A stretch of DNA of 64,000 nt. Origin: Trichlorobacter ammonificans (GTDB lineage: Bacteria; Desulfobacterota; Desulfuromonadia; Geobacterales; Pseudopelobacteraceae). The translations under genes were made by a program, and so were the position numbers. This document shows, piece by piece, positions 1-64,000 of this stretch (its first letter is position 1; each line of letters starts with the position of its first letter). The stretch lies in NCBI RefSeq assembly GCF_933509905.1, contig NZ_OW150024.1, positions 856,001-920,000 of the forward strand, in the 5' to 3' direction. The notes beneath the pieces were generated by a model. It was given only the letters and a program-made list of their open reading frames with translations, made no database searches and was not told where the DNA came from.

Positions 1-1238
1 AGGATAGTGGCAAAGGTGACGCCGATTGCCGGCTGCACGGCGATCTGGTTGAACTCCTCCATGACCATCTCGATCGGATCTTCGATGGTGACGATGTTGA
101 TTTCCGGCGATGACAGCGTGCGCAACGAGGAGTACAGGGTAGTGGTCTTACCGCTGCCGGTGGGGCCGGTCACCAGGATGATGCCGTTGGGACGCTGGAT
201 AAAACTGGTATAGAGGCGGTATTCACGGGCGTAGAATCCGATCGTGTCCAGCGCCTGCAGCAGAATATCCGGATCAAATATCCTGATCACCACCTTCTCG
301 CCGAAGGCGGTGGGCACCGTGGAGATGCGCAGCTCCACATCCTTGCCGTTGTGGCTGGTCTTGATCCGTCCGTCTTGGGGGCGGCGCTTTTCCGCCAGGT
401 CCATGCGGGCCAGCAGCTTGATCCGGGAAACGATCGGGGCGTGGAGCGGCTTGGGCAGCAGGTGGATGGTATGCAGCAGGCCGTCCAGGCGGAAGCGGAT
501 CAGGCACTTCTCCCGTTTCGGCTCGATATGGATATCACTGGCCCGCTGGTCAAAAGCGTAGGAAAGCAGGAAGTCCACGGCCGAGATGACGTGGCCCTCG
601 CTTTCCGCCAACTCCTGGTTTCCCTTCATCCTGAAAAACTGTTCCAGGTTGCCCAGGTCCGCGCCGGCGGATGCCTCCGCCTCCGCCGCCACGACCGATG
701 CCCGAAACCCGTAGAAATCCCGCAGCACCTTCTGGATATCGGAGCAGGAACTCAGGACCCGTCGTACCTTCATACGGTGGGCCGTGGAAAATTCCCGCAG
801 CGGTTCGTCGTCAAAAGGATCTGCCGTGGCCACCACCAGGTCGCCGTCGCGCATCGCCACCGGCACGATCAGGTGCCGCAGTGCAAAGGGGCGGGGAATG
901 TGCGTGGTGACGATGTCCAGGTCGAGCTTGAGGGGATCAATTTTCAGATAGGGAAGACGCAGGTACTTCGCCAGGGCCTCGGTAATGGCGTCTTCTGACA
1001 GAATACGTCCCCTATCCCCGTGGGTTTCCAGGTTAAAGGAGCTCACGATCTGGGCAGGGGAGGGGGCCTCGCCGGCGCGGTGCACACGGCGTCCGGACTG
1101 GTGAGGGACGGCGATCAGGCGAGCTTCCTGGGCCTTGGCGCCCTCCAGGATCATCTCGCGTTGCTCCGGCGAGATCAGGCGCTGCTCGAACAGTAACGAC
1201 ACCACATAGGGCAGGGTAAGGTGGGACGGTGCGGTCAT
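1..1238 (-). CDS. GspE/PilB-family type II secretion or type IV pilus assembly ATPase (C-terminus outside window)
   Basis: The gene starts at the ATG complementary to 1236-1238 and runs off the left edge, leaving about 412 residues. The N-terminal ~150 residues look like the MshEN/GspE N-terminal domain. The motif ASDIHIEP and the stretch LAEKRRPQDGRI are typical of secretion ATPases. A Walker A motif, GPTGSGKTTTLYSSL, lies near residue 355 (about 145-175). The family is a hexameric cytoplasmic ATPase that powers pseudopilus or pilus assembly. The Walker B, His box and tetracysteine region would lie outside the window, so GspE and PilB cannot be separated here. It is downstream of and co-directional with the RND pump and a small membrane protein, which may be chance. 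Confidence 0.85.
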   Translation of the reverse strand, partial: MTAPSHLTLPYVVSLLFEQRLISPEQREMILEGAKAQEARLIAVPHQSGRRVHRAGEAPSPAQIVSSFNLETHGDRGRILSEDAITEALAKYLRLPYLKIDPLKLDLDIVTTHIPRPFALRHLIVPVAMRDGDLVVATADPFDDEPLREFSTAHRMKVRRVLSSCSDIQKVLRDFYGFRASVVAAEAEASAGADLGNLEQFFRMKGNQELAESEGHVISAVDFLLSYAFDQRASDIHIEPKREKCLIRFRLDGLLHTIHLLPKPLHAPIVSRIKLLARMDLAEKRRPQDGRIKTSHNGKDVELRISTVPTAFGEKVVIRIFDPDILLQALDTIGFYAREYRLYTSFIQRPNGIILVTGPTGSGKTTTLYSSLRTLSSPEINIVTIEDPIEMVMEEFNQIAVQPAIGVTFATI

Positions 1239-1255
1239 GGGGTTTCAGAAGGGCA

Positions 1256-1672
1256 TCAGTTGATCAGCTTGTTCGACTTCACGGCTTCTTCACGCTTTTC
1301 CTGAATCCGCTTGCTGACCGCTTCCAGTACCTCTTCCTCTGTGTAGCCTTTTTTTCGGGGCAAGAGCGGCAGATCCAGGTCGGCGTCGGCCGGCTGTTCC
1401 ATTGCCGGTCCCATGGCCTTGCGCAACATTTCCATTTTTTCGTCGTAGATGATGGCCTCCTGGGCCAGACGAACTGCGTTCAGCAGTACGCCCCGCACGG
1501 TGAAGACCAGCAGCAGGAGGGGAACGATATCTTCCAGCCAGTAGTCGAAACTGCGCTCGCGCGCCATCGTACCGGCCAGCAGCCCTGCCGAGGCGATCAA
1601 CGCGCCGAACAGATTGCCCAGCAGCCGGAACTCGGGGCCGTCAGGAAGCTGTTGGATGTACTCTTTCGCCAT
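1256..1672 (-). CDS. Small membrane protein of unknown function
   Basis: This is a 138-residue ORF starting with MAKEYIQQL. It has a hydrophobic segment around residues 18-36 and a second at about 47-62, followed by a charged, coiled-coil-like C-terminal half rich in Glu, Arg and Lys. The start overlaps the 3' end of the upstream RND gene by 32 bp, which suggests translational coupling, and the ATPase gene begins 17 bp after its stop. I do not recognise the family. The two-helix plus cytoplasmic-tail layout would suit an accessory subunit, but no function can be assigned. Confidence 0.6.
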   Translation of the reverse strand: MAKEYIQQLPDGPEFRLLGNLFGALIASAGLLAGTMARERSFDYWLEDIVPLLLLVFTVRGVLLNAVRLAQEAIIYDEKMEMLRKAMGPAMEQPADADLDLPLLPRKKGYTEEEVLEAVSKRIQEKREEAVKSNKLIN

Positions 1673-4600
1673 GGGGCACCTCCCGACGGCGTACCTCCAT
1701 CAACCGTCGCTGTACAAGGTCTAGATAGTAGTAGACCACCGGTGTTATGTAAAGGGTTAATATTTGGGAGACTATCAAGCCGCCAACCACCGCCAGTCCC
1801 AGGGGACGGCGGGCGGCGGCACCGGCACCGATACCCAGGGCGATGGGCAGCGCCCCCATCAGGGCGGCCATGGTGGTCATCATGATCGGCCGAAAGCGGA
1901 TCAGCGCCCCCCGGTAAATGGCGTCCAAAGGCGCCGTCCCTTCACTGCGCTGCGCCTCAAGGGCGAAGTCGATCATCATGATGGCGTTCTTCTTAACGAT
2001 CCCCACCAGCAGAATGATGCCGACAAAGGCGTACAGATTCAGCTCGTGGCCGAACAGCAGTAGGGTCAGCAAGGCTCCCAGGCCGGCGGAAGGAAGGCCG
2101 GAGAGGATCGTCAACGGGTGGATATAGCTTTCGTACAGCACCCCCAGGACGATGTAGATTACCGCAATGGCGGCGATCAGCAGCCAGCTCAGTCCTTTGA
2201 ACGACTGCTGGAAGGCCTGGGCCGTTCCCTGGAAGGCGGTGGTAATGCCGGCAGGCAGTGTGCGCGCCTCCTGTTCGACGGTGGCGGTCGCCTCGCCCAA
2301 GGGAACGCCGGGGCGTATGTTGAAGGAGATCGTCACGGCCGTGGATTGTCCCAGGTGATTGACTGACAGGGGGCCGACGGTACGCTGGGGGCTCACCAGG
2401 GTGGAGAGCGGCACCAGCTGGCCGCCGGAGGAGCGGACGTAGAGCAGCGACAGGGCGCTGGCATCCTGCTGGTACTTGGGCTCCACCTCCAGGATCACCC
2501 GGTACTGGTTGCTGGGGGCGAATATGGTGGATACCTGTCGCGAGCCGTAGGCGTAGTAAAGCACGTCTTCGACCTGCTGTGCCGAAACCCCCAGTGCGGC
2601 GGCCCGATCCCGGTCGATGACCAGCTTCAGTTCCGGATTCCTGATCTGCAGATCGGAGGTAACATCCTGCAGGATCGGTACATTTTTCAGGCGGGCTTCG
2701 AACTCGGCCGCCGCTTTGTAGAGGGTGTCGGTATCCGGCGACATCAGGGCGAACTGGTACTGGGCCTTGGCCAGGGTCGCCTCCAGCCGGATCGGCGGCG
2801 GATTCTGCAAGAACACCTGGATGCCGGGCAGTTTGGCCAGCTTGGGCCGCAGTTGCTGGATCACCTCGTCTGCGCTGTCCCTGCGCTGATGGAGCGGCTT
2901 GAGGCGGATAAACATGAAGCCGCTGTTGGAGCCGACCCGGCTGCCGGAAGCGCCGGCCGAGGACATGAATGCCTCCACGTTCGGATTCTGGCGTACGATC
3001 TCGGCGGCCAGCTGCTGGTTGCGCATCATCTCCTCGAAGGAAATCCCCTGGACCCCTTCCGTGATGCCGAAGATGCCGCCGGTATCCTCACTGGAAAAGA
3101 GGCCCGCCGGCATGCGCATGAACATCCCCACCGTGATCGCGCCGGAAACTACGGTGAACACCAGCACCGCCCGGCGGTGCCGCAGCACCCACTGCAGCGA
3201 GATGTCATAGCCGTCCCGCAGGCGGTCGAAGAACCGCTCCATGAACAGGTAGAGGCGGCCGTGCCGTTGCGTTGCGTCATGCTGCTTCAGGAAACGGCTG
3301 CACATCATCGGGGTGAGCGTCAGCGATACAAAGCCGGAAATCAGGATCGCCGCCGAGATGGTGATGGCGAACTCGTTCAGAAGCCGTCCCAGCATCCCCC
3401 CCATGAACAGCACCGGGATGAACACCGCCACCAGCGAAATGGTCATGGAGACGATGGTGAAGCCGATTTCCTTCGCGCCGCGCAGGGCCGCTGCCATTGG
3501 TTTTTCGCCGTTTTCGATATGGCGGACGATGTTTTCCAGCATGACGATGGCGTCGTCCACCACGAAGCCGATGGAGAGGGTCAGCGCCAGCAGGCTGATG
3601 TTGTTGATGGAGATGCCCAGGCCGTACATGACCGCAAAGGTCCCGACGATGGACAGGGGAACCGCCAGGCTGGGGATGATGGTGGCCGGCAGGTTGCGCA
3701 GGAAGAGAAAGATCACCATGATCACCAGGCCGATGGTCAGCACCAGGGTGAACTTCACCTCATCCACCGACTCGCGGATGGAGACGGTCCGGTCGTAGAG
3801 CACGTTCATCTGCAGCGCAGCGGGCAGTTGGCTTTGGAATTCGGGCAGCAGTGCCTTGATGGCGTCCACCATCTCAATGGTATTGGCGCCCGGCTGGCGC
3901 TGAACCGCCAGAATAATGGCCCGGGTGGCGAACTCCTTGCGGTTGTACCAGGCGGCCACCTTATCGTTTTCAACGCTGTCAATGGCGGTTCCCAGATCCT
4001 GCACCCGCACCGGCGAGCCGTTCTTCCAGGCAACGATGGCCGGCCTGAACGCCTCCGCCGACAAAAGCGGTCCGTTGGTCTGGATGGTCAGGGCCTGCTT
4101 CGGCCCCTGCAGCGTGCCGGTGGGCAGGTTGGAATTGGCGCGGGAAAGGGCGGTCGCCACCTCGTCGATGCCGATACCCCGTGAGGCCAGCTGACGAGGG
4201 TCAACCTGCACCCGTGCCGCGTACTTTTGTGACCCGTAGACCAGCACCTGGGCGACGCCGCTCACCATGGAGATCCGCTGGGCCAGCATGGTGTCCGCGT
4301 ACTCGTTGACCTGGTGCAGCGGCATGGTGGCGGAGTTCAGTGCAATGTACAGCACCGGCGAATCCGCCGGATTCACCTTGCGGTAGGAGGGGGGAGTCGC
4401 CATGTCCGGCGGCAACTGGCGCATCGCCTTGGCGATGGCCGCCTGCACGTCCAGGGCCGCGGCGTCGATGTCCCGTTTGAGGGTGAACTTGAGGGTGATG
4501 ATGGAGAGCCCCTGACCATTGGTGGAGGTCATGGAATCCAGGCCAGCAATGGTGGAGAACTCCCGTTCCAGGGGGGTGGCCACGGCGGAGGCCATGGTCT

Positions 4601-4769
4601 CGGGGCTGGCGCCAGCCAGGTCGGAGCGGACCTGGATGGTGGGAAAGTCCACCGTGGGCAGGTCGTTCACCGGCAATCCTCGGTAGGCCAGCATGCCGAA
4701 GACCATGATCGCCAGCATCACCAGGCTGGTGGCGATGGGGCGGCGTATGAACGGTTCGGAAATATTCAT
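1641..4769 (-). CDS. RND-family multidrug efflux inner-membrane transporter (AcrB/MdtB-C type)
   Basis: This 1042-residue protein begins MNISEPFIRRPIATSLVML, the usual RND N-terminus, and has the full family length. Transmembrane segment 4 carries the proton-relay Asp pair in GFVVDDAIVMLENI (about residue 410). Two large periplasmic loops are separated by a second TM bundle, as expected. The protein would act as a trimeric proton/drug antiporter in the inner membrane. A membrane-fusion protein and an outer-membrane channel normally accompany it, but neither is in the window: upstream is a divergent secreted-protein gene. The adaptor must be encoded elsewhere. The substrate cannot be read from sequence. 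A CGGGAG ribosome-binding site precedes the ATG closely. Confidence 0.93.
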   Translation of the reverse strand: MNISEPFIRRPIATSLVMLAIMVFGMLAYRGLPVNDLPTVDFPTIQVRSDLAGASPETMASAVATPLEREFSTIAGLDSMTSTNGQGLSIITLKFTLKRDIDAAALDVQAAIAKAMRQLPPDMATPPSYRKVNPADSPVLYIALNSATMPLHQVNEYADTMLAQRISMVSGVAQVLVYGSQKYAARVQVDPRQLASRGIGIDEVATALSRANSNLPTGTLQGPKQALTIQTNGPLLSAEAFRPAIVAWKNGSPVRVQDLGTAIDSVENDKVAAWYNRKEFATRAIILAVQRQPGANTIEMVDAIKALLPEFQSQLPAALQMNVLYDRTVSIRESVDEVKFTLVLTIGLVIMVIFLFLRNLPATIIPSLAVPLSIVGTFAVMYGLGISINNISLLALTLSIGFVVDDAIVMLENIVRHIENGEKPMAAALRGAKEIGFTIVSMTISLVAVFIPVLFMGGMLGRLLNEFAITISAAILISGFVSLTLTPMMCSRFLKQHDATQRHGRLYLFMERFFDRLRDGYDISLQWVLRHRRAVLVFTVVSGAITVGMFMRMPAGLFSSEDTGGIFGITEGVQGISFEEMMRNQQLAAEIVRQNPNVEAFMSSAGASGSRVGSNSGFMFIRLKPLHQRRDSADEVIQQLRPKLAKLPGIQVFLQNPPPIRLEATLAKAQYQFALMSPDTDTLYKAAAEFEARLKNVPILQDVTSDLQIRNPELKLVIDRDRAAALGVSAQQVEDVLYYAYGSRQVSTIFAPSNQYRVILEVEPKYQQDASALSLLYVRSSGGQLVPLSTLVSPQRTVGPLSVNHLGQSTAVTISFNIRPGVPLGEATATVEQEARTLPAGITTAFQGTAQAFQQSFKGLSWLLIAAIAVIYIVLGVLYESYIHPLTILSGLPSAGLGALLTLLLFGHELNLYAFVGIILLVGIVKKNAIMMIDFALEAQRSEGTAPLDAIYRGALIRFRPIMMTTMAALMGALPIALGIGAGAAARRPLGLAVVGGLIVSQILTLYITPVVYYYLDLVQRRLMEVRRREVPHGERVHPTAS

Positions 4770-4958
4770 CGGCTCCCGATACGCTACTCCGGGCAGGAAA
4801 ATAAAGGTAACATTATAGGTCGGGATGCCGGAAATGCAATGTCTTCGGCGTACAGCGACACGATTTTCGTGCGGTGCTATGCACGGCAGCGTCCCGTGGT
4901 ATACTGAGTTTTCAGGGAACGCGCCGTTCCGAGTACGACGAAAAGGAGGGTATCTTTA

Positions 4959-5681
4959 ATGAAACCATTGTCTTGGCTGACCATCATGCTGGCGGTTCTG
5001 CTGGTGCCCGCTCTGGGCCACACCTTCAACGTTGCGGGACGCTACGACAGCAGCGAAGGGAAAATGACCCTGCAGCAGTCGGGTGACCGGGTGCAGGGCC
5101 GCTATGGTAACGACAACGGTGAGCTGACCGGCATACTCTTTGACTCGACCCTTGACGGTTTCTGGATTGAGAACTCCTCCAGCCGGCGTTGTTCGACCCC
5201 GAAAAATGGTCGCTATTACTGGGGAAGGGTGAAACTTGAATTCTCGGGAAGCGGCTTTTCGGGGAAATGGGGCTACTGCGAGGAACCGCTGAACAGTACG
5301 TGGAGCGGAACACGCCTGTCCGGCGGTGCCGGCATGCCGGCACTCCCCGCTGATAGTGCCGACGCTCTTGTCATTGACGGCGGCACCAGACTGGAAGGGG
5401 TATGGGGCTCAACGGAAGGTGATATCCGCTTTCGCCAGCAGGGCAACCGGCTGAGTGGCCGCTACGCCACCGATAACGGCGAAATCGTCGGCACCGTCGA
5501 CAACAACGTCCTGCGCGGCTTCTGGATTGAAGACCACTCGGGCAGGCGGTGCGCCACGCCCCGCAATGGCCGGTACTTTTGGGGGCGTGTCGAGTTCCGC
5601 TTCAACGGCGATAGTTTCAGCGGCCGGTGGGGCTATTGCGACGAAGGACTGAGCGGCTCCTGGAGCGGTCAGCGCAAGTAG
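4959..5681 (+). CDS. Secreted protein with two tandem copies of a ~90-residue domain
   Basis: The 240-residue product has a Sec signal peptide (residues 1-21, cleavage after LGH or nearby) and a strong AAGGAGGG ribosome-binding site. The mature part is an internal duplication: repeat 1 at about residues 27-118 and repeat 2 at about 146-238. Both repeats contain GRY..DNGE, a central GFWIE segment, RRC(S/A)TP(K/R)NGRY(Y/F)WGRV, GKWGYC or GRWGYC, and SWSG or TWSG. Each repeat has two conserved Cys, consistent with one disulfide per domain, and many aromatic residues that suggest beta-strands. I do not recognise a named family. A periplasmic or extracellular beta-barrel-like ligand-binding role is only a guess. 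Confidence 0.75.
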   Translation: MKPLSWLTIMLAVLLVPALGHTFNVAGRYDSSEGKMTLQQSGDRVQGRYGNDNGELTGILFDSTLDGFWIENSSSRRCSTPKNGRYYWGRVKLEFSGSGFSGKWGYCEEPLNSTWSGTRLSGGAGMPALPADSADALVIDGGTRLEGVWGSTEGDIRFRQQGNRLSGRYATDNGEIVGTVDNNVLRGFWIEDHSGRRCATPRNGRYFWGRVEFRFNGDSFSGRWGYCDEGLSGSWSGQRK

Positions 5682-5695
5682 CGGGCGGATGACGA

Positions 5696-5719
5696 CAACC
5701 GGGAGCAATCCCGGTTGTT
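5696..5719. terminator. Bidirectional hairpin between convergent genes
   Basis: A perfect inverted repeat, ACAACCGGGA and TCCCGGTTGT around a GCAA loop, lies between the ends of the secreted duplicated-domain gene (+) and the NSS transporter gene (-). The convergent arrangement supports a shared terminator. There is no long T-run. Confidence 0.6.
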
Positions 5720-5729
5720 CGCTCTGCGG

Positions 5730-7115
5730 TCAGCCGAGCAGTGCGGCGATCCAGGCAAAGAGCCCGGTGTCACGTACCTTGAAATAGAGCACCACGGCCA
5801 CCGCCAGCGGCGAAATATAGCGGATCAAAAAGTGCCAGGCCGGATAGACCCAGCCGGCTCCACCGGCAAGCAACTGCTGCTTCTCCTCCGCGCCGCTCCA
5901 GAACCAGCCGACGTAGATCGCAGTCACCAGGCCGCTCAGCGGCAAGAGGTAGTTGCTGGCCAGCAGATCGGCGGCATCGAAGAAAACCAGACCGGCGACC
6001 ACCTTCCACTCCGACAGTAAATTGTAGGAAAGGGCCGTGGGAATGCCAACCACGAAGGCCAGCCCGGCGAGGAAGGCGCTGGCCCGCTTTCGTCCCCATC
6101 CCCGTTCGTCGATCAGGTAGGCCACCTGCGCCTCCAGCAGGGAAATGTTGCTGGTCAGGGCGGCGAAGGCCAGCAGCAGGAAAAAGACAATGGCCAGGAA
6201 CTGTCCGCCGGGAAGCTGGGAAAATACCACCGGTATGGTCTTGAATACCAGCCCCGGCCCGGCAGCCGGCTGCATGTTCACCGAGAAGACCACCGAAAAG
6301 ATCGCCACGCCGGCCATCAGGGAGATCGTCGTGTCCAGGAGCACTACCCGGAAACTGGCCGACAGCAGGTTTTCCTTCCGGTTCAGGTAAGAACCGTAGG
6401 TGATCATGGCCGCCATCCCCAGAGACAGGGTGAAAAAGGCATGTCCCAGTGCTTCGAGCACGGAGCCGGGGGTCAGCTTGCCGAAATCGGGGCGGAACAT
6501 GAAGGCCAGTCCTTGCCAGGCGCCGGCACTGAACAGGCCGTTCAGGAAGAGCAACACCATCAGGGCGAACAGGATCGGCATCAGGATCTTGTTCCAGCGT
6601 TCGATCCCTTTTTGCACGCCGCCGATCACGATCCCGAGGCAGAGGATCATGAACACGAAATGCCAGAAAAGCTGCCGGGGACCGTTGGCGGTCAGGCCGC
6701 CGAACATTCCCTCGATGGCGGCCGCCGGCTGGCCGGAAAAACTGTCCAGCAGCGAGCGATAAAGATACTCCAGGGTCCAGCCGGCAACCACCGAGTAGTA
6801 GGAGCAGATGATGAATGCCGCTGCCACGCTGATCCAGCCGGCGGCACACCAGGGCGACCGCTTTCCTTCAAGTTTGATGAACGCACCCACGGCATCGCGG
6901 CGGGTCTGGCGACCGATCATCAGCTCGGCCATCATGATCGGCAGACCGACAATGGCGATGCTGACCAGATAGACCAGCACGAAGGCGCCGCCGCCGTTCT
7001 GGCCGGTAATATAGGGAAATTTCCAGATATTGCCGAGACCGATGGCGCTGCCGGCGGCAGCCAGAACGAAACCGAGGCGGGAAGCCCATTGTGCCCGGGG
7101 TGCCTGCTTTGACAT
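5730..7115 (-). CDS. Sodium-dependent transporter, neurotransmitter:sodium symporter (NSS/SNF) family
   Basis: The chosen start gives MSKQAPRAQWASRLGF and 461 residues, close to the usual bacterial NSS length. The signature GSAIGLGNIWKFPY in TM1 (about residues 22-36) contains the unwound Na+/substrate region found in LeuT-type transporters. About eleven to twelve hydrophobic helices follow. The family imports amino acids or related small molecules with Na+. The substrate is not predictable from sequence alone. A longer in-frame start at 7181 adds 22 residues that do not align with the family and was not used. The gene is monocistronic between a convergent terminator and an upstream lipoprotein gene. 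Confidence 0.9.
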   Translation of the reverse strand: MSKQAPRAQWASRLGFVLAAAGSAIGLGNIWKFPYITGQNGGGAFVLVYLVSIAIVGLPIMMAELMIGRQTRRDAVGAFIKLEGKRSPWCAAGWISVAAAFIICSYYSVVAGWTLEYLYRSLLDSFSGQPAAAIEGMFGGLTANGPRQLFWHFVFMILCLGIVIGGVQKGIERWNKILMPILFALMVLLFLNGLFSAGAWQGLAFMFRPDFGKLTPGSVLEALGHAFFTLSLGMAAMITYGSYLNRKENLLSASFRVVLLDTTISLMAGVAIFSVVFSVNMQPAAGPGLVFKTIPVVFSQLPGGQFLAIVFFLLLAFAALTSNISLLEAQVAYLIDERGWGRKRASAFLAGLAFVVGIPTALSYNLLSEWKVVAGLVFFDAADLLASNYLLPLSGLVTAIYVGWFWSGAEEKQQLLAGGAGWVYPAWHFLIRYISPLAVAVVLYFKVRDTGLFAWIAALLG

Positions 7116-7226
7116 GAATGGTTCTGCTCCACAGGTAAGATTCTGAAAACAGGTGTTCCGGATGCTGCTGAACCTCAGCATGCTGCAAGCGCGGTTGCAA
7201 CAGCGGGCAATACCTCCGGGCCGTTG

Positions 7227-7691
7227 CTATTTTTCAGGCATTGCCGAGGAGTGGTGGCTGGTGATGAGCCACTCCGAACCGTTCCAGCGATAGGTGAAGG
7301 TGTAGCGCCCGCTGACCTGTGCCCCGGTTGTGGCAAAGGTGAAGGTGTACAGACCGGCATCAACTGCCGTGTTGCAGCCGATTTCAATACTGCGCAGGTT
7401 GATCGTGCCGGAGGGGCGGTTCTCCAGAAAATGATGGAAGTAATCTTCCTTTTCGGCTGGCGTGAGACGTGGCTTGTTCGAAACAGTGGGCAGGAGGATC
7501 GAGCGCTCTGCATAATTGGCGACTACCCTCTGCGGGTCACTGGTTCTCAGCGACTGGTTCCAGCGGTCGAATAGCAAGGCTATCTCCTGCTCTGTTGTTG
7601 CCTTGCATGATTCCGTGCGCATACCTTGGGTGCCGGCGCAACCGGTAAGGGTTGCCGCGATCAGAAGCATGCAGAGATACGTGCTTTTCAT
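7227..7691 (-). CDS. Lipoprotein with a SnoaL-like/DUF4440-type fold
   Basis: The 154-residue protein starts MKSTYLCMLLIAATLTGCAG, a clear lipobox (LTGC), so it should be lipidated at Cys18. The mature domain (about 30-150) has the pattern of NTF2/SnoaL-like proteins: an N-terminal helix with LFDRWNQSL, a VVANYAE turn, then a beta-sheet ending YTFTYRWNGSEWLITSHHSS. The start has an AAAGGA ribosome-binding site. It sits immediately beyond the distal end of the integron array, and no complete attC separates it from the last cassette, so it is probably a resident gene. Function is unknown. Confidence 0.65.
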   Translation of the reverse strand: MKSTYLCMLLIAATLTGCAGTQGMRTESCKATTEQEIALLFDRWNQSLRTSDPQRVVANYAERSILLPTVSNKPRLTPAEKEDYFHHFLENRPSGTINLRSIEIGCNTAVDAGLYTFTFATTGAQVSGRYTFTYRWNGSEWLITSHHSSAMPEK

Positions 7692-7744
7692 GGGTGCATT
7701 CCTTTCAGCGTTGATGGAAGAGCTTCAGACCATGATTACTATGG

Positions 7745-8065
7745 TCAGGCCGGGGTCGCAAGTTTTAATCCCACGATACCGGCGACGATCAGCCCAAGAC
7801 TCAGGAGCCGCAAAAAATTTGCCGGTTCACCCAGCAGGACGATGCCGAGTACGGCGGTGCCCACCGCGCCCACGCCAACCCAGACCGCGTATGCGGTACC
7901 GACGGGCAGGGATTTCATTGCCACGCCAAGCAGCCCGAGGCTGACAATCATCGAGAATACGGTAGCAACTGTTGGCCAGAAACGGGTGAACCCTTCGGTA
8001 TATTTTAGCCCAATCGCCCATCCGATCTCAAATAGGCCCGCAACAACAAGAATAAACCAGTTCAT
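7745..8065 (-). CDS. gdx: Cassette 13: Gdx/SugE-type SMR guanidinium exporter
   Basis: The 106-residue product starts [20 protein letters not shown] and has four TM helices. The essential SMR glutamate is Glu13, and the GWAIGLKY context is characteristic of Gdx/SugE rather than EmrE. Gdx proteins exchange protons for guanidinium across the inner membrane as antiparallel dimers. A two-hairpin guanidine-II riboswitch lies directly upstream, which strongly supports guanidinium as the substrate. The 133-residue longer reading frame merely translates the riboswitch and was rejected. This is the last gene of the array. Its TGA stop lies in a GTCAGGCC motif resembling an attC core half, but the rest of an attC is missing. 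Confidence 0.9.
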
Positions 8066-8084
8066 CACATACCTCTCTTTCATG

Positions 8085-8130
8085 CGGGGCCGTCCCCAGT
8101 CGGAGTAGAGAGGTGAGGTCGTCCTCACTT
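8085..8130 (-). promoter_or_regulatory. Guanidine-II (mini-ykkC) riboswitch upstream of gdx
   Basis: Reading the minus strand, two hairpins occur in tandem. The first is GTGAGG-ACGA-CCTCAC (8128 to 8113) with an ACGA loop. The second is GGGG-ACGG-CCCC (8097 to 8086) with an ACGG loop. A short linker joins them, and AGAGAGG, a ribosome-binding site, follows before the gdx ATG at 8065. Two stem-loops with ACGR tetraloops next to a ribosome-binding site are the defining structure of the mini-ykkC class, which senses guanidine. The position fits translational control: guanidine binding would free the Shine-Dalgarno sequence. Confidence 0.85.
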
Positions 8131-8139
8131 CTGGGAAAC

Positions 8140-8267
8140 CTGACATGCACGGGATAACCGGTTGCCAACGCCGGAGCGCTGCTGCTTCTGTTGCCGACCA
8201 ACTGGTAACTGCGGCATAGGTGAAATGCAGCGGCCAGTACGCCGGCCCGGGTTGATTGAGCCGTCAG
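8140..8267 (-). repeat. attC site of cassette 12 (SMR pump)
   Basis: This ~128 bp element matches the array's long attC type, with the CGGATAACCGGTTGCC-like arm at the left and GATTGAGCCGTCAGG at the right. Both core motifs are slightly degenerate (TGAC and GTCAG replace TAAC and GTTAG). It separates the EmrE-like cassette from the gdx cassette. Confidence 0.85.
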
Positions 8268-8271
8268 GCGT

Positions 8272-8604
8272 CTAGTGTGCCGAGGATTTGGAAAAGAGAT
8301 TAAGAACCAGTACGCCCGAAACAATAAGCAGAATGCCGACAATAGCAGGTACGTCAAGCTTTTGCCCCATGAAAATCCAAGCCACAAGAGCAACCAATGC
8401 TGTTCCGGCGCCTGACCAGATGGCATAGGCCATGCCGACCGGAATTGTTTTTAACGTGAGCGACAAGAAGTAGAATGCCGTGGCATAGCCTATGACCACC
8501 AGGCATGACGGCCAGAACTTCGTAAAACCTTCAGCCGACTTTAGCGCAGAGGTAGCGGCGACTTCACTCATGATTGCTACGGCAAGATAGCCCCATTTAT
8601 GCAT
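8272..8604 (-). CDS. Cassette 12: EmrE/QacE-like small multidrug resistance protein
   Basis: The 110-residue protein starts [22 protein letters not shown] and carries the essential Glu14 in the EmrE-type context ([10 protein letters not shown]), followed by [12 protein letters not shown] and three more TM helices. EmrE/Qac proteins are proton-coupled exporters of lipophilic cations such as quaternary ammonium compounds. No riboswitch is visible upstream, unlike the neighbouring Gdx cassette. An AAAGGA ribosome-binding site precedes the ATG at 8604. The same reading frame is open upstream through the attC into the previous cassette up to 8973, so a 233-residue fusion is formally possible. SMR genes are frequent integron cargo. 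Confidence 0.9.
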
Positions 8605-8628
8605 TCGATCGATCCTTTCTCCGTAACG

Positions 8629-8756
8629 CCTGACGTTCGCGAGATAGCCGGCTGACAGTGCCGGAGTAGTGCTGTTTGAATTGCCCGCCAACCGACGATT
8701 GCGGCATAGATGAATTCGGCGCACAGCAAGCCGGTCCGGGGTAATTGAGCCGTTAG
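8629..8756 (-). repeat. attC site of cassette 11
   Basis: This is a long-type attC of about 128 bp. On the plus strand it reads CGCCTGACGTTCGCGAGATA at the left and TTGAGCCGTTAGC at the right. It contains no in-frame stop for the reading frame that joins cassettes 11 and 12. Confidence 0.85.
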
Positions 8757-8757
8757 C

Positions 8758-8973
8758 AAGACGAGTAGCCTGTTTGCGCATAATACGCGCAAGGCTAGGC
8801 ATTTGCCTAAATTCCGTCTTGTAGGGCTCTGGTACACCAATATCTCGGCAAAAGGGTACGGTGGCGACTTTTTCAAGCAATGCCGTGTTCTTAAGAACTT
8901 GGTGCTGAAGCAATGAGCGGCGTAGCTTGCGGAGAGCGGCTGTTTTTACAGCATTTCTGATTTCTTCAATCAT
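8758..8973 (-). CDS. Cassette 11: short ORF without a stop before its attC
   Basis: From ATG 8973 the frame encodes [20 protein letters not shown] and about 72 basic, helix-rich residues before entering the attC site. There is no stop codon in this stretch: the frame continues through the attC and fuses with the SMR pump. I do not recognise the sequence. It may be a gene fragment whose native stop was lost when the cassette formed, or a small protein with an attC-encoded tail. The coordinates give only the part outside the attC. Its cassette boundary is the GTTAGGC complementary to 8987-8993. Confidence 0.35.
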
Positions 8974-8986
8974 TGTTGATTGAGTG

Positions 8987-9056
8987 GCCTAACATAGAGC
9001 TGACCGGCGCTGCGCGGCTTTATCGCGCAGCGTCCAAGGTGACAGCCGGGTTGGGC
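8987..9056 (-). repeat. attC site of cassette 10 (DUF4260), short type
   Basis: This ~70 bp site runs from GCCCAAC to GTTAGGC on the minus strand with an imperfect palindromic body (CGCTGCGCG and CGCGCAGCG). It is much shorter than the ~128 bp sites in the rest of the array. The DUF4260 reading frame ends inside it. Confidence 0.75.
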
Positions 9057-9442
9057 GTAGAGACAGAAAGCCGCCCTATGCGGCCCAGGTGCGTAAAGCC
9101 AAAGCCCTCTGAGTACTTGAGCCCATACCCAAGTGCCCGGTCAAAGCCGATGTGAGCGCCCCAGATGACTCCGGCGCAAAGGACTGTCGGTGCCGGAAGA
9201 ATAATACCAGCGGCAAGGCAACCGACAACCCCAATGTATGAGTGTGCCAAGTTGTAACTAGCGGCACCAACCTTTGGGGCTGCGAGGTAACCAAAGCATG
9301 AAAGGTCCGGCGCAAGAAAGAACAGTGCGAAAGCACCCCAGCCAAAGCCGAGCTGTGAATAGGCGACCACAGCTGCTACGAACACACACAATCCCTCGAG
9401 CCGCAGCACGAGACGTACGCCACCAGAATTTGCTCCAGACAC
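9020..9442 (-). CDS. Cassette 10: DUF4260 family integral membrane protein
   Basis: A GTG start gives VSGANSGGVRLVLRLEGLCV and about 140 residues. It is chosen because AAGGAGG lies five bases upstream and because the longer TTG-started frame runs back into the preceding attC. Diagnostic DUF4260 features are visible: LEGL near the N-terminus, FLAPDLS in the middle, YNLAHSY, and WGAHIGFDRALGYGLKYSEGF near the end. Several hydrophobic helices place it in the membrane. Its function is unknown. The C-terminal tail after THLGRIG is encoded by the attC site. Confidence 0.8.
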   Translation of the reverse strand: MSGANSGGVRLVLRLEGLCVFVAAVVAYSQLGFGWGAFALFFLAPDLSCFGYLAAPKVGAASYNLAHSYIGVVGCLAAGIILPAPTVLCAGVIWGAHIGFDRALGYGLKYSEGFGFTHLGRIGRLSVSTPNPAVTLDAAR

Positions 9443-9459
9443 AGGAGCCTCCTTATGTA

Positions 9460-9514
9460 CAACGCCTGAATTAAGCCGTGCCACGAAGTGGCGTCGGCTT
9501 GAATGAATTGTTAG
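9460..9514 (-). repeat. attC site of the beta-lactamase cassette, short 59-be type
   Basis: On the minus strand the site begins GCCTAACAATTCATTCAAGC, has GCCACTTCGTGGC in the centre, and ends CGGCTTAATTCAGGCGTTGT. This closely resembles the aadA-like 59-base elements of mobile integrons and differs completely from the ~128 bp sites in the rest of the array. Confidence 0.88.
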
Positions 9515-9518
9515 GCCC

Positions 9519-10367
9519 TCAATCAAGAATACCGAGATCCTTCAGGATCCTCCGGGTGATGGGAATCCGCTCATCGTAGGCGCGGCCGTACTCCGGGGCA
9601 CCGAGTTGTATGGCGAAATAGTAGACGTTTTTGTTCTTTTCGACGTAGCCTACGTACCAATTCGACGTTTCTTCTCCATTGGGCTGGCAAGCTCCTGTTT
9701 TTGCGCTTAAACGCCACCGCTGCGTTTCCTCGGCCAGCATGATCTCTTTGGTCAGCCGGGTGGTCCGTTCCGACAGCCCGAGCCGTTCTTCGTAGAACGC
9801 CCGAAGGAACTCGACCTGCTCGTTCGGCGAGATACGCAGGCTTCCATCAACCCAGAATGGACCCTGAAGTCCCCCGCTCGCATCGGCATTCCCGTATCCA
9901 AACTGTTCCAGGAACCGCTGTGACGATTCAAGGCCGAGCATCAATGCCATCTGCCGGTAGTACCACATTGCCGATGCCTTGAAGGCCGACTGGAGGTCAA
10001 AGTTACGTGCCCAGTGGGCTGGCTGGTTGAATGACGAATCATATGCGAGCGTGTGTGCGGGATCACGAGCGGTTTCACTCTCGATCAGGATCGCCGTATT
10101 CGGAATTTTGAACGTCGAGCAGGGGGCGAACCGTTCGTTTGCGCGGTCCGCGTGGTAGCGGACGTAACGCTCACTGGCGGCGTCGAGCAAGACGAAGGTA
10201 CCGTTGAGTCCAGCGAAGTAGCCACTCAGATCCGGTGCGGTATCGATGCCCTGTTCTTGCCCCAAAGCACCGGCACGCTCGTTCGAGTGCGCATAACCAA
10301 CCATAATCGTGGAAGTGATCGCGATGGCGATCACGACTGCGGTGGGAACCTGCATCAATCGCCTCAT
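9519..10367 (-). CDS. Cassette 9: class D (OXA-type) serine beta-lactamase
   Basis: The product is about 282 residues with an N-terminal signal region (MRRLMQVPTAVVIAIAITST). Class D motifs are present: the nucleophile STFK at about residues 84-87, SAM at 132-134, YGN at 158-160, FWVDGSL in place of the usual FWL, and KTG at 223-225. The SxV motif has Met instead of Val/Ile, which is unusual. The enzyme hydrolyses beta-lactams in the periplasm with a carboxylated lysine general base. Start choice is uncertain: ATG 10355 has a better Shine-Dalgarno (GAGG), while 10367 keeps two Arg for the signal peptide. ATG 10388 lies in the attC. The substrate range cannot be read from sequence. Confidence 0.92.
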   Translation of the reverse strand: MRRLMQVPTAVVIAIAITSTIMVGYAHSNERAGALGQEQGIDTAPDLSGYFAGLNGTFVLLDAASERYVRYHADRANERFAPCSTFKIPNTAILIESETARDPAHTLAYDSSFNQPAHWARNFDLQSAFKASAMWYYRQMALMLGLESSQRFLEQFGYGNADASGGLQGPFWVDGSLRISPNEQVEFLRAFYEERLGLSERTTRLTKEIMLAEETQRWRLSAKTGACQPNGEETSNWYVGYVEKNKNVYYFAIQLGAPEYGRAYDERIPITRRILKDLGILD

Positions 10368-10377
10368 TATCGTCAGC

Positions 10378-10505
10378 CTAACGTTCACGAGATAACCGGC
10401 TGGCGATACCGGAGTGGTGCTGCTTGACTAACCTGCCAACTGAAGACTGGGGAACTGGTCAAATTCAACGCGCAGTAAGCCAGTCCAAGTTGATTGAGCC
10501 GTTCG
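10378..10505 (-). repeat. attC site of cassette 8 (HicAB)
   Basis: This ~128 bp long-type site has CCTAACGTTCACGAGATAAC at the left and TTGATTGAGCCGTTCG at the right. The outer core is GTTCG rather than GTTAG, which may weaken recombination on that side. Confidence 0.85.
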
Positions 10506-10529
10506 GGACTGGATAGCTGAGGTGGTTGA

Positions 10530-10856
10530 TTAGGAGGCATGTGCCAGAACATCGGATGCCCACTGGTTTATGCTTACGCCATGAGCCTGTGCCATCATTG
10601 CGGCCCTGGCGTGAACCTCTGGAGGTACACGTAGCATGAGCTTACCTGAATAAGGCTTTTGCGGAGCCCGTCCCAGCTTCTCACAGGTGGCAAGATAGTC
10701 GTCAACTGCCTCTTCAAAAGCCGCTCTCAACTCTTTAACGGTTTCGGCATGGAAACCGATAACATCTTTGATGCCGGCAATATGTCCGATAAAGCATGCA
10801 TCGTCGTCACTATATTCGATTCTTGCAGCATACCCCTTGAATGTCATGGTGCTCAT
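10530..10856 (-). CDS. hicB: Cassette 8: HicB-family antitoxin
   Basis: The 108-residue protein has the HicB degraded RNase H-like fold at residues 5-60: FKGYAARIEYSDDDACFIGH, then a helix with ELRAAFEEAVDDYLATCE. A ribbon-helix-helix DNA-binding region follows (GKLMLRVPPEVHARAAMMAQ and SINQWASDVL). HicB binds and neutralises the HicA mRNA interferase and represses the operon. The start overlaps the hicA stop by 4 bp (ATGA), so the two genes are translationally coupled. Both lie in one cassette, in the hicA-hicB order usual for the family. Confidence 0.9.
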   Translation of the reverse strand: MSTMTFKGYAARIEYSDDDACFIGHIAGIKDVIGFHAETVKELRAAFEEAVDDYLATCEKLGRAPQKPYSGKLMLRVPPEVHARAAMMAQAHGVSINQWASDVLAHAS

Positions 10857-11107
10857 GGTTTTACTCCCGCGCTCTCCAGGAACGTTTTGGCGTCTTTAAC
10901 TTGATATGGTTTGGCCTCTTTTGCCGGGTGTGGCCGATGAAAGGTAGCAATAATGCCGTTTAGCTCAAACCTGACCCTTGAGCCGTTGCCTTCAATTGTT
11001 TGTGCACCGAGTGTGACGAATAGCGACTCGATTTTTCTCCACTCCAAAGTTGCTGGAACAGGAAGTGAAAAAATAGCAAGCAACGTGGTGCGGTGAGATT
11101 TATTCAT
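10853..11107 (-). CDS. hicA: Cassette 8: HicA-family mRNA interferase toxin
   Basis: The 84-residue product resembles HicA: EWRKIESLFVTLGAQTIEGN, then GSRVRFELNGIIATFHRPHP, and a C-terminal KPYQVKDAKTFLESAGV. The His in ATFHRPHP corresponds to the catalytic HxPHP-type motif of the dsRBD-like HicA fold. The toxin cleaves mRNA in the absence of HicB. Toxin-antitoxin cassettes are thought to stabilise long integron arrays. It is a little longer at the N-terminus than minimal HicA proteins, and the start has only a weak ribosome-binding site. Confidence 0.87.
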   Translation of the reverse strand: MNKSHRTTLLAIFSLPVPATLEWRKIESLFVTLGAQTIEGNGSRVRFELNGIIATFHRPHPAKEAKPYQVKDAKTFLESAGVKP

Positions 11108-11170
11108 GGGTTAAGGTTACCAAAGAGTTTGCAGTGATGCAATCAGATATTGATATCATGGCCGTGGTCC

Positions 11171-11298
11171 CTAACGTGTACGAGATAACCGGCTGGCGGA
11201 GCCGGAGCGGTGTTGCCTGAACTGCCGACGAACTGACGACTGCGACATTGGTGAAATTCAGCGCGCAGTAAGCCAGTCCGGGTTGATTGAGCAGTTAG
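11171..11298 (-). repeat. attC site of cassette 7 (toxin-antitoxin)
   Basis: This ~128 bp long-type site reads CCTAACGTGTACGAGATAAC at the left and TTGATTGAGCAGTTAG at the right. Confidence 0.88.
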
Positions 11299-11307
11299 AA
11301 GCGCGAT

Positions 11308-11613
11308 TTACATGTGTGTGGGTTGTGCCACCAAGCGCACGCCAAGGGCTGCACATACACGGTTAATGGTGTCGAAACGTGGGTGAGCGTTAGGGCGGAG
11401 GGCTTTGTACAAGGCTTTTCTGGTAAGACCTGCTGCCTGTGCAATTTCGCTCATGCCGCGTGCGCGGGCTGCTACGCCGAGTGCATGTGCAAGCTCGGAA
11501 GAGTCACCTTCTTCAATAACCATAGTTACATAGGCGGCAATGTCTTCTTCGCTTTTTAACTGTTTTGCCATGTCAAACTCAGGCAGGTCTGAAATTTTGG
11601 TCTTATTTTTCAT
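11308..11613 (-). CDS. Cassette 7: addiction-module antidote protein (TIGR02684-like, HTH)
   Basis: The chosen start gives MKNKTKISDLPEFDMAKQLK and 101 residues, the usual length for this antidote family. The segment SDLPEFDMAKQLKSEEDIAAY is characteristic. A helix-turn-helix follows at about residues 55-95 (MSEIAQAAGLTRKALYKALR and FDTINRVCAALGVRL). The gene begins 4 bp after the stop of the toxin ORF, in the toxin-first order typical of this pair. It would neutralise the RelE-like toxin and autoregulate the operon. The longer frame from 11664 overlaps the toxin and is not supported. Confidence 0.88.
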   Translation of the reverse strand: MKNKTKISDLPEFDMAKQLKSEEDIAAYVTMVIEEGDSSELAHALGVAARARGMSEIAQAAGLTRKALYKALRPNAHPRFDTINRVCAALGVRLVAQPTHM

Positions 11614-11617
11614 TCGT

Positions 11618-11839
11618 TTAATCCTCCAAGCTGCTGGCAAGTTCAATGGCCTTGGCAATATCACTGGCCTGTGTGCTCTTGTTGCCGCCGCCCAGCATTA
11701 TGATAAGTACGTTGTTTCGTTGTATGTAATACATGCGCCAGCCAGGACCGAAATGTTCCCGCATTTCAAATACGCCGTCACCAACCGGCTTAATGTCACC
11801 AAGATTACCCCGCTGGGCCTTGTCAAGACGGTGGCTCAA
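11618..11839 (-). pseudogene. Cassette 7: 5'-truncated RelE/HigB-like killer protein (TIGR02683-like)
   Basis: The C-terminal part is well conserved: RLDKAQRGNLGDIKPVGDGV, then EMREHFGPGWRMYYIQ and LLGGGNKSTQ-like IIMLGGGNKSTQASDIAKA. Full-length family members have about 30 residues before the RLDKAQRGN-type motif. Here homologous-looking sequence extends only to about TTRLRLSH, and an in-frame TAG occurs at the attC boundary. No ATG is available: the 73-residue frame uses TTG. About 20 N-terminal residues are therefore missing, and the cassette boundary falls inside the gene. The toxin may be inactive while the antitoxin remains complete. Confidence 0.75.
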
Positions 11840-11869
11840 GCGTAGGCGGGTGGTGCTGTAAGATGAAAT

Positions 11870-11988
11870 CTAACGTTCACGAGATAAGGGGCTGGCGTAG
11901 ACGAAGCTCCAGAAACACCGAAAGTGCGATATGTACCCTGCCAAAATTCAGCACCCAGCTAGCCAGTCCCACTTGATTGAGCCGTTAG
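11870..11988 (-). repeat. attC site of cassette 6 (DUF3024)
   Basis: This long-type site is slightly shorter, at about 119 bp. It has CTAACGTTCACGAGATAAGG at the left and TTGATTGAGCCGTTAGG at the right. The interior is the most divergent of the long sites (ACGAAGCTCC replaces the common CGGAGCGG region). Confidence 0.85.
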
Positions 11989-12009
11989 GTGGTAGCGCAG
12001 GCATAAAGG

Positions 12010-12357
12010 CTACCCAAAGAAACAGCCATACTCGTCTGCGTCAACAACGTGCAGAAATTTTTCGATGGATGGAACCATTATGTCTGGTTGATAGCCATGC
12101 CACTTAAGGTCTGCACGCTTCCAGAAGATCTTCCAAGCCTTTTGCGTTTTGACATACGTTGCCTTTGCAAATGGATGTTCGCGAATGATGGAAGGGTTGT
12201 CCCATTGCGGCCGTATTTCAAGTAGCTCAACACTCTGGCCGGAAATTTTGTAGCCGAAGTCTAGTTCTGGCCGAATATGTGGGGCTGGGCGTCTTTTGGC
12301 AAGGAAAGCGGCCAATGCTTTTTCTATTTTCTTCAGCTCAAATTCTGAGAATGCCAT
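12010..12357 (-). CDS. Cassette 6: DUF3024 family protein
   Basis: The 115-residue protein matches the DUF3024 pattern: MAFSEFELKKIEKALAAFLA, RPAPHIRPELDFGYKISGQS, ELLEIRPQWDNPS, KATYVKTQKAWKIFWKRADL, and an ending VVDADEYGCFFG. It is soluble with no signal peptide. The function of DUF3024 is unknown. Conserved aromatic and basic residues around WKIFWKRADLKWH could suit nucleic-acid binding, but this is speculation. Family members are common in integrons and accessory DNA. The upstream spacing from the cassette boundary is only about 15 bp. Confidence 0.88.
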   Translation of the reverse strand: MAFSEFELKKIEKALAAFLAKRRPAPHIRPELDFGYKISGQSVELLEIRPQWDNPSIIREHPFAKATYVKTQKAWKIFWKRADLKWHGYQPDIMVPSIEKFLHVVDADEYGCFFG

Positions 12358-12371
12358 GTGTTTGGGACCAC

Positions 12372-12499
12372 CTAACGTGTACGAGATAACCGGCTGACGA
12401 TGCCGGAGCGGTGCTGTCTGAACTGCTGATCAACTAACGACTGAGACATTGGTGAAATTCAGCGCACAGTAAGCCAGTCCGGGTTGATTGAGCCGTTAG
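12372..12499 (-). repeat. attC site of cassette 5 (HAD protein)
   Basis: This ~128 bp long-type site reads CCTAACGTGTACGAGATAAC at the left and TTGATTGAGCCGTTAGG at the right. Confidence 0.88.
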
Positions 12500-12521
12500 G
12501 GAGCTGGCGGCTAAGAAATGG

Positions 12522-13097
12522 CTAGTCAAACTGTGAATGGATGAGCTTGTAAGCCTCGCTCCAAGATTTAACTCTTGGCTTGGCCACCTGCACATTTGTG
12601 CTGTTGCCAAAACAGATTGTTAAACACCCTTTATTTCTGAGGCTTTCAACATTTGTTGGGCTGTCCTCAATATATATATCTGCTCCAACTTGCTCCTTTT
12701 GTTTCATAAAACATAAGTCCCAATATGGAATACCATTTGAGTCAAGCCACTCTATTGTCTGGCTTACTGCTGTATGATGAAAATAATGAATGAATAATCT
12801 GTGTGTGATAATACGAATTCTTGCACCTTCGTCAGAAAGCATTCTGAGATATTTCCTGGCACCAGGAATCATGTCAGAGGTTTTAAATAGATCTCTTTGA
12901 GTTACTGCAAACCTGTGTAAACTGCTGTATTGATCTTCTGTGGTTATACCCCATTCTCCTAAACCATATGAAACCTCAGGGGTCAGGTCTTCTATTTTAC
13001 ACTCAAGCCATTCTGCGGCAATTTCGCGCATACGTTTGTAAAAATCTGAACAAACTCCATCGAGATCAACGCCAATTATTTTGCCTTCGACGCCCAT
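12522..13097 (-). CDS. Cassette 5: HAD-superfamily 5'-nucleotidase-like protein (NT5C type)
   Basis: The start at 13097 ([20 protein letters not shown]) has a strong GGAGGG site and gives 191 residues. The catalytic DxD of HAD phosphatases is DLD at residues 10-12. Motif II/III candidates are RIRIITHR and a C-terminal [16 protein letters not shown]. The architecture resembles cytosolic 5'(3')-deoxyribonucleotidases (NT5C/YqfW-like), which remove phosphate from (deoxy)nucleoside monophosphates. A nucleotide-depleting role in phage defence is conceivable, but nothing in the sequence proves it. AT content is higher than in the flanking core genes. Confidence 0.75.
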
Positions 13098-13113
13098 ATT
13101 CCCTCCTGACTCC

Positions 13114-13240
13114 CTAACGTTTACGAGATAACCGGCTGGCGACGCCGGAGCGGTGCTGCTTGCTAACCTGCCAACTGACGATTGCGGTATAAGCGAAATT
13201 GCGCGGACAGTAAGCCAGTCCGGGTTGATTGAGCAGTTAG
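13114..13240 (-). repeat. attC site of cassette 4
   Basis: This ~127 bp long-type site reads CCTAACGTTTACGAGATAAC at the left and TTGATTGAGCAGTTAGG at the right. The stop codon of the cassette 4 ORF is part of the core TTAG. Confidence 0.88.
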
Positions 13241-13611
13241 GGTTGTGATGAAACAACTGCACTTACCATTAATTTGATAATTGAGTAAGTTGCGTAGCCA
13301 ATGACGCACGAAATGGCCCCAGATAGGATTCTCTGGCCATTCGAGGTTTTGGGCCAAGAAAAACCGATAAACTTTATTTGCCAGAAAAATGCAATGTAAT
13401 AGTTAAACATTGCCATGAAACTTATTGCCAATAATGTGTATGCAACGACAGAGTGTGTCTTGGTTGCTACAAACTGAATCGCTGCAAGAGTAATAGCCCA
13501 CCGAAGCCAGTCAAAAATGCGTGGTGTTGCATTTAGCCAAAAAGTATCCCAAGAACATATCCATTCGTATTCGCTTTTCTTGGCGGTTATGTCTACTTTG
13601 ACTGCGTCCAT
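13237..13611 (-). CDS. Cassette 4: small integral membrane protein of unknown function
   Basis: This is a 124-residue protein with a hydrophilic N-terminus ([20 protein letters not shown]) and three to four hydrophobic segments at about 35-50, 54-77 and 96-118. Trp-rich stretches ([18 protein letters not shown]) flank the first helix. No family is recognised. The TAA stop falls in the attC core. The upstream ribosome-binding site is weak, as in several cassettes. It could be an effector or a stress protein of the membrane, but no function is claimed. Confidence 0.6.
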
Positions 13612-13623
13612 AATTGTAAGACC

Positions 13624-13751
13624 CTAACGTGTACGAGATAACCGGCTGGCGACGCCGGAACGATGCCGCCTGAACTGCCGACCAACTGACTACTGCGACA
13701 TTGGTGAAATTGTGCGGACAGTAAGCCAGTCCGGGTTGATTGAGCCGTTAG
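13624..13751 (-). repeat. attC site of cassette 3
   Basis: This ~128 bp long-type site reads CCTAACGTGTACGAGATAAC at the left and TTGATTGAGCCGTTAG at the right. Confidence 0.88.
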
Positions 13752-13755
13752 ATTT

Positions 13756-14565
13756 TTATGAACCACCACGCATCTTTTGTTCGATTGAACGTAGTGTGTT
13801 TTGAATTTCACGTTCTTTTAACTCTGGGTCAATGTCCTGAATGTATTCAATAGCTGAGAAGTCGTCTCCGCGCTTTCGGTTTTGTGGTGGTTCAAGAGCT
13901 TCTATAAGAAGTGCCTCGAGTGTTGCAACGAGTGAGGCCAACGATGTGTTTAATGTGGTTTCACGAAGATTTCCTTCTTGGGTAACGTCAAGAAGGCCAA
14001 ACCATGAAAATCTGTTCCAACGGCTGCCGAGGCGGTCTATCGTGTGTTCAAACAAGCGCTTACCTAATGGGCGGTCGATAGAGCGACCAACATAAACAAC
14101 CGTATGGTGGTCATAAAGGATGTAAATGCCTTTCTGTTTGCCGAAGTCTACTGGTTTGGAGAGAGCCTGTTGTTTTCCGTAAATTTTGGGGTCATTACGC
14201 CATACAACGAGATCGCGTTGCCAGTACATTCCGAATGAATGGATAATAGACTCAGATGACTCAATGTCAGTTTCTGCAAGTGTTTCCAGTTTCTTGGGCT
14301 TGTTTGATGTTGATTTTGTGGCTGTTATGGTGGCCGGGGATTTTTTGAGGGTAAAGGTGCCTTTAGCAACGCGGATAAATGGTGATTTTTCACCGTCATG
14401 TTTTATTGACGACGCGAGTTGAGCATTAACAGTTGCAGCAGGAGTTGCCCCGTCAGTTTCGTAATAGCCACGCGTTAGAATCTGTTCTGAAATTTCGGTA
14501 TAGTGAAGCGGTATTGAGGATTCAGATAAAACCCTAATGATGGCTTCCTTCCAAGATTTCTCCAT
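13756..14565 (-). CDS. Cassette 3: HARE-HTH plus GIY-YIG nuclease protein
   Basis: The 269-residue protein has two domains. Residues 1-70 fit the HB1/ASXL restriction-endonuclease HTH (HARE-HTH): SWKEAIIRVLSESSIPLHYT, EISEQILTRGYYETDGATPA, then FIRVAKGTFTLKK. Residues ~145-250 form a GIY-YIG nuclease: KGIYILYDHHTVVYVGRSID (YIG is YVG), an Arg in LGKRLFEH, and the metal-binding Glu in LEALLIEALEPPQNRKRGDD. HARE-HTH domains are fused to restriction-type nucleases, so a DNA-targeting, possibly anti-phage, role is inferred. No methyltransferase is nearby. The start has a GGGGGTA site ten bases from the cassette boundary. Confidence 0.82.
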   Translation of the reverse strand: MEKSWKEAIIRVLSESSIPLHYTEISEQILTRGYYETDGATPAATVNAQLASSIKHDGEKSPFIRVAKGTFTLKKSPATITATKSTSNKPKKLETLAETDIESSESIIHSFGMYWQRDLVVWRNDPKIYGKQQALSKPVDFGKQKGIYILYDHHTVVYVGRSIDRPLGKRLFEHTIDRLGSRWNRFSWFGLLDVTQEGNLRETTLNTSLASLVATLEALLIEALEPPQNRKRGDDFSAIEYIQDIDPELKEREIQNTLRSIEQKMRGGS

Positions 14566-14584
14566 TTATACCCCCGTAAAAAAT

Positions 14585-14712
14585 CTAACGTTCACGAGAT
14601 AACCGGCTGGCGATGCCGGAGCGGTGCTGCCTGACTAACCGACTAACTGACGACTGAGGAACTGGTGAAATTGAGCGCACAGTAAGCCAGTCCGAGTTGA
14701 TTGAGCCGTTAG
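14585..14712 (-). repeat. attC site of cassette 2
   Basis: This ~128 bp long-type site reads TCTAACGTTCACGAGATAAC at the left and TTGATTGAGCCGTTAGG at the right. It supplies the TAA stop codon of the cassette 2 ORF. Confidence 0.88.
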
Positions 14713-15062
14713 GCAAGTATGAACTTCTGCCAGTCAATTTTGGCCCAACCTAAAGACGGAATTGCTGAAATTGGTGGTATGGATGAAATTGCAGGAATCG
14801 GCGCTATTGCTGGGATTGGTGGAATTGGTGGTATAGATGGAATTGGCAGTATGGGGCCGCCTGTTGCGCCTTTCGTGAAAGCAACAACACCGCCTTTGTG
14901 GTCGCGGAATAATCCTTTTTTGTATACACCCAGATGCTGCCCACGATGCCCGTAAACATTGTCTCCTTTTGTAATTGCAGCGTGCTTGCCATCAAGGTGA
15001 TAGATATTATTGTCTTTGTGCCACGCTACGACTTTGCCTTTTCGGTTGTAAATAGGTTCCAC
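14709..15062 (-). CDS. Cassette 2: 4-fold beta-flower protein with a Pro-Ile repeat tail
   Basis: A GTG start with an AAGGAG site gives 117 residues. Residues 1-68 show a repeating beta pattern typical of the 4-fold beta-flower domain: PIYNRKGKVVAWHKDNNIYH, then GDNVYGHRGQHLGVYKKGLF and RDHKGGVVAF. Residues ~70-103 are a low-complexity tract with Pro or Ile at nearly every position, in units such as IPSIPPIPPIPAI, ending SLGWAKIDWQKFILA. The repeat could form an extended polyproline-like stalk or anchor. The domain's function is not established. The stop codon is provided by the attC core. Confidence 0.65.
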   Translation of the reverse strand: MEPIYNRKGKVVAWHKDNNIYHLDGKHAAITKGDNVYGHRGQHLGVYKKGLFRDHKGGVVAFTKGATGGPILPIPSIPPIPPIPAIAPIPAISSIPPISAIPSLGWAKIDWQKFILA

Positions 15063-15083
15063 GGCGACTCTCCTTTTTGAGGC

Positions 15084-15213
15084 CTAACGTGTACGAGATA
15101 ACCGGCTGGCGATGCCGGAGTGGTGCTGCTTGACTAACCGACCAAAACAGACGACTGAGAAACTGGTGGAATTCAGCGCACAGTAAGCCAGTCCGAGTTG
15201 ATTGAGCCGTTAG
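15084..15213 (-). repeat. attC site of cassette 1 (VRR-NUC)
   Basis: This ~130 bp long-type site reads CCTAACGTGTACGAGATAAC at the left and TTGATTGAGCCGTTAG at the right. It is the attC closest to the integrase. Confidence 0.88.
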
Positions 15214-15224
15214 AAACCGCAATT

Positions 15225-16013
15225 TTATGAAGTGAGTTGCACAACTCGTACACTGCCTGGAAGTAAAGGCTTCATGCGACTAATTGTTGTAATTTGGCTC
15301 AAATGTAAGCGGTCTATTGTTTTGATTTCTGCCCATAACATTTCAACACCGTTGGTCATAGTGAGGTCAGGCCAGCCAGCACGATAGGTATATGGCGCCT
15401 CCATGAAAGCAGTAGCGATTTGCATTAGCCTTTCTGCCCCCAATGATTCAAATAACTGAGAGATAGAATTACAAGTGAGCCCTGGATACCACTCTTCAAT
15501 CAACGGTGAACTATAAATTTCGTTGAAGTGGCGTACTATTTGAGATGTTTTGCTGGTACTAATTGCATTTAGAATCAGGTGAGAGCTTTGTCTGTGAATA
15601 GTAAATTGCGCTTCTGTCGCGCGTGTGCAGGCATCTTCTCTTGATTTGAATGTGTTAATATTTGTTAGGACTTCCAATGCCGCAGCCCTGATGAGTAAAA
15701 GAATTGGGCCACCTTCGCAGTAGCCGCCAACATACCCTTGAGAAGAAAAATAACGCCATGCAGCTAATTCAGGATTTCCCTTAAATTCCAGGCCAGGTAG
15801 TTTCTGGTAGGTGATACCTAAGTACTGACATTGTTCCTCCAGAGGCAGTGCGACAACTGCTTGTTTCCAGCCTTCATTAGTAAGTTTGCCGGAGACGTCT
15901 GCAAGTCCGCGATTTACAAGGCCTGTAAGAGTGCGTGAAGTGATTGAGATTTCCTTGCCATGAGCAATCTCTTGTAATGCTTTCTGCATTTGATTTGTAA
16001 GTGCACGGGCCAT
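15225..16013 (-). CDS. Cassette 1: VRR-NUC-type nuclease domain protein
   Basis: The 262-residue protein has a possible winged-helix N-terminus (residues 1-50, with SITSRTLTGLVNRGLADVSG). Its C-terminus (about 208-250) contains RAGWPDLTMTNGVEMLWAEI followed by KTIDRLHLSQITTI. The pattern G-x-P-D-L, then E-x-K, then D-x-L/Q is the VRR-NUC form of the PD-(D/E)xK nuclease fold, as in FAN1 and phage-type VRR proteins. The middle (60-200) is unrecognised. It is the first cassette after attI, so it should be the most recently acquired and best expressed. A DNA-cleaving or repair role is inferred; an anti-phage role is speculative. Confidence 0.75.
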   Translation of the reverse strand: MARALTNQMQKALQEIAHGKEISITSRTLTGLVNRGLADVSGKLTNEGWKQAVVALPLEEQCQYLGITYQKLPGLEFKGNPELAAWRYFSSQGYVGGYCEGGPILLLIRAAALEVLTNINTFKSREDACTRATEAQFTIHRQSSHLILNAISTSKTSQIVRHFNEIYSSPLIEEWYPGLTCNSISQLFESLGAERLMQIATAFMEAPYTYRAGWPDLTMTNGVEMLWAEIKTIDRLHLSQITTISRMKPLLPGSVRVVQLTS

Positions 16014-16034
16014 GTCATTGTCCAGATGTGGCTT

Positions 16035-16100
16035 CTAACGTGTATTAGACACCCTAAATTTTTGTTAAAAACGTCAAATTATATAAAAACATCTGATGCA
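16035..16100 (-). promoter_or_regulatory. Probable attI site and cassette promoter region
   Basis: The cassette boundary core GTTAGA lies on the minus strand at 16039-16034, followed by the first cassette. The adjacent ~60 bp up to the integrase side is the expected position of attI. It contains a TATAAT hexamer on the minus strand (16083-16078) in AT-rich DNA, a candidate -10 of the cassette promoter. The matching -35 (TTACAA, spacing about 20) is poor. The extent of attI cannot be fixed by eye. Confidence 0.55.
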
Positions 16101-16171
16101 AATTTGTAACAACATGTTATTGTTTGACTAATTAAAAAACGAAAACGACCTAAGGTATACGGAAAAACGTC

Positions 16172-17146
16172 ATGGAAAACCAGCCTGCCAAACCAAAGCT
16201 TCTGGATCAGATTCGTGATCGTATCCGCCTGAAGCATTACAGCCGTAGAACAGAGGATGTCTACGTCGACTGGGCGAAACGTTTCATACTGTACCATAAC
16301 AAACGGCATCCGCAAGAGATGGGAAAACAGGAGATTGAAGCGTTTCTCACTTGGCTTGCCCGTGACCGGCAGGTGTCGGCTTCAACCCAGAATCAGGCCA
16401 AGGCAGCGCTGCTGTTTCTGTACAAGGAAGTGCTGGATATGACGTTGCCCTGGCTTGGTGAGGTGGAGCAGGCCAAAAAGCCCCGGAAGATGCCGGTGGT
16501 GTTGACCGAGCGTGAAGTGCAGGTGCTGTTGTCACAACTGCCTGATGCCTGGTTGCTGCTTGGGCGCTTGTTGTATGGGACAGGGCTACGCCTGCTGGAG
16601 GGGCTGCGACTTCGGGTTCAGGATGTTGATTTCAGCGCAAACCAGATTCTGGTCCGCGACGGTAAGGGGGGCAAGGATCGGGTGACTATGTTGCCGCAGT
16701 TGCTGATTCTGCCGTTGAAAGACCATCTACTGCGGGTTAAACAGGTACATGAACACGATCTGGCGGCGGGGTATGGCGAGGTCTGGCTGCCGGAAGGGCT
16801 GGCCCGCAAGTATCCCAATGCGGGGCGTGAGTGGATCTGGCAGTATGTCTTTCCCTCGGCGCGGTTGTCGGTTGATCCCCGTTCCGGTGTGACACGGCGG
16901 CATCACTTGGATGAAAAGGGATTGCAGCGGGCGATCCGGCAGGCTGCTGCCGATGCCGGGCTGAGCAAGAAGGCAACGCCCCATACCCTGCGTCATTCCT
17001 TTGCCACGCATCTGTTGCAATCCGGCTATGATATCCGTACCGTGCAGGAGCTGCTGGGACATAAGGATGTGCAGACTACGATGATTTATACCCATGTGCT
17101 AAATAAGGGCGGCAGAGGGGTTGTTTCGCCGCTGGATAGAATATGA
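16172..17146 (+). CDS. intI: Integron integrase (tyrosine recombinase, IntI)
   Basis: The 324-residue protein has a SAM-like N-terminal core-binding domain (about 8-95, [19 protein letters not shown]-like) and a catalytic domain. Active-site residues are Arg140 ([13 protein letters not shown]), Lys in GKGGKDR (about 165-168), His271-x-x-Arg274 ([10 protein letters not shown]), His297 ([10 protein letters not shown]) and nucleophile Tyr306 (MIYTHVL). The IntI-specific insertion around residues 211-235 ([20 protein letters not shown]) distinguishes it from XerC/D. It recombines attI with attC sites. The gene is intact and divergent from the cassette array, the usual integron layout. No obvious LexA-type operator was found upstream. 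Confidence 0.96.
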
Positions 17147-17233
17147 CGAGGGAAACCGTGATGAATGCATTTAACGATAAGTGTGTTTGCGAAATGCATG
17201 CAAAATGCAGTAGATTGGTGTCGGAGGTGCGCT

Positions 17234-17473
17234 ATGCCATCATTGCAAGTACGAGAGCTTCCTGAACATGTGTATCAGAGCCTGTGTGCCGAGGCGGCCC
17301 TGGAGCACCGCTCCATCGCGCAACAGGCGGTGGCCGTGCTGGCTCGCGGACTCCGGATCGACGAAAGCCGCCAGCGCCGCAGGGCCGCACTCCTGGCGGA
17401 AATCAAGGGCGATGGGTGCAATCTGATTCTGCCTGATCCGGCGGCGTTGGTCCGTGAGGATCGCGAGCGATGA
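17234..17473 (+). CDS. FitA/VapB-type ribbon-helix-helix antitoxin
   Basis: The start MPSLQVRELPEHVYQSLCAE follows GGAGG by seven bases and gives 79 residues. The pattern xLxVRxLPExVxxxL, then EHRSIAQQAVAVL, is that of FitA/plasmid-stability-type RHH antitoxins. The C-terminal half (AALLAEIKGDGCNLILPDPA) should wrap around the toxin. It overlaps the PIN toxin gene by 4 bp. Upstream, 17168-17213 contains clustered ATGCAT/TGCATTT-like half-sites that may be the autoregulatory operator. The pair lies directly downstream of intI, outside the cassette array. Confidence 0.85.
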   Translation: MPSLQVRELPEHVYQSLCAEAALEHRSIAQQAVAVLARGLRIDESRQRRRAALLAEIKGDGCNLILPDPAALVREDRER

Positions 17474-17865
17474 TTGCGGTTCTGGATGCCAGTGCCGCCG
17501 TGGGCGTTGTGCTGTGTCAGCCTCGGGCCGAGCGGCTGATGGAACCGTTGGAGGCGGCGTCTCTGGTGCTGGCTCCGGACCTTTTTGTGTCAGAAGTGTG
17601 TAATGTGTTCTGGAAGTATCGCACGGCAGGTCTGCTTGATCAGGAGCAGGCGGATCGGGCTTTGTCCAGATCGCTTGCGCTGACAGATCGCCTGGAACCG
17701 GCTTTTGCCTGTTATCAGGAAGCCTTTGCGCTGGCGGTCAGGCATCAGCATCCGTTTTATGACGCCCTGTATCTGGTGGTTGCCCGGCGCAACAATGCCC
17801 TGCTGCTAACCCTTGATCAGCGGCTTGCGGCACTGGCAACAACGCTTGAAATCAAGGTTGCATAA
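17470..17865 (+). CDS. PIN-domain ribonuclease toxin (FitB/VapC family)
   Basis: The 131-residue protein shows the PIN-domain acidic residues: Asp6 in MIAVLDASAAVG, Glu42 in LFVSEVCNVFWKYR, Asp98 in HPFYDALYLVVARR, and Asp116 in LLTLDQRLAAL. These coordinate metal in the RNase active site, and VapC toxins usually cleave tRNA or rRNA. Translational coupling to the antitoxin (ATGA overlap) completes the module. It may stabilise the integron platform. bioA starts 27 bp later, so read-through into bioA is possible. Confidence 0.9.
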   Translation: MIAVLDASAAVGVVLCQPRAERLMEPLEAASLVLAPDLFVSEVCNVFWKYRTAGLLDQEQADRALSRSLALTDRLEPAFACYQEAFALAVRHQHPFYDALYLVVARRNNALLLTLDQRLAALATTLEIKVA

Positions 17866-17892
17866 GCTGCAAAAGACAGGGAAGGATACCCC

Positions 17893-19254
17893 ATGACCCA
17901 CACCACCGCCCAGCTCCAGACCTGGGATAAACAGTACGTCTGGCACCCCTTTACCCAGATGCAGGACTGGCTGGCAGACGATCCGATCGTAATCGTGAAG
18001 GGGGAAGGAAGCTGGCTGATCGATTCCGACGGCAACCGTTATCTGGACGGTGTGGCCTCCATGTGGACCAATGTGCATGGTCACAGCCATCCGGAACTGA
18101 ACCGGGCGCTGGCGGAGCAGGCGGCAAAGATCGAGCATTCAACGCTTCTGGGACTGGCCGGCGAGCAGTCCATCCTGCTGGCCAAACGGTTGGTCGAGAT
18201 CACGCCGCCGGGCTTGACCCGGGTGTTTTACTCGGACAACGGTTCCACGGCGGTGGAGGTGGGGTTGAAGATGGCCTACCAGTACCACTGTCACCGGGGG
18301 GAGCCGCAGCGGACCCGCTTTCTTCGGCTGCAGCATGCCTACCACGGTGATACGGTGGGGGCCATGAGCGTGGGCGGTATCCCGATCTACCATGCCACCT
18401 TCAGCCCACTGTTGTTCAGCACCATCGAGGCCCCGGCGCCCTACTGCTACCGCTGCCCGCTGGGCAAGGACGATCCGGCTGCCTGCGGCATGGCCTGCCT
18501 GGGGGAACTGGAGCGGCTGGTGCAGGAGCACCGGGGGGAGCTTGCCGGGATGATGCTGGAGCCGCTGCTGCAGGGGGCAGGGGGGATGATCGTGCATCCC
18601 CGGGGCTACCTGCGGGGGGTACGGGAGCTGTGCGACCGCTACGGCCTGCTGCTGATCACCGACGAGGTGGCCACCGGCTTCGGTCGTACCGGCCGGATGT
18701 TCGCCTGCGAGCATGAAGAGGTGAGCCCGGATATCATGGCCATCTCCAAGGGGCTCTGCGCCGGCTACCTGCCCCTGGCCGCCACCCTGGCCACGGAGAA
18801 GATCTACGGAGCCTTTCTGGGCAATTACGCCGAGTTGAAAACGTTTTTCCACGGCCACACCTTCACCGGCAATCCCCTGGCCTGCGCCGTTGCTTTGAAA
18901 AGCCTGGAGCTGTTCGAGGAGAACAGCCTGCTGGCGGCGGTGCGGCAGCGCTCGGAGCAGTTGGCCCTCCGGCTGGCGCGGCTGGCGCAGCACCCGCAGG
19001 TGGGGAATGTGCGGCAGTGCGGCCTGGCGGCCGGTGTTGAGCTGGTGAAAGGCAAGCACAGCAAAGAACCGTACCCCTGGGAGGAGAAACGGGGGATCAG
19101 GGTCTGTGTTGCGGCGAGAAAGCATGGGGTGTTTTCCCGGCCCCTGGGCAATACGGTGGTGGTGTTTCCACCCCTCGCCATCAGCGCCGCCGAGTTGGAT
19201 TCTCTGCTGACGGGGCTGGAACGGGCAATCGGGGAGGTGTGCGGCGATGGCTGA
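17893..19254 (+). CDS. bioA: Adenosylmethionine-8-amino-7-oxononanoate aminotransferase
   Basis: The 453-residue protein converts KAPA to DAPA in biotin synthesis, using S-adenosylmethionine as amino donor and PLP as cofactor. Family features include WHPFTQMQDW near the N-terminus, GVASMWTNVHGHSHPELNRA, the glycine-rich DNGSTAVEVGLKMAYQYHC, ITDEVATGFGRTG with the PLP-ring Asp, and the Schiff-base lysine in AISKGLCAGYLPL (about residue 284). FFHGHTFTGNPLACA follows. No other bio gene is in the window. Its 3' end overlaps the next regulator gene by 8 bp. Confidence 0.95.
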   Translation: MTHTTAQLQTWDKQYVWHPFTQMQDWLADDPIVIVKGEGSWLIDSDGNRYLDGVASMWTNVHGHSHPELNRALAEQAAKIEHSTLLGLAGEQSILLAKRLVEITPPGLTRVFYSDNGSTAVEVGLKMAYQYHCHRGEPQRTRFLRLQHAYHGDTVGAMSVGGIPIYHATFSPLLFSTIEAPAPYCYRCPLGKDDPAACGMACLGELERLVQEHRGELAGMMLEPLLQGAGGMIVHPRGYLRGVRELCDRYGLLLITDEVATGFGRTGRMFACEHEEVSPDIMAISKGLCAGYLPLAATLATEKIYGAFLGNYAELKTFFHGHTFTGNPLACAVALKSLELFEENSLLAAVRQRSEQLALRLARLAQHPQVGNVRQCGLAAGVELVKGKHSKEPYPWEEKRGIRVCVAARKHGVFSRPLGNTVVVFPPLAISAAELDSLLTGLERAIGEVCGDG

Positions 19255-20650
19255 GGGGATGGAGCTGCAGACCCTGGCGCGGATTCTGGTGATCGACGAC
19301 GACGAGTCGGGGCGTGGCGTGATGGAGCTGTTGCTACGCAAGGCCGGCTTTGAGGTGCGTACCGCCGCCAACGGCGCCGAGGGACGCACCCTGATCCGCA
19401 ACGGCGTCTTTGATCTGGCGCTGGTTGATCTGTTGCTGCCGGATTGCAATGGTATCGACATTTTGAAGGATATCCGCGAGGTAGCGCCGCAGGCCCAGGT
19501 GGTGATGATTACCGGCCACGCGTCGGCGGAGTCTGCGGTGATGGCGATGAAGGCCGGAGCCTTTGACTACATTACCAAGCCGATCAATTTCGAAGAGCTG
19601 AAGCTGGTACTGGGCAAGGCCCGGGAGACGCAACGGCTGCTGTCGGAGAACGTGTACCTGCGCCGGCAATTGCGGGAGCGTTTCCTGTTCGACAGCATCA
19701 TCGGCAGTTCGCCGGCCATGCGCCGGGTGTTCGAGCGGATGCAGCGGATCGTCAAGACCGATTCCACGGTTCTGATTACCGGCGAATCCGGCACCGGCAA
19801 GGAGCTGGTGGCCAGTGCTCTGCACCACAACAGCCGGCGCAAGGACCGGCCGTTCATCGCGGTCAACTGCGGCGCCATCCCCGAGTCGCTGATGGAGAGC
19901 GAGCTGTTCGGCCATGTGCGCGGCGCCTTTACCGGCGCGGTGCGGGATCGGATCGGCAAGTTCGAGGCGGCCAACCACGGTACGATTTTCCTTGACGAGA
20001 TCGGCACCATGCCGCTGCACCTGCAGTCCAAGTTGTTGCGGGTGCTGCAGGAGCAGGAGATCGAGCGGGTCGGCTCCACCCGGGGGATCAAGCTGGATGT
20101 ACGGGTGATCTCCGCCACCAATGCCGACCTTGACGAGCAGGTGCGCCTGGGAGGCTTCCGCGAAGACCTTTACTACCGGCTGAACGTGATTCCGCTGCAC
20201 CTGCCGCCGCTGCGGGAGCGTCGGGAGGATATCCTGCCGCTGGTGAGCCACTTTCTGGAAAAGTTCCGCTGCCTGATGGGGCGGCAGGCCATTGCTCTCA
20301 GCAAGCAGGCCCTGGATGCACTGGAGCGCTACCAGTGGCCGGGTAACGTCCGCCAGTTGGAGAACGTGGTGGAGCGGATGGTGGCCCTTGCGGACGACGA
20401 TAACATTTCCCTTGAGGACCTGCCGGCGGAAATTCTGGAACAGGTGGAAGCGCCCCGCGGCATCTGCTTCGAGCTGACCCCCGGCGGTATCGATATGCCC
20501 GCCGCCATCGAGGAGTTGGAACGGCAACTGATCGCCAGGGCCCTGGAACTGGGGGGCGGGGTCAAGGCCCGCGCCGCGGCGCTCTTGGGAGTAAACCGGA
20601 CGACGCTGGTGGAGAAGCTGAAGCGGCTGAGGAGTGCCGAGCAGCGCTGA
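19247..20650 (+). CDS. Sigma-54-dependent response regulator (NtrC family)
   Basis: The 467-residue protein has three domains. A receiver domain (about 12-125) begins [10 protein letters not shown] and has the phospho-acceptor Asp in [13 protein letters not shown]. An AAA+ domain (about 145-385) has Walker [12 protein letters not shown], the sigma-54 contact loop GAFTGA, and [14 protein letters not shown] as Walker B. A Fis-type HTH ends the protein ([20 protein letters not shown]). When phosphorylated it should activate sigma-54 promoters. No histidine kinase is adjacent. It overlaps bioA by 8 bp, which suggests co-transcription, but a biotin-related role is not implied. Confidence 0.94.
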
Positions 20651-20690
20651 CCTGTCCGGATGCGAAGCTGCGACGGCACGAACAACGAAC

Positions 20691-20716
20691 GGGGTGTTCC
20701 CTGCGTGGAACACCCC
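20691..20716. terminator. Hairpin between convergent regulator and chemoreceptor genes
   Basis: GGGGTGTTCC pairs with GGAACACCCC around a short loop. It lies between the ends of the NtrC-family gene (+) and the chemoreceptor gene (-) and is probably used in both directions. Confidence 0.65.
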
Positions 20717-20741
20717 GTCTGCGTGTCTGTCGTACCGCAGG

Positions 20742-22382
20742 TCAGGCCCTGAAACGGCTGACCAGGCTTTGCAGCTCTTCGGCCAACTGGGAGAGCCGGG
20801 CCGCGGCGGTGGCCGATTCGTTAGCCGCAGCGGACGATTGGCCGACCACGGCGGTCATCTGGTGGATGTTGCCGGTGATCTGGCTGGTGGTGGCGGTCTG
20901 CTCCTCGGCGGCGGTGGCGATCTGGGCCACCTGCAGGTTCACCTCGTTGATCTGAGCCAAGATGTCCTCCAGGGCCCGGCCGGAGCGGGCTGCTCCTTCG
21001 GTTCCCCGTTCCACCTCCTGGACCCCCTCTTCCATGGCTTGCACGGCACTCCGGGTCTCGTTCTGGATCGCCTTGATCATCTCGCCGATTTCGCGGGTGG
21101 CGCGGGTGGTGCGTTCGGCCAGGGCGCGCACCTCGTCGGCCACCACGGCGAAGCCCCGGCCCATCTCGCCCGCCCGGGCAGCCTCGATGGCGGCGTTGAG
21201 CGCCAGCAGGTTGGTCTGGTCGGCAATATCCTGGATGGTGGCGACGATGGCGCCGATCTGGTCGGAACGCTGGCCCAGCGCCTCGACACTGGCTGCGGTT
21301 CCCTTGACCCGTTGGGCGATGTTGTTCATGTAGCCCACCGTGCTGCGGACCACTTCGGCCCCCTCGTTAACCGCCGTGCTGGCCTGGTAGGAGTTGTCGG
21401 CGGCCAGCTGGCAGTTGCGGGAGATGTCCATGCTGGTGGCGGACATCTCTTCGCTGGCGGTGGCCACGGTTTCGGCCTGGCAGGCTACCTGTTCGGCGCC
21501 GGTGGCGGTCCGCTCCGCGTTGACGGTCAGTTGCTGGGCAGCGGTTGCCACTTGGGCCGAGCTGTCGGCGACCCGGCGGATGATCTGGGCAAAGGCATCG
21601 GTCATGGCATTGACGGAAGTGCCCAGCGAGCCCAGCTCATCCTTGGTAGTCAGCTGAATCCGCTGCGAAAGATCGCCGCCGGCAACGGCTTGGCTGACCC
21701 TGGCCAGGGTATCGGTGGCGGAGGTGATGGAACGCTGCACCATGAAGCCGATGATCGCGGAAACGGCGATGGCGGCCAGCACGGCCAGGGCGATGATCAC
21801 CAGGGTGCGGCGGTAGGCCGAGCTGGCATCCTGGTAGGTGCGTTTCGCCTCCTCGCTTTCATGGGCGTAGATCGCCTTGGCCGCTTCGTCGGCCGGCTTG
21901 AACGTGGGGTTGCACTTGGTGACGATCAGGTGGGCCGCCTTTGCAAAGTCGCCGGCCAGTTCCGCTTCCAGAACGCTCAACAGCCCCTCTTTCACGAATA
22001 CTGTCCGTTTGGCGGCAAAATCATCGACCAGCCGCTTTTCTTCGGCTCCCATCGGACGGCTGGTATACTTGTTCCAGAGGGTTGTGATTTCCTCGATGTT
22101 CTTCTTGACGATATCGGTATGGAACGAGGTGGGGTGGTCGTGCAGCCTGACGATGGCCGGATCCTTCGGATCGTGCTGCAGAGCCAGCAACAGATGAATG
22201 CGGTTGTCCCGCATCAGTTCCATGATCCGGCTGATCTCCATGACGTTGGTCATGTTTTCCGCGTAGATGTCCTGGATGTCGTTGTTGCTGTGCTTGATTC
22301 CGAACAGTCCCAACGCACTGACCAGCACCACTGCCACGCAGCCGGTCACCATCATGATAAACAGTTTTGCCTTGATACTCAT
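20742..22382 (-). CDS. Methyl-accepting chemotaxis protein
   Basis: The start at [15 protein letters not shown] has a GAGAGGAAA site and gives 546 residues. TM1 is at about 5-28, then a four-helix-bundle periplasmic sensor (4HB_MCP type, about 30-190), then TM2 at about 196-220, a HAMP domain (to ~275) and a long coiled-coil signalling domain. The conserved hairpin tip is visible ([20 protein letters not shown] then [20 protein letters not shown]). The ligand is unknown. A longer in-frame start at 22493 adds non-homologous residues and was not used. No che genes are adjacent. Confidence 0.94.
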
Positions 22383-22527
22383 AGGTTTCCTCTCTGCCGC
22401 GACGTGAATGTTACAATTTACTGCAAACGGTGTTTGTAAAACGCGCCATTCTTTTACCGGAATGCCGGAAAAACTGCAATTGACATTTATCAAATTTGTA
22501 AAGAATGGCCGGTTGACAACAAAGAAA

Positions 22528-22551
22528 GGGGCAGGTTGCTGAACCTGCCCC
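22528..22551 (-). terminator. Intrinsic terminator after the cytochrome gene
   Basis: GGGGCAGGTT pairs with AACCTGCCCC around GCTG. On the minus strand it is followed by TTTCTTTGTTGTC, a T-rich tract, so it should end the cytochrome transcript. Confidence 0.75.
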
Positions 22552-22586
22552 TGACGGTGGTGGGGAAAAGGGGTGAGGGAAAAGAT

Positions 22587-23039
22587 TTAGTACTTGACCT
22601 TGAGACCGCTAACCTCTTCCTTGGTCAGGTCGGGCCAGCGCTTGAGGTTCCAGTTGCCGACCCAATTTTTGAAAATTTGCAGGTTCTTCTGCCGTTCTTC
22701 CTCGTTTGCACCCAGGTAGGCGTACATGTTGCCGGGCTTGCCGTCTTTGCTACCGCTGCCGTCGTCAAGGCGACGCATCAGCGCACCGGCGTTGGGCCAA
22801 CCGACAAAGCTGACCAAGTGGCTGTAGGTGTCCATCCGCATCGCCATTCCCTTTTTCATCCAGACATCTTTCTCTTTCTTGAATCGGGCGTATTCCGGCA
22901 TGTTTGCGTCATGGCAGGCAAGGCAGTTCTTGTCAAAGATCGCCTTGATGTCCTTGCTCCAGGTGACTTCCTGTGCCTGGGCCAGGCCGCTCAGGAGGGT
23001 GAACAGAGCTACTGCTGCAAGGGCGGTTACGGCTTTCAT
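22587..23039 (-). CDS. Periplasmic monoheme c-type cytochrome
   Basis: The 150-residue protein has a signal peptide (MKAVTALAAVALFTLLSGLA, cleavage near AQA) and one heme-binding CLACH motif at about residues 39-43. The preceding VTWSKDIKAIFDKNCLACHD resembles the cytochrome c domain of Geobacter-type proteins that begin with 'IF...C..CH'. Several Met residues (KKGMAMRMDTYSH) could provide the sixth ligand. It should carry electrons in the periplasm. An AAAAGGAG ribosome-binding site supports the start. The gene is monocistronic and ends at a strong terminator. Confidence 0.9.
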   Translation of the reverse strand: MKAVTALAAVALFTLLSGLAQAQEVTWSKDIKAIFDKNCLACHDANMPEYARFKKEKDVWMKKGMAMRMDTYSHLVSFVGWPNAGALMRRLDDGSGSKDGKPGNMYAYLGANEEERQKNLQIFKNWVGNWNLKRWPDLTKEEVSGLKVKY

Positions 23040-23129
23040 CGGTGTGAGACTCCTTTTTGTTGTTGATTGTTGATTTCAAAAAAAATTAGATGGTAAGCAA
23101 AATTATGGCAATCGGCTTTTTGCAGTCTG

Positions 23130-23330
23130 TCAGTCGGGAAAAGCGACCTGGTTGGGTCCGTTAAATTGGGCTGCATACAAGCGCCTTGTCGGCATCGGCC
23201 AGCAGTTGTCCAAAAAAGCGGCCCGTTGGAATGGCGCTGCCACCAATGCTGAAGGCCAGTTCGCCGTACCGGTTGGTACGGGGGGAAGATGAAGTTTTCC
23301 ACCCTGCGACGTATCCGGTCTGCCACTTGG
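23130..23330 (-). pseudogene. Remnant of a GGDEF (diguanylate cyclase) domain C-terminus
   Basis: Translating the minus strand across frames gives a recognisable GGDEF end. In the first frame it reads ADRIRRRVENFIFPP; a second frame gives GELAFSIGGSAIPTGRFF and QLLADADKALV; a third gives YAAQFNGPNQVAFPD followed by TGA. The order matches the family (RIR..VE, then the SIG strand, then LLxxADxALYxAK.GxNxV). At least two frameshifts break it, and the GGDEF active site itself is absent. It fills the gap between the cytochrome and the Feo operon. No intact diguanylate cyclase is adjacent. Confidence 0.7.
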
Positions 23331-23345
23331 GCTGTTTTTCGGTGC

Positions 23346-23456
23346 TTACGTTTTATCGTCGCCGCAGCATCCCTTCTTCTTCCAGAGGGAGGTGTACAGA
23401 ATCCAGACCGCTCCCCCGGCGATTGCCGCCATCAACAGGATTTCGAAAAACTCCAT
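23346..23456 (-). CDS. FeoB-associated Cys-rich membrane peptide
   Basis: This 36-residue ORF is MEFFEILLMAAIAGGAVWIL followed by YTSLWKKKGCCGDDKT. It has one TM helix and a short cytoplasmic tail with a Cys pair, matching the FeoB-associated Cys-rich membrane protein family. The ATG lies one base after the feoB stop (TGACATG), so it is translationally coupled. It may act like FeoC or deliver iron or redox equivalents to FeoB, as inferred for the family. Confidence 0.85.
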   Translation of the reverse strand: MEFFEILLMAAIAGGAVWILYTSLWKKKGCCGDDKT

Positions 23457-23457
23457 G

Positions 23458-25617
23458 TCAGCCTCCCAGGCCCAACAGTTTGCCTCCCTGGTAGATCAGC
23501 AGGGCCACGGTCCAGGCCAGGATGGTCGAGTAGGTAAAGGCGACCCCCATCCACTTCCAGGTGCCAAACTCGTGACGCATGGCCGCACCCACCACCACGC
23601 AGGGCATGTAGAGCAGAACAAAGGCCATGAAGGCGAAGGAGGTCAGGGGGGTAAACTGTCCTTTCAGCGCCTGTTTCAGGGAGGAAAGGTCCTCTTCCGG
23701 CTCTTCCGCTTCCGGCAGGTAGAGCAGGGCGCTGACCGCCGCTTTCACGGCACCGCCGAAGGAGACCACGATTTCCTTCACGTCTTCTCCCAGGGGCGGT
23801 GCTGCTTCCTTTTTCTCTTCTTCCTTCGGTGCGTAGATTTCGCCCATGGTTCCCACGACGATCTCTTTGGCGATAACCCCGGTAATCAGGGATGACGCTG
23901 CCTCCCAGGTGCCGAAGCCCACGGGTTCGAAAATAGGTGCAACGGCGCTGCCCGCCTTGCCCAGGTAGGAGTCTCTCTTGCTTTCCACGCCCCAGGGAAG
24001 GTTGAGCAGGAACCAGACCAGCACCGACACGGCGAAGATGTAGGTACCGGCCTTGATCAGAAAGTGCTTGCCCTTTTCCCAGGTGTGCAGGCAGAGGCTG
24101 GCGAAGGAGGGCATCCGGTAGGGAGGCAGTTCCATGATGAACATGGGGGCCTCGCCCCTGAAGAGGGTACGCTTGAAGATGAAGCCCATCAGGACCGCCA
24201 GCAGGATTCCCATGATGTAGAGCACCCAGATCACGGTGCCGGGGTTGTCCGGGAAGAAAACCCCCACGAACAACACGTAGACCGGCAACCGTGCACCGCA
24301 GGACATGAGCGGAATCAGCAGGGCAGTCAGTATTTTGTCTTTGGGGTTCTCCAGGGTGCGGGTGGCGTAGATGCCCGGCACGTTGCAGCCGAAGCCCAAC
24401 AGCATCGGGATGAAGGATTTGCCGTGCAGGCCGATGGCATGCATGGCCCGGTCCATCACGAAGGCGGCCCGCGCCATGTAGCCGCTGCCTTCCAGGAAGG
24501 TGATGAAGAACATCATGGCAAAGATGACCGGTACGAAGACCAGTACCGAGCCGACGCCGGCGATCACGCCGTCGTTGACCAGGGACACGGTCCAGTCCGG
24601 CGCGCCGATGCCGCCGAGAATGGCGGCGGTCCAGCGTTTGAACGGCCCGTTGGTCATGGCATCCAGCCAGTCGCTGAAAGGTGAGGAGAGGTCGAAGGTC
24701 AGCTTGAACAGGAACCACATGGCCGCCATGAAGATCGGTATCCCCAGAAAGCGGTTGAGCACGATCCGGTCGATCCGCTCGGTCAGCTCGATGGAACGTT
24801 TTTCCGGCTTGGTCAGCACCTCCCGGCAGAGGCCTGCGGACAGGGCGTAGCGGCTGTCGGCCATCACTCCCTCGATATCGTTGCCGTGGGCCCGGTTTAA
24901 GTGCTCGAAGGCCTGCGGCGGCAGGGAGGCCGGGGAGATGTTGACCCCCTCCAGCACCAGCTTGTCACCTTCCAGCAGTTTGAGCAGCAGCCAGCGCTGG
25001 GGATACTGGTCGAGCAGGGCGCCATGCTGGCGTTGCAGGTGGTCATGCAGGCAGGTGAGTGCGCTTTCAACATCTTCGCCGTAGCTGAGCGTCCGGGGAC
25101 GATGGGCGGCCGTGCTCTCGGCGGTGGCGACCACCGCCTTCAGCAGGTCGTCCAGGCCGGTCTTGCGGGTCGCCGAGGTGGGCACCACGGTGATGCCAAG
25201 TGTTTCAGCCATCTGGGCGGCGTTGATCCGGTATCCCTTTGCCTCGGCCTCGTCGTGGATATTGAGGGCCATTATCATTGGAATGCCCAGTTCAAGGAGC
25301 TGGATGGTGAGGTAGAGATTGCGCTCCAGGTTGGTGGCATCCACGACGTTGATGATCAGGTCCGGCTTGTGCTGCACCAGGTAGTCACGGGTGATGATCT
25401 CTTCCTGGGTGTACGGGGAAAGGGAATAGCAGCCGGGCAGGTCCACCAGGCGGATGGGGCGGCCGGCGAACTCGAACAGCGCCTCCTTCTTCTCCACGGT
25501 GACGCCGGGCCAGTTGCCCACATGGAGGCGGCTGCCGGCAATGGCGTTGATCAGGGTTGACTTGCCGGCATTGGGGTTGCCGGCCACGGCAACGACGTAG
25601 GCGTTTTCCCGCTTCAT
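23458..25617 (-). CDS. feoB: Ferrous iron transport protein B
   Basis: The 719-residue protein has an N-terminal GTPase domain with G1 GNPNAGKST, G3 DLPGCYSL and an NIHD-type G4 (LNIHDEAEAKG), then a helical GDI region and a C-terminal polytopic permease with the gate segments LLGFGCNVPGI and PLMSCGARLPVY, whose Cys residues lie in the presumed Fe2+ path. FeoB imports ferrous iron across the inner membrane. A charged insertion (APKEEEKKEAAPP, about residue 600) is not usual in short FeoB proteins. It overlaps feoA by 4 bp and is followed by the Cys-rich peptide. Confidence 0.96.
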   Translation of the reverse strand: MKRENAYVVAVAGNPNAGKSTLINAIAGSRLHVGNWPGVTVEKKEALFEFAGRPIRLVDLPGCYSLSPYTQEEIITRDYLVQHKPDLIINVVDATNLERNLYLTIQLLELGIPMIMALNIHDEAEAKGYRINAAQMAETLGITVVPTSATRKTGLDDLLKAVVATAESTAAHRPRTLSYGEDVESALTCLHDHLQRQHGALLDQYPQRWLLLKLLEGDKLVLEGVNISPASLPPQAFEHLNRAHGNDIEGVMADSRYALSAGLCREVLTKPEKRSIELTERIDRIVLNRFLGIPIFMAAMWFLFKLTFDLSSPFSDWLDAMTNGPFKRWTAAILGGIGAPDWTVSLVNDGVIAGVGSVLVFVPVIFAMMFFITFLEGSGYMARAAFVMDRAMHAIGLHGKSFIPMLLGFGCNVPGIYATRTLENPKDKILTALLIPLMSCGARLPVYVLFVGVFFPDNPGTVIWVLYIMGILLAVLMGFIFKRTLFRGEAPMFIMELPPYRMPSFASLCLHTWEKGKHFLIKAGTYIFAVSVLVWFLLNLPWGVESKRDSYLGKAGSAVAPIFEPVGFGTWEAASSLITGVIAKEIVVGTMGEIYAPKEEEKKEAAPPLGEDVKEIVVSFGGAVKAAVSALLYLPEAEEPEEDLSSLKQALKGQFTPLTSFAFMAFVLLYMPCVVVGAAMRHEFGTWKWMGVAFTYSTILAWTVALLIYQGGKLLGLGG

Positions 25618-25844
25618 GCCGTCACCTCGATCTCGATCCCTGTGGCCTCGCCTTTACGCAAGGAGAGGTTGTAGCCCTTGACCGTCACTTCGATCGGATC
25701 GCCCATGGGCGCCACTTTCTCCACCTTGATCAGTTCTCCGGGGATGACCCCCATATCCATCAGCCGCCGTCTGATCGGGCCGATGGTGGTGTCCAGCTTC
25801 AGGATACGCCCCTGTTGGCCGGGTTTGAGGTTGCTGAGATTCAT
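25614..25844 (-). CDS. feoA: FeoA-family SH3-like protein (canonical)
   Basis: The 76-residue protein MNLSNLKPGQQGRILKLDTT is a typical FeoA: a small SH3-like domain with RRRLMDMGVIPGELIKVEKV, APMGDPIEVTVKGYNLSLRK and a C-terminal beta strand. It is cytoplasmic and required with FeoB for ferrous iron uptake. It overlaps both neighbours by 4 bp (feoB downstream and a second FeoA-like gene upstream), which indicates a tightly coupled operon. Confidence 0.94.
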   Translation of the reverse strand: MNLSNLKPGQQGRILKLDTTIGPIRRRLMDMGVIPGELIKVEKVAPMGDPIEVTVKGYNLSLRKGEATGIEIEVTA

Positions 25845-26128
25845 GCTGCCACTCCTTTCACACTGATGGTTCTGGCTATTTTGCGGTCAATGGCGATACG
25901 GGCCTCATCCACCAGCAGCAGCAACAGACTTCCATCGTTTTTCAGTACTTCCACCTGCTTGCCCACTCGTAACCCCATCTCTTCAGCCCGAGTTGCCGTG
26001 GCCTTGTGGTGATGCGGCATTGCATCTCCCCGGCCATGCCCGGAATCATGGCATCCGCAGTTTCCGCAATGTCTGATGGCGATAATTTCACCCCGTTCTC
26101 CGGGGGAGAGCAGTTCCAGCGGCATCAT
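25841..26128 (-). CDS. Second FeoA-like protein with a Cys/His-rich loop
   Basis: The start at 26128 (MMPLELLSPGERGEIIAIRH) has GGAGG six bases upstream and gives 95 residues. The N- and C-terminal parts match FeoA (LSPGERGEII; RAEEMGLRVGKQVEVLKNDG; ARTISV). Between them, residues ~20-42 are an insertion, CGNCGCHDSGHGRGDAMPHHH, with three Cys and five His, a likely metal-binding loop absent from ordinary FeoA. Two FeoA proteins before FeoB is common in Geobacter relatives. The loop could sense or chaperone Fe2+ or Zn2+, which is an inference. It overlaps feoA by 4 bp. Confidence 0.85.
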   Translation of the reverse strand: MMPLELLSPGERGEIIAIRHCGNCGCHDSGHGRGDAMPHHHKATATRAEEMGLRVGKQVEVLKNDGSLLLLLVDEARIAIDRKIARTISVKGVAA

Positions 26129-26204
26129 TCGTATCCTCCGAACATGAAGTAGTGGTGGCTCCGGGACACGCGACGGTGTCCCGGAAATTGACATACGAGG
26201 CGGA

Positions 26205-27017
26205 TCAGAATTTGAGAACCACGCCGTAAAGTACGGTGACGTCATCTTCGGCTTTGGTCAGGCCGACCTTGACGCCGGCGTTGACGTCAAGGAAGTCGTT
26301 GATTTCATAGCGGGCACCGGTCAGGGCGTATATCGGCAGCTCGGTGGAGCCGTAGCCTTCCTTGTTCTCGGAGCTTTTCAGTCCGAAATCGGCAACCGCG
26401 AACAGCCCCTTCATCACTTCAACCTCACCGGCGACGGATGCTGACCAGATATTACTGCGCAGAGCCTCGCGGGCTTCGTCAAGACGGTAGGCGTGATGCT
26501 CGTAGCCGATGTTGGCGTGCAGGGCGTATGTGCCGTCTTCAAACTCTTTGGTGGCGATCAGGACTACTCCCGGCTGCCAGCGGCCTTCCGAAAGGCCGGC
26601 GCTGTACTTGCCGGTGGGCATGATCAGGGTCGGTTTGATGGCGAAGTTGATGCCGGCCAGTTCGGCGAAGGCGTATTTCACTTCCAGGGTCATGTCGCCG
26701 AAGCCGTCGGCTTTACCCACCAGTTGGCCGTCTTCCCGGGTCCGGTCGCTGAAGGTGTAGGGGACTTCCAGGGAGATACCCAGAGCTTTGTAGAGACCGG
26801 TGGTGATTTTTACCGAACCGTCGCTGGCGGTTGTTTTCTCGGTGACCCCGCTGGTTTTTTCCTTGTTGAACATGGTGGAACCGTTCAGTTCGATTTCCAC
26901 TTTCCCGACGTCAACGGTACCGGCGTCGTCGGTTTCAAGGGGCGGGCCGGCCAGGGCGGAACCGGCGGTAAACAGGGCAAGGGCCAGGGCGGCAACGGTG
27001 GTGCGAAGTGCGTTCAT
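26205..27017 (-). CDS. Putative outer-membrane beta-barrel protein of the iron operon
   Basis: The start MNALRTTVAALALALFTAGS has an AAGGAG site and gives 270 residues with a signal peptide ending at about SALA. The mature part begins GPPLETDDAGTVDVGKVEIE and consists of alternating beta-strands ending in VTVLYGVVLKF, with a C-terminal Phe as in outer-membrane barrels. The pattern resembles the MetA-pathway/transporter family of outer-membrane proteins. Its position between hemP and feoA suggests a role in iron or metal passage across the outer membrane, but the substrate is unknown. Confidence 0.75.
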   Translation of the reverse strand: MNALRTTVAALALALFTAGSALAGPPLETDDAGTVDVGKVEIELNGSTMFNKEKTSGVTEKTTASDGSVKITTGLYKALGISLEVPYTFSDRTREDGQLVGKADGFGDMTLEVKYAFAELAGINFAIKPTLIMPTGKYSAGLSEGRWQPGVVLIATKEFEDGTYALHANIGYEHHAYRLDEAREALRSNIWSASVAGEVEVMKGLFAVADFGLKSSENKEGYGSTELPIYALTGARYEINDFLDVNAGVKVGLTKAEDDVTVLYGVVLKF

Positions 27018-27143
27018 GAACAGCTCTCCTTTTGGATGAAAGTCGATTCCGGCTGGCTTGATGGCGGTGGGTGGCACCGGTGGCTGGCGTATGGAATTCT
27101 CTGCGCGGGAAGGCGCGAAGCTAGCGATGTCCGATACTGCGGT

Positions 27144-27269
27144 TTATTTAGTCAGGATCAGCTTGTTGCTGCTGGTAATCCGTAAGCGATACTCTTCACC
27201 GTTATGTAGGATGACGAGCATTTTTTGGTCACCGAACAAGGCGGTGCTGGCCAAGGCTTTGCCGGACAT
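27144..27269 (-). CDS. hemP: HemP-family hemin uptake protein
   Basis: The C-terminal motif MLVILHNGEEYRLRITSSNK followed by LILTK is the HemP signature (…I.H.G..Y.LR.T..GKLILTK). The ATG at 27269 gives 41 residues and lies one base after the stop of the DUF2325 gene (TGACATG), as for the feoB/Cys-rich pair. Longer starts (27305, 27332) overlap the upstream gene. HemP is a small cytoplasmic protein linked to heme or siderophore uptake and iron starvation; its mechanism is not settled. Confidence 0.85.
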   Translation of the reverse strand: MSGKALASTALFGDQKMLVILHNGEEYRLRITSSNKLILTK

Positions 27270-27270
27270 G

Positions 27271-27606
27271 TCAGGCCTGCCTTTCTCTGTCGCCCGTCGT
27301 GGCATTTGTCGAGTTTTGGCACAGCGCGACATGCAGGCAGCTCAGGCATTCCCGCAGCGTACAGACGCCGCAGGCGTGGTGCATGAACACCGGGATGCCC
27401 CGTTTCTTTGCGCTGTTCAGCGCCTCGTTGCGGGCTTGGTGGGACACCTTGTTGGTGAAGATGACCACGGCATCCATGTTGCCGATTTTGGTGCCCAGAT
27501 TCTTTTCTGACTGGCTGAAGATCCGCAGCTCCATCCCCAGGCGCCGTGCTTCCTTCAGGTACTGTTCACCCAGGCGGTCCATGCCGCCGATCAGTGCGAT
27601 ACTCAT
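27271..27606 (-). CDS. DUF2325 domain protein
   Basis: The start MSIALIGGMDRLGEQYLKEA has an AGGAGG site and gives 111 residues. The family pattern is clear: an N-terminal IALIGGMDRL, a central NMDAVVIFTNKVSHQARNEA, and KKRGIPVFMHHACGVCTLRE, a Rossmann-like fold. The C-terminal extension is Cys-rich (CGVC, CLSC, C), which suggests metal or heme binding. It overlaps DUF3793 upstream by 4 bp and is adjacent to hemP, a pairing seen in anaerobes. A role in iron or heme sensing or trafficking is inferred only. Confidence 0.85.
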   Translation of the reverse strand: MSIALIGGMDRLGEQYLKEARRLGMELRIFSQSEKNLGTKIGNMDAVVIFTNKVSHQARNEALNSAKKRGIPVFMHHACGVCTLRECLSCLHVALCQNSTNATTGDRERQA

Positions 27607-28334
27607 ACATGAACCTCCTGATTGTGGCAATGAAATTTTTTATCATTAGTGGGGCCGGAAAATCGATTCTTGAGGCAGTTGAGTCGATCGATGCACTCGC
27701 AGGGTGTTGCGCACTGTTCAAGAAGCGTCCCTACCATCCTGCGTGTCCGCCGAAACGAACCGGCAAGGCAGAGGCTTTTTTCAGGGTTGCCGAAGATTTT
27801 CCAGGGCCCCTGGCAGGTGAAGGGAAGTTTCACCAGCCCCATGAATGCGGCCACGTCTTTTGCCGGGTAGCCGATGAACAGTCCGATCTCATGGGGGAAG
27901 GAGCCGTGGCCCGCAATCCGTCGGTTCAGCTCCTCAAGCAGGTCGCTGCTGTCACCTGCGCCGTCATATCCTGCCTTCACGAGCAACGCCCTGATGCCGG
28001 GATGGGAGAGGTGAGCAGCCAGCTGTTCCGGGTGATAGCAGAAAAGCAGCAGCGCCCGTTCGCTTGACTGCAGCACCCGGAAACGGAGCATGGGCAGTGC
28101 CGCGGAAAGCTCATGGCTGTGCTGCTGCCAGAGGTGATACAGGTTTCGTCCGCAGGAGCGCTGCCGGTTCACTAGGGAGACGAGGCTTGCCGGTTTGATG
28201 CCGGCAAGGGCTTCCGAGCATTCCAGCACCAGATGAGCCGTCAGGCAGTCGAGCGGATCGGAGAAGCGCGACGCTACCTGGTGTCGTGCAGTGTGTCGCA
28301 CAGGGCTATTGGGGTGAAGGTTTGCTGTGTTCAT
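27603..28334 (-). CDS. DUF3793 family protein
   Basis: The 243-residue protein has the family motifs ECSEALAGIKPASLVSLVNR, FCYHPEQLAAHL, HEIGLFIGYPAKDVAAFMG, and CQGPWKIFGNPEKSLCLAGS. It is predicted cytoplasmic. DUF3793 genes occur with hemP and feoAB in anaerobes, and several Cys and His near the C-terminus (CATPCECIDRLNC, HCHNQEVHV) suggest metal binding. As the first gene of the eight-gene iron operon it lies just downstream of a Fur-box-like sequence. Its function is not known. Confidence 0.85.
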   Translation of the reverse strand: MNTANLHPNSPVRHTARHQVASRFSDPLDCLTAHLVLECSEALAGIKPASLVSLVNRQRSCGRNLYHLWQQHSHELSAALPMLRFRVLQSSERALLLFCYHPEQLAAHLSHPGIRALLVKAGYDGAGDSSDLLEELNRRIAGHGSFPHEIGLFIGYPAKDVAAFMGLVKLPFTCQGPWKIFGNPEKSLCLAGSFRRTRRMVGTLLEQCATPCECIDRLNCLKNRFSGPTNDKKFHCHNQEVHV

Positions 28335-28346
28335 GACGATTCCGGT

Positions 28347-28369
28347 TAATGATTTTTGTTATCAATAAA
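28347..28369 (-). promoter_or_regulatory. Fur-box-like operator upstream of the iron operon
   Basis: On the minus strand the sequence TTTATTGATAACAAAAATCA followed by TTAA resembles the Fur consensus of inverted GATAAT/ATTATC half-sites (TGATAAC and AATCATT). It lies 13-35 bp before the DUF3793 start. Fur repression under iron repletion is the natural reading, but the match is imperfect. Confidence 0.5.
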
Positions 28370-28419
28370 CGAGTGTGGTGCTGCCTGTCAAGGGAAAAGT
28401 TAGGGACGGGGTGGGGGAG

Positions 28420-28869
28420 TTAGGTGGAGGCGCAGCGGTTGCAGGTGCCGTACATGACGGCATTTTTGGTCTCGATGGCTCCCCAGGTGCGGGCCGTTTC
28501 GGGAAGCTCGATCCGGTCGAATTCGGGCCATTCGATATCCAGGACCGCCTTGCACAAGGAGCAGATCAGGTGATGGTGGGGGCCGATGACCGCTTCAAAA
28601 CGAGCCTGGCTCTCTGCGGTCTGAATGCGATTGACCAGGCCGTGCTGTTCCAGGGTTGCCAGGGTTCGGTACACGGTGTCGAGCGAAATCGAGGGCACCT
28701 CCCGCGTGATCCGCTTGTGAATCGTTTCAGCCGAGGGGTGGTCGGGGTGCTGCAGCAGCTCACGAAAAATCAAGGTCCGCTGGTGCGTTATTTTCAAGCC
28801 TGCTCCACGGCAGGCGAGGGTGAACTGCTCCATCTGGTGGGCTAGCCGTTTACGTGATGTGGTTGGCAT
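28420..28869 (-). CDS. Fur-family regulator, PerR-like
   Basis: The 149-residue protein has a winged-helix domain (about 15-85: HQRTLIFRELLQHPDHPSAE, then SISLDTVYRTLATLEQHGLV) and a metal-binding dimerisation domain with PHHHLICSLCKAVLDIEWPE and a C-terminal CNRC pair. The two CxxC motifs should bind structural Zn; His in HHHL belongs to the regulatory site. It lies between the iron operon and katG-ferritin-rubrerythrin and is divergent from katG, so a peroxide-responsive PerR role is likely, although Fur itself cannot be excluded. Confidence 0.85.
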   Translation of the reverse strand: MPTTSRKRLAHQMEQFTLACRGAGLKITHQRTLIFRELLQHPDHPSAETIHKRITREVPSISLDTVYRTLATLEQHGLVNRIQTAESQARFEAVIGPHHHLICSLCKAVLDIEWPEFDRIELPETARTWGAIETKNAVMYGTCNRCAST

Positions 28870-31367
<2,498 letters not shown>

Positions 31368-31418
31368 CCCGGCTGCTGCAAATGTGTGCAATGCATCTCA
31401 CGACAAGGAGGAAGAGCC

Positions 31419-31922
31419 ATGGGATCAAAAGGACGCGAAATCATCGGCATGGATCTGAATGAACTGCTGGGCCTGTTGCAGCGGGCCTACTGCGACGAAT
31501 GGCTTGCCTACTACCAGTACTGGCTGGGGGCCAAGCTGGTCAAGGGACCGATGAAGGACGCCGTGGGAGCGGAGCTCCTTGTGCATGCCACCGAGGAGCT
31601 GGCCCACGCCGACATGGTGGCCATGCGGATCATTCAACTGGGGGGAACGCCGATAACCAAGCCTGAGGATTGGTACCGGTACACCAACTGCGGGTACGAT
31701 GCTCCGGACGACCCCCATGTCAAGGTACTGCTGGAGCAGAACATCAAGGGGGAGCAGTGCGCCATCAGCGTCTACAAGCGGCTGATGGACATCACCAGGG
31801 ACAAGGATCCGGTGACCTACAACATGGTGCTGACCATTCTGGAGCAGGAAGTGGAACACGAGGAGGACCTGCAGTCGCTGCTGGAGGATTACGAATTACT
31901 GGTGAAAGCCATCAGGGAGTAG
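31419..31922 (+). CDS. Ferritin-like/Dps-like diiron protein
   Basis: The start MGSKGREIIGMDLNELLGLL has AAGGAGG and gives 167 residues. Four helices carry the carboxylate/His ligands of a ferritin-type diiron site: AYCDEWLAYYQYW, ATEELAHADM, GEQCAISVYK, and EQEVEHEEDLQSLL. The proportions resemble archaeal/bacterial Dps-like (DPSL) proteins, which oxidise and store iron using peroxide. The gene lies 51 bp after katG and 95 bp before rubrerythrin, consistent with a peroxide-stress operon. Confidence 0.85.
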   Translation: MGSKGREIIGMDLNELLGLLQRAYCDEWLAYYQYWLGAKLVKGPMKDAVGAELLVHATEELAHADMVAMRIIQLGGTPITKPEDWYRYTNCGYDAPDDPHVKVLLEQNIKGEQCAISVYKRLMDITRDKDPVTYNMVLTILEQEVEHEEDLQSLLEDYELLVKAIRE

Positions 31923-32017
31923 TATCTTCCCAAGTGCTTTCCGAATATGAGCATAGAGTACGACTGACGCATGGTTCTGCGGACCGGCGTCATATTTCAC
32001 CCCACGGAGGTTGTTGA

Positions 32018-32512
32018 ATGTCCACAGAGAAGAATCTCGCAGAAGCCTTTGCCGGCGAAAGCCAGGCGAACCGCAAATACCTTGCCTTTGCCAAGCAGGC
32101 CGACAAAGAGGGCTTTCCCCAGGTTGCCCGTCTGTTCCGTGCCGCTGCAGAGGCGGAAACCGTGCATGCCCATGCCCATCTGAAAGTACTGGGCGGCATC
32201 AGGAGCACCAAAGACAACCTGATGGAGGCCATTGGCGGGGAAACCCACGAGTTCAAGGAAATGTATCCGCCGATGATCGAAGCGGCCCGGAAAGAAGGGG
32301 CAGCCGAGGCGTTGCGTTCGTTTACCTTTGCCAACGCGGTGGAAAAGACCCATGCCGAACTGTACCAAAAGGCGTTCGACACTCTGGGGCAGGCAGGTGA
32401 GCAGTTCGATTATTATGTCTGTCCGGTCTGTGGCCATACCGTGGAAAAGGCCGCACCGGCAACGTGTGAGGTCTGCGGCGCTGCCGGCAGCGTTTTCATC
32501 CGGATCAGCTGA
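32018..32512 (+). CDS. rbr: Rubrerythrin
   Basis: The 164-residue protein has an N-terminal ferritin-like diiron domain (FAGESQANRKYLAFAKQADK, EAETVHAHAHLKVLGG, EAIGGETHEFKEMYPPM, ANAVEKTHAELY) and a C-terminal rubredoxin-like domain with CPVCGH and CEVCGAAG binding one Fe(Cys)4. Rubrerythrins reduce H2O2 to water in anaerobes, taking electrons from NAD(P)H or rubredoxin donors. It follows katG and the Dps-like gene on the same strand, with its own ribosome-binding site (GGAGG). Confidence 0.96.
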   Translation: MSTEKNLAEAFAGESQANRKYLAFAKQADKEGFPQVARLFRAAAEAETVHAHAHLKVLGGIRSTKDNLMEAIGGETHEFKEMYPPMIEAARKEGAAEALRSFTFANAVEKTHAELYQKAFDTLGQAGEQFDYYVCPVCGHTVEKAAPATCEVCGAAGSVFIRIS

Positions 32513-32551
32513 TCGGTTCCGACCGGGTGTTGTACCCGTCAACAGATGAAA

Positions 32552-32581
32552 GGGCCGCGTTCCGGTAACGGAACGCGGCCC
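32552..32581. terminator. Bidirectional terminator after rubrerythrin
   Basis: GGGCCGCGTTCC pairs with GGAACGCGGCCC around GGTAAC. It lies between the convergent rubrerythrin (+) and parvulin (-) genes; the minus side continues TTTCATCTGTTG. Confidence 0.8.
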
Positions 32582-32612
32582 TTGTCGGTACAGCCTGGAT
32601 ACCAGCAGCGAC

Positions 32613-33626
32613 TTACTTCAGGAATACCTCGATTTTTGCCTTCTTGCGTGCCTCCTCAAGGGTCGCATTGACCGCCTCGCCCACCTTCCGGCGCTTCAGC
32701 GATTCTTCGATCCGGCTTTTGACGTCGGCAAAGGCGACCTTGCTGGCGGCTTTCTTCTCCACTGCCTTGATGATGTGGAAGCCGAACTGGGTTTCCACAA
32801 CGCCGCTGATCTCCCCCGGTTTCAACGCAAACGCCGCATCCTCGAACGGCTTCACCATCTGCCCTTTGCTGAAGTAGCCCAGATCGCCCCCCTGCTTGCT
32901 GCTGGGGCAACCGGAGTTGTCCTGGGCCAGCTTGGCGAAGTCGGCACCGGCCTGGGCCTGTTTCAGCAGCTCGTTGATCTTTGCCCGTGCCGTGCTCCGT
33001 TCGTCCGCGGTTGCCTTGGGATCAACCGTGATCAGGATGTGGCTGGCCCGCATCTGTTCCGGCTGGAGGAAGGACTCCGGGTTCTTGTCGTAAAAGGTCT
33101 GCACCTCGGCTGCTGTCACGGTCTGCTTGGGGACGATCATCTTCTCGATATAGGCGTCAATGACCAAGTTGCGGCGTACCAGCTCGCGCAGGTCCTTTTC
33201 GGTCATTCCCTGTTCCTTCAGCGCCTTGGCAAACTCCTCCTCATTCTTGAAGCGGGTCTCTTTCAGCCCCTTGACATGCTCGTCAACCTTGGCCTCCTGA
33301 CCGTTCAGGGGGCTGGTTTTGGCCAGCTGGTACATCAACTCGCCGGCGATTAGCTGGTTGAGCAGAAACTTTTGAACCTCCGATTCCCGCTCTGCCGGTA
33401 CCTGGGCGCCCTGGGGAGAACTCTTGAATGCCGTCAGCGCCTTGTTCAGGTCCGCCGCCGGGATGGCAACGCCGTTGACCCGGGCAACCGGGTCGGGCAG
33501 GCCCTTTGATTTTTCGGTGGCCTTGGCCGCGGCCGGCTTCTTGTCAGCGGCCGTTACCCCGGCAACCGACAGTGCCATGAGGGCAGCCGCCAACAGAACA
33601 GTGAAGACAATGCGTGGGTATGCCAT
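32613..33626 (-). CDS. Periplasmic parvulin-type peptidyl-prolyl isomerase (SurA/PrsA-like)
   Basis: The 337-residue protein has a signal peptide (MAYPRIVFTVLLAAALMALS, cleavage after TAA or similar). A SurA-N-like helical region (about 45-185) surrounds a parvulin domain (about 200-300): MRASHILITVDPKATADERS, FAKLAQDNSGCPSSKQGGDL, GYFSKGQMVKPFEDAAFALK, and VVETQFGFHIIKAVEK. It should act as a chaperone/PPIase for outer-membrane or secreted proteins in the periplasm. It is monocistronic. Confidence 0.92.
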   Translation of the reverse strand: MAYPRIVFTVLLAAALMALSVAGVTAADKKPAAAKATEKSKGLPDPVARVNGVAIPAADLNKALTAFKSSPQGAQVPAERESEVQKFLLNQLIAGELMYQLAKTSPLNGQEAKVDEHVKGLKETRFKNEEEFAKALKEQGMTEKDLRELVRRNLVIDAYIEKMIVPKQTVTAAEVQTFYDKNPESFLQPEQMRASHILITVDPKATADERSTARAKINELLKQAQAGADFAKLAQDNSGCPSSKQGGDLGYFSKGQMVKPFEDAAFALKPGEISGVVETQFGFHIIKAVEKKAASKVAFADVKSRIEESLKRRKVGEAVNATLEEARKKAKIEVFLK

Positions 33627-33808
33627 GGTGTGTGTCGCTCCTTTGCGGTGAGTCTGCTACCTTTGTATATCACGGAAGCAAAGCGATCAAAAAGCGGAAA
33701 GTTCCCCGGATTCAATTTTGACATTTGCCGATGTTTCCGCTAGAGTTCGCCAAAATTAAGCCTGCGGCCGGCAGATTTTTCATGCCGTCCAGGGGAGGGA
33801 AGCTGTCT

Positions 33809-34168
33809 ATGAAGAAGGTGCTCGTGGTGGATGATAGTCTCTCCGTAGCCCGTCAGCTTGAGAAAATTCTGAATGAATCAGGTGATTTTACCTGTGTCGG
33901 CCACGCCAAGAACGGTGCTGAGGCCATCAAGATGAATCATGCCGAAAATCCTGACATTATCTGCATGGATATGAACATGCCCGGCATGGACGGCCTGACC
34001 GCCCTGCGCAGCCTGGTGGTGCTGGACAAGGAGGTCAAGGTGGTGATGGTCACCTCCCTCGGCGGCGTGGGGGACAAATTCGCCGAAGCCCTGAAGCTGG
34101 GGGCAAAGAACGTGATCTCAAAGCCGTTTGAAGCCGAAACGGTCCTGAATGTGCTGAGGGCGCTCTAG
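33809..34168 (+). CDS. CheY-like single-domain response regulator
   Basis: The start MKKVLVVDDSLSVARQLEKI gives 119 residues, just a receiver domain, and GGGAGG lies upstream. Features are the acidic pair DDS, phospho-acceptor Asp in IICMDMNMPGMDG (about residue 55), Thr/Ser in MVTSLGG, and Lys in ISKPFEAE. It probably switches or relays a signal in a chemotaxis or two-component pathway. It lies 30 bp before the MshEN/CheX-like gene, so the two probably function together. Confidence 0.93.
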   Translation: MKKVLVVDDSLSVARQLEKILNESGDFTCVGHAKNGAEAIKMNHAENPDIICMDMNMPGMDGLTALRSLVVLDKEVKVVMVTSLGGVGDKFAEALKLGAKNVISKPFEAETVLNVLRAL

Positions 34169-34198
34169 TCGCCTATCGTTTTCGTATCGGAGAGTGCA

Positions 34199-35071
34199 AT
34201 GGCCGTTAAATTTTTTGGACAGTACCTGATCGAACATGACCTGGTCACCAGTGAGTCGGTGCTCCGCGCCATTGAGCTGCAGGAGCGGACCAACCTGAAA
34301 CTGGGGGAGATGGCAGTGGCCATGGGACTGATCACCACCCGCGACATTGAAACCGCCCATGCTGCCCAGTACAGCCGGGACATGAAGCTGGGCGATCTGC
34401 TGGTGGAGCTGGGAATGCTCACCCCCGCGCAGTTGCAGGATGTGATCAATCACCAGCGGGCAACCCACATCTATATCGGTGAGGCACTGGTGAAGGTGGG
34501 TGCGCTCACGCCGGAGAAGCTGGAGCAGTACCTGGAGGAGTTCAAAGCCGATCAGGCCCAGTACGTTTCCGACCGGGTCGAACTGCCGGCATGGCTGAAT
34601 ACGGATACGATACTGTGGGAAGCGATGGTTGACCTGACCTACAAGATGATCACCCGCGTGATCGGCATCCAGTTCCGTCCCGGCAAGTTCGAGGAGGTGT
34701 CCCGCATCGCCTCCGGCCGCCTGGTGGCGGCCATGGATGTGAGCGGCGACGTTGCCGCCCGCTATCTGCTGGCGGTTTCCGACGGGGTGGGCAAGGCCAT
34801 TGCCCGGGCCATCCTGAAGGAAGATGATGTCGAGAACGAGCCGGAAGAGATTATTGAGGACACCGTGATGGAGTTCGTCAACATCGTCTGCGGCAACGTG
34901 GTGGCCAAGGCGTCCCAGGGGGGGCTGCTGCTGGAGATCGCCCCACCGGTGACGATCAGGCCGCCGGCCAACGGTTTGCCGGTGCCGGACGGATACCGCG
35001 GCGTGCTGTTCCCGATCCATGTCAGCGACGGAGAAACCATGGAAATGGCTGTTTTTGTCAAGACAGCCTGA
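34199..35071 (+). CDS. MshEN-like repeat plus CheX-like phosphatase domain protein
   Basis: The 290-residue protein has an N-terminal region (1-125) with three or four tandem MshEN-like motifs: LGEMAVAMGLITTRDIETAH, LGDLLVELGMLTPAQLQDVI, and IGEALVKVGALTPEKLEQYL. MshEN motifs are known to bind cyclic-di-GMP in secretion ATPases. The C-terminal half (about 135-288) resembles CheX/CheC-type phosphatases, with a GDVAARYLLAVSDGVGKAI helix and EEIIEDTVMEFVNIVCGNVV containing the catalytic-type ExxN. It lies directly after a CheY-like gene, its probable phosphatase substrate. The c-di-GMP link is an inference. Confidence 0.75.
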   Translation: MAVKFFGQYLIEHDLVTSESVLRAIELQERTNLKLGEMAVAMGLITTRDIETAHAAQYSRDMKLGDLLVELGMLTPAQLQDVINHQRATHIYIGEALVKVGALTPEKLEQYLEEFKADQAQYVSDRVELPAWLNTDTILWEAMVDLTYKMITRVIGIQFRPGKFEEVSRIASGRLVAAMDVSGDVAARYLLAVSDGVGKAIARAILKEDDVENEPEEIIEDTVMEFVNIVCGNVVAKASQGGLLLEIAPPVTIRPPANGLPVPDGYRGVLFPIHVSDGETMEMAVFVKTA

Positions 35072-35102
35072 TCGGTTTGCGGCATCCCTCAGGGTACGGT
35101 TC

Positions 35103-35131
35103 CACGGCCCGGCGTATCAGCGCCGGGCCGT
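35103..35131 (+). terminator. Strong hairpin after the CheX-like gene
   Basis: CACGGCCCGGCG pairs with CGCCGGGCCGTG around a short loop. It is followed by TCCGTTTTGG, a weak T-run. It separates the CheY-CheX pair from the 2-oxoglutarate dehydrogenase gene. Confidence 0.6.
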
Positions 35132-35212
35132 GTCCGTTTTGGCGTCGTTGCTCTTGAATCGCGGCGGAACGATGCTACAATCGCAGCAGCGACAGCGGAG
35201 CAGGGAGGAATC

Positions 35213-37912
35213 ATGGCACAGGATGCATTGACGTTTCTCGCGGCGTTGCCGGAGACGATGATTGAGGAGTTGTATGGTCGCTGGCTGGGCGGCGAGGAGC
35301 TTCCGGCGGACTGGCAGCGCTTCTTTGCCGCCTACCGCCTGGGACAGGAAACAGCCGGAGCGCGGGAGGAGTGCTGCCACAACCCGGCCATGGCCCTCAA
35401 GCATTCGGGGGTGCAGTCGCTGATCTACCGCTACCGCGATCTGGGGCACCTGCTGGCCTGCACCGACCCGCTTTCCCCCTGTCCGGTCTCCCATCCGTTA
35501 CTGGAGCTTGCTGCCTTCGGGCTTGACGAGGCGGACCTTTCGACCCGCTTCACCACCGGCCGTCACCATCTGCAGCAGGCCACCCTGCGAGAATTCCTGC
35601 AGAGCATGCGGGAAACCTACTGCCGCGAGATCGGCATTGAGTTCATGCATATCCAGGACCCGTCCGAGCGGCAATGGCTGATCGACCGGATGGAACCGGG
35701 GCTGAACCGTCCCCGCTTTTCGACGGAATACAGGCTGCGGATCATGGAAATGCTGCACCGGGCGGTGCTGTTCGAGGCGTTTCTGCACCGCCGGTTCCAG
35801 GGACAGAAGCGGTTTTCCCTGGAAGGAGGCGAGGTGTTGATTCCCGTGCTGGAGGCCCTGGCCGATGCCTGTCCCGGTGCCGGTATCGGTGACCTGGTGC
35901 TGGGGATGCCCCACCGGGGCCGGCTGAACGTGCTGGCCCACCTCTTCGGAAAGCCGTACGCGCACATCTTCGGCGAGTTCCGGGAAAGCCTGGACCAGGG
36001 GTTCGTGGGGGACGGCGACGTGAAGTACCATAAGGGCTACTCCGTTGACCGGCAGTTCGGCGGCGGCAGCCTCCACCTGACGCTGACCTCCAACCCCAGC
36101 CACCTGGAGGCGGTCAACCCGGTGGTGGAGGGGAAGGCCCGGGCCCGTCAGGACCGGATCGGTCAGGACGGCGCCGGCCGGGTGCTGCCGGTGCTGCTCC
36201 ACGGCGACGCCGCTTTCGCCGGTCAGGGGATGGTGGCGGAAGTGCTGAATATGTCCCAGTTGCAGGGGTACCATACCGGCGGCACCATTCATGTGGTGCT
36301 CAACAACCAGATCGGCTTCACCACCCTGCCCAAGGATTCCCGCTCCACCCGCTACTCCACCGACGTGGCCAAGATGCTGGCCTGCCCCATCCTGCACGTG
36401 CACGGCGAGCAGCCGGAAGCGGCGGTCCACGCCATGCTGCTGGCCCTGGCCTACCGCCAGTCCTACCGGAAGGATGTGGTGCTGGAGCTGATCTGCTACC
36501 GCCGGCACGGCCATAACGAGGGGGATGAGCCGGCCTTCACCCAGCCGGTCATGTACCGGAAGATCGCCGAACGGCTCCCCATTAACCGGATCTACGCCGA
36601 CCGGCTGGTGGAGGCGGGGGTGCTGCGGGAGCAGGTTGATGCCCTGGCCGTAACCGTCAACCGCGAGCTGGAGCAGGCGTTGGAGGCTGCCCCCCCGGCC
36701 CGCACCGTCGGCTTCCGGGATGCCTGGAGCGGTTTCGAGCGGGAGTACCGTCCGGTTGACGAGTCCACCGGCGTTGCCGCCGGTCAGTTGCAGGAACTGG
36801 CCCGGCAGCTGGCGGTGCTGCCCGCTGGTATCACGCCCCACCCCAAAGTCGCGGCGCTGCTGAAAAAACGGGAAGAGTCGGTCGTGAACGGCAGTGGTAT
36901 CGACTGGGGGACCGCTGAGACCCTGGCCTACGCCAGCCTGCTGCAGGAGGGAAGCCGAATCAGGATATCCGGCCAGGACGCCCGGCGGGGTACCTTTAAC
37001 CACCGCCATGCTGCGGTCTACGACCAGGAAAGCGGCACCTGCGTCGTTCCGCTGGCGGAACTGGCTACTCGGCAGGGAACAGCCTTCGATATCTTCGACA
37101 GTTGCCTCTCCGAAAACGGCGTCCTGGGATTCGAGTACGGCTATTCGCTGGAGAATCCCCGCGGTCTCACCGTCTGGGAAGCCCAGTTCGGCGATTTCGC
37201 CAACGGCGCCCAAGTGATCATCGACCAGTTCATCGCCGCCGGTGAAACCAAGTGGAACCGGGCCAGCGGTCTGGTGCTGCTACTACCCCACGGCTACGAA
37301 GGGCAGGGGGCGGAACACTCCAGCGCCCGGATCGAGCGGTATCTTCAGCTCTGCGCCAAGGAAAACCTGCTGGTGGCGATCCCCAGCACCCCGGCCCAGG
37401 TATTCCACCTGCTGCGCCGCCAGGTGCACCTGCCGTTCCGCAAGCCACTGGTGGTGTTCACCCCCAAGTCGCTCTTGCGCAATCCGTCCTGCGTCAGTAC
37501 CCTGGCTGAGCTGGGGGAGGGGAGCCGTTTCCGGGAACTGCTGCTCACCGGCGATCCGGCGACCGCCCGGCGGATCCTCTTCTGCAGCGGCAAGCTGTAC
37601 CACGAGCTGGCCGGCCGTCTGGCTGCCGGCCGCACCACGGACATCGCCGTGGTGCGGCTCGAACAGCTCTATCCGCTACGCCAGGATATGGTGCGGGAGC
37701 TGCTGGCAGACCGGGCCGCTGGAGCGGAATGCTGCTGGGTACAGGAGGAACCGGAAAACATGGGGGCCTGGCGGTTTGTCCGCCCACTGCTGGAAGAGCT
37801 GGTGGGGCCGCTGCGCTACATCGGCCGGGAGGCGGAAAGCTGCCCGGCCGTGGGATCGCACCACCTGCACGACGAGCAGCAGCAAGCGATTCTGACCGAG
37901 GCATGTTCCTGA
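35213..37912 (+). CDS. sucA: 2-oxoglutarate dehydrogenase E1 component
   Basis: The 899-residue protein carries the E1o features: an N-terminal ELYGRWLGGEELPADWQRFF, LGMPHRGRLNVLAHLFGKPY, the ThDP-binding HLTLTSNPSHLEAVNPVVEG and LHGDAAFAGQGMVAEVLNMS, NNQIGFTT, and the RHGHNEGDEPAFTQP motif in the C-terminal part. It decarboxylates 2-oxoglutarate with thiamine diphosphate and feeds the E2 succinyltransferase. sucB and lpd are not adjacent, which is unusual: the gene stands alone between two terminators. A GGAGG site precedes the ATG. Confidence 0.96.
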   Translation: MAQDALTFLAALPETMIEELYGRWLGGEELPADWQRFFAAYRLGQETAGAREECCHNPAMALKHSGVQSLIYRYRDLGHLLACTDPLSPCPVSHPLLELAAFGLDEADLSTRFTTGRHHLQQATLREFLQSMRETYCREIGIEFMHIQDPSERQWLIDRMEPGLNRPRFSTEYRLRIMEMLHRAVLFEAFLHRRFQGQKRFSLEGGEVLIPVLEALADACPGAGIGDLVLGMPHRGRLNVLAHLFGKPYAHIFGEFRESLDQGFVGDGDVKYHKGYSVDRQFGGGSLHLTLTSNPSHLEAVNPVVEGKARARQDRIGQDGAGRVLPVLLHGDAAFAGQGMVAEVLNMSQLQGYHTGGTIHVVLNNQIGFTTLPKDSRSTRYSTDVAKMLACPILHVHGEQPEAAVHAMLLALAYRQSYRKDVVLELICYRRHGHNEGDEPAFTQPVMYRKIAERLPINRIYADRLVEAGVLREQVDALAVTVNRELEQALEAAPPARTVGFRDAWSGFEREYRPVDESTGVAAGQLQELARQLAVLPAGITPHPKVAALLKKREESVVNGSGIDWGTAETLAYASLLQEGSRIRISGQDARRGTFNHRHAAVYDQESGTCVVPLAELATRQGTAFDIFDSCLSENGVLGFEYGYSLENPRGLTVWEAQFGDFANGAQVIIDQFIAAGETKWNRASGLVLLLPHGYEGQGAEHSSARIERYLQLCAKENLLVAIPSTPAQVFHLLRRQVHLPFRKPLVVFTPKSLLRNPSCVSTLAELGEGSRFRELLLTGDPATARRILFCSGKLYHELAGRLAAGRTTDIAVVRLEQLYPLRQDMVRELLADRAAGAECCWVQEEPENMGAWRFVRPLLEELVGPLRYIGREAESCPAVGSHHLHDEQQQAILTEACS

Positions 37913-37922
37913 CCGAAACGAG

Positions 37923-37957
37923 AAAGCCCGCCCGGACAACCGTCCGAGCGGGCTTTT
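37923..37957. terminator. Bidirectional intrinsic terminator between sucA and hpnH
   Basis: AAAGCCCGCCCGGAC pairs with GTCCGAGCGGGCTTTT around AACC. The stem with a T-run in both orientations fits convergent sucA (+) and hpnH (-). Confidence 0.9.
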
Positions 37958-37981
37958 CATACATACCGTTCCCTCCAGCCG

Positions 37982-38983
37982 TCAGGTCAGGTTCCAGAAC
38001 AGCATCTCCAGCATATCCCTGGGGCTCTTGCCCACTTCAGTCACCACGGTCGGCTCGAAACCGCAGTGCATCATGCACTGGGCGCAGCGGGAGTCCTTGC
38101 CGACGCCGTAGCTGTCCCAATCCACCGTTTCCATCATTTCTTTGAAGGTCGGGTAGTGACCATCGGTGATCAGGTAGCAGGGGGCTTTCCACCCCTGGGG
38201 GTTGCGGGTGGGGTTGCCCCAGGGGGTACACTGGAGTTTCTTTTCCCCCTTGAGAAAGCGCAGGTACATCGGGGTGGACCAGAAGCGGTGCTTCTTGCTC
38301 ATCTCGTAGACCTGCACGAATTTTTTCTCGATCTCCAGGCGTTCCAGGAACATCTTCTCCTCTTCCACCGCCTCGTAGCTGAAGCCCGGCGCCACCAGCA
38401 GACCGTGAACCCCCAGTTCCTCCAGCTTGGTGAACAGCATTTCGATCTCAACCAGGTCGGTATCCTTGAAGATGGTGGTGTTGGTGCAGACCCGGAAGCC
38501 GCGGGCATGGGCGGCCCGAATCCCCTCAATGGCCGCCTTGAAGGCTCCCTTGCGTTCAAGGATGCGGTCGTGGGTCTCTTCAAGACCGTCCATGTGGACG
38601 TTGAAGGTGAGGTTGGGGTGGGGGGACATCCGCTCCAGCGATTTTTCCAACAGCAGGCCGTTGGTGCAGAACATGATGTGGCGGCCCCGTTTCAGTACTT
38701 CATCCACCAGCTCGAAGACATGGGGATAGAGAAATGGTTCGCCGCCGGTGATGGTGACGACCGGCGCCGGGCATTCGTCAACCGAGCGCAGGCATTCCTC
38801 CAGAGGCATCATGGCGGTAATGGTGTCGGCATACTCGCGGATGCGACCGCAGCCGGAGCACGCCAGGTTGCAGAGGTGGGTCGGCTCCAGCATCAGTACC
38901 AGAGGGAACTTCTCCACCTTGTTGATCCGGTTCTTGATGATGTATTTGGTCAGGTCGTAGTTGAGACGCCAGGGAAAACGCAT
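37982..38983 (-). CDS. hpnH: Adenosyl-hopene transferase, radical SAM protein
   Basis: The 333-residue protein binds a radical-SAM 4Fe-4S cluster through CNLACSGC (about residues 38-45) and has GGEPFLYP, the SAM-binding GGE motif. The C-terminal Cys cluster CAQCMMHCGFEPT is typical of HpnH, which joins adenosyl from SAM to diploptene to make adenosylhopane. The N-terminal MRFPWRLNYDLTKYIIKNRI and long KFPLVLMLEPTHLCNLACSG match the family closely. It lies downstream of shc, hpnA and dxs in one operon. Confidence 0.95.
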   Translation of the reverse strand: MRFPWRLNYDLTKYIIKNRINKVEKFPLVLMLEPTHLCNLACSGCGRIREYADTITAMMPLEECLRSVDECPAPVVTITGGEPFLYPHVFELVDEVLKRGRHIMFCTNGLLLEKSLERMSPHPNLTFNVHMDGLEETHDRILERKGAFKAAIEGIRAAHARGFRVCTNTTIFKDTDLVEIEMLFTKLEELGVHGLLVAPGFSYEAVEEEKMFLERLEIEKKFVQVYEMSKKHRFWSTPMYLRFLKGEKKLQCTPWGNPTRNPQGWKAPCYLITDGHYPTFKEMMETVDWDSYGVGKDSRCAQCMMHCGFEPTVVTEVGKSPRDMLEMLFWNLT

Positions 38984-38998
38984 GATCGGCCTATCCTT

Positions 38999-40864
38999 TC
39001 AGTTCTTCACGAACGCCGCCGCTGCGGCAGCGATACCTTCCGCATCAATCCCCAGATCGCGGCGCAGTTGGGCCTGGGAACCGTGTTCCACGAAACAGTC
39101 GGGTATGCCGAGGCGTTTCACCCGGACCGTCAGCCCCTTGTCCTGCAGCAGTTCCAGCACAGCACTGCCGAAACCTCCCTGCAGGGCGTTTTCCTCAACG
39201 GTGAGGACCGCACCGGTGGCGGTCGCCATGCGCAGAATCAGCTCCTCATCCAGCGGTTTGATGAAGCGGGCATTGACAACGGCGGCAGTGATGCCTGTTT
39301 TCGCAAGTGACTCCGCCGCTTCCAGGGCCGGAACAACGGTGGAGCCGATGGCGATGATGGCCAGATCGGCGCCTTCGCGCAGCAGCTCCCCTTTACCCGG
39401 CGGCAGTGCGGTGAGGTGCCGGTCCAGCGGCACGCCATAGCCGGCGCCGCGGGGATAGCGGATGGCCACGGGGCTGCGCAGCTCCAGGGCGGTCTTCAGC
39501 ATGTGGCGCAGTTCGTTCTCGTCCTTGGGAGCCATGAAGGTGAGGCCGGGCAGATGACGCAGGTAGGAGAGGTCGAAGACGCCGTGGTGGGTGGGGCCGT
39601 CGTCTCCCACCAGGCCGCCGCGGTCCATGGCGATCACCACCGGCAGGTTCTGCAGGCAGATGTCGTGGAACACCTGATCGTACCCCCGCTGGACAAAGGA
39701 GGAGTAGATGGCGGCCACCGGCTTGTGGCCGTCCGCCGCCAGGCCGGCGGCAAAGCAGAGGGCATGCTGTTCGGCGATGCCGACATCGAAGAACCGCTCC
39801 GGCAGGGCTTCGGCAAAGTAGTTGAGGCCGGTACCGTCCGGCATGGCGGCGGTGATGGCCACAATGGCCGGATCCTTTTCCGCCAGCTCCACCAGGGTGC
39901 GACCGAAAATCTCGGTGTAGGAGGCAGCCGCCGACTTGGCCGGCGCTGCGCCGGTGGAGAGGTCGAAGGCGCCCACGCCGTGAAACTTGTCCGGCTTGGT
40001 CTCCGCCGGATGGTAGCCCTTGCCCTTGGTGGTCATGACGTGGACCAGGATCGGCCCGTCGAACTCCCGCAGGTTGGAGAATACCTCGATCAGACCGGGC
40101 AGGTCATGACCGTCGATGGGACCGATATAGTCGAATCCCAGGGCCTCGAACAGGGCGCCGGGGGTGAGGAACCCCTTGAGGGAGTTTTCGGCCCGCCGGG
40201 CGAACTTGAGGATATCCTTGCCAAAGGAAGGGATGTTGGTGAGCAGCTCCTTCATCTCCTTTTTCAGTTCCCGGAAGTGCCGGGTGGTCATCTTGCGGGA
40301 GATGAAGGCGGAAAAGGCGCCGACGTTCCTGGAGATGGACATCTCATTGTCGTTCAGCACGACAATCAGGTTCTTCTTGAGGTGGCCCGCCTGGTTCAAT
40401 CCCTCGAAGGCAATGCCGCCGGTCAGCGAGCCATCGCCGATGACCGCGATGACGTTGTTTCTGGTGCCGTCCAGAGAAGCGGCCGCAGCCATTCCTAACG
40501 CCGCGGAGATGGAGGTGGAGGCATGCCCCACGCCGAAGGCGTCATGCTCGGATTCGCTGCGCTTGGGGAAACCGGACAGCCCCTTGTACTGGCGCTGGGT
40601 GGGGAAACGGTCCCGGCGGCCGGTGAGGATCTTGTGGGTGTAAGCCTGGTGTCCCACATCCCAGACGATCTTGTCCTTGGGGGTGGTGAAACAGTAGTGC
40701 AGGGCCAGGGTCAACTCCACCACGCCCAAGTTGGACCCCAGGTGGCCGCCGGTTTCGGAGACGGTCTGCAGCAGGAACTCGCGCAGTTCGGCGGCCAGGG
40801 CCGGGAGCTGCTCGAGAGGGAGTTTCTTCAGATCGTCGGGGGACTGTATGGTTTCAAGGATCAT
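38999..40864 (-). CDS. dxs: 1-deoxy-D-xylulose-5-phosphate synthase
   Basis: The 621-residue thiamine-diphosphate enzyme makes DXP from pyruvate and glyceraldehyde-3-phosphate, the first step of the MEP isoprenoid pathway. Motifs include [39 protein letters not shown] (ThDP), [13 protein letters not shown], and the transketolase-like [19 protein letters not shown]. It sits inside the hopanoid operon between hpnA and hpnH, coupling precursor supply to hopanoid synthesis. The start lies 12 bp after hpnA. Confidence 0.97.
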
Positions 40865-40876
40865 CGTTGGGGCACC

Positions 40877-41866
40877 TCATTGTTCCAGGTGGCCATTGGC
40901 ACGAAACCAAGCCACCGCCTGTTCCAGGGCAGTTTCCACCGGGGTCTGGGGAAGGCCCAGTTCGGTGACGGCTCTGGATGGGTCAAAAAACATGAATTTT
41001 CTCGCCATCTGGACGCCGGCGAGGGGGATCAGCGGTTCCCGGCCGGTCAGGCGTGCAAGCCCCTCGTTGACCCAGGCCGCCGCCAGGATCGGGTAGTACG
41101 GGAGTCGCACCCGCGGCGCCGGCAGGCCGGTGATGGCGGATAACATGGTGAATATCTCCCGCAGGGTCAGGTTGCGGTTCCCCAGGATGTACTTCCGGCC
41201 GACCCGGCCCTGCCGTGCCGCCAGCAGATGTCCCCTGGCGCAATCCTCCACGGAAATCAGGTTCAGCCCGGTGTCAAGGTAGGCCGGCATTTTGCGGTTC
41301 AGGAAATCCACGATGATCTTGCCGGTGGGAGTCGGCTTGATGTCGTGGGGACCCACTGGCGTGGAGGGGTTGACGATCACCAGCGGCAGCCCCCGCTCCA
41401 GAAAGCGTTCAGCCTCACGTTCCGCCAGGAATTTGCTCTTCTTGTAGTGTCCCACCATGTCGGCGAAGGTGACCGGCGTATCTTCGGTGCCCGGTGTGCC
41501 ATCGCCCGGATTGCCCAGGGTACCGACGCTGCTGGTGTAGACCACCCGTTCCACGGAGGCCGCCTCCGCCGCTTCCAGCACGGCCCGGGTGCCGTCGACG
41601 TTGGCGCGGTACATGGTCGCCGGATCGCGGGTCCAGAGCCGGTAGTCGGCGGCGACGTGGAAAACCTGCGTGCAGCCGGCAATGCCCGCTTTCAGTGATG
41701 CCGGGTCGCAGAGATCCCCCTGCCGGAACTCAAGATCAAGGCCCTGGAGGTTGCGGGTATCGGCGCCGGGACGCACCAGCACCCGTACCTGAATGCCTTC
41801 CTTCAGCAGTTCCCGAACAATGGCGGCGCCGATGAAGCCGGTTGCTCCCGTGACAAAGGCTTTCAT
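40877..41866 (-). CDS. hpnA: Hopanoid-associated sugar epimerase
   Basis: The start MKAFVTGATGFIGAAIVREL gives 329 residues. The GxxGxxG NAD(P) site GATGFIG is at residues 7-13, and the SDR catalytic YKKSKFLAE (Tyr and Lys) follows. It is an extended SDR of the HpnA type that probably acts on the sugar side chain of hopanoids. The longer ATG at 41902 is not supported. It is downstream of shc, separated by a terminator-like hairpin, and 12 bp upstream of dxs. Confidence 0.92.
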   Translation of the reverse strand: MKAFVTGATGFIGAAIVRELLKEGIQVRVLVRPGADTRNLQGLDLEFRQGDLCDPASLKAGIAGCTQVFHVAADYRLWTRDPATMYRANVDGTRAVLEAAEAASVERVVYTSSVGTLGNPGDGTPGTEDTPVTFADMVGHYKKSKFLAEREAERFLERGLPLVIVNPSTPVGPHDIKPTPTGKIIVDFLNRKMPAYLDTGLNLISVEDCARGHLLAARQGRVGRKYILGNRNLTLREIFTMLSAITGLPAPRVRLPYYPILAAAWVNEGLARLTGREPLIPLAGVQMARKFMFFDPSRAVTELGLPQTPVETALEQAVAWFRANGHLEQ

Positions 41867-41889
41867 GGGCACCTGTCCGAAAAAACGTG

Positions 41890-41916
41890 AAAAGCCCCGC
41901 ATCCGGTACGGGGCTT
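41890..41916 (-). terminator. Terminator-like hairpin between shc and hpnA
   Basis: On the minus strand AAGCCCCG pairs with CGGGGCTT around a ~10 nt loop, and TTTTCACGTTTTTT follows. It would end the shc transcript before hpnA, so the operon may be attenuated here or hpnA may have its own promoter. Confidence 0.7.
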
Positions 41917-41942
41917 CCGCGACGGAACCGTCGTCTGACCGG

Positions 41943-44003
41943 TCAGCATGGTTGCCCGTGCTCTCCGCGCAGTCGGCGGAAACGCCCCAGGGCGGTCAGC
42001 GGGAAACAGTTGCGGTAGATATGGTATTTGATCATGAAGAACTTGGGGAACCCGGTGCCGGTGAAGGCATCCTCGTCCCAGGTTCCATCCTGCTTCTGGG
42101 TGGCCAGCAGGTACTGTATGCCGCGTTCCACCGCGTTGCAGTGTACTTCGCCGGCCGCCATCAGTGCCATCAGTGCCCATGCGGTCTGGGAAGCCGTACT
42201 GGTACCGCAGCCCATCAGGGTGCGGTCGTAGTAGGACTCGCAGACCTCGCCCCAGCCGCCGTCCAGGTTCTGGCGTGACTTGATCCAGTTGACCGCCTTG
42301 CGCACGTAGGGCTGGTTCATGTCCTCGCCGATGGCTTCCAGGCCGATCAGCACGTACCAGGTGCCGTAGATGTAATTGACCCCCCAGCGGCCGAACCAGG
42401 AGCCCTCCGGTTCCTGTTCCTTCTTCAGGAATTCAATGGCGCGTACCGCCTGGGGATGGTTCTTGTCGTACCCGAAATTCCCCATCAGCTCCAGCATCCG
42501 GCCGGTCAGGTCAGCGGTGGGAGGATCGATCAGCGCTTCAAGGTCGGCGAAGGGGATCTTGTTCAGCAGGTGCTTGGTGTTGTCCTTGTCAAAGGCACCC
42601 CAGCCGCCGTTCTTGCTCTGCATCCCCAAGCACCAGTCGATGCCGCGGCGCGCGGCATCCTGCTTGGCCTTGTTGTTTTTCACCTTGATGTTCTTGATGG
42701 CGATCAGCACGGCAGCCGTATCGTCCACGTCGGGATACCAGTCGTTCTGGAACTCGAAGGCCCAGCCGCCCGGTTCCAGCTCCGGGGATTTGATCTTCCA
42801 GTCGCCCCGGATACGTACTTCGCGGTCCAGCAGCCACTGGGCCGCCTTGACCAAGGCCGGGTGGTCCGACGGAATCCCTCCTTCCTGCATGGCCTGCAGG
42901 ACCAGTGCCGTATCCCAAACCGGTGAGATGCAGGACTGCAGGGTCAGGGAGTCGTCGTCCTCGATGCAGAAGTTGGCCAAGGCCTCCAGCCCCTTGACGA
43001 TGACCGGATGGTCGTTGGCATAGCCGAGACAATGCAACGCCAGGATCGCGTTGAGCATGGCCGGCTGGATGCCGCCCCAGTCACCGGTCTTCTCCTGATG
43101 TTCCAGAATCCACTGCTCCGCCAGCTCGGTGGCCCGCTGCTTGAAGGGACGGATGGGGCTGGACTCGTAGACCTTCAGCAGGTGATCCACGCCGATGAAG
43201 AAGTTCTTCCAGGTGAGGATGCCGTCTTCCTTGGTGAAGGTGTAGTCGATGGGGCGGGGGGGGCGGACGAACAGTTCCTGCACCCGGGCATGGGGCGGGA
43301 GTTTGTAGACCGGCCGGGTGGTCATCACCACCGAAAGGGGAATGATGGTTGCCCGTGCCCAACTGGAAAGTTCGTACATGTTGAAATAGGCCCAGTCCGG
43401 CAGCAACATCAGTTCGATCGGCATGGAGGGGACCCCCAGCCAGGAGAACTCGCCGAACAGCGCCAGGAAAATCTTCGTGAAGACCCGCGCCTTGAGGATG
43501 CCGCCATTGGCCAGGATGAACTCCCGGGCCTTAACCATGGCCGGGTGGTCGGCAGGGTAGCCGGCCAGTTTCAGGGCAAAATAGGCTTCGATGGTGGTGG
43601 AAAGATCGCCGGGGCCGTTGTACCAGATGCACCAGTACCCTTCCGGGGTCTGCTGCCGCAGCAGGTAGTTGGCCATCTTCCGCTCCTGGTTGCGGTCAAC
43701 CATGCCCAGGAAATGGAACAGCATGATGTACTCGGCGGTAATGGTGCAGTTGGACTCCAGTTCGGCCCACCAGTAGCCGTCCGGCAGCTGTTCCCGGAAA
43801 AAGAAGTCGCGGGTGCGGGTGATACACTGGTCAAGGGGGTTGTCCGCACCGGCCTCCATGCTTTTCCAGATGGAGGAGGGAAGACGATGAACTTTGGCAG
43901 CGGCTTTCGAACTGTCCTGCAACGACCTGTCGACAGGCGCACTGGAAGAGTTGAACGATGTCAGAGCGTGGGAGATCGGCAATTTGCTCGACTTCATATT
44001 CAT
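41943..44003 (-). CDS. shc: Squalene-hopene cyclase
   Basis: The 686-residue protein starts MNMKSSKLPISHALTSFNSS (a further ATG lies 6 bp downstream). The catalytic DVDDTAAVL corresponds to the DXDD motif that protonates squalene. Several QW motifs are visible (QQTPEGYWCIW, QSKNGGWGAFDKDNT, QNLDGGWGEVCES, QKQDGTWDEDAF). The enzyme cyclises squalene to hopene/hopanol at the membrane. It heads the hopanoid operon followed by hpnA, dxs and hpnH. The longer ORF from 44138 includes upstream non-coding sequence. Confidence 0.96.
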   Translation of the reverse strand: MNMKSSKLPISHALTSFNSSSAPVDRSLQDSSKAAAKVHRLPSSIWKSMEAGADNPLDQCITRTRDFFFREQLPDGYWWAELESNCTITAEYIMLFHFLGMVDRNQERKMANYLLRQQTPEGYWCIWYNGPGDLSTTIEAYFALKLAGYPADHPAMVKAREFILANGGILKARVFTKIFLALFGEFSWLGVPSMPIELMLLPDWAYFNMYELSSWARATIIPLSVVMTTRPVYKLPPHARVQELFVRPPRPIDYTFTKEDGILTWKNFFIGVDHLLKVYESSPIRPFKQRATELAEQWILEHQEKTGDWGGIQPAMLNAILALHCLGYANDHPVIVKGLEALANFCIEDDDSLTLQSCISPVWDTALVLQAMQEGGIPSDHPALVKAAQWLLDREVRIRGDWKIKSPELEPGGWAFEFQNDWYPDVDDTAAVLIAIKNIKVKNNKAKQDAARRGIDWCLGMQSKNGGWGAFDKDNTKHLLNKIPFADLEALIDPPTADLTGRMLELMGNFGYDKNHPQAVRAIEFLKKEQEPEGSWFGRWGVNYIYGTWYVLIGLEAIGEDMNQPYVRKAVNWIKSRQNLDGGWGEVCESYYDRTLMGCGTSTASQTAWALMALMAAGEVHCNAVERGIQYLLATQKQDGTWDEDAFTGTGFPKFFMIKYHIYRNCFPLTALGRFRRLRGEHGQPC

Positions 44004-44190
44004 AGAGGCGACAGTCTCCTGATTTCGAGGGTGTTGATTTTGGTAAAACGTTCCTCTTATACCATGTGAGCCCTCGAAAGTACACATTCTTTGTCGGAAT
44101 GCCGCTGGGTGACCCTGTTTCCAGTGGCGCGGGGGCATGTCGGTGTGCTATACCAGCCGCATCAATGTATCGGGAGAGGATGGAAGCAAC

Positions 44191-44478
44191 ATGCTGACGG
44201 GAAAACAGAAACGGCACCTGCGTTCACTGGGACACGGCCTGAAGCCGGTGGTGCTGATCGGGAAAAAGGAAATTGACGACCATCTGGTGGCGGAAACCGT
44301 GGCGGCGCTGGCCTGCCACGAGCTGATCAAGGTGAAGGTGCTGGAAAATTGTGGCCTCGACCGTCATGAGGCCAGCGAGCTGCTGGCAGAGGCAACCTCA
44401 TCGGAGGTCGCCCAGGTACTGGGGAAAACCTTCCTGTTGTATCGGCCGGCGGAAAAGCCGGTGATCGTCCTGCCCTAG
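44191..44478 (+). CDS. YhbY-family RNA-binding protein (CRM domain)
   Basis: The start MLTGKQKRHLRSLGHGLKPV gives 95 residues. The KH-like CRM fold is evident: LTGKQKRHLRSLGHGLKPVV, then IGKKEIDDHLVAETVAALAC, HELIKVKVLENCGLDRHEAS, and a final Arg/Leu-rich strand. YhbY binds pre-50S ribosomal particles and helps ribosome assembly. It is monocistronic and ends in a strong terminator. Confidence 0.93.
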   Translation: MLTGKQKRHLRSLGHGLKPVVLIGKKEIDDHLVAETVAALACHELIKVKVLENCGLDRHEASELLAEATSSEVAQVLGKTFLLYRPAEKPVIVLP

Positions 44479-44512
44479 AAGCAGGGAGCGGGGGTGGTAG
44501 CAGCCAATAATC

Positions 44513-44541
44513 AAGGGCAGGCCATCGACAGGCCTGCCCTT
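44513..44541 (+). terminator. Terminator after yhbY
   Basis: AAGGGCAGGCC pairs with GGCCTGCCCTT around ATCGACA. TGTTGCGTTTT follows on the plus strand. Confidence 0.8.
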
Positions 44542-44553
44542 GTTGCGTTTTAC

Positions 44554-44695
44554 CAGGGCTTTGAAAAACTCTTCCGGAGGCCGTCTACGACGTTGCGCGG
44601 TGCTCGCTTCCTCGCCTGACTGGTTGGTATGTCTCGGTTGCTGCGCTCCGTGCGCCGTGTATCCGGCCTTCCTCATCACGTTTTTCAAAGCCCTG
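44554..44695. repeat. ~142 bp intergenic palindromic element
   Basis: The ends form a perfect 15 bp inverted repeat, CAGGGCTTTGAAAAA and TTTTTCAAAGCCCTG, flanking about 110 bp with a second internal GC-rich symmetry. It is non-coding and lies between yhbY's terminator and the ADH gene end. The right end (CAAAGCCCTGTTAAC) resembles that of another element at 47177-47296. Confidence 0.5.
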
Positions 44696-44703
44696 TTAAC
44701 TGT

Positions 44704-45729
44704 TCAGCGATGGGGTTCTATGATGACCTTCAGCGTTCCGGTGGGGTCGGCGGCAATGCCGAAGGCTTCGCCGATCCGGTCGATCCCCAGGCGGTGCGTG
44801 ATCATGTCCTCCACGGTGACGGTACCATGCTTCAGCAGTTCCAAGGCTTGCCGGTTGTCCCGGGGGGCGGCGCCGTAGCAGGTTTTGAAGCTGATGTCGT
44901 TGCGCCAGAAGGGATTGAAGTCCACGGCAACGGTTTCACCCGGCTGGGCCACGGCGAAGAAGAGCACCGTGCCTCCCCGGTCCACCGATTGCAATGCCGC
45001 CTGGATGGCCGGGAGGGCGCCGGTGCTGATCACCACCCGGTCGGCCAGGCGGCCGCAGGTCTGCTGCAGAAAGGCCGGCAGGTCGGCTGTGGCGTTGACG
45101 GCATGGTCGGCCCCGGCCCGTTTCGCCATGGCGCAGCGGTAGTCGTTGATGTCGGCCACCACCACCGTGCCAGCCCCCAGGGCCTTGGCCAGCTTGACGA
45201 AGAGGAGACCGGCCAGGCCGGCGCCGTAGATCATGATGCTGTCGCCGGGGGAGAGGGCCATGGTGCGCAGGGCGCGGACCACGGTGGCCAGCGGCTCGAT
45301 GAAGGTGGCGGTTTCGAACGACATGGTGTCGGGAAGTTTCAGCAGGCCGGTCCGCACGCTGCGGCCGCTGACCCGCAGGTACTGGGAAAAGCCGCCGGGG
45401 GTGAAGTTGTTCTGCTCCTGAAAAGTGACGCAGGCGGTTTCATGTCCGGAAAGGCAGTAGATACACTCGTCGCAGGGGACGTGGTGGGTGGCGAAGACCC
45501 GGTCCCCCACCTGCACGGTGTCAACGCCGGAGCCCACGGCCACCACCTCGCCGGCCAGTTCGTGCCCCAGCACCAGCGGCGCCCGCTTGATCCGGTACCA
45601 CTCCATCAGGTCGCTGCCGCAGATGCCGGAGGCCATCACCTTGATCAGTACGTCGCCGTCGCCGACCGCCGGTATCTCCTGCTCTTCGGTCCGTACATCG
45701 CTGTTGCGGTAGTACATGCCCACTTTCAT
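44704..45729 (-). CDS. Zinc-dependent medium-chain alcohol dehydrogenase (sorbitol/threonine type)
   Basis: The 341-residue protein has the catalytic Zn ligands Cys37 ([12 protein letters not shown]), His ([12 protein letters not shown]) and Glu, and structural Zn Cys in [15 protein letters not shown]. The Rossmann motif [13 protein letters not shown] lies at about residues 172-184. It is an NAD(P)-dependent polyol/alcohol dehydrogenase of unknown substrate. Its start overlaps the LsrF-like aldolase gene by 4 bp (ATGA), so the two probably act in one pathway on a keto-sugar or related compound. Confidence 0.9.
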
Positions 45730-46601
45730 CGGTTTTTCAGCTCCCGGTACAGTTCAAAGGCGTGCTCCGCCGACATGTTTTCATGGACCACCTTGCGAAC
45801 CGCGGTCAGCATGGCCAGCGGCGCGTCGGACTGGAAGATGTTGCGCCCCATGTCCACCCCGGCGGCCCCGGCGTCGATGGCGTTGCGCGCCATGGTGAGC
45901 GCAGCGGCCTCGTCCAGTTTTTTGCCGCCGGCGATCACCACCGGCACCGGACAGGAGGCGGTGACGGTTTCGAAGTCGGGCACGTAGTAGGTCTTGATGA
46001 AGGCGGCCCCCAGTTCGGCCAGAATCCGGGAGGCAAGGCCGATGTAACGGGCGTCGCGGGTCAGTTGGGCCCCGACGGCGGTAACCCCCAGCACCGGGAT
46101 GCCGTAGCGGTTGCAACGGTCCACCAGGGTGGTCATGTTGGTGACGGATTGGGTCTCGAATTCGCCGCCGATGAAGACCTGGACGGCAACGGCGCTGACG
46201 TTCATCCGCAGGGCATCCTCCACATCCACGGCGATCCGCTCGTCGGACAGTTCCTTGAGAATGCTGGGGCCGCCGCTGGCCCGCATCACCACCGACTTCT
46301 GGGTGGCGGGGTCGATGAGCGAGCGCAGGACGCCGCGGGTGCACATCAGGGCGTCGGCATGGGGGGCAAGGGGATTGATGGTGACGTCGATCCGCTCCAA
46401 TCCCGAGGTGGGGCCCTGGAAATAGCCGTGGTCGAAGGCCAGCATCACGGTCTTTCCGGAATCGGGGTTGAAGATACGGGCCAAACGGTTTTTCATCCCC
46501 CAGTCGTAGTTGTTGGAGCCTTTCAGGAAGAACGGGCTGTTTTCCTGCGGTATGGTCAGATGGTACAGTTTTTCTTTCTGGCTCAGATCGTGCTCGGCCA
46601 T
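45726..46601 (-). CDS. LsrF-like class I aldolase/thiolase
   Basis: The start [20 protein letters not shown] gives 291 residues and has a GGAGG site. Matches to LsrF are extensive: [55 protein letters not shown], then [33 protein letters not shown] and [14 protein letters not shown]. LsrF cleaves phospho-AI-2 derived P-HPD; related DhnA-type enzymes act in other pathways. No lsr kinase or transporter is present, so AI-2 use is not supported, and the physiological substrate is unknown. Confidence 0.85.
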
Positions 46602-46772
46602 TGACGGCACCCTCCCTCTGGGATATCTCCGCACCGGTAAGCGGTACTGTGCGGAGTGGGTCAGTGATACCATCCCTGCTCCACTTTCGTCAATGCGGCA
46701 TCCGCCAGATCCATCAATCCTTTTGACCTGTCCGGGCAGCCATGTTACATGAAGAACGGATCGGAACAGGTC

Positions 46773-47156
46773 ATGGACACGCGGCTCGACAACAGGGAAA
46801 CCGGCAGGTTGGGAGAAGAGATCGCCACGGCGTTCCTCACCGCCCGCGGCTACCGTATTCTGGAACGAAACTTCCGCTGCAAAGGGGGCGAGGTGGATAT
46901 CGTGGCCCGCGCACCGGGAAGCGGCTGCCTAGTCTTTGCCGAGGTGAAAGCCCGCCGTGGCGTGCAGTTCGGCCTGCCGCAGCAGGCGGTGACCCCCTTC
47001 AAGCAACGGCAGCTATCCAAGGCAGCGCTGACCTGGCTGGCACAAAACCGCCAGCAGGGGAGGGATGCCCGGTTCGACGTGGTTGCCGTGCTGCTCTCCC
47101 CTGACGGTAATCATCGGGTGGAGCAGATCGAAAATGCTTTTGAGCTGGCCTACTGA
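46773..47156 (+). CDS. yraN: YraN/UPF0102 family endonuclease-like protein
   Basis: The chosen start [20 protein letters not shown] gives 127 residues; ATG 46749 is an alternative. Family motifs are visible: [59 protein letters not shown], and [13 protein letters not shown]. The E...D...EVK arrangement is a PD-(D/E)xK-like site. The role is uncertain; DNA processing has been proposed. It is divergent from the aldolase/ADH pair. Confidence 0.92.
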
Positions 47157-47176
47157 TTGGCTGTTGAAAACCCATA

Positions 47177-47296
47177 GGTTGCTCAAAAAAGGCCAGATCG
47201 TCGCATCCGCAGTGAGCACCGCGGCGGCGTAGCAGCGCTACGTCGCACAAGGAGGCTTACGAGGACGGCGGCGAGATGGCTGTTTTTTCAGCAACC
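47177..47296. repeat. ~120 bp intergenic palindromic element upstream of the NAD synthetase pair
   Basis: Imperfect inverted repeats GGTTGCTCAAAAAAGGCCA and TGGCTGTTTTTTCAGCAACC flank a body with an internal CGTAGC-AGC-GCTACG hairpin (47228-47242). The right end (CAGCAACCTGCTAAC) resembles the end of the element at 44554-44695. It lies between yraN and the amidase gene and may act as a terminator. Confidence 0.5.
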
Positions 47297-47315
47297 TGCT
47301 AACAAGGAGTGCTTC

Positions 47316-48170
47316 ATGGGTGACGTTACCGCCGTGCTGGCCCAGATACAGCCGAAACTCGGCCGTGTCGGCGACAACCTGGCGCTGGTTGAGGATACGA
47401 TCCGGCAGGCCCGGACAACGGGCGCCGAGCTGGTAGTCTTTCCGGAGCTGGCGCTCACCGGCTACTTTCTCAAGGACTTGGTGCCCGAGGTGGCGCTTGC
47501 TCTCGACAGCCCGGAACTGACCCGTTTGAAAAGCCTGTCAAAAGAGATCGCCGTGGCGGTCGGCTTCGTGGAGGTGACGCCGGACTACCAGTTCTACAAC
47601 AGTGCCGCCTGGTTCGAGGACGGCGAACTGAAACACCTGCACCGCAAGGTCTATCTCCCCACCTACGGCCTTTTCGACGAACAACGCTATCTGGGGCGGG
47701 GCGACCGTTTCCGCGCCTTCGACACCAGGTTCGGCCGGGTGGGGCTTTTGATCTGCGAGGATATGTGGCACCTCTCCGCCCCCTACCTGCTGGCCATGGA
47801 CGGCGCCACCACCCTGGTCTGTCTTTCCAGCAGTCCCGCCCGCGGCGTCGAGGAAGGGGACGAGCTGGGCTCTGCCGCCGCCTGGCGCACCCTGACCGCT
47901 TCCGTGGCCCGTTTCCTGACCTGTCGGGTGCTCTACGCCAACCGGGTGGGATACGAGGATGGCGTGGCCTTTTGGGGAGGTTCCCACGGCATTACTCCCT
48001 CCGGGGTGGTGGTGGCCGAGGCTCCGGCCTTTCATGCCTCGCTGACACCGGTGCTGTTGCCGGACGCCGACCTGCGGCGGGAGCGGATCGCTTCGCCGCT
48101 TTTGCGGGATGAAAATCTCTGCGTGACCCTGCGGGAGCTTTCCCGCATCGACCGGGAAAGGAGCCGCTGA
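47316..48170 (+). CDS. Glutamine amidase (nitrilase-fold) subunit of NAD+ synthetase
   Basis: The 284-residue protein has the nitrilase catalytic triad: Glu in [14 protein letters not shown] (about residue 46), Lys in [14 protein letters not shown] and Cys in [14 protein letters not shown]. It also has [11 protein letters not shown]. In many bacteria this domain is fused to the NadE synthetase; here it is a separate gene overlapping nadE by 1 bp, consistent with a two-subunit glutamine-dependent NAD+ synthetase. It would release ammonia from glutamine for amidation of NaAD. Confidence 0.9.
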
Positions 48171-48991
48171 TGGCCGGACTACGTATCAACGCGCCGCTGG
48201 TGCGGTCGATCCTGGTGGGGTTCCTGCGGGACGAGATCCTGAAGGTGGGGGCGAAAAAGGCGGTGCTGGGGCTGTCCGGCGGCATCGATTCCGCCCTGGT
48301 CTGCCATCTGGCGGCCGAGGCCCTGGGACCGGAGAACGTCCATGCCATCTGCATGCCCTACAAGAGCAGCAACCCGGAGAGCGAGGCCCATGCCCGGCTG
48401 GTGGCGGAGACGAGCGGGGTGAATTTCTCGGTGGTGCCGATCACGCCGATGGTGGATGCCTATTTTACGCTCTTTCCCGATGCCGATGCCATGCGGCGGG
48501 GGAACAAAATGGCCCGGGAGCGGATGACGATCCTGTTCGACCACTCCGCTCTGCTGGGAGCCCTGGTGCTGGGCACCAGCAACAAGACCGAGCTGCTGCT
48601 GGGGTACGGCACCCTCTACGGTGATATGGCCAGTGCCCTCAACCCGATCGGCGATCTGTACAAGACCCAGGTCTGGCAACTGTCCGAGGAAGTGGGGGTA
48701 CCCGGGCCGGTGATCGAGAAAAAACCGTCCGCCGATCTCTGGGCCGGCCAGACCGACGAGGAGGAGCTGGGCTTCACCTACCGTGAGGTGGACGAACTGC
48801 TCTACCGGATGGTGGACCAGCGGGCCCCCTTTGAGGAGCTGGCCGCCCGCGGTTTTTCCTCGGAGTTTGTCACCACGGTGTACGCCAAGGTGCAGAACTC
48901 CCACTTCAAGCGCCGTCTGCCGGTGATCGCCAAGGTGTCCAACCGCACCATCGATCGTGACTTCCGGTATTCCCGCGACTGGGGGAAGTAG
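48170..48991 (+). CDS. nadE: NAD+ synthetase (ATP-dependent amidation of NaAD)
   Basis: The 273-residue protein has the P-loop [20 protein letters not shown] of ATP pyrophosphatases at about residues 35-54, [14 protein letters not shown], and a C-terminal [20 protein letters not shown]. It forms NAD+ from nicotinic acid adenine dinucleotide. The start overlaps the amidase gene (TGATGG), implying that both are made as a pair. Stand-alone NadE proteins use ammonia, and the adjacent amidase can supply it. Confidence 0.96.
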
Positions 48992-49003
48992 GAGCAGACA
49001 CGC

Positions 49004-50278
49004 ATGCCGCTGAATGTCTTCGAAGCTATCAGCCCCACCATCAGTTCGCTCCTGGGCGGCGCACGGGTGGACCTTGTCGTGGGGGAAGAGGAAACCCGTG
49101 CCGCCGACGGCAGGCTGCTGCAGTCGACGGTTATTGAGGGACGTCCCTATCTCTTCAGTGCCGTCCGCGAGGGATTGCCCTTCACCAAGACCGAAATCCT
49201 GTTCTGCCGCGAACTGCTTACCGCTTTTTCGGGCCTGTACAGCGGTTTCAAGATGGAGGGGTACGCCGCCCATTTCCGTACCGCACTCCTGGCCTCCATC
49301 ATGGATATTACGGTGGCCCGTTTCCTGCGGGGGGATCGCAGCAAGGGGTTCTGGCCGATCCAGCAACTGATCCAGCTTCTGAAGAATCTTTCCTACCAGC
49401 GCTACGAAGGGAAGCCGGCCACCACCGGCTTCCTGGTGCACCGGACCACGGAACCGGTGCTGCGTAAAACCCTGAAGGATCGTCGCCATATTCTGATCCC
49501 GTTACAGCCGCACCAAAGCATCTCTCCCACCTTTCTGGACAACCCCCTGACCTACCGTTTCATCGACGGTCACAACCTGTTCTTCGTCGCCACTATCCAG
49601 ATGCAGGTGGTGGGGCTCCTGCGCACCGCCGGCTGCGTCGGGCAGACCGACATCGAGCGGCTGACCCAGCGGGAGCTGTTCTCGCTGGTGCGGCGGCTGG
49701 GGGCGGGGGCCTTTGCCGTCACGGTGAACGAAGCATCGGAGATCGAGGTATTGATCAGCCCGGCCAAGCTGCTGGTGCGGCGCAAGGGACTCTGGGCCAT
49801 CTTCGATCCCGACCTGATCCGTTCCTTCCTTGCCGGCAGTATCGACGCCGACTCCATCGACGACCTGCTCTGGACGGTCTACGCGGTCTCCAAGCAGCGG
49901 CACGGTACGGTCATTCTGATCCATGCCGGCACCCCCCGCCACCTGGCGACGTTGAAGAAAGGGTCCGTGGGGGGTGACGATCCGGTCGGGCAACTGCTGA
50001 CCCGCCAGGTGCGGGGGCAGACCATCGCCCAGTTGAAGGAAAACGGCACCCTGTTGCGGATTCTGTCTTCCGACGGCATGACCGTGCTGGACAAGCAGGG
50101 AAAGCTGCTGGAAGCCGGCTTCATCATCGACACCTCCCATGCCCGGGAGATGGTCACCGGCGGCGGGCGGACCACCGCCGCCATTGCCGCTTCCTTCTTC
50201 GGCAAGGTGATCAAAGTGTCCCAGGACGGGCCGATCGAGCTGTATCGGGATGGGGAGTTGGTCTACCGCTTCGGCTGA
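49004..50278 (+). CDS. Large protein with a divergent DisA/DAC-type nucleotide-cyclase domain
   Basis: The 424-residue protein has an unrecognised N-terminal part (about 1-240) and a C-terminal part (about 250-424) resembling the diadenylate cyclase fold. Its landmarks are ILSSDGMTVLDKQGKLLEAG, a loop MVTGGGRTTAAIAAS, and KVIKVSQDGPIELYRDGELV. In active DAC enzymes the corresponding motifs are DGA and GTRHRAA. Here DGM and GGGRTTAA replace them, so the Arg-His-Arg metal/ATP motif is missing. It may be an inactive or altered DAC, perhaps a c-di-AMP binder or regulator. It lies directly after nadE and overlaps tgt antisense by 16 bp. Confidence 0.65.
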   Translation: MPLNVFEAISPTISSLLGGARVDLVVGEEETRAADGRLLQSTVIEGRPYLFSAVREGLPFTKTEILFCRELLTAFSGLYSGFKMEGYAAHFRTALLASIMDITVARFLRGDRSKGFWPIQQLIQLLKNLSYQRYEGKPATTGFLVHRTTEPVLRKTLKDRRHILIPLQPHQSISPTFLDNPLTYRFIDGHNLFFVATIQMQVVGLLRTAGCVGQTDIERLTQRELFSLVRRLGAGAFAVTVNEASEIEVLISPAKLLVRRKGLWAIFDPDLIRSFLAGSIDADSIDDLLWTVYAVSKQRHGTVILIHAGTPRHLATLKKGSVGGDDPVGQLLTRQVRGQTIAQLKENGTLLRILSSDGMTVLDKQGKLLEAGFIIDTSHAREMVTGGGRTTAAIAASFFGKVIKVSQDGPIELYRDGELVYRFG

Positions 50279-51408
50279 CTCCGCTTTCGGGACGGCTCCG
50301 CCGGGGCGCTGCCCAGGTAATCGGCAAGGAATGCCTGTTTAAAGGCCATGAAGCGGTTGTCGGCGATGGCCTGACGCACCTCCGCCATCATGGTCAGGTA
50401 GAACTGCACGTTGTGAATGGCCGACAGCACCGCCGAGAGTACCTCATTGGCGGCAAAAAGGTGGTGCAGGTAGGCCCGGCTGAAGTTGCGGCAGGTGTAG
50501 CAGCCGCAGGAGGGGTCCACCGGGTAGAAATCCCGCCGGTAGTTCTTGTTGGAAACCCTGATCCGCCCCCGCCGGGTGAACAGGGTGGCGCTGCGGGCGT
50601 AACGGGTGGGGATCACGCAGTCGAACATATCCATCCCCCGTTCGACGCTCTCCAGAATGTCCTCCGGCAGGCCGACCCCCATCAGGTAGCGGGGTTTGTC
50701 CTCCGGCAGATGGGGAGCGGTCCAGCCCACCACCTTTTTCAGCAGCTCCAGCCCTTCCCCCACGCTGACCCCGCCGATGGCGTAGCCCGGCAGATCCAGC
50801 TTGGTCATCTCCCGGGCGCACATGACGCGCAACTCCTCGAACACGCTCCCCTGCACGATGCCGAACAGCGCCTGGTTGCTGCTGCTCCAGGCTTTCTTGC
50901 ACTCCTTGAGCCAGCGAATGGTCTTGCGGGTGGACTGCTCCGCATAGGCCTTCTCGCAGGGGTAGGGGATGCACTCGTCAAAGGCCATCATGATGTCCGA
51001 ACCCAGTTCCTGCTGGATGGCGATGGCCCGGGCCGGGTCCAGGTAAATTTCTTCCCCGGTGTTTTCGTGCCGGAAGAAGACGCCGTCGTCGGTGATCCGC
51101 TTTTTGGGCAGGGAGAAGACCTGAAAGCCGCCGGAGTCGGTCAGGATCGGCTTGTCCCATGCCATGAAGCGGTGCAGGCCGCCGGCCTTTTTCACCAGCC
51201 CCTCCCCTGGTTGCAGGTGCAGGTGATAGGTGTTGGAGAGGATGATCTGGGCGCCGGTTTCCTGGATCTGGGCCGGCGTGAGCGGTTTCATGGCGCCGTG
51301 AGTGGCCACCGGCATGAAGATGGGGGTTTGAATCTGACCGTGGCCGGTTTCCAGCAGCCCCAGGCGGGCTGCGCAGTCGCGGTCCTTTTTGAGCAGTGTG
51401 AATTTCAT
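50263..51408 (-). CDS. tgt: Queuine tRNA-ribosyltransferase
   Basis: The start MKFTLLKKDRDCAARLGLLE gives 381 residues. Family motifs include the base-exchange nucleophile Asp in LTDSGGFQVFSL, the substrate site GVGLPEDILESVERGMDMFD, and the zinc-binding CYTCRNFSRAYLHHL, with Cys-x-Cys before it. Tgt exchanges guanine-34 for preQ1 in GUN-anticodon tRNAs. A few codons overlap the DAC-like gene on the opposite strand. A longer start at 51426 adds 6 residues. Confidence 0.96.
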   Translation of the reverse strand: MKFTLLKKDRDCAARLGLLETGHGQIQTPIFMPVATHGAMKPLTPAQIQETGAQIILSNTYHLHLQPGEGLVKKAGGLHRFMAWDKPILTDSGGFQVFSLPKKRITDDGVFFRHENTGEEIYLDPARAIAIQQELGSDIMMAFDECIPYPCEKAYAEQSTRKTIRWLKECKKAWSSSNQALFGIVQGSVFEELRVMCAREMTKLDLPGYAIGGVSVGEGLELLKKVVGWTAPHLPEDKPRYLMGVGLPEDILESVERGMDMFDCVIPTRYARSATLFTRRGRIRVSNKNYRRDFYPVDPSCGCYTCRNFSRAYLHHLFAANEVLSAVLSAIHNVQFYLTMMAEVRQAIADNRFMAFKQAFLADYLGSAPAEPSRKRSQPKR

Positions 51409-51865
51409 GAATGTGAATCCGTTCATAGGCAGGTTTCCCGGTTGCCGGGGGCGACGTCATTCGTCAATACCACAGAACCGCCGCTGGGTGCAAATGCCGC
51501 TCCGCGTCGCGGGAGGCGACCGCATCCCGCGATACTCCGGCAGGGGCTGTTTCCCGTGAAGTATCTGCCTCTGTTGTATAAAACCCTTGTAATTTTCCAT
51601 AACGCCGTTTAGTATGCGCGCGTTATGAAAGTCTCGTCCCGCTCCGTTCCGGGCATTGAAATCTGAAGCTTGCATACACCAGAAGGAGGCGTTGTCATGC
51701 ACAAGGGTTGCGAACGTAAGTGGCGAGGTCCGCCTGATCTCCATCCGCCGTTGTCACCATGTCATGAAAAGACGCCGTTTTCCCCGCCGGACTTCGGCAT
51801 GATCACTTCCATAAGCCGTTTTGCTATGCGGTTATCTCAACTCTAAGGAAAAGGGAAAAGACGCT
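51409..51865 (+). promoter_or_regulatory. Intergenic region with the fumarate reductase operon promoter
   Basis: A good sigma-70-like promoter lies at 51587-51615: TTGTAA, a 17 bp spacer and TAGTAT. It is followed by a ~250 bp leader containing a small ORF candidate at 51697-51846. The part 51430-51580 holds a GC-rich stretch with weak symmetry and no gene that I can support. Confidence 0.55.
51697..51846 (+). CDS. Candidate 49-codon small ORF in the frdC leader
   Basis: ATG 51697 has an excellent AGAAGGAGG site seven bases upstream and encodes 49 residues beginning MHKGCERKWRGPPDLHPPLS, Pro/His/Cys-containing, ending at TAA 19 bp before frdC. There is no recognisable family. A leader peptide with regulatory function, a small metal-binding protein or a chance ORF are all possible. 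Confidence 0.3.
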   Translation: MHKGCERKWRGPPDLHPPLSPCHEKTPFSPPDFGMITSISRFAMRLSQL

Positions 51866-52528
51866 ATGTTCAGTACATCCATTGGCAGAAAGATCGTGAT
51901 GGCAGTGACAGGGTGCTGCATGCTCCTGTTTTCCATCGTCCATCTGCTCGGTAACAGCTCCATCTTTGCCGGCGCAGCGGGCTTGAACTCCTACGCCCAG
52001 CACCTGCACAGCCTGCCGTTGCCGATCATCATGGCCTTCCGGGCGGTCATGCTGGCCGTGTTCGTGGTCCATGTGCTCTATGGTATCCAGCTCACCATCG
52101 AGAACCGTACGGCAACCCCCACCGGCTATGCCGTCAAGGCACAGCGCAAGACCACCTTTGCCAGTGAAAACATGATCTGGACCGGACTGCTGCTGTTCGT
52201 GTTCATCGTGTTCCATCTGCTGCATTTCACCTTCCGGGTAACCCCGGGCCTGACCCTGACCAGCGATGCCGCCGGCCACTTCAACGTGTTCGCCATGGTG
52301 GCCTCCAGCTTCTCCACCTTTGCCGGTGCCGGCATCTACGTTGCCGCCATGGTGGTGCTGTTCCTGCACCTCTACCACGGCATCCAGAGCTTCTTCCAGA
52401 CCATGGGCTGGAACTGTGACTGCAGCCAGCCGGCCATCACCAAGCTGGGTATGGTGGTCGCACTGATCCTGCTCTTTGGGTACGTTTCCATCCCGCTGTC
52501 TATATTCTTCGGAATTTTGAAAGGTTAA
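51866..52528 (+). CDS. frdC: Fumarate reductase/succinate dehydrogenase cytochrome b subunit
   Basis: The start [20 protein letters not shown] gives 220 residues with five TM helices. Heme-ligand histidines lie in the helices [48 protein letters not shown] and [16 protein letters not shown], as in the di-heme B-type family found in Geobacter and Wolinella. It anchors the complex and exchanges electrons with menaquinone. It is the first gene of frdCAB. Confidence 0.93.
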
Positions 52529-52538
52529 GGGGGTTACC

Positions 52539-55210
<2,672 letters not shown>

Positions 55211-55236
55211 CAGGGCTGGCGGACGAAAGGACGATT

Positions 55237-55269
55237 CGGGGCGATTGGCGACAATCGCCCCGTTTTTTT
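55237..55269 (+). terminator. Intrinsic terminator of the frdCAB operon
   Basis: CGGGGCGATTG pairs with CAATCGCCCCG around GCGA, followed by TTTTTTT. The T-run directly abuts the ATG of the next gene. Confidence 0.92.
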
Positions 55270-56169
55270 ATGAAACTAAGCCTGAATCTCGTGATACTGC
55301 GGGTGACGCTGGAGGGAGGCAGCTTCGCTTCTCTGGTGCCGCTATTCAGCGGGCGGGGAGCAGCCTTTGAAGTGGCCGTGCGGACGCATGGCTGTCGTAC
55401 GGCCGGAGCGGTATGCAGGCCGAGTCATTGCAGTTTGTGGCAGGACTGCCCCGTGCCTGCACTGGTTTCTCGCGCACTGCCCAGCGATCCGCTCCTGGTC
55501 AGGCGTCATCAGAAGCCGGGGCTACCGTACGTTTTCACTGGTTTTTCGCCAGGCTGCAGTGGTGGTACGGAGCCGGACGCTTTCAATTTGGTGCTGCTGG
55601 GAAACGCAGTGCCTCATCTGAACCTGCTGGTGCGCTCGATTGTCGCCATCAGTGGTGGTGTCTGTCGTCTGCAGGCGCTGGACTACCAGAAAACGCCAGT
55701 ACCGCTCGTGACGGCTACCGATGGAGGTATCGACAACCTGCCCGTTCTTGATGCCGCCGAACTGATGACACTGTCCCGTCCCGATTTCGCCGGCATACGG
55801 CGTATCCGGCTCAAACTGCTCACGCCGCTGCGCCTTCTGCACAATGGTCGAGAGCTAAACCATTTTGAACCGGAACTGTTTGTCCGTGCATTGCTGCGGC
55901 GTATTTCTGCGCTGGCAGCCTGTTATGGCGAAAGAGCGGATCCGGAATGGTTTCGTCACTGTGCGGCCCGCGCCGCCGACCTGCGTCTGGATGAGGGTGG
56001 TTCTAGCCGTGCGCCGGTTGCTGGGGACGGGCGGGGGGTACTGGGCAGCTACCTGGTATCCGGGCCATGGCAGGAGCTGGGGCCTTTGCTGGTAGTGGGA
56101 AGTCTGCTGCACCTGGGTAAGGGGGCTGCCTACGGACGCGGAGCGTTTCAGGTTACACCCTGCGCCTGA
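55270..56169 (+). CDS. Orphan Cas6-like RAMP protein
   Basis: From ATG 55270 there are 299 residues. The N-terminal part has a Cys motif like that of the PF10040 CRISPR-Cas6 family (CRPSHCSLWQDCPVPAL, then KPGLPYVFTGFSPG). A middle NLVLLGNAVPHLNLLVRSIV follows, and then a C-terminal RLKLLTPLRLLHNGRELNHF and GSLLHLGKGAAYGRGAFQV, the Gly-rich RAMP loop. Such proteins process pre-crRNA. No CRISPR array or other cas gene occurs in the window. The ATG directly follows the frd terminator T-run and has no Shine-Dalgarno, so a later start is possible. Confidence 0.7.
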   Translation: MKLSLNLVILRVTLEGGSFASLVPLFSGRGAAFEVAVRTHGCRTAGAVCRPSHCSLWQDCPVPALVSRALPSDPLLVRRHQKPGLPYVFTGFSPGCSGGTEPDAFNLVLLGNAVPHLNLLVRSIVAISGGVCRLQALDYQKTPVPLVTATDGGIDNLPVLDAAELMTLSRPDFAGIRRIRLKLLTPLRLLHNGRELNHFEPELFVRALLRRISALAACYGERADPEWFRHCAARAADLRLDEGGSSRAPVAGDGRGVLGSYLVSGPWQELGPLLVVGSLLHLGKGAAYGRGAFQVTPCA

Positions 56170-56221
56170 CGTGCCGGAAGAAGGCTGTCAGGTGCCGGAA
56201 CTTTTGTGGGAGGATTTCACT

Positions 56222-56971
56222 ATGACGGGAACAGGGGGCAGTCTGGAAGGGAGGAACGGGAACTTGTTTTTGCTGGGATGTATGCTGTTCCTGATGGCAC
56301 TGGTCAGTGCCTGCAGTACGGCGCGTCCCGTTGATACCGACTTGACGGGACTGCGTCCCGATGCACTCCTGTCCACGTTGTCGGCAAATGTTGAGGTCAG
56401 CTACCGGAACGGAGATACGAGCGGCACCGTCCGCGGCCTGATGATCTACCGTCGGCCAGACCGCTTCCGGGTTGTTCTGTTGAGTCCCTTTGGCTCCACA
56501 CTTATGGAGGCAGCCCTGGCCGGAGAGGAACTGACGCTGCTCTATCCGTCCCAGCAAACGGCATTCCGCGGAAATGTTGGTCAGCTACCGCTCAGAACCG
56601 GGCTGGAAGCCTGGAAGCTGCTTCCCTGGATATTTGATCTGCGGCAGCCACGGGAAGGTTCGGACAGCGGTTCAGTCGTGCAGCACCAGCCTCAACCGCA
56701 GGAGGAGACCGTTCGTTTGAACGGTGGCCTGGTGGTTGAAAAACGTCGGACCGGGGGCGAGCTGGTCCGTTATGCCGGTTACCGAAACGTTGGAGGGGTG
56801 GCGCTGGCAATGGAGTACGAGATCACTACCGCCGATGGCAGCTGGGTCAAGCTACGCTTGGATGAGCCGGAGGTAAACGGAGAACTTGCTGATCAGGCAT
56901 TTTCCGTAACACTGCAGGGGGTTCGGATACTCCCCCTGTCGCTGCTGAGGGGCGAGGAGCAAAAAAACTGA
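56222..56971 (+). CDS. LolB-like outer-membrane lipoprotein
   Basis: The start MTGTGGSLEGRNGNLFLLGC has a GGGAGGA site and gives 249 residues. A signal peptide with lipobox ends at LVSACSTARP (Cys near residue 31). The mature part shows the LolB/LolA-type beta pattern: LSTLSANVEVSYRNGDTSGT, LMIYRRPDRFRVVLLSPFGS, a central ETVRLNGGLVVEKR, and RLDEPEVNGELADQAFSVTL. It may bind lipid or lipoproteins at the outer membrane. The family assignment is tentative. Confidence 0.6.
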   Translation: MTGTGGSLEGRNGNLFLLGCMLFLMALVSACSTARPVDTDLTGLRPDALLSTLSANVEVSYRNGDTSGTVRGLMIYRRPDRFRVVLLSPFGSTLMEAALAGEELTLLYPSQQTAFRGNVGQLPLRTGLEAWKLLPWIFDLRQPREGSDSGSVVQHQPQPQEETVRLNGGLVVEKRRTGGELVRYAGYRNVGGVALAMEYEITTADGSWVKLRLDEPEVNGELADQAFSVTLQGVRILPLSLLRGEEQKN

Positions 56972-57005
56972 CGGGGAGCATGGTCGTTTGGTGTATTGTG
57001 GTAAC

Positions 57006-57034
57006 AAAAAACCGACTGTGATAACAGTCGGTTT
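57006..57034 (-). terminator. Intrinsic terminator after tRNA-Leu
   Basis: On the minus strand AAACCGACTGT pairs with ACAGTCGGTTT around TATC, followed by TTTTTTGTTACC. It may also serve the convergent lipoprotein gene on the plus strand. Confidence 0.85.
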
Positions 57035-57044
57035 CATTTGTTCT

Positions 57045-57131
57045 TGGTGCCGAAGACGAGACTCGAACTCGTACAGGCTGTCGCCCGCCACCCCCTCAAG
57101 ATGGTGTGTCTACCAATTCCACCACTTCGGC
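57045..57131 (-). tRNA. tRNA-Leu (anticodon GAG)
   Basis: The minus strand folds as a class II tRNA: acceptor GCCGAAG paired with CTTCGGC, a D-arm with GGAATTGGTAGAC, an anticodon stem CCATC/GGTGG with loop TTGAGGG (anticodon GAG), a long variable arm, and a T-arm GTTCGAGTC. CCA is encoded at the 3' end (57047-57045). Confidence 0.95.
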
Positions 57132-57184
57132 ACAGGACTTAATTTAGTAGCAAATTTCAGTCCGTAAATCAACTCTTAAAAGCG

Positions 57185-57526
57185 CTACTTCGTCGGCTGC
57201 GGAGCAGGCGTTGTCGGGGATGCCGGAGCAGCCGGGGATGCCGGTGCGGCAGCCTTGGGTGCCGTCGTTTTGCCGGACATGATCGACGAACCTGGGTTGT
57301 GGCCGGAAATATAGGCCAACGTCAGCGACGTGAGCATGAAGATGATGGCCGCTGCCGTGGTTAGCTTGGTCATGAAGTTGCCGCCACCACTGGCACCGAA
57401 TACTGACTGGCTGCCACCGCTGCCAAAGGTGGCCCCCATTTCGGCCCCCTTGCCGGACTGCAGCAGAACCACGCCGATAATGAAAAGGCATATGAAAACA
57501 TGCAAGATTGAAATGACAGTTGACAT
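57185..57526 (-). CDS. secG: Preprotein translocase subunit SecG
   Basis: The 113-residue protein has two TM helices, VISILHVFICLFIIGVVLLQ (about 3-22) and LTTAAAIIFMLTSLTLAYIS (about 55-74), with the conserved cytoplasmic loop QSGKGAEMGATFGSGGSQSV, FGASGGGNFMTK between them. A Pro/Ala/Thr-rich C-terminal tail (PKAAAPASPAAPASPTTPAP) follows. SecG aids SecYE translocation. It is the last gene of the gap-pgk-tpiA-secG cluster. Confidence 0.95.
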   Translation of the reverse strand: MSTVISILHVFICLFIIGVVLLQSGKGAEMGATFGSGGSQSVFGASGGGNFMTKLTTAAAIIFMLTSLTLAYISGHNPGSSIMSGKTTAPKAAAPASPAAPASPTTPAPQPTK

Positions 57527-57594
57527 AGAGACGTATCCCAGTTTGAAATTTTGAGCCTTATTTCATACCATAGGCGCAATGTGCTGTAAAGCTG

Positions 57595-58356
57595 TTATTC
57601 AGTCTCCTGGAAGCGGACGATGGCGGCGAAGCTGTCGGCTTTGAGGCTTGCGCCACCCACCAGAGCACCATCGATGTCCTGCTGCCCCATCAATCCCCTG
57701 ATGTTTTCGGGCTTGACGCTGCCGCCGTAGAGAATGCGCAGGGCATCCGCAGCGGCCTGATCATACAGCGATACCAGCAGTGTGCGGATGCGAGCGTGGA
57801 CCTCCTGGGCCTGTTCGTTGCTGGCGGTCTTGCCGGTGCCGATGGCCCAGACCGGTTCGTAGGCGATGATGAGTCGTTGCAGGTCTGCCGCAGTGACCCC
57901 TGCAAGTCCCGTGCGGAGCTGGGTTTCAATAACCGTGAAGGTGGTGCCTGCTTCCCGCTCGGCCAGGGTCTCGCCGACGCAGAACAGAACGGTGAGGCCG
58001 GCAGCGCAGGCCGCTTTGATCTTGCGGTTGACGGTTGCGTCGGTCTCCCCGAAATACTGGCGCCGTTCAGAATGACCGATGATCACATGGCTGCAGCCGG
58101 CGTCCTTAAGCAGGCCGGGGGCCACTTCGCCGGTGAAGGCCCCTTCCTCCTCCCAGAAGCAGTCCTGGGCCGCCACCCTGATGGTGGTGCCCATCGCAGC
58201 CTGGACCGCGGTGGTCAGGGCGGTGAACACCGGGGCAACGATGATTTCGACACCACTGACGCCTGCAACCCGTGGTGCCAGCTCCTGTAGTAGTTCGCGG
58301 GTTTCGGAGAGGTTCTTGAACAGTTTCCAGTTGCCCGCAATGACCGGTGTACGCAT
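57595..58356 (-). CDS. tpiA: Triosephosphate isomerase
   Basis: The start MRTPVIAGNWKLFKNLSETR gives 253 residues. Active-site residues are Asn and Lys in AGNWKLFKN, His in VIIGHSERRQYFGETD, and Glu in IIAYEPVWAIGTGKTASNEQ, with the phosphate loop ILYGGSVKPENI. It interconverts DHAP and glyceraldehyde-3-phosphate. A longer frame to 58749 overlaps pgk in another frame and was rejected. Confidence 0.97.
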   Translation of the reverse strand: MRTPVIAGNWKLFKNLSETRELLQELAPRVAGVSGVEIIVAPVFTALTTAVQAAMGTTIRVAAQDCFWEEEGAFTGEVAPGLLKDAGCSHVIIGHSERRQYFGETDATVNRKIKAACAAGLTVLFCVGETLAEREAGTTFTVIETQLRTGLAGVTAADLQRLIIAYEPVWAIGTGKTASNEQAQEVHARIRTLLVSLYDQAAADALRILYGGSVKPENIRGLMGQQDIDGALVGGASLKADSFAAIVRFQETE

Positions 58357-58366
58357 GGAGAAGCTC

Positions 58367-59560
58367 CTATTTCTTGGTGTCCAGGGCTTTGACGCCGGGA
58401 AGAATCTTGCCTTCGAGCAGTTCCAGGAAGGCGCCGCCGCCGGTGGAGATGTAGCTGACCTTGGCGGCCACGCCGGCCTTGTTGACGGCGGCATCGGTAT
58501 CGCCGCCGCCGATGACGGTGGTGGCGTAACAGTTGGCCACTGCTTCGGCCACGGCAAAGGTCCCCCGTGAAAAGGCATCCATCTCGAACACCCCCATGGG
58601 ACCGTTCCAGATAACGGTCTTGGCATCCCGCAGGGTTTCGGCAAAAAGGGTGGCCGAGGCAGGGCCGATGTCGAGTGCCATCCAGCCCTCGGGAATTTCC
58701 TGGATGGTGGTGACAAAGTTGGTGGCGTTCGGCTCGAAGGCGTTGGCAACGACGCAGTCCACCGGCAGGTAGAAGGAGATCCCCTTTTTCTTTGCCTTGT
58801 CCATGATCTTTTTGGCGGTGGGGATCAGTTCGTCCTCCACCAGGGATTTGCCGACGGTGTGACCCAGTGCCTTGAGGAAGGTGAAGGCCATGCCCCCGCC
58901 CACCACGATCTTGTCCACCTTGTTGACCAGCGCCTCCAGGACTTCCAGCTTGCCGGAGACTTTCGCGCCGCCCAGGATCGCCACCAGCGGGCGCACCGGA
59001 TTACTCATGGCCTTGTCGAAGAAGGTCATTTCGTTTTTCATCAGAAAGCCGGCGGCAATGGTGGGGAACAGTGCGGTGATCGCTTCAACCGAGGCATGGG
59101 CACGGTGGGAGACGGCGAAAGCGTCATTGACGTAGATTTCGCAGCCATTGGCGAGCTTGCGAGCGAATTCTGCGTCGTTCTTCTCCTCGCCGGGATAGAA
59201 ACGGACATTTTCCAGCATCACCACGTCGCCCGCCTTCATGTCGGAGATCAGTTTGTCCACCTCGGGGCCGAAGCAGTCCGGTGCCTGGGTGACCTTCTTG
59301 CCCAGCAGTTGGGAAAGGCGCTTGGTGGCCGGAGCCATGGTGTACTTGGGTTTGAATTCTCCCTTGGGACGCCCCAGGTGGGAGGCCAGAATCACCTTTG
59401 CCCCCTGCTCGACGGCATACTTGATGGTGGGCAGTGCCCCCGCAATCCGGGTGTCTTCGGTGATGGCTCCCTTGTCATCCTGGGGTACGTTGAAATCAAC
59501 CCTGATGAATACCTTTTTGTCCTTCAGATCCTTCAGTTGATCGATATAACGAATCGGCAT
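58367..59560 (-). CDS. pgk: Phosphoglycerate kinase
   Basis: The start [20 protein letters not shown] gives 397 residues. Motifs are [60 protein letters not shown], the hinge [20 protein letters not shown], and the nucleotide-binding [16 protein letters not shown]. It makes ATP from 1,3-bisphosphoglycerate. tpiA begins 10 bp after it. Confidence 0.97.
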
Positions 59561-59578
59561 GGATCGTGTCCTCCTTGC

Positions 59579-59607
59579 AAAAAAAAGGGGGGACACCAGA
59601 TCCCCCC
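59579..59607 (-). terminator. Intrinsic terminator/attenuator between gap and pgk
   Basis: On the minus strand GGGGGG(A) pairs with (T)CCCCCC around an ATCTGGTGT-type loop, followed by TTTTTTTT. A fraction of transcripts should stop after gap, so gap may be expressed above pgk, tpiA and secG. Confidence 0.8.
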
Positions 59608-59628
59608 TCGTTCATGGTGGTTATGTGC

Positions 59629-60938
<1,310 letters not shown>

Positions 60939-62738
60939 ATGAATAATAATAATATCCGTAACTTCTCAATCATTGCCCATATCGATCACGGCAAGTCCAC
61001 CCTGGCGGACCGCTTGCTGGAATACACCGGCGCCCTGACCGCGCGGGAGATGCAGAGTCAGTTCCTGGACAAGATGGACTTGGAACGGGAGCGGGGAATC
61101 ACCATCAAGGCTCAGACCGTGCGCTTGAACTACGAAGCGGACGACGGTACCGTCTACGTGCTGAACCTGATCGATACGCCGGGCCATGTCGACTTCACCT
61201 ACGAGGTTTCCCGCTCACTGGCCGCCTGCGAGGGGGGGCTGTTGGTGGTGGATGCTTCCCAGGGGGTGGAGGCCCAAACCCTGGCCAACGTTTACCTTGC
61301 CCTGGACAACGACCTGGAGGTGTTCCCGGTCCTGAACAAGATCGACCTGCCGGCGGCCGAGCCGGAGCGGGTCAAGCAGGAGATCGAGGAGATCATCGGT
61401 ATCGATGCCCATGATGCCGTCCTGGCCAGCGCCAAGGAAGGGATCGGTACCCGCGAGATTCTTGAGGAGATCGTCAAGAAGATTCCCCCTCCGGCCGGCG
61501 ACCCGGCGGCACCGCTGAAGGCGCTGTTGTTCGATTCCTGGTATGACCAGTACCAGGGGGTGATCATCCTGGTGCGGATCTTCGACGGTACCCTGAAAAA
61601 AGGGGACAAGATCCTGCTGCACTCCACGGGTCGGGCCTACGAGGCTCTGAAAGTGGGAGTCTTTGCTCCCTCCATGATCGAGGTGCCCCAACTGTCCGCC
61701 GGCGAGGTGGGCTTTGTCATTGCCGGCATCAAGGAGGTGGCCGACGCCCGGGTGGGCGATACCGTCACCCTCTTTCACAACCGCTGCGCCACCCCGCTGG
61801 CTGGGTTCAAAGAGGTCAAGCCGATGGTCTTTTCCGGTCTGTACCCCATCGACACCTCCCAGTACGAGCAGCTGCGGGACGCCCTGGCCAAATTGAAGCT
61901 GAACGACTCCTCCTTCTCCTACGAGCCGGAGACCTCCGTGGCGCTGGGCTTCGGTTTCCGTTGCGGCTTCCTTGGCCTTTTGCACATGGAGATCATCCAG
62001 GAACGGCTGGAGCGGGAGTTCTCCCTTGACCTGATCACCACGGCACCGACGGTTGTGTACAAGATTCACAAGACCGACGGCGAACTGCTGGAGATCGAGT
62101 CCGCCTCCCGCATGCCGGAGCCCCAATATATCGATACCATCGAGGAACCGTTCATCCTGGCGCATATCCATGTGCCCAACGATTTCGTGGGCGGCGTGCT
62201 GGCGCTCTGTGAGGAGAAGCGCGGCATGCAGCGGGAGATCAAATACCTGACCCCCACCCGGGTGATGGTGGTCTATGAGCTGCCCCTGAACGAAATCGTG
62301 CTGGACTTCTATGACCGGCTCAAGTCCCTGACCAAGGGGTACGCCTCCCTCGACTACGAACACCTCGACTTCCGTCCCAGTGACTTGGTGCGGATGAATA
62401 TCCTGATCAACGGCGAAGTGGTGGATGCCCTTTCCCTGATCGTGCACCGGGACAAGGCCTATTTCCGGGGACGAGACCTGGTCTCCAAGATGAAGGAACT
62501 GATCCCGCGCCAGATGTTCGAAGTGGCGATCCAGGCCGCCATCGGTAACAAGGTGATTGCCCGGGAGACCGTGAAGGCGCTGCGCAAGGACGTGCTGGCA
62601 AAGTGTTACGGCGGCGACATCTCCCGGAAGCGCAAGCTGCTGGAGAAGCAGAAGGAAGGCAAGAAGCGTATGAAGAACGTCGGGAACGTGGAGTTGCCGC
62701 AGGAAGCGTTTCTGGCCATCCTGAAAGTCGAAGATTAA
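60939..62738 (+). CDS. lepA: Elongation factor 4 (back-translocating GTPase)
   Basis: The 599-residue protein has G1 [38 protein letters not shown] and [13 protein letters not shown], then EF-G-like domains and the unique C-terminal domain ([20 protein letters not shown]-like). It acts on ribosomes under stress. It begins [17 protein letters not shown] Shine-Dalgarno is weak. lepB starts 18 bp after its stop, as in many proteobacteria. Confidence 0.97.
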
Positions 62739-62756
62739 CGAGAGGACTAGGTGGTA

Positions 62757-63431
62757 ATGGCTGAAAAGAACGAGTTGAAGCCGGAACATGCTCCGGAGCA
62801 GCAGACAGCAGTGCACGGCGGCGGTAAAAGCCTGTTCCGGGAATACGCCGAGTCAATTGTCATCGCCGTCATTCTTGCCCTGTTCATCCGGGCCTATATT
62901 GTTCAGGCGTTCAAGATTCCTTCCGGCTCCATGGAGGATACGCTGCTGGTCGGCGACCATCTGCTGGTCAGCAAGTTTATCTACGGTACGAAACTACCCT
63001 TCAGCGACACCGTGGTACTGAAGCTGCGCGACCCCCGGCGCGGCGACGTGGTGGTGTTCGAGTATCCCGAAGACCCACGCAAGGACTTCATCAAGCGGAT
63101 CATCGGTCTGCCGGGGGACGTGGTGGAGGGAAAGAACAAAAAGGTTTACGTGAACGGCGTTCTGTATGAAAATCCCCACGCCGTCCACAAAGAGACGGAA
63201 ATCATTCCACCGGAGCAGAACCCCCGCGATACCTTCGGTCCGATCACGGTGCCGGAGAACTCCTATTTCGTGATGGGGGATAACCGCGATCGCTCCTACG
63301 ACAGCCGTTTCTGGAAGTTTGTGCGCCGCGATCAGTTGAAGGGACTCGCCTTCATCAAGTACTGGTCCATCGAGGGGGCCTGGTACAAATTCGACATTCG
63401 CTGGCGCAATATCGGCAGACTCATAGACTAG
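62757..63431 (+). CDS. lepB: Signal peptidase I
   Basis: The 224-residue protein (start MAEKNELKPEHAPEQQTAVH) has one TM helix, YAESIVIAVILALFIRAYIV, then the catalytic Ser in IPSGSMEDTLLVGDHLLVSK and Lys in DFIKRIIGLPGDVVEGKNKK, and the conserved GDNRDRSYDSRFWKFVRRD. It cleaves signal peptides of exported proteins. A GTG six bases upstream is an alternative start. Confidence 0.95.
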   Translation: MAEKNELKPEHAPEQQTAVHGGGKSLFREYAESIVIAVILALFIRAYIVQAFKIPSGSMEDTLLVGDHLLVSKFIYGTKLPFSDTVVLKLRDPRRGDVVVFEYPEDPRKDFIKRIIGLPGDVVEGKNKKVYVNGVLYENPHAVHKETEIIPPEQNPRDTFGPITVPENSYFVMGDNRDRSYDSRFWKFVRRDQLKGLAFIKYWSIEGAWYKFDIRWRNIGRLID

Positions 63432-63466
63432 GGCTCTGGACCCTTTTTACACCGGAGGTTTGAATC

Positions 63467-64000
63467 ATGGATATGTTGGGTGACTGGAAACGGACGGACT
63501 ACTGCGGACAATTGACTGCCGGCGATATCGGCCGGGAGGTGATCCTGATGGGCTGGGCGCTACGGCGTCGTGACCACGGCGGGCTCATCTTCATAGATCT
63601 GCGTGACCGCGAGGGAATCGCCCAGATTGTGTTCGATCCGGAGGTGAACAGCGCGGCCCACCAAGTGGCGGAAGGGGTACGCAGCGAATACGTGCTGGCG
63701 GTGAAGGGGAAAGTGATCCCCCGGCCGGCCGGAACAGTCAACCCCGCCATGAAAACCGGTGAAGTGGAGATTCAGGTGCTGGAGTGCAAGCTGCTCAACC
63801 GCTCCAAGGCGCTTCCCTTCATGCTGGACGAGCACAGCGACGTCAACGAGAACATCCGCCTCAAGTACCGCTACCTGGACATGCGCCGTCCCCAGTTGCA
63901 GCAGAAGCTGATCCTGCGCCACCAGGTGGCCCAGGTGACCCGCCAGTACCTGAGCGACAATGGTTTCATCGAGTTGGAGACCCCGTTCCTGACTAAGTCC
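63467..64000 (+). CDS. aspS: Aspartyl-tRNA synthetase (N-terminal part)
   Basis: The gene begins at ATG 63467 with GGAGG upstream and continues beyond the right edge; 178 residues are visible. The N-terminal OB-fold anticodon-binding domain is present ([54 protein letters not shown]), then the start of class II motif 1 ([32 protein letters not shown]). It charges tRNA-Asp. The 3' part is outside the window. Confidence 0.95.

Follow-up and report, generated by a model that had tools for sequence, protein, structure and literature searches.

Where resistance cassettes originate is still under debate, and attC types have been put forward as markers of the taxa that supply them. Many clinical resistance cassettes are thought to have been supplied by the chromosomal integrons of the Xanthomonas/Luteimonas group. 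In the Xanthomonadales-like (XL) clade of attC sites (Ghaly et al. 2021, PMC8352920), the attCs of aadA1, aadA7, catB3, qacF, qacI and aadB are assigned to Xanthomonadales, 99.4% of Xanthomonadales-like chromosomal sites are found in Xanthomonadales, and mobile integrons appear to have obtained their XL-type attCs from Xanthomonadales. Resistance cassettes held by Luteimonas and Lysobacter include gar, catB3, qacI and relatives of IDC-1 (PMC7085159, PMC8352920, PMC7148499); exact copies of the gar cassette occur in Luteimonas sp. 83-4 (PMC7085159), and the nearest chromosomal relatives of the IDC-1 cassette are in Luteimonas/Lysobacter (PMC7148499).

The cassette described here, which carries a class D (OXA-type) beta-lactamase gene in a chromosomal integron of Trichlorobacter ammonificans, shares with the XL clade a 60 bp attC that forms the same hairpin with a 3-nt terminal loop, but this site lies in the integron of another class and accompanies a class D enzyme unknown in mobile integrons. 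Like gar and IDC-1, it is a resistance-type cassette tied to Luteimonas/Lysobacter; however, those two specify other enzymes and came from clinical isolates or environmental-DNA integron surveys, whereas the OXA cassette belongs to the chromosomal integron of a bacterium of another class. Judged by sequence, the product would be a class D serine beta-lactamase encoded on a gene cassette, as in the OXA-2, OXA-10 and OXA-46 families of mobile integrons, but its amino acid identity to plasmid-borne class D enzymes is at most about 38%, and 32.7% to OXA-21 (OXA-2 family). Very probably, an intact class D cassette was captured by the sedentary chromosomal integron of the host from Xanthomonadales/Lysobacteraceae, or from a close XL-bearing lineage, and not from a clinical class 1 integron. 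Integron cassettes and class D enzymes are already known, and what is new here is modest, namely an undescribed OXA cassette and a case of cross-class flow documented by gene plus attC.

Arrangement of the chromosomal integron

The window, which is the whole 64,000 nt stretch that was analysed, contains a complete chromosomal integron with an IntI gene, an attI core and a leftward array of 12-13 cassettes on the minus strand. The integrase gene (16172-17146, plus strand) is full length, predicts a 324 aa protein (TIGR02249, 482.7 bits) and is divergent from the cassettes. The attI core (CACGTTAGAAGCC; 16030-16042, minus strand) forms the first cassette boundary, and the far end of the array, at about 7745, is a SugE-type SMR gene (7745-8065, minus strand), downstream of which no attC was found.

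Twelve attC sites were placed, all on the minus strand. Ten, of 123-134 bp, form one set of similar long sites, and the other two are the attCs of the OXA cassette (60 bp) and of a cassette encoding a DUF4260 protein (70 bp). The long sites of cassettes 1 to 7 are located at 15082-15215, 14583-14714, 13622-13753, 13112-13242, 12370-12501, 11868-11990 and 11169-11300. The eighth (10376-10507, 132 bp) belongs to a toxin-antitoxin cassette (10530-11107, minus strand; HicB 10530-10856 and HicA 10853-11107), which is the upstream neighbour of the OXA cassette; the latter starts with the final 6 bases of this long site. The remaining two long sites are at 8628-8758, after a short-ORF cassette, and at 8138-8269, after a qac-type SMR gene.

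When the R'' of each attC was compared with the R' from the 5′-end of the same cassette, 7 of 7 bases paired in cassettes 1-6, the OXA cassette and the qac-type cassette, with 6 of 7 in the two toxin-antitoxin cassettes and 5 of 7 in cassettes 10-11. Contamination is very unlikely, since the assembly consists of one 3.06-Mb contig in which the OXA cassette sits amid genus-type attCs. Hopanoid synthesis genes in this genome would be in keeping with the class Desulfuromonadia. An earlier note on this DNA had proposed an OXA-type beta-lactamase cassette inside a long-attC array, with the array's own long attC on the upstream neighbour, and both parts of that description hold: an intact reading frame (9519-10367, minus strand) and its attC (9457-9516) lie in the chromosomal integron, next to the HicA-HicB cassette with its long site.

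Class D beta-lactamase gene of cassette 9

The gene of cassette 9 (9519-10367, minus strand) is intact and encodes a 282 aa protein with a signal peptide-like N-terminus. The start codon is the ATG at 10367, and an alternative GTG at 10388 falls inside the preceding attC. The protein matches PF00905 (E 7e-31) and carries the class D motifs S84-T-F-K87, S132-A-M, Y158-G-N, W172 and K223-T-G; the second of these, SAM at 132-134, has Met where Val is usual (S-x-V). It scores 199.2 bits against the main class D model, below the curated cut-off of 250 bits, which is a naming threshold (NCBIfam) and not a property of class D itself, and it is far below every named OXA family. As the model scores are sub-threshold, the protein was assigned at class level only.

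The BlaR1 family model scores the protein at 190.7 bits, little less than the class D value and likewise below its curated cut-off, and the gene might on that account specify a sensor like BlaR1, or a transpeptidase sharing this fold, rather than a beta-lactamase. This is unlikely, as a 282 aa protein with a short signal-like N-terminus is too small to hold the BlaR1 membrane/protease domain as well, the class D motif set is full, and the predicted fold resembles OXA-48-type enzymes, with a target-normalised TM-score of up to 0.93. The AlphaFold model has a pLDDT of 83, and the top Foldseek matches are all class D. OXA-48, Shewanella BlaA (PDB 6nlw) and PDB 6n1n and 6nhs are the nearest solved structures by fold or sequence, aligning in fold at 32-35% identity, but the window protein differs from them as a separate subfamily with SAM for SxV and KTGA after KTG. 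On sequence and predicted fold, cassette 9 is predicted to encode an undescribed class D beta-lactamase. Were it expressed, the protein would be expected in the periplasm, as a serine beta-lactamase acting through S84 and a presumably carbamylated K87. No promoter-like site was detected within the cassette, and the one candidate nearby does not exceed what shuffled sequences yield.

Six genomes of the same genus have another class D gene on the chromosome (33-36% identical), on other contigs or far from attC arrays, and the window's genome is without it. A native origin within the genus was rejected on these grounds, the genus class D genes being only 33-36% identical and away from attC arrays. 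Viral carriage was also discarded: a pattern scan of IMG/VR gave no relative, and phage records hold only distant class D genes (top 31%).

The 60 bp attC and the question of a mobile integron source

The OXA cassette extends from TTAGGC within the R' of the preceding HicAB attC (10376-10507) to its own attC at 9457-9516 (minus strand), which is 60 bp long, of XL and aadA type, and in circular form reads GCCTAACAATTCATTCAAGCCGACGCCACTTCGTGGCACGGCTTAATTCAGGCGTTAGGC. All seven bases of the R'' of this site (GCCTAAC) pair with the R' of the same cassette (GTTAGGC). A single gene in the orientation of the array together with this pairing identifies the unit as an integron cassette. The hairpin is strong (z = -6.2), none of 200 shuffles folding as well. 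Against a covariance model built here from 11 other XL sites, 3 from Luteimonas saliphila and 8 from plasmids, and distinct from the published model, the OXA site, which was excluded from the model, scores 72.8 bits (E = 8e-19).

Sites with 80-95% identity to the OXA attC were found in 3652 plasmid records, none of which attains 95%. Among them are sites adjoining qacF, sat2/aadA1, aac(6')-IIa, catB3, aadA16 and fosE, with 3-5 mismatches in the 46-bp core, and the description of the attC as aadA-like in the earlier note is thereby borne out. Closer cores occur in Lysobacteraceae chromosomes, the best match being 45/46 there versus 43/46 on plasmids; the core has no exact copy in 340 Lysobacteraceae genomes, where the best has one mismatch in 46. 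One attC of Luteimonas saliphila is 57/60 identical to the OXA attC in circular form. The XL type of an attC cannot by itself discriminate Xanthomonadales from mobile integrons.

Environmental bacteria can receive class 1 integrons, and with the 80-95% identity to the sites of many plasmid-borne resistance cassettes this would allow the OXA cassette to have come in via a mobile (class 1-3) integron. Such an entry is very unlikely. The protein is less than 38% identical to any protein encoded in 72,556 plasmids, no DNA similar to the OXA gene was found in the E. coli genomes searched, and none matching the Luteimonas copy was found on plasmids. The window's IntI is at most about 57% identical to integrases on Proteobacteria plasmids, the nearer attCs are in Lysobacteraceae chromosomes, and the two known copies of the gene differ by a dS of about 0.49, which is too old for spread in the clinical era. 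A mobile-integron origin was accordingly rejected on gene identity and dS.

A decayed relative in Luteimonas saliphila

A peptide-pattern scan of 84,980 species returned a single close relative of the OXA protein, in Luteimonas saliphila (Lysobacteraceae/Xanthomonadales; 83% amino acid identity), which belongs to another class than the host. The gene was detected in only one of 345 Lysobacteraceae genomes. It is a decayed cassette there, in which an XL attC (37.9 bits) ends exactly at the 5′ boundary of the gene; a more decayed XL attC (17 bits) follows the gene, and beyond it is an apparently truncated cassette that we take, from reading the sequence, to encode a HIT-protein. Elsewhere the genome has dense, intact XL attC arrays, and its integron integrase is 59% identical to the window's IntI.

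The two OXA genes share 85.6% nucleotide identity, with dN 0.08, dS 0.49 and dN/dS of about 0.16. They are under purifying selection, and a dN/dS near 0.16 indicates that, over the greater part of the time since they diverged, both have been maintained as functional proteins. A dS near 0.5 is, at usual substitution rates, far older than clinical integrons.

At one locus of Luteimonas saliphila, two XL attCs are 112 bp long (486-597 and 1690-1801), the terminal hairpin being lengthened by an inverted repeat of about 50 bp.

Distribution of attC types and of the gene in the host class

A model of the long attC was built from this array and run on 274 genomes of the host class. Sites were detected in 14 of 15 genomes of the same genus; beyond the genus, the family yielded a single strong site and the order a single weak one. 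Strong matches to the XL model are present in 112 of 149 Lysobacteraceae genomes, where a genome often has 20 or more. In the host class, sites above 65 bits number nine, the OXA site included, and are confined to 7 of 274 genomes at one or two per genome, which gives a rough frequency of XL sites for this class. In at least one of these genomes, an integron integrase gene lies next to the two XL sites. The OXA gene itself is present in only one of 277 genomes of the class, that of the window. Given one carrier in 277 genomes of the host class and one in 345 of Lysobacteraceae, the actual donor is a lineage still to be sampled.

Since a few members of the class carry XL-type sites (7 of 274 genomes, one of the sites in the host's family), convergence or native diversity could have given rise to an XL attC within the array or the class, and the cassette would then not be foreign. 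We consider this extremely unlikely. Such sites occur once or twice per genome in the class versus dozens in many Lysobacteraceae, the host genus has its own 130-bp attC type, and the OXA attC matches the Luteimonas saliphila site at 57 of 60 positions. The isolated sites of the other genomes suggest instead that single XL cassettes turn up in the host class as apparent imports. In the six other genomes concerned, single or paired XL attCs adjoin unrelated genes (cyclase-like, GNAT-like and hypothetical).

A point against the preferred source is the GC3 of the OXA gene, which at 0.67 fits neither host genes (about 0.83) nor the Luteimonas flanks (about 0.80-0.85); cassettes 1-8 are at 0.35-0.49, and the Luteimonas copy is at 0.74.

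Probable origin and capture of the cassette

Gene and attC independently give the same answer on source, and together these sequence comparisons point to the Xanthomonadales chromosomal-integron pool. The earlier note's proposal that a resistance-type cassette had entered from another integron pool is thus sustained as to foreignness, the attC being nearly absent from the class and the gene confined to one of its 277 genomes, but fails as to a mobile or clinical source, from which plasmid proteins at <38% identity separate it. Its label of a mobile-integron attC is misleading, and its other option, an environmental source, is better supported by the cassette relative in Luteimonas and the nearest attCs in Lysobacteraceae chromosomes. 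Gene and site differ in their distance from mobile sequences, and the cassette is not shared among close relatives, the reverse of what the note had named as counting against it.

The cassette has its own XL attC, which argues that it was ready-made on arrival rather than a gene that gained a host attC in place. Cassette DNA, free or transferred, would have been taken up by the host; IntI would then have acted on the 60-bp attC, folding and cutting its bottom strand, and inserted the cassette at attI, and later insertions would have displaced the cassette to the ninth position, some 6 kb away from attI. From the anatomy of the array we infer this IntI-mediated insertion and burial. The direction from the Xanthomonadales pool to the host appears probable from the sequence comparisons, two gene copies being no proof of direction.

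With capture from this pool as the preferred reading, XL cassettes are seen here to pass from the chromosomal integrons of one class to those of another, and the data searched gave no hint of plasmid or clinical involvement. There is about an even chance that a functional, undescribed class D family circulates between environmental classes, pre-clinically, as a cassette with a clinical attC type, and that XL cassettes regularly enter non-Xanthomonadales integrons; if so, a resistance cassette would have been caught before any clinical appearance. On its sequence, the OXA protein is a candidate enzyme to look for in surveillance databases.

Other cassettes of the array

Cassette 10 (9020-9442, minus strand), which encodes the DUF4260 protein (PF14079, 5e-41), ends in an attC (8987-9056, minus strand; 70 bp, 5/7 pairing) that is neither of the long nor of the XL type. 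It represents a third type with a strong hairpin and is possibly a second import. As this site is also not of the long type, a detail absent from the earlier note, the array consists of ten long sites and two foreign-looking ones. Long attC 6 (11868-11990, 123 bp) has a shorter and diverged middle with the outer arms intact.

Two SMR efflux genes are adjacent at the distal end of the array (7745-8604), the Qac-type gene with a genus-type attC and the SugE-type gene with none found behind it. The Qac-type gene of cassette 12 (8272-8604, minus strand) shares no more than 69% identity with qac genes carried on plasmids. Its cassette has a variant core (8138-8269 and 8628-8634), R' being GTCAGGC and R'' GCCTGAC, in which both sides are changed and pairing is still 7/7.
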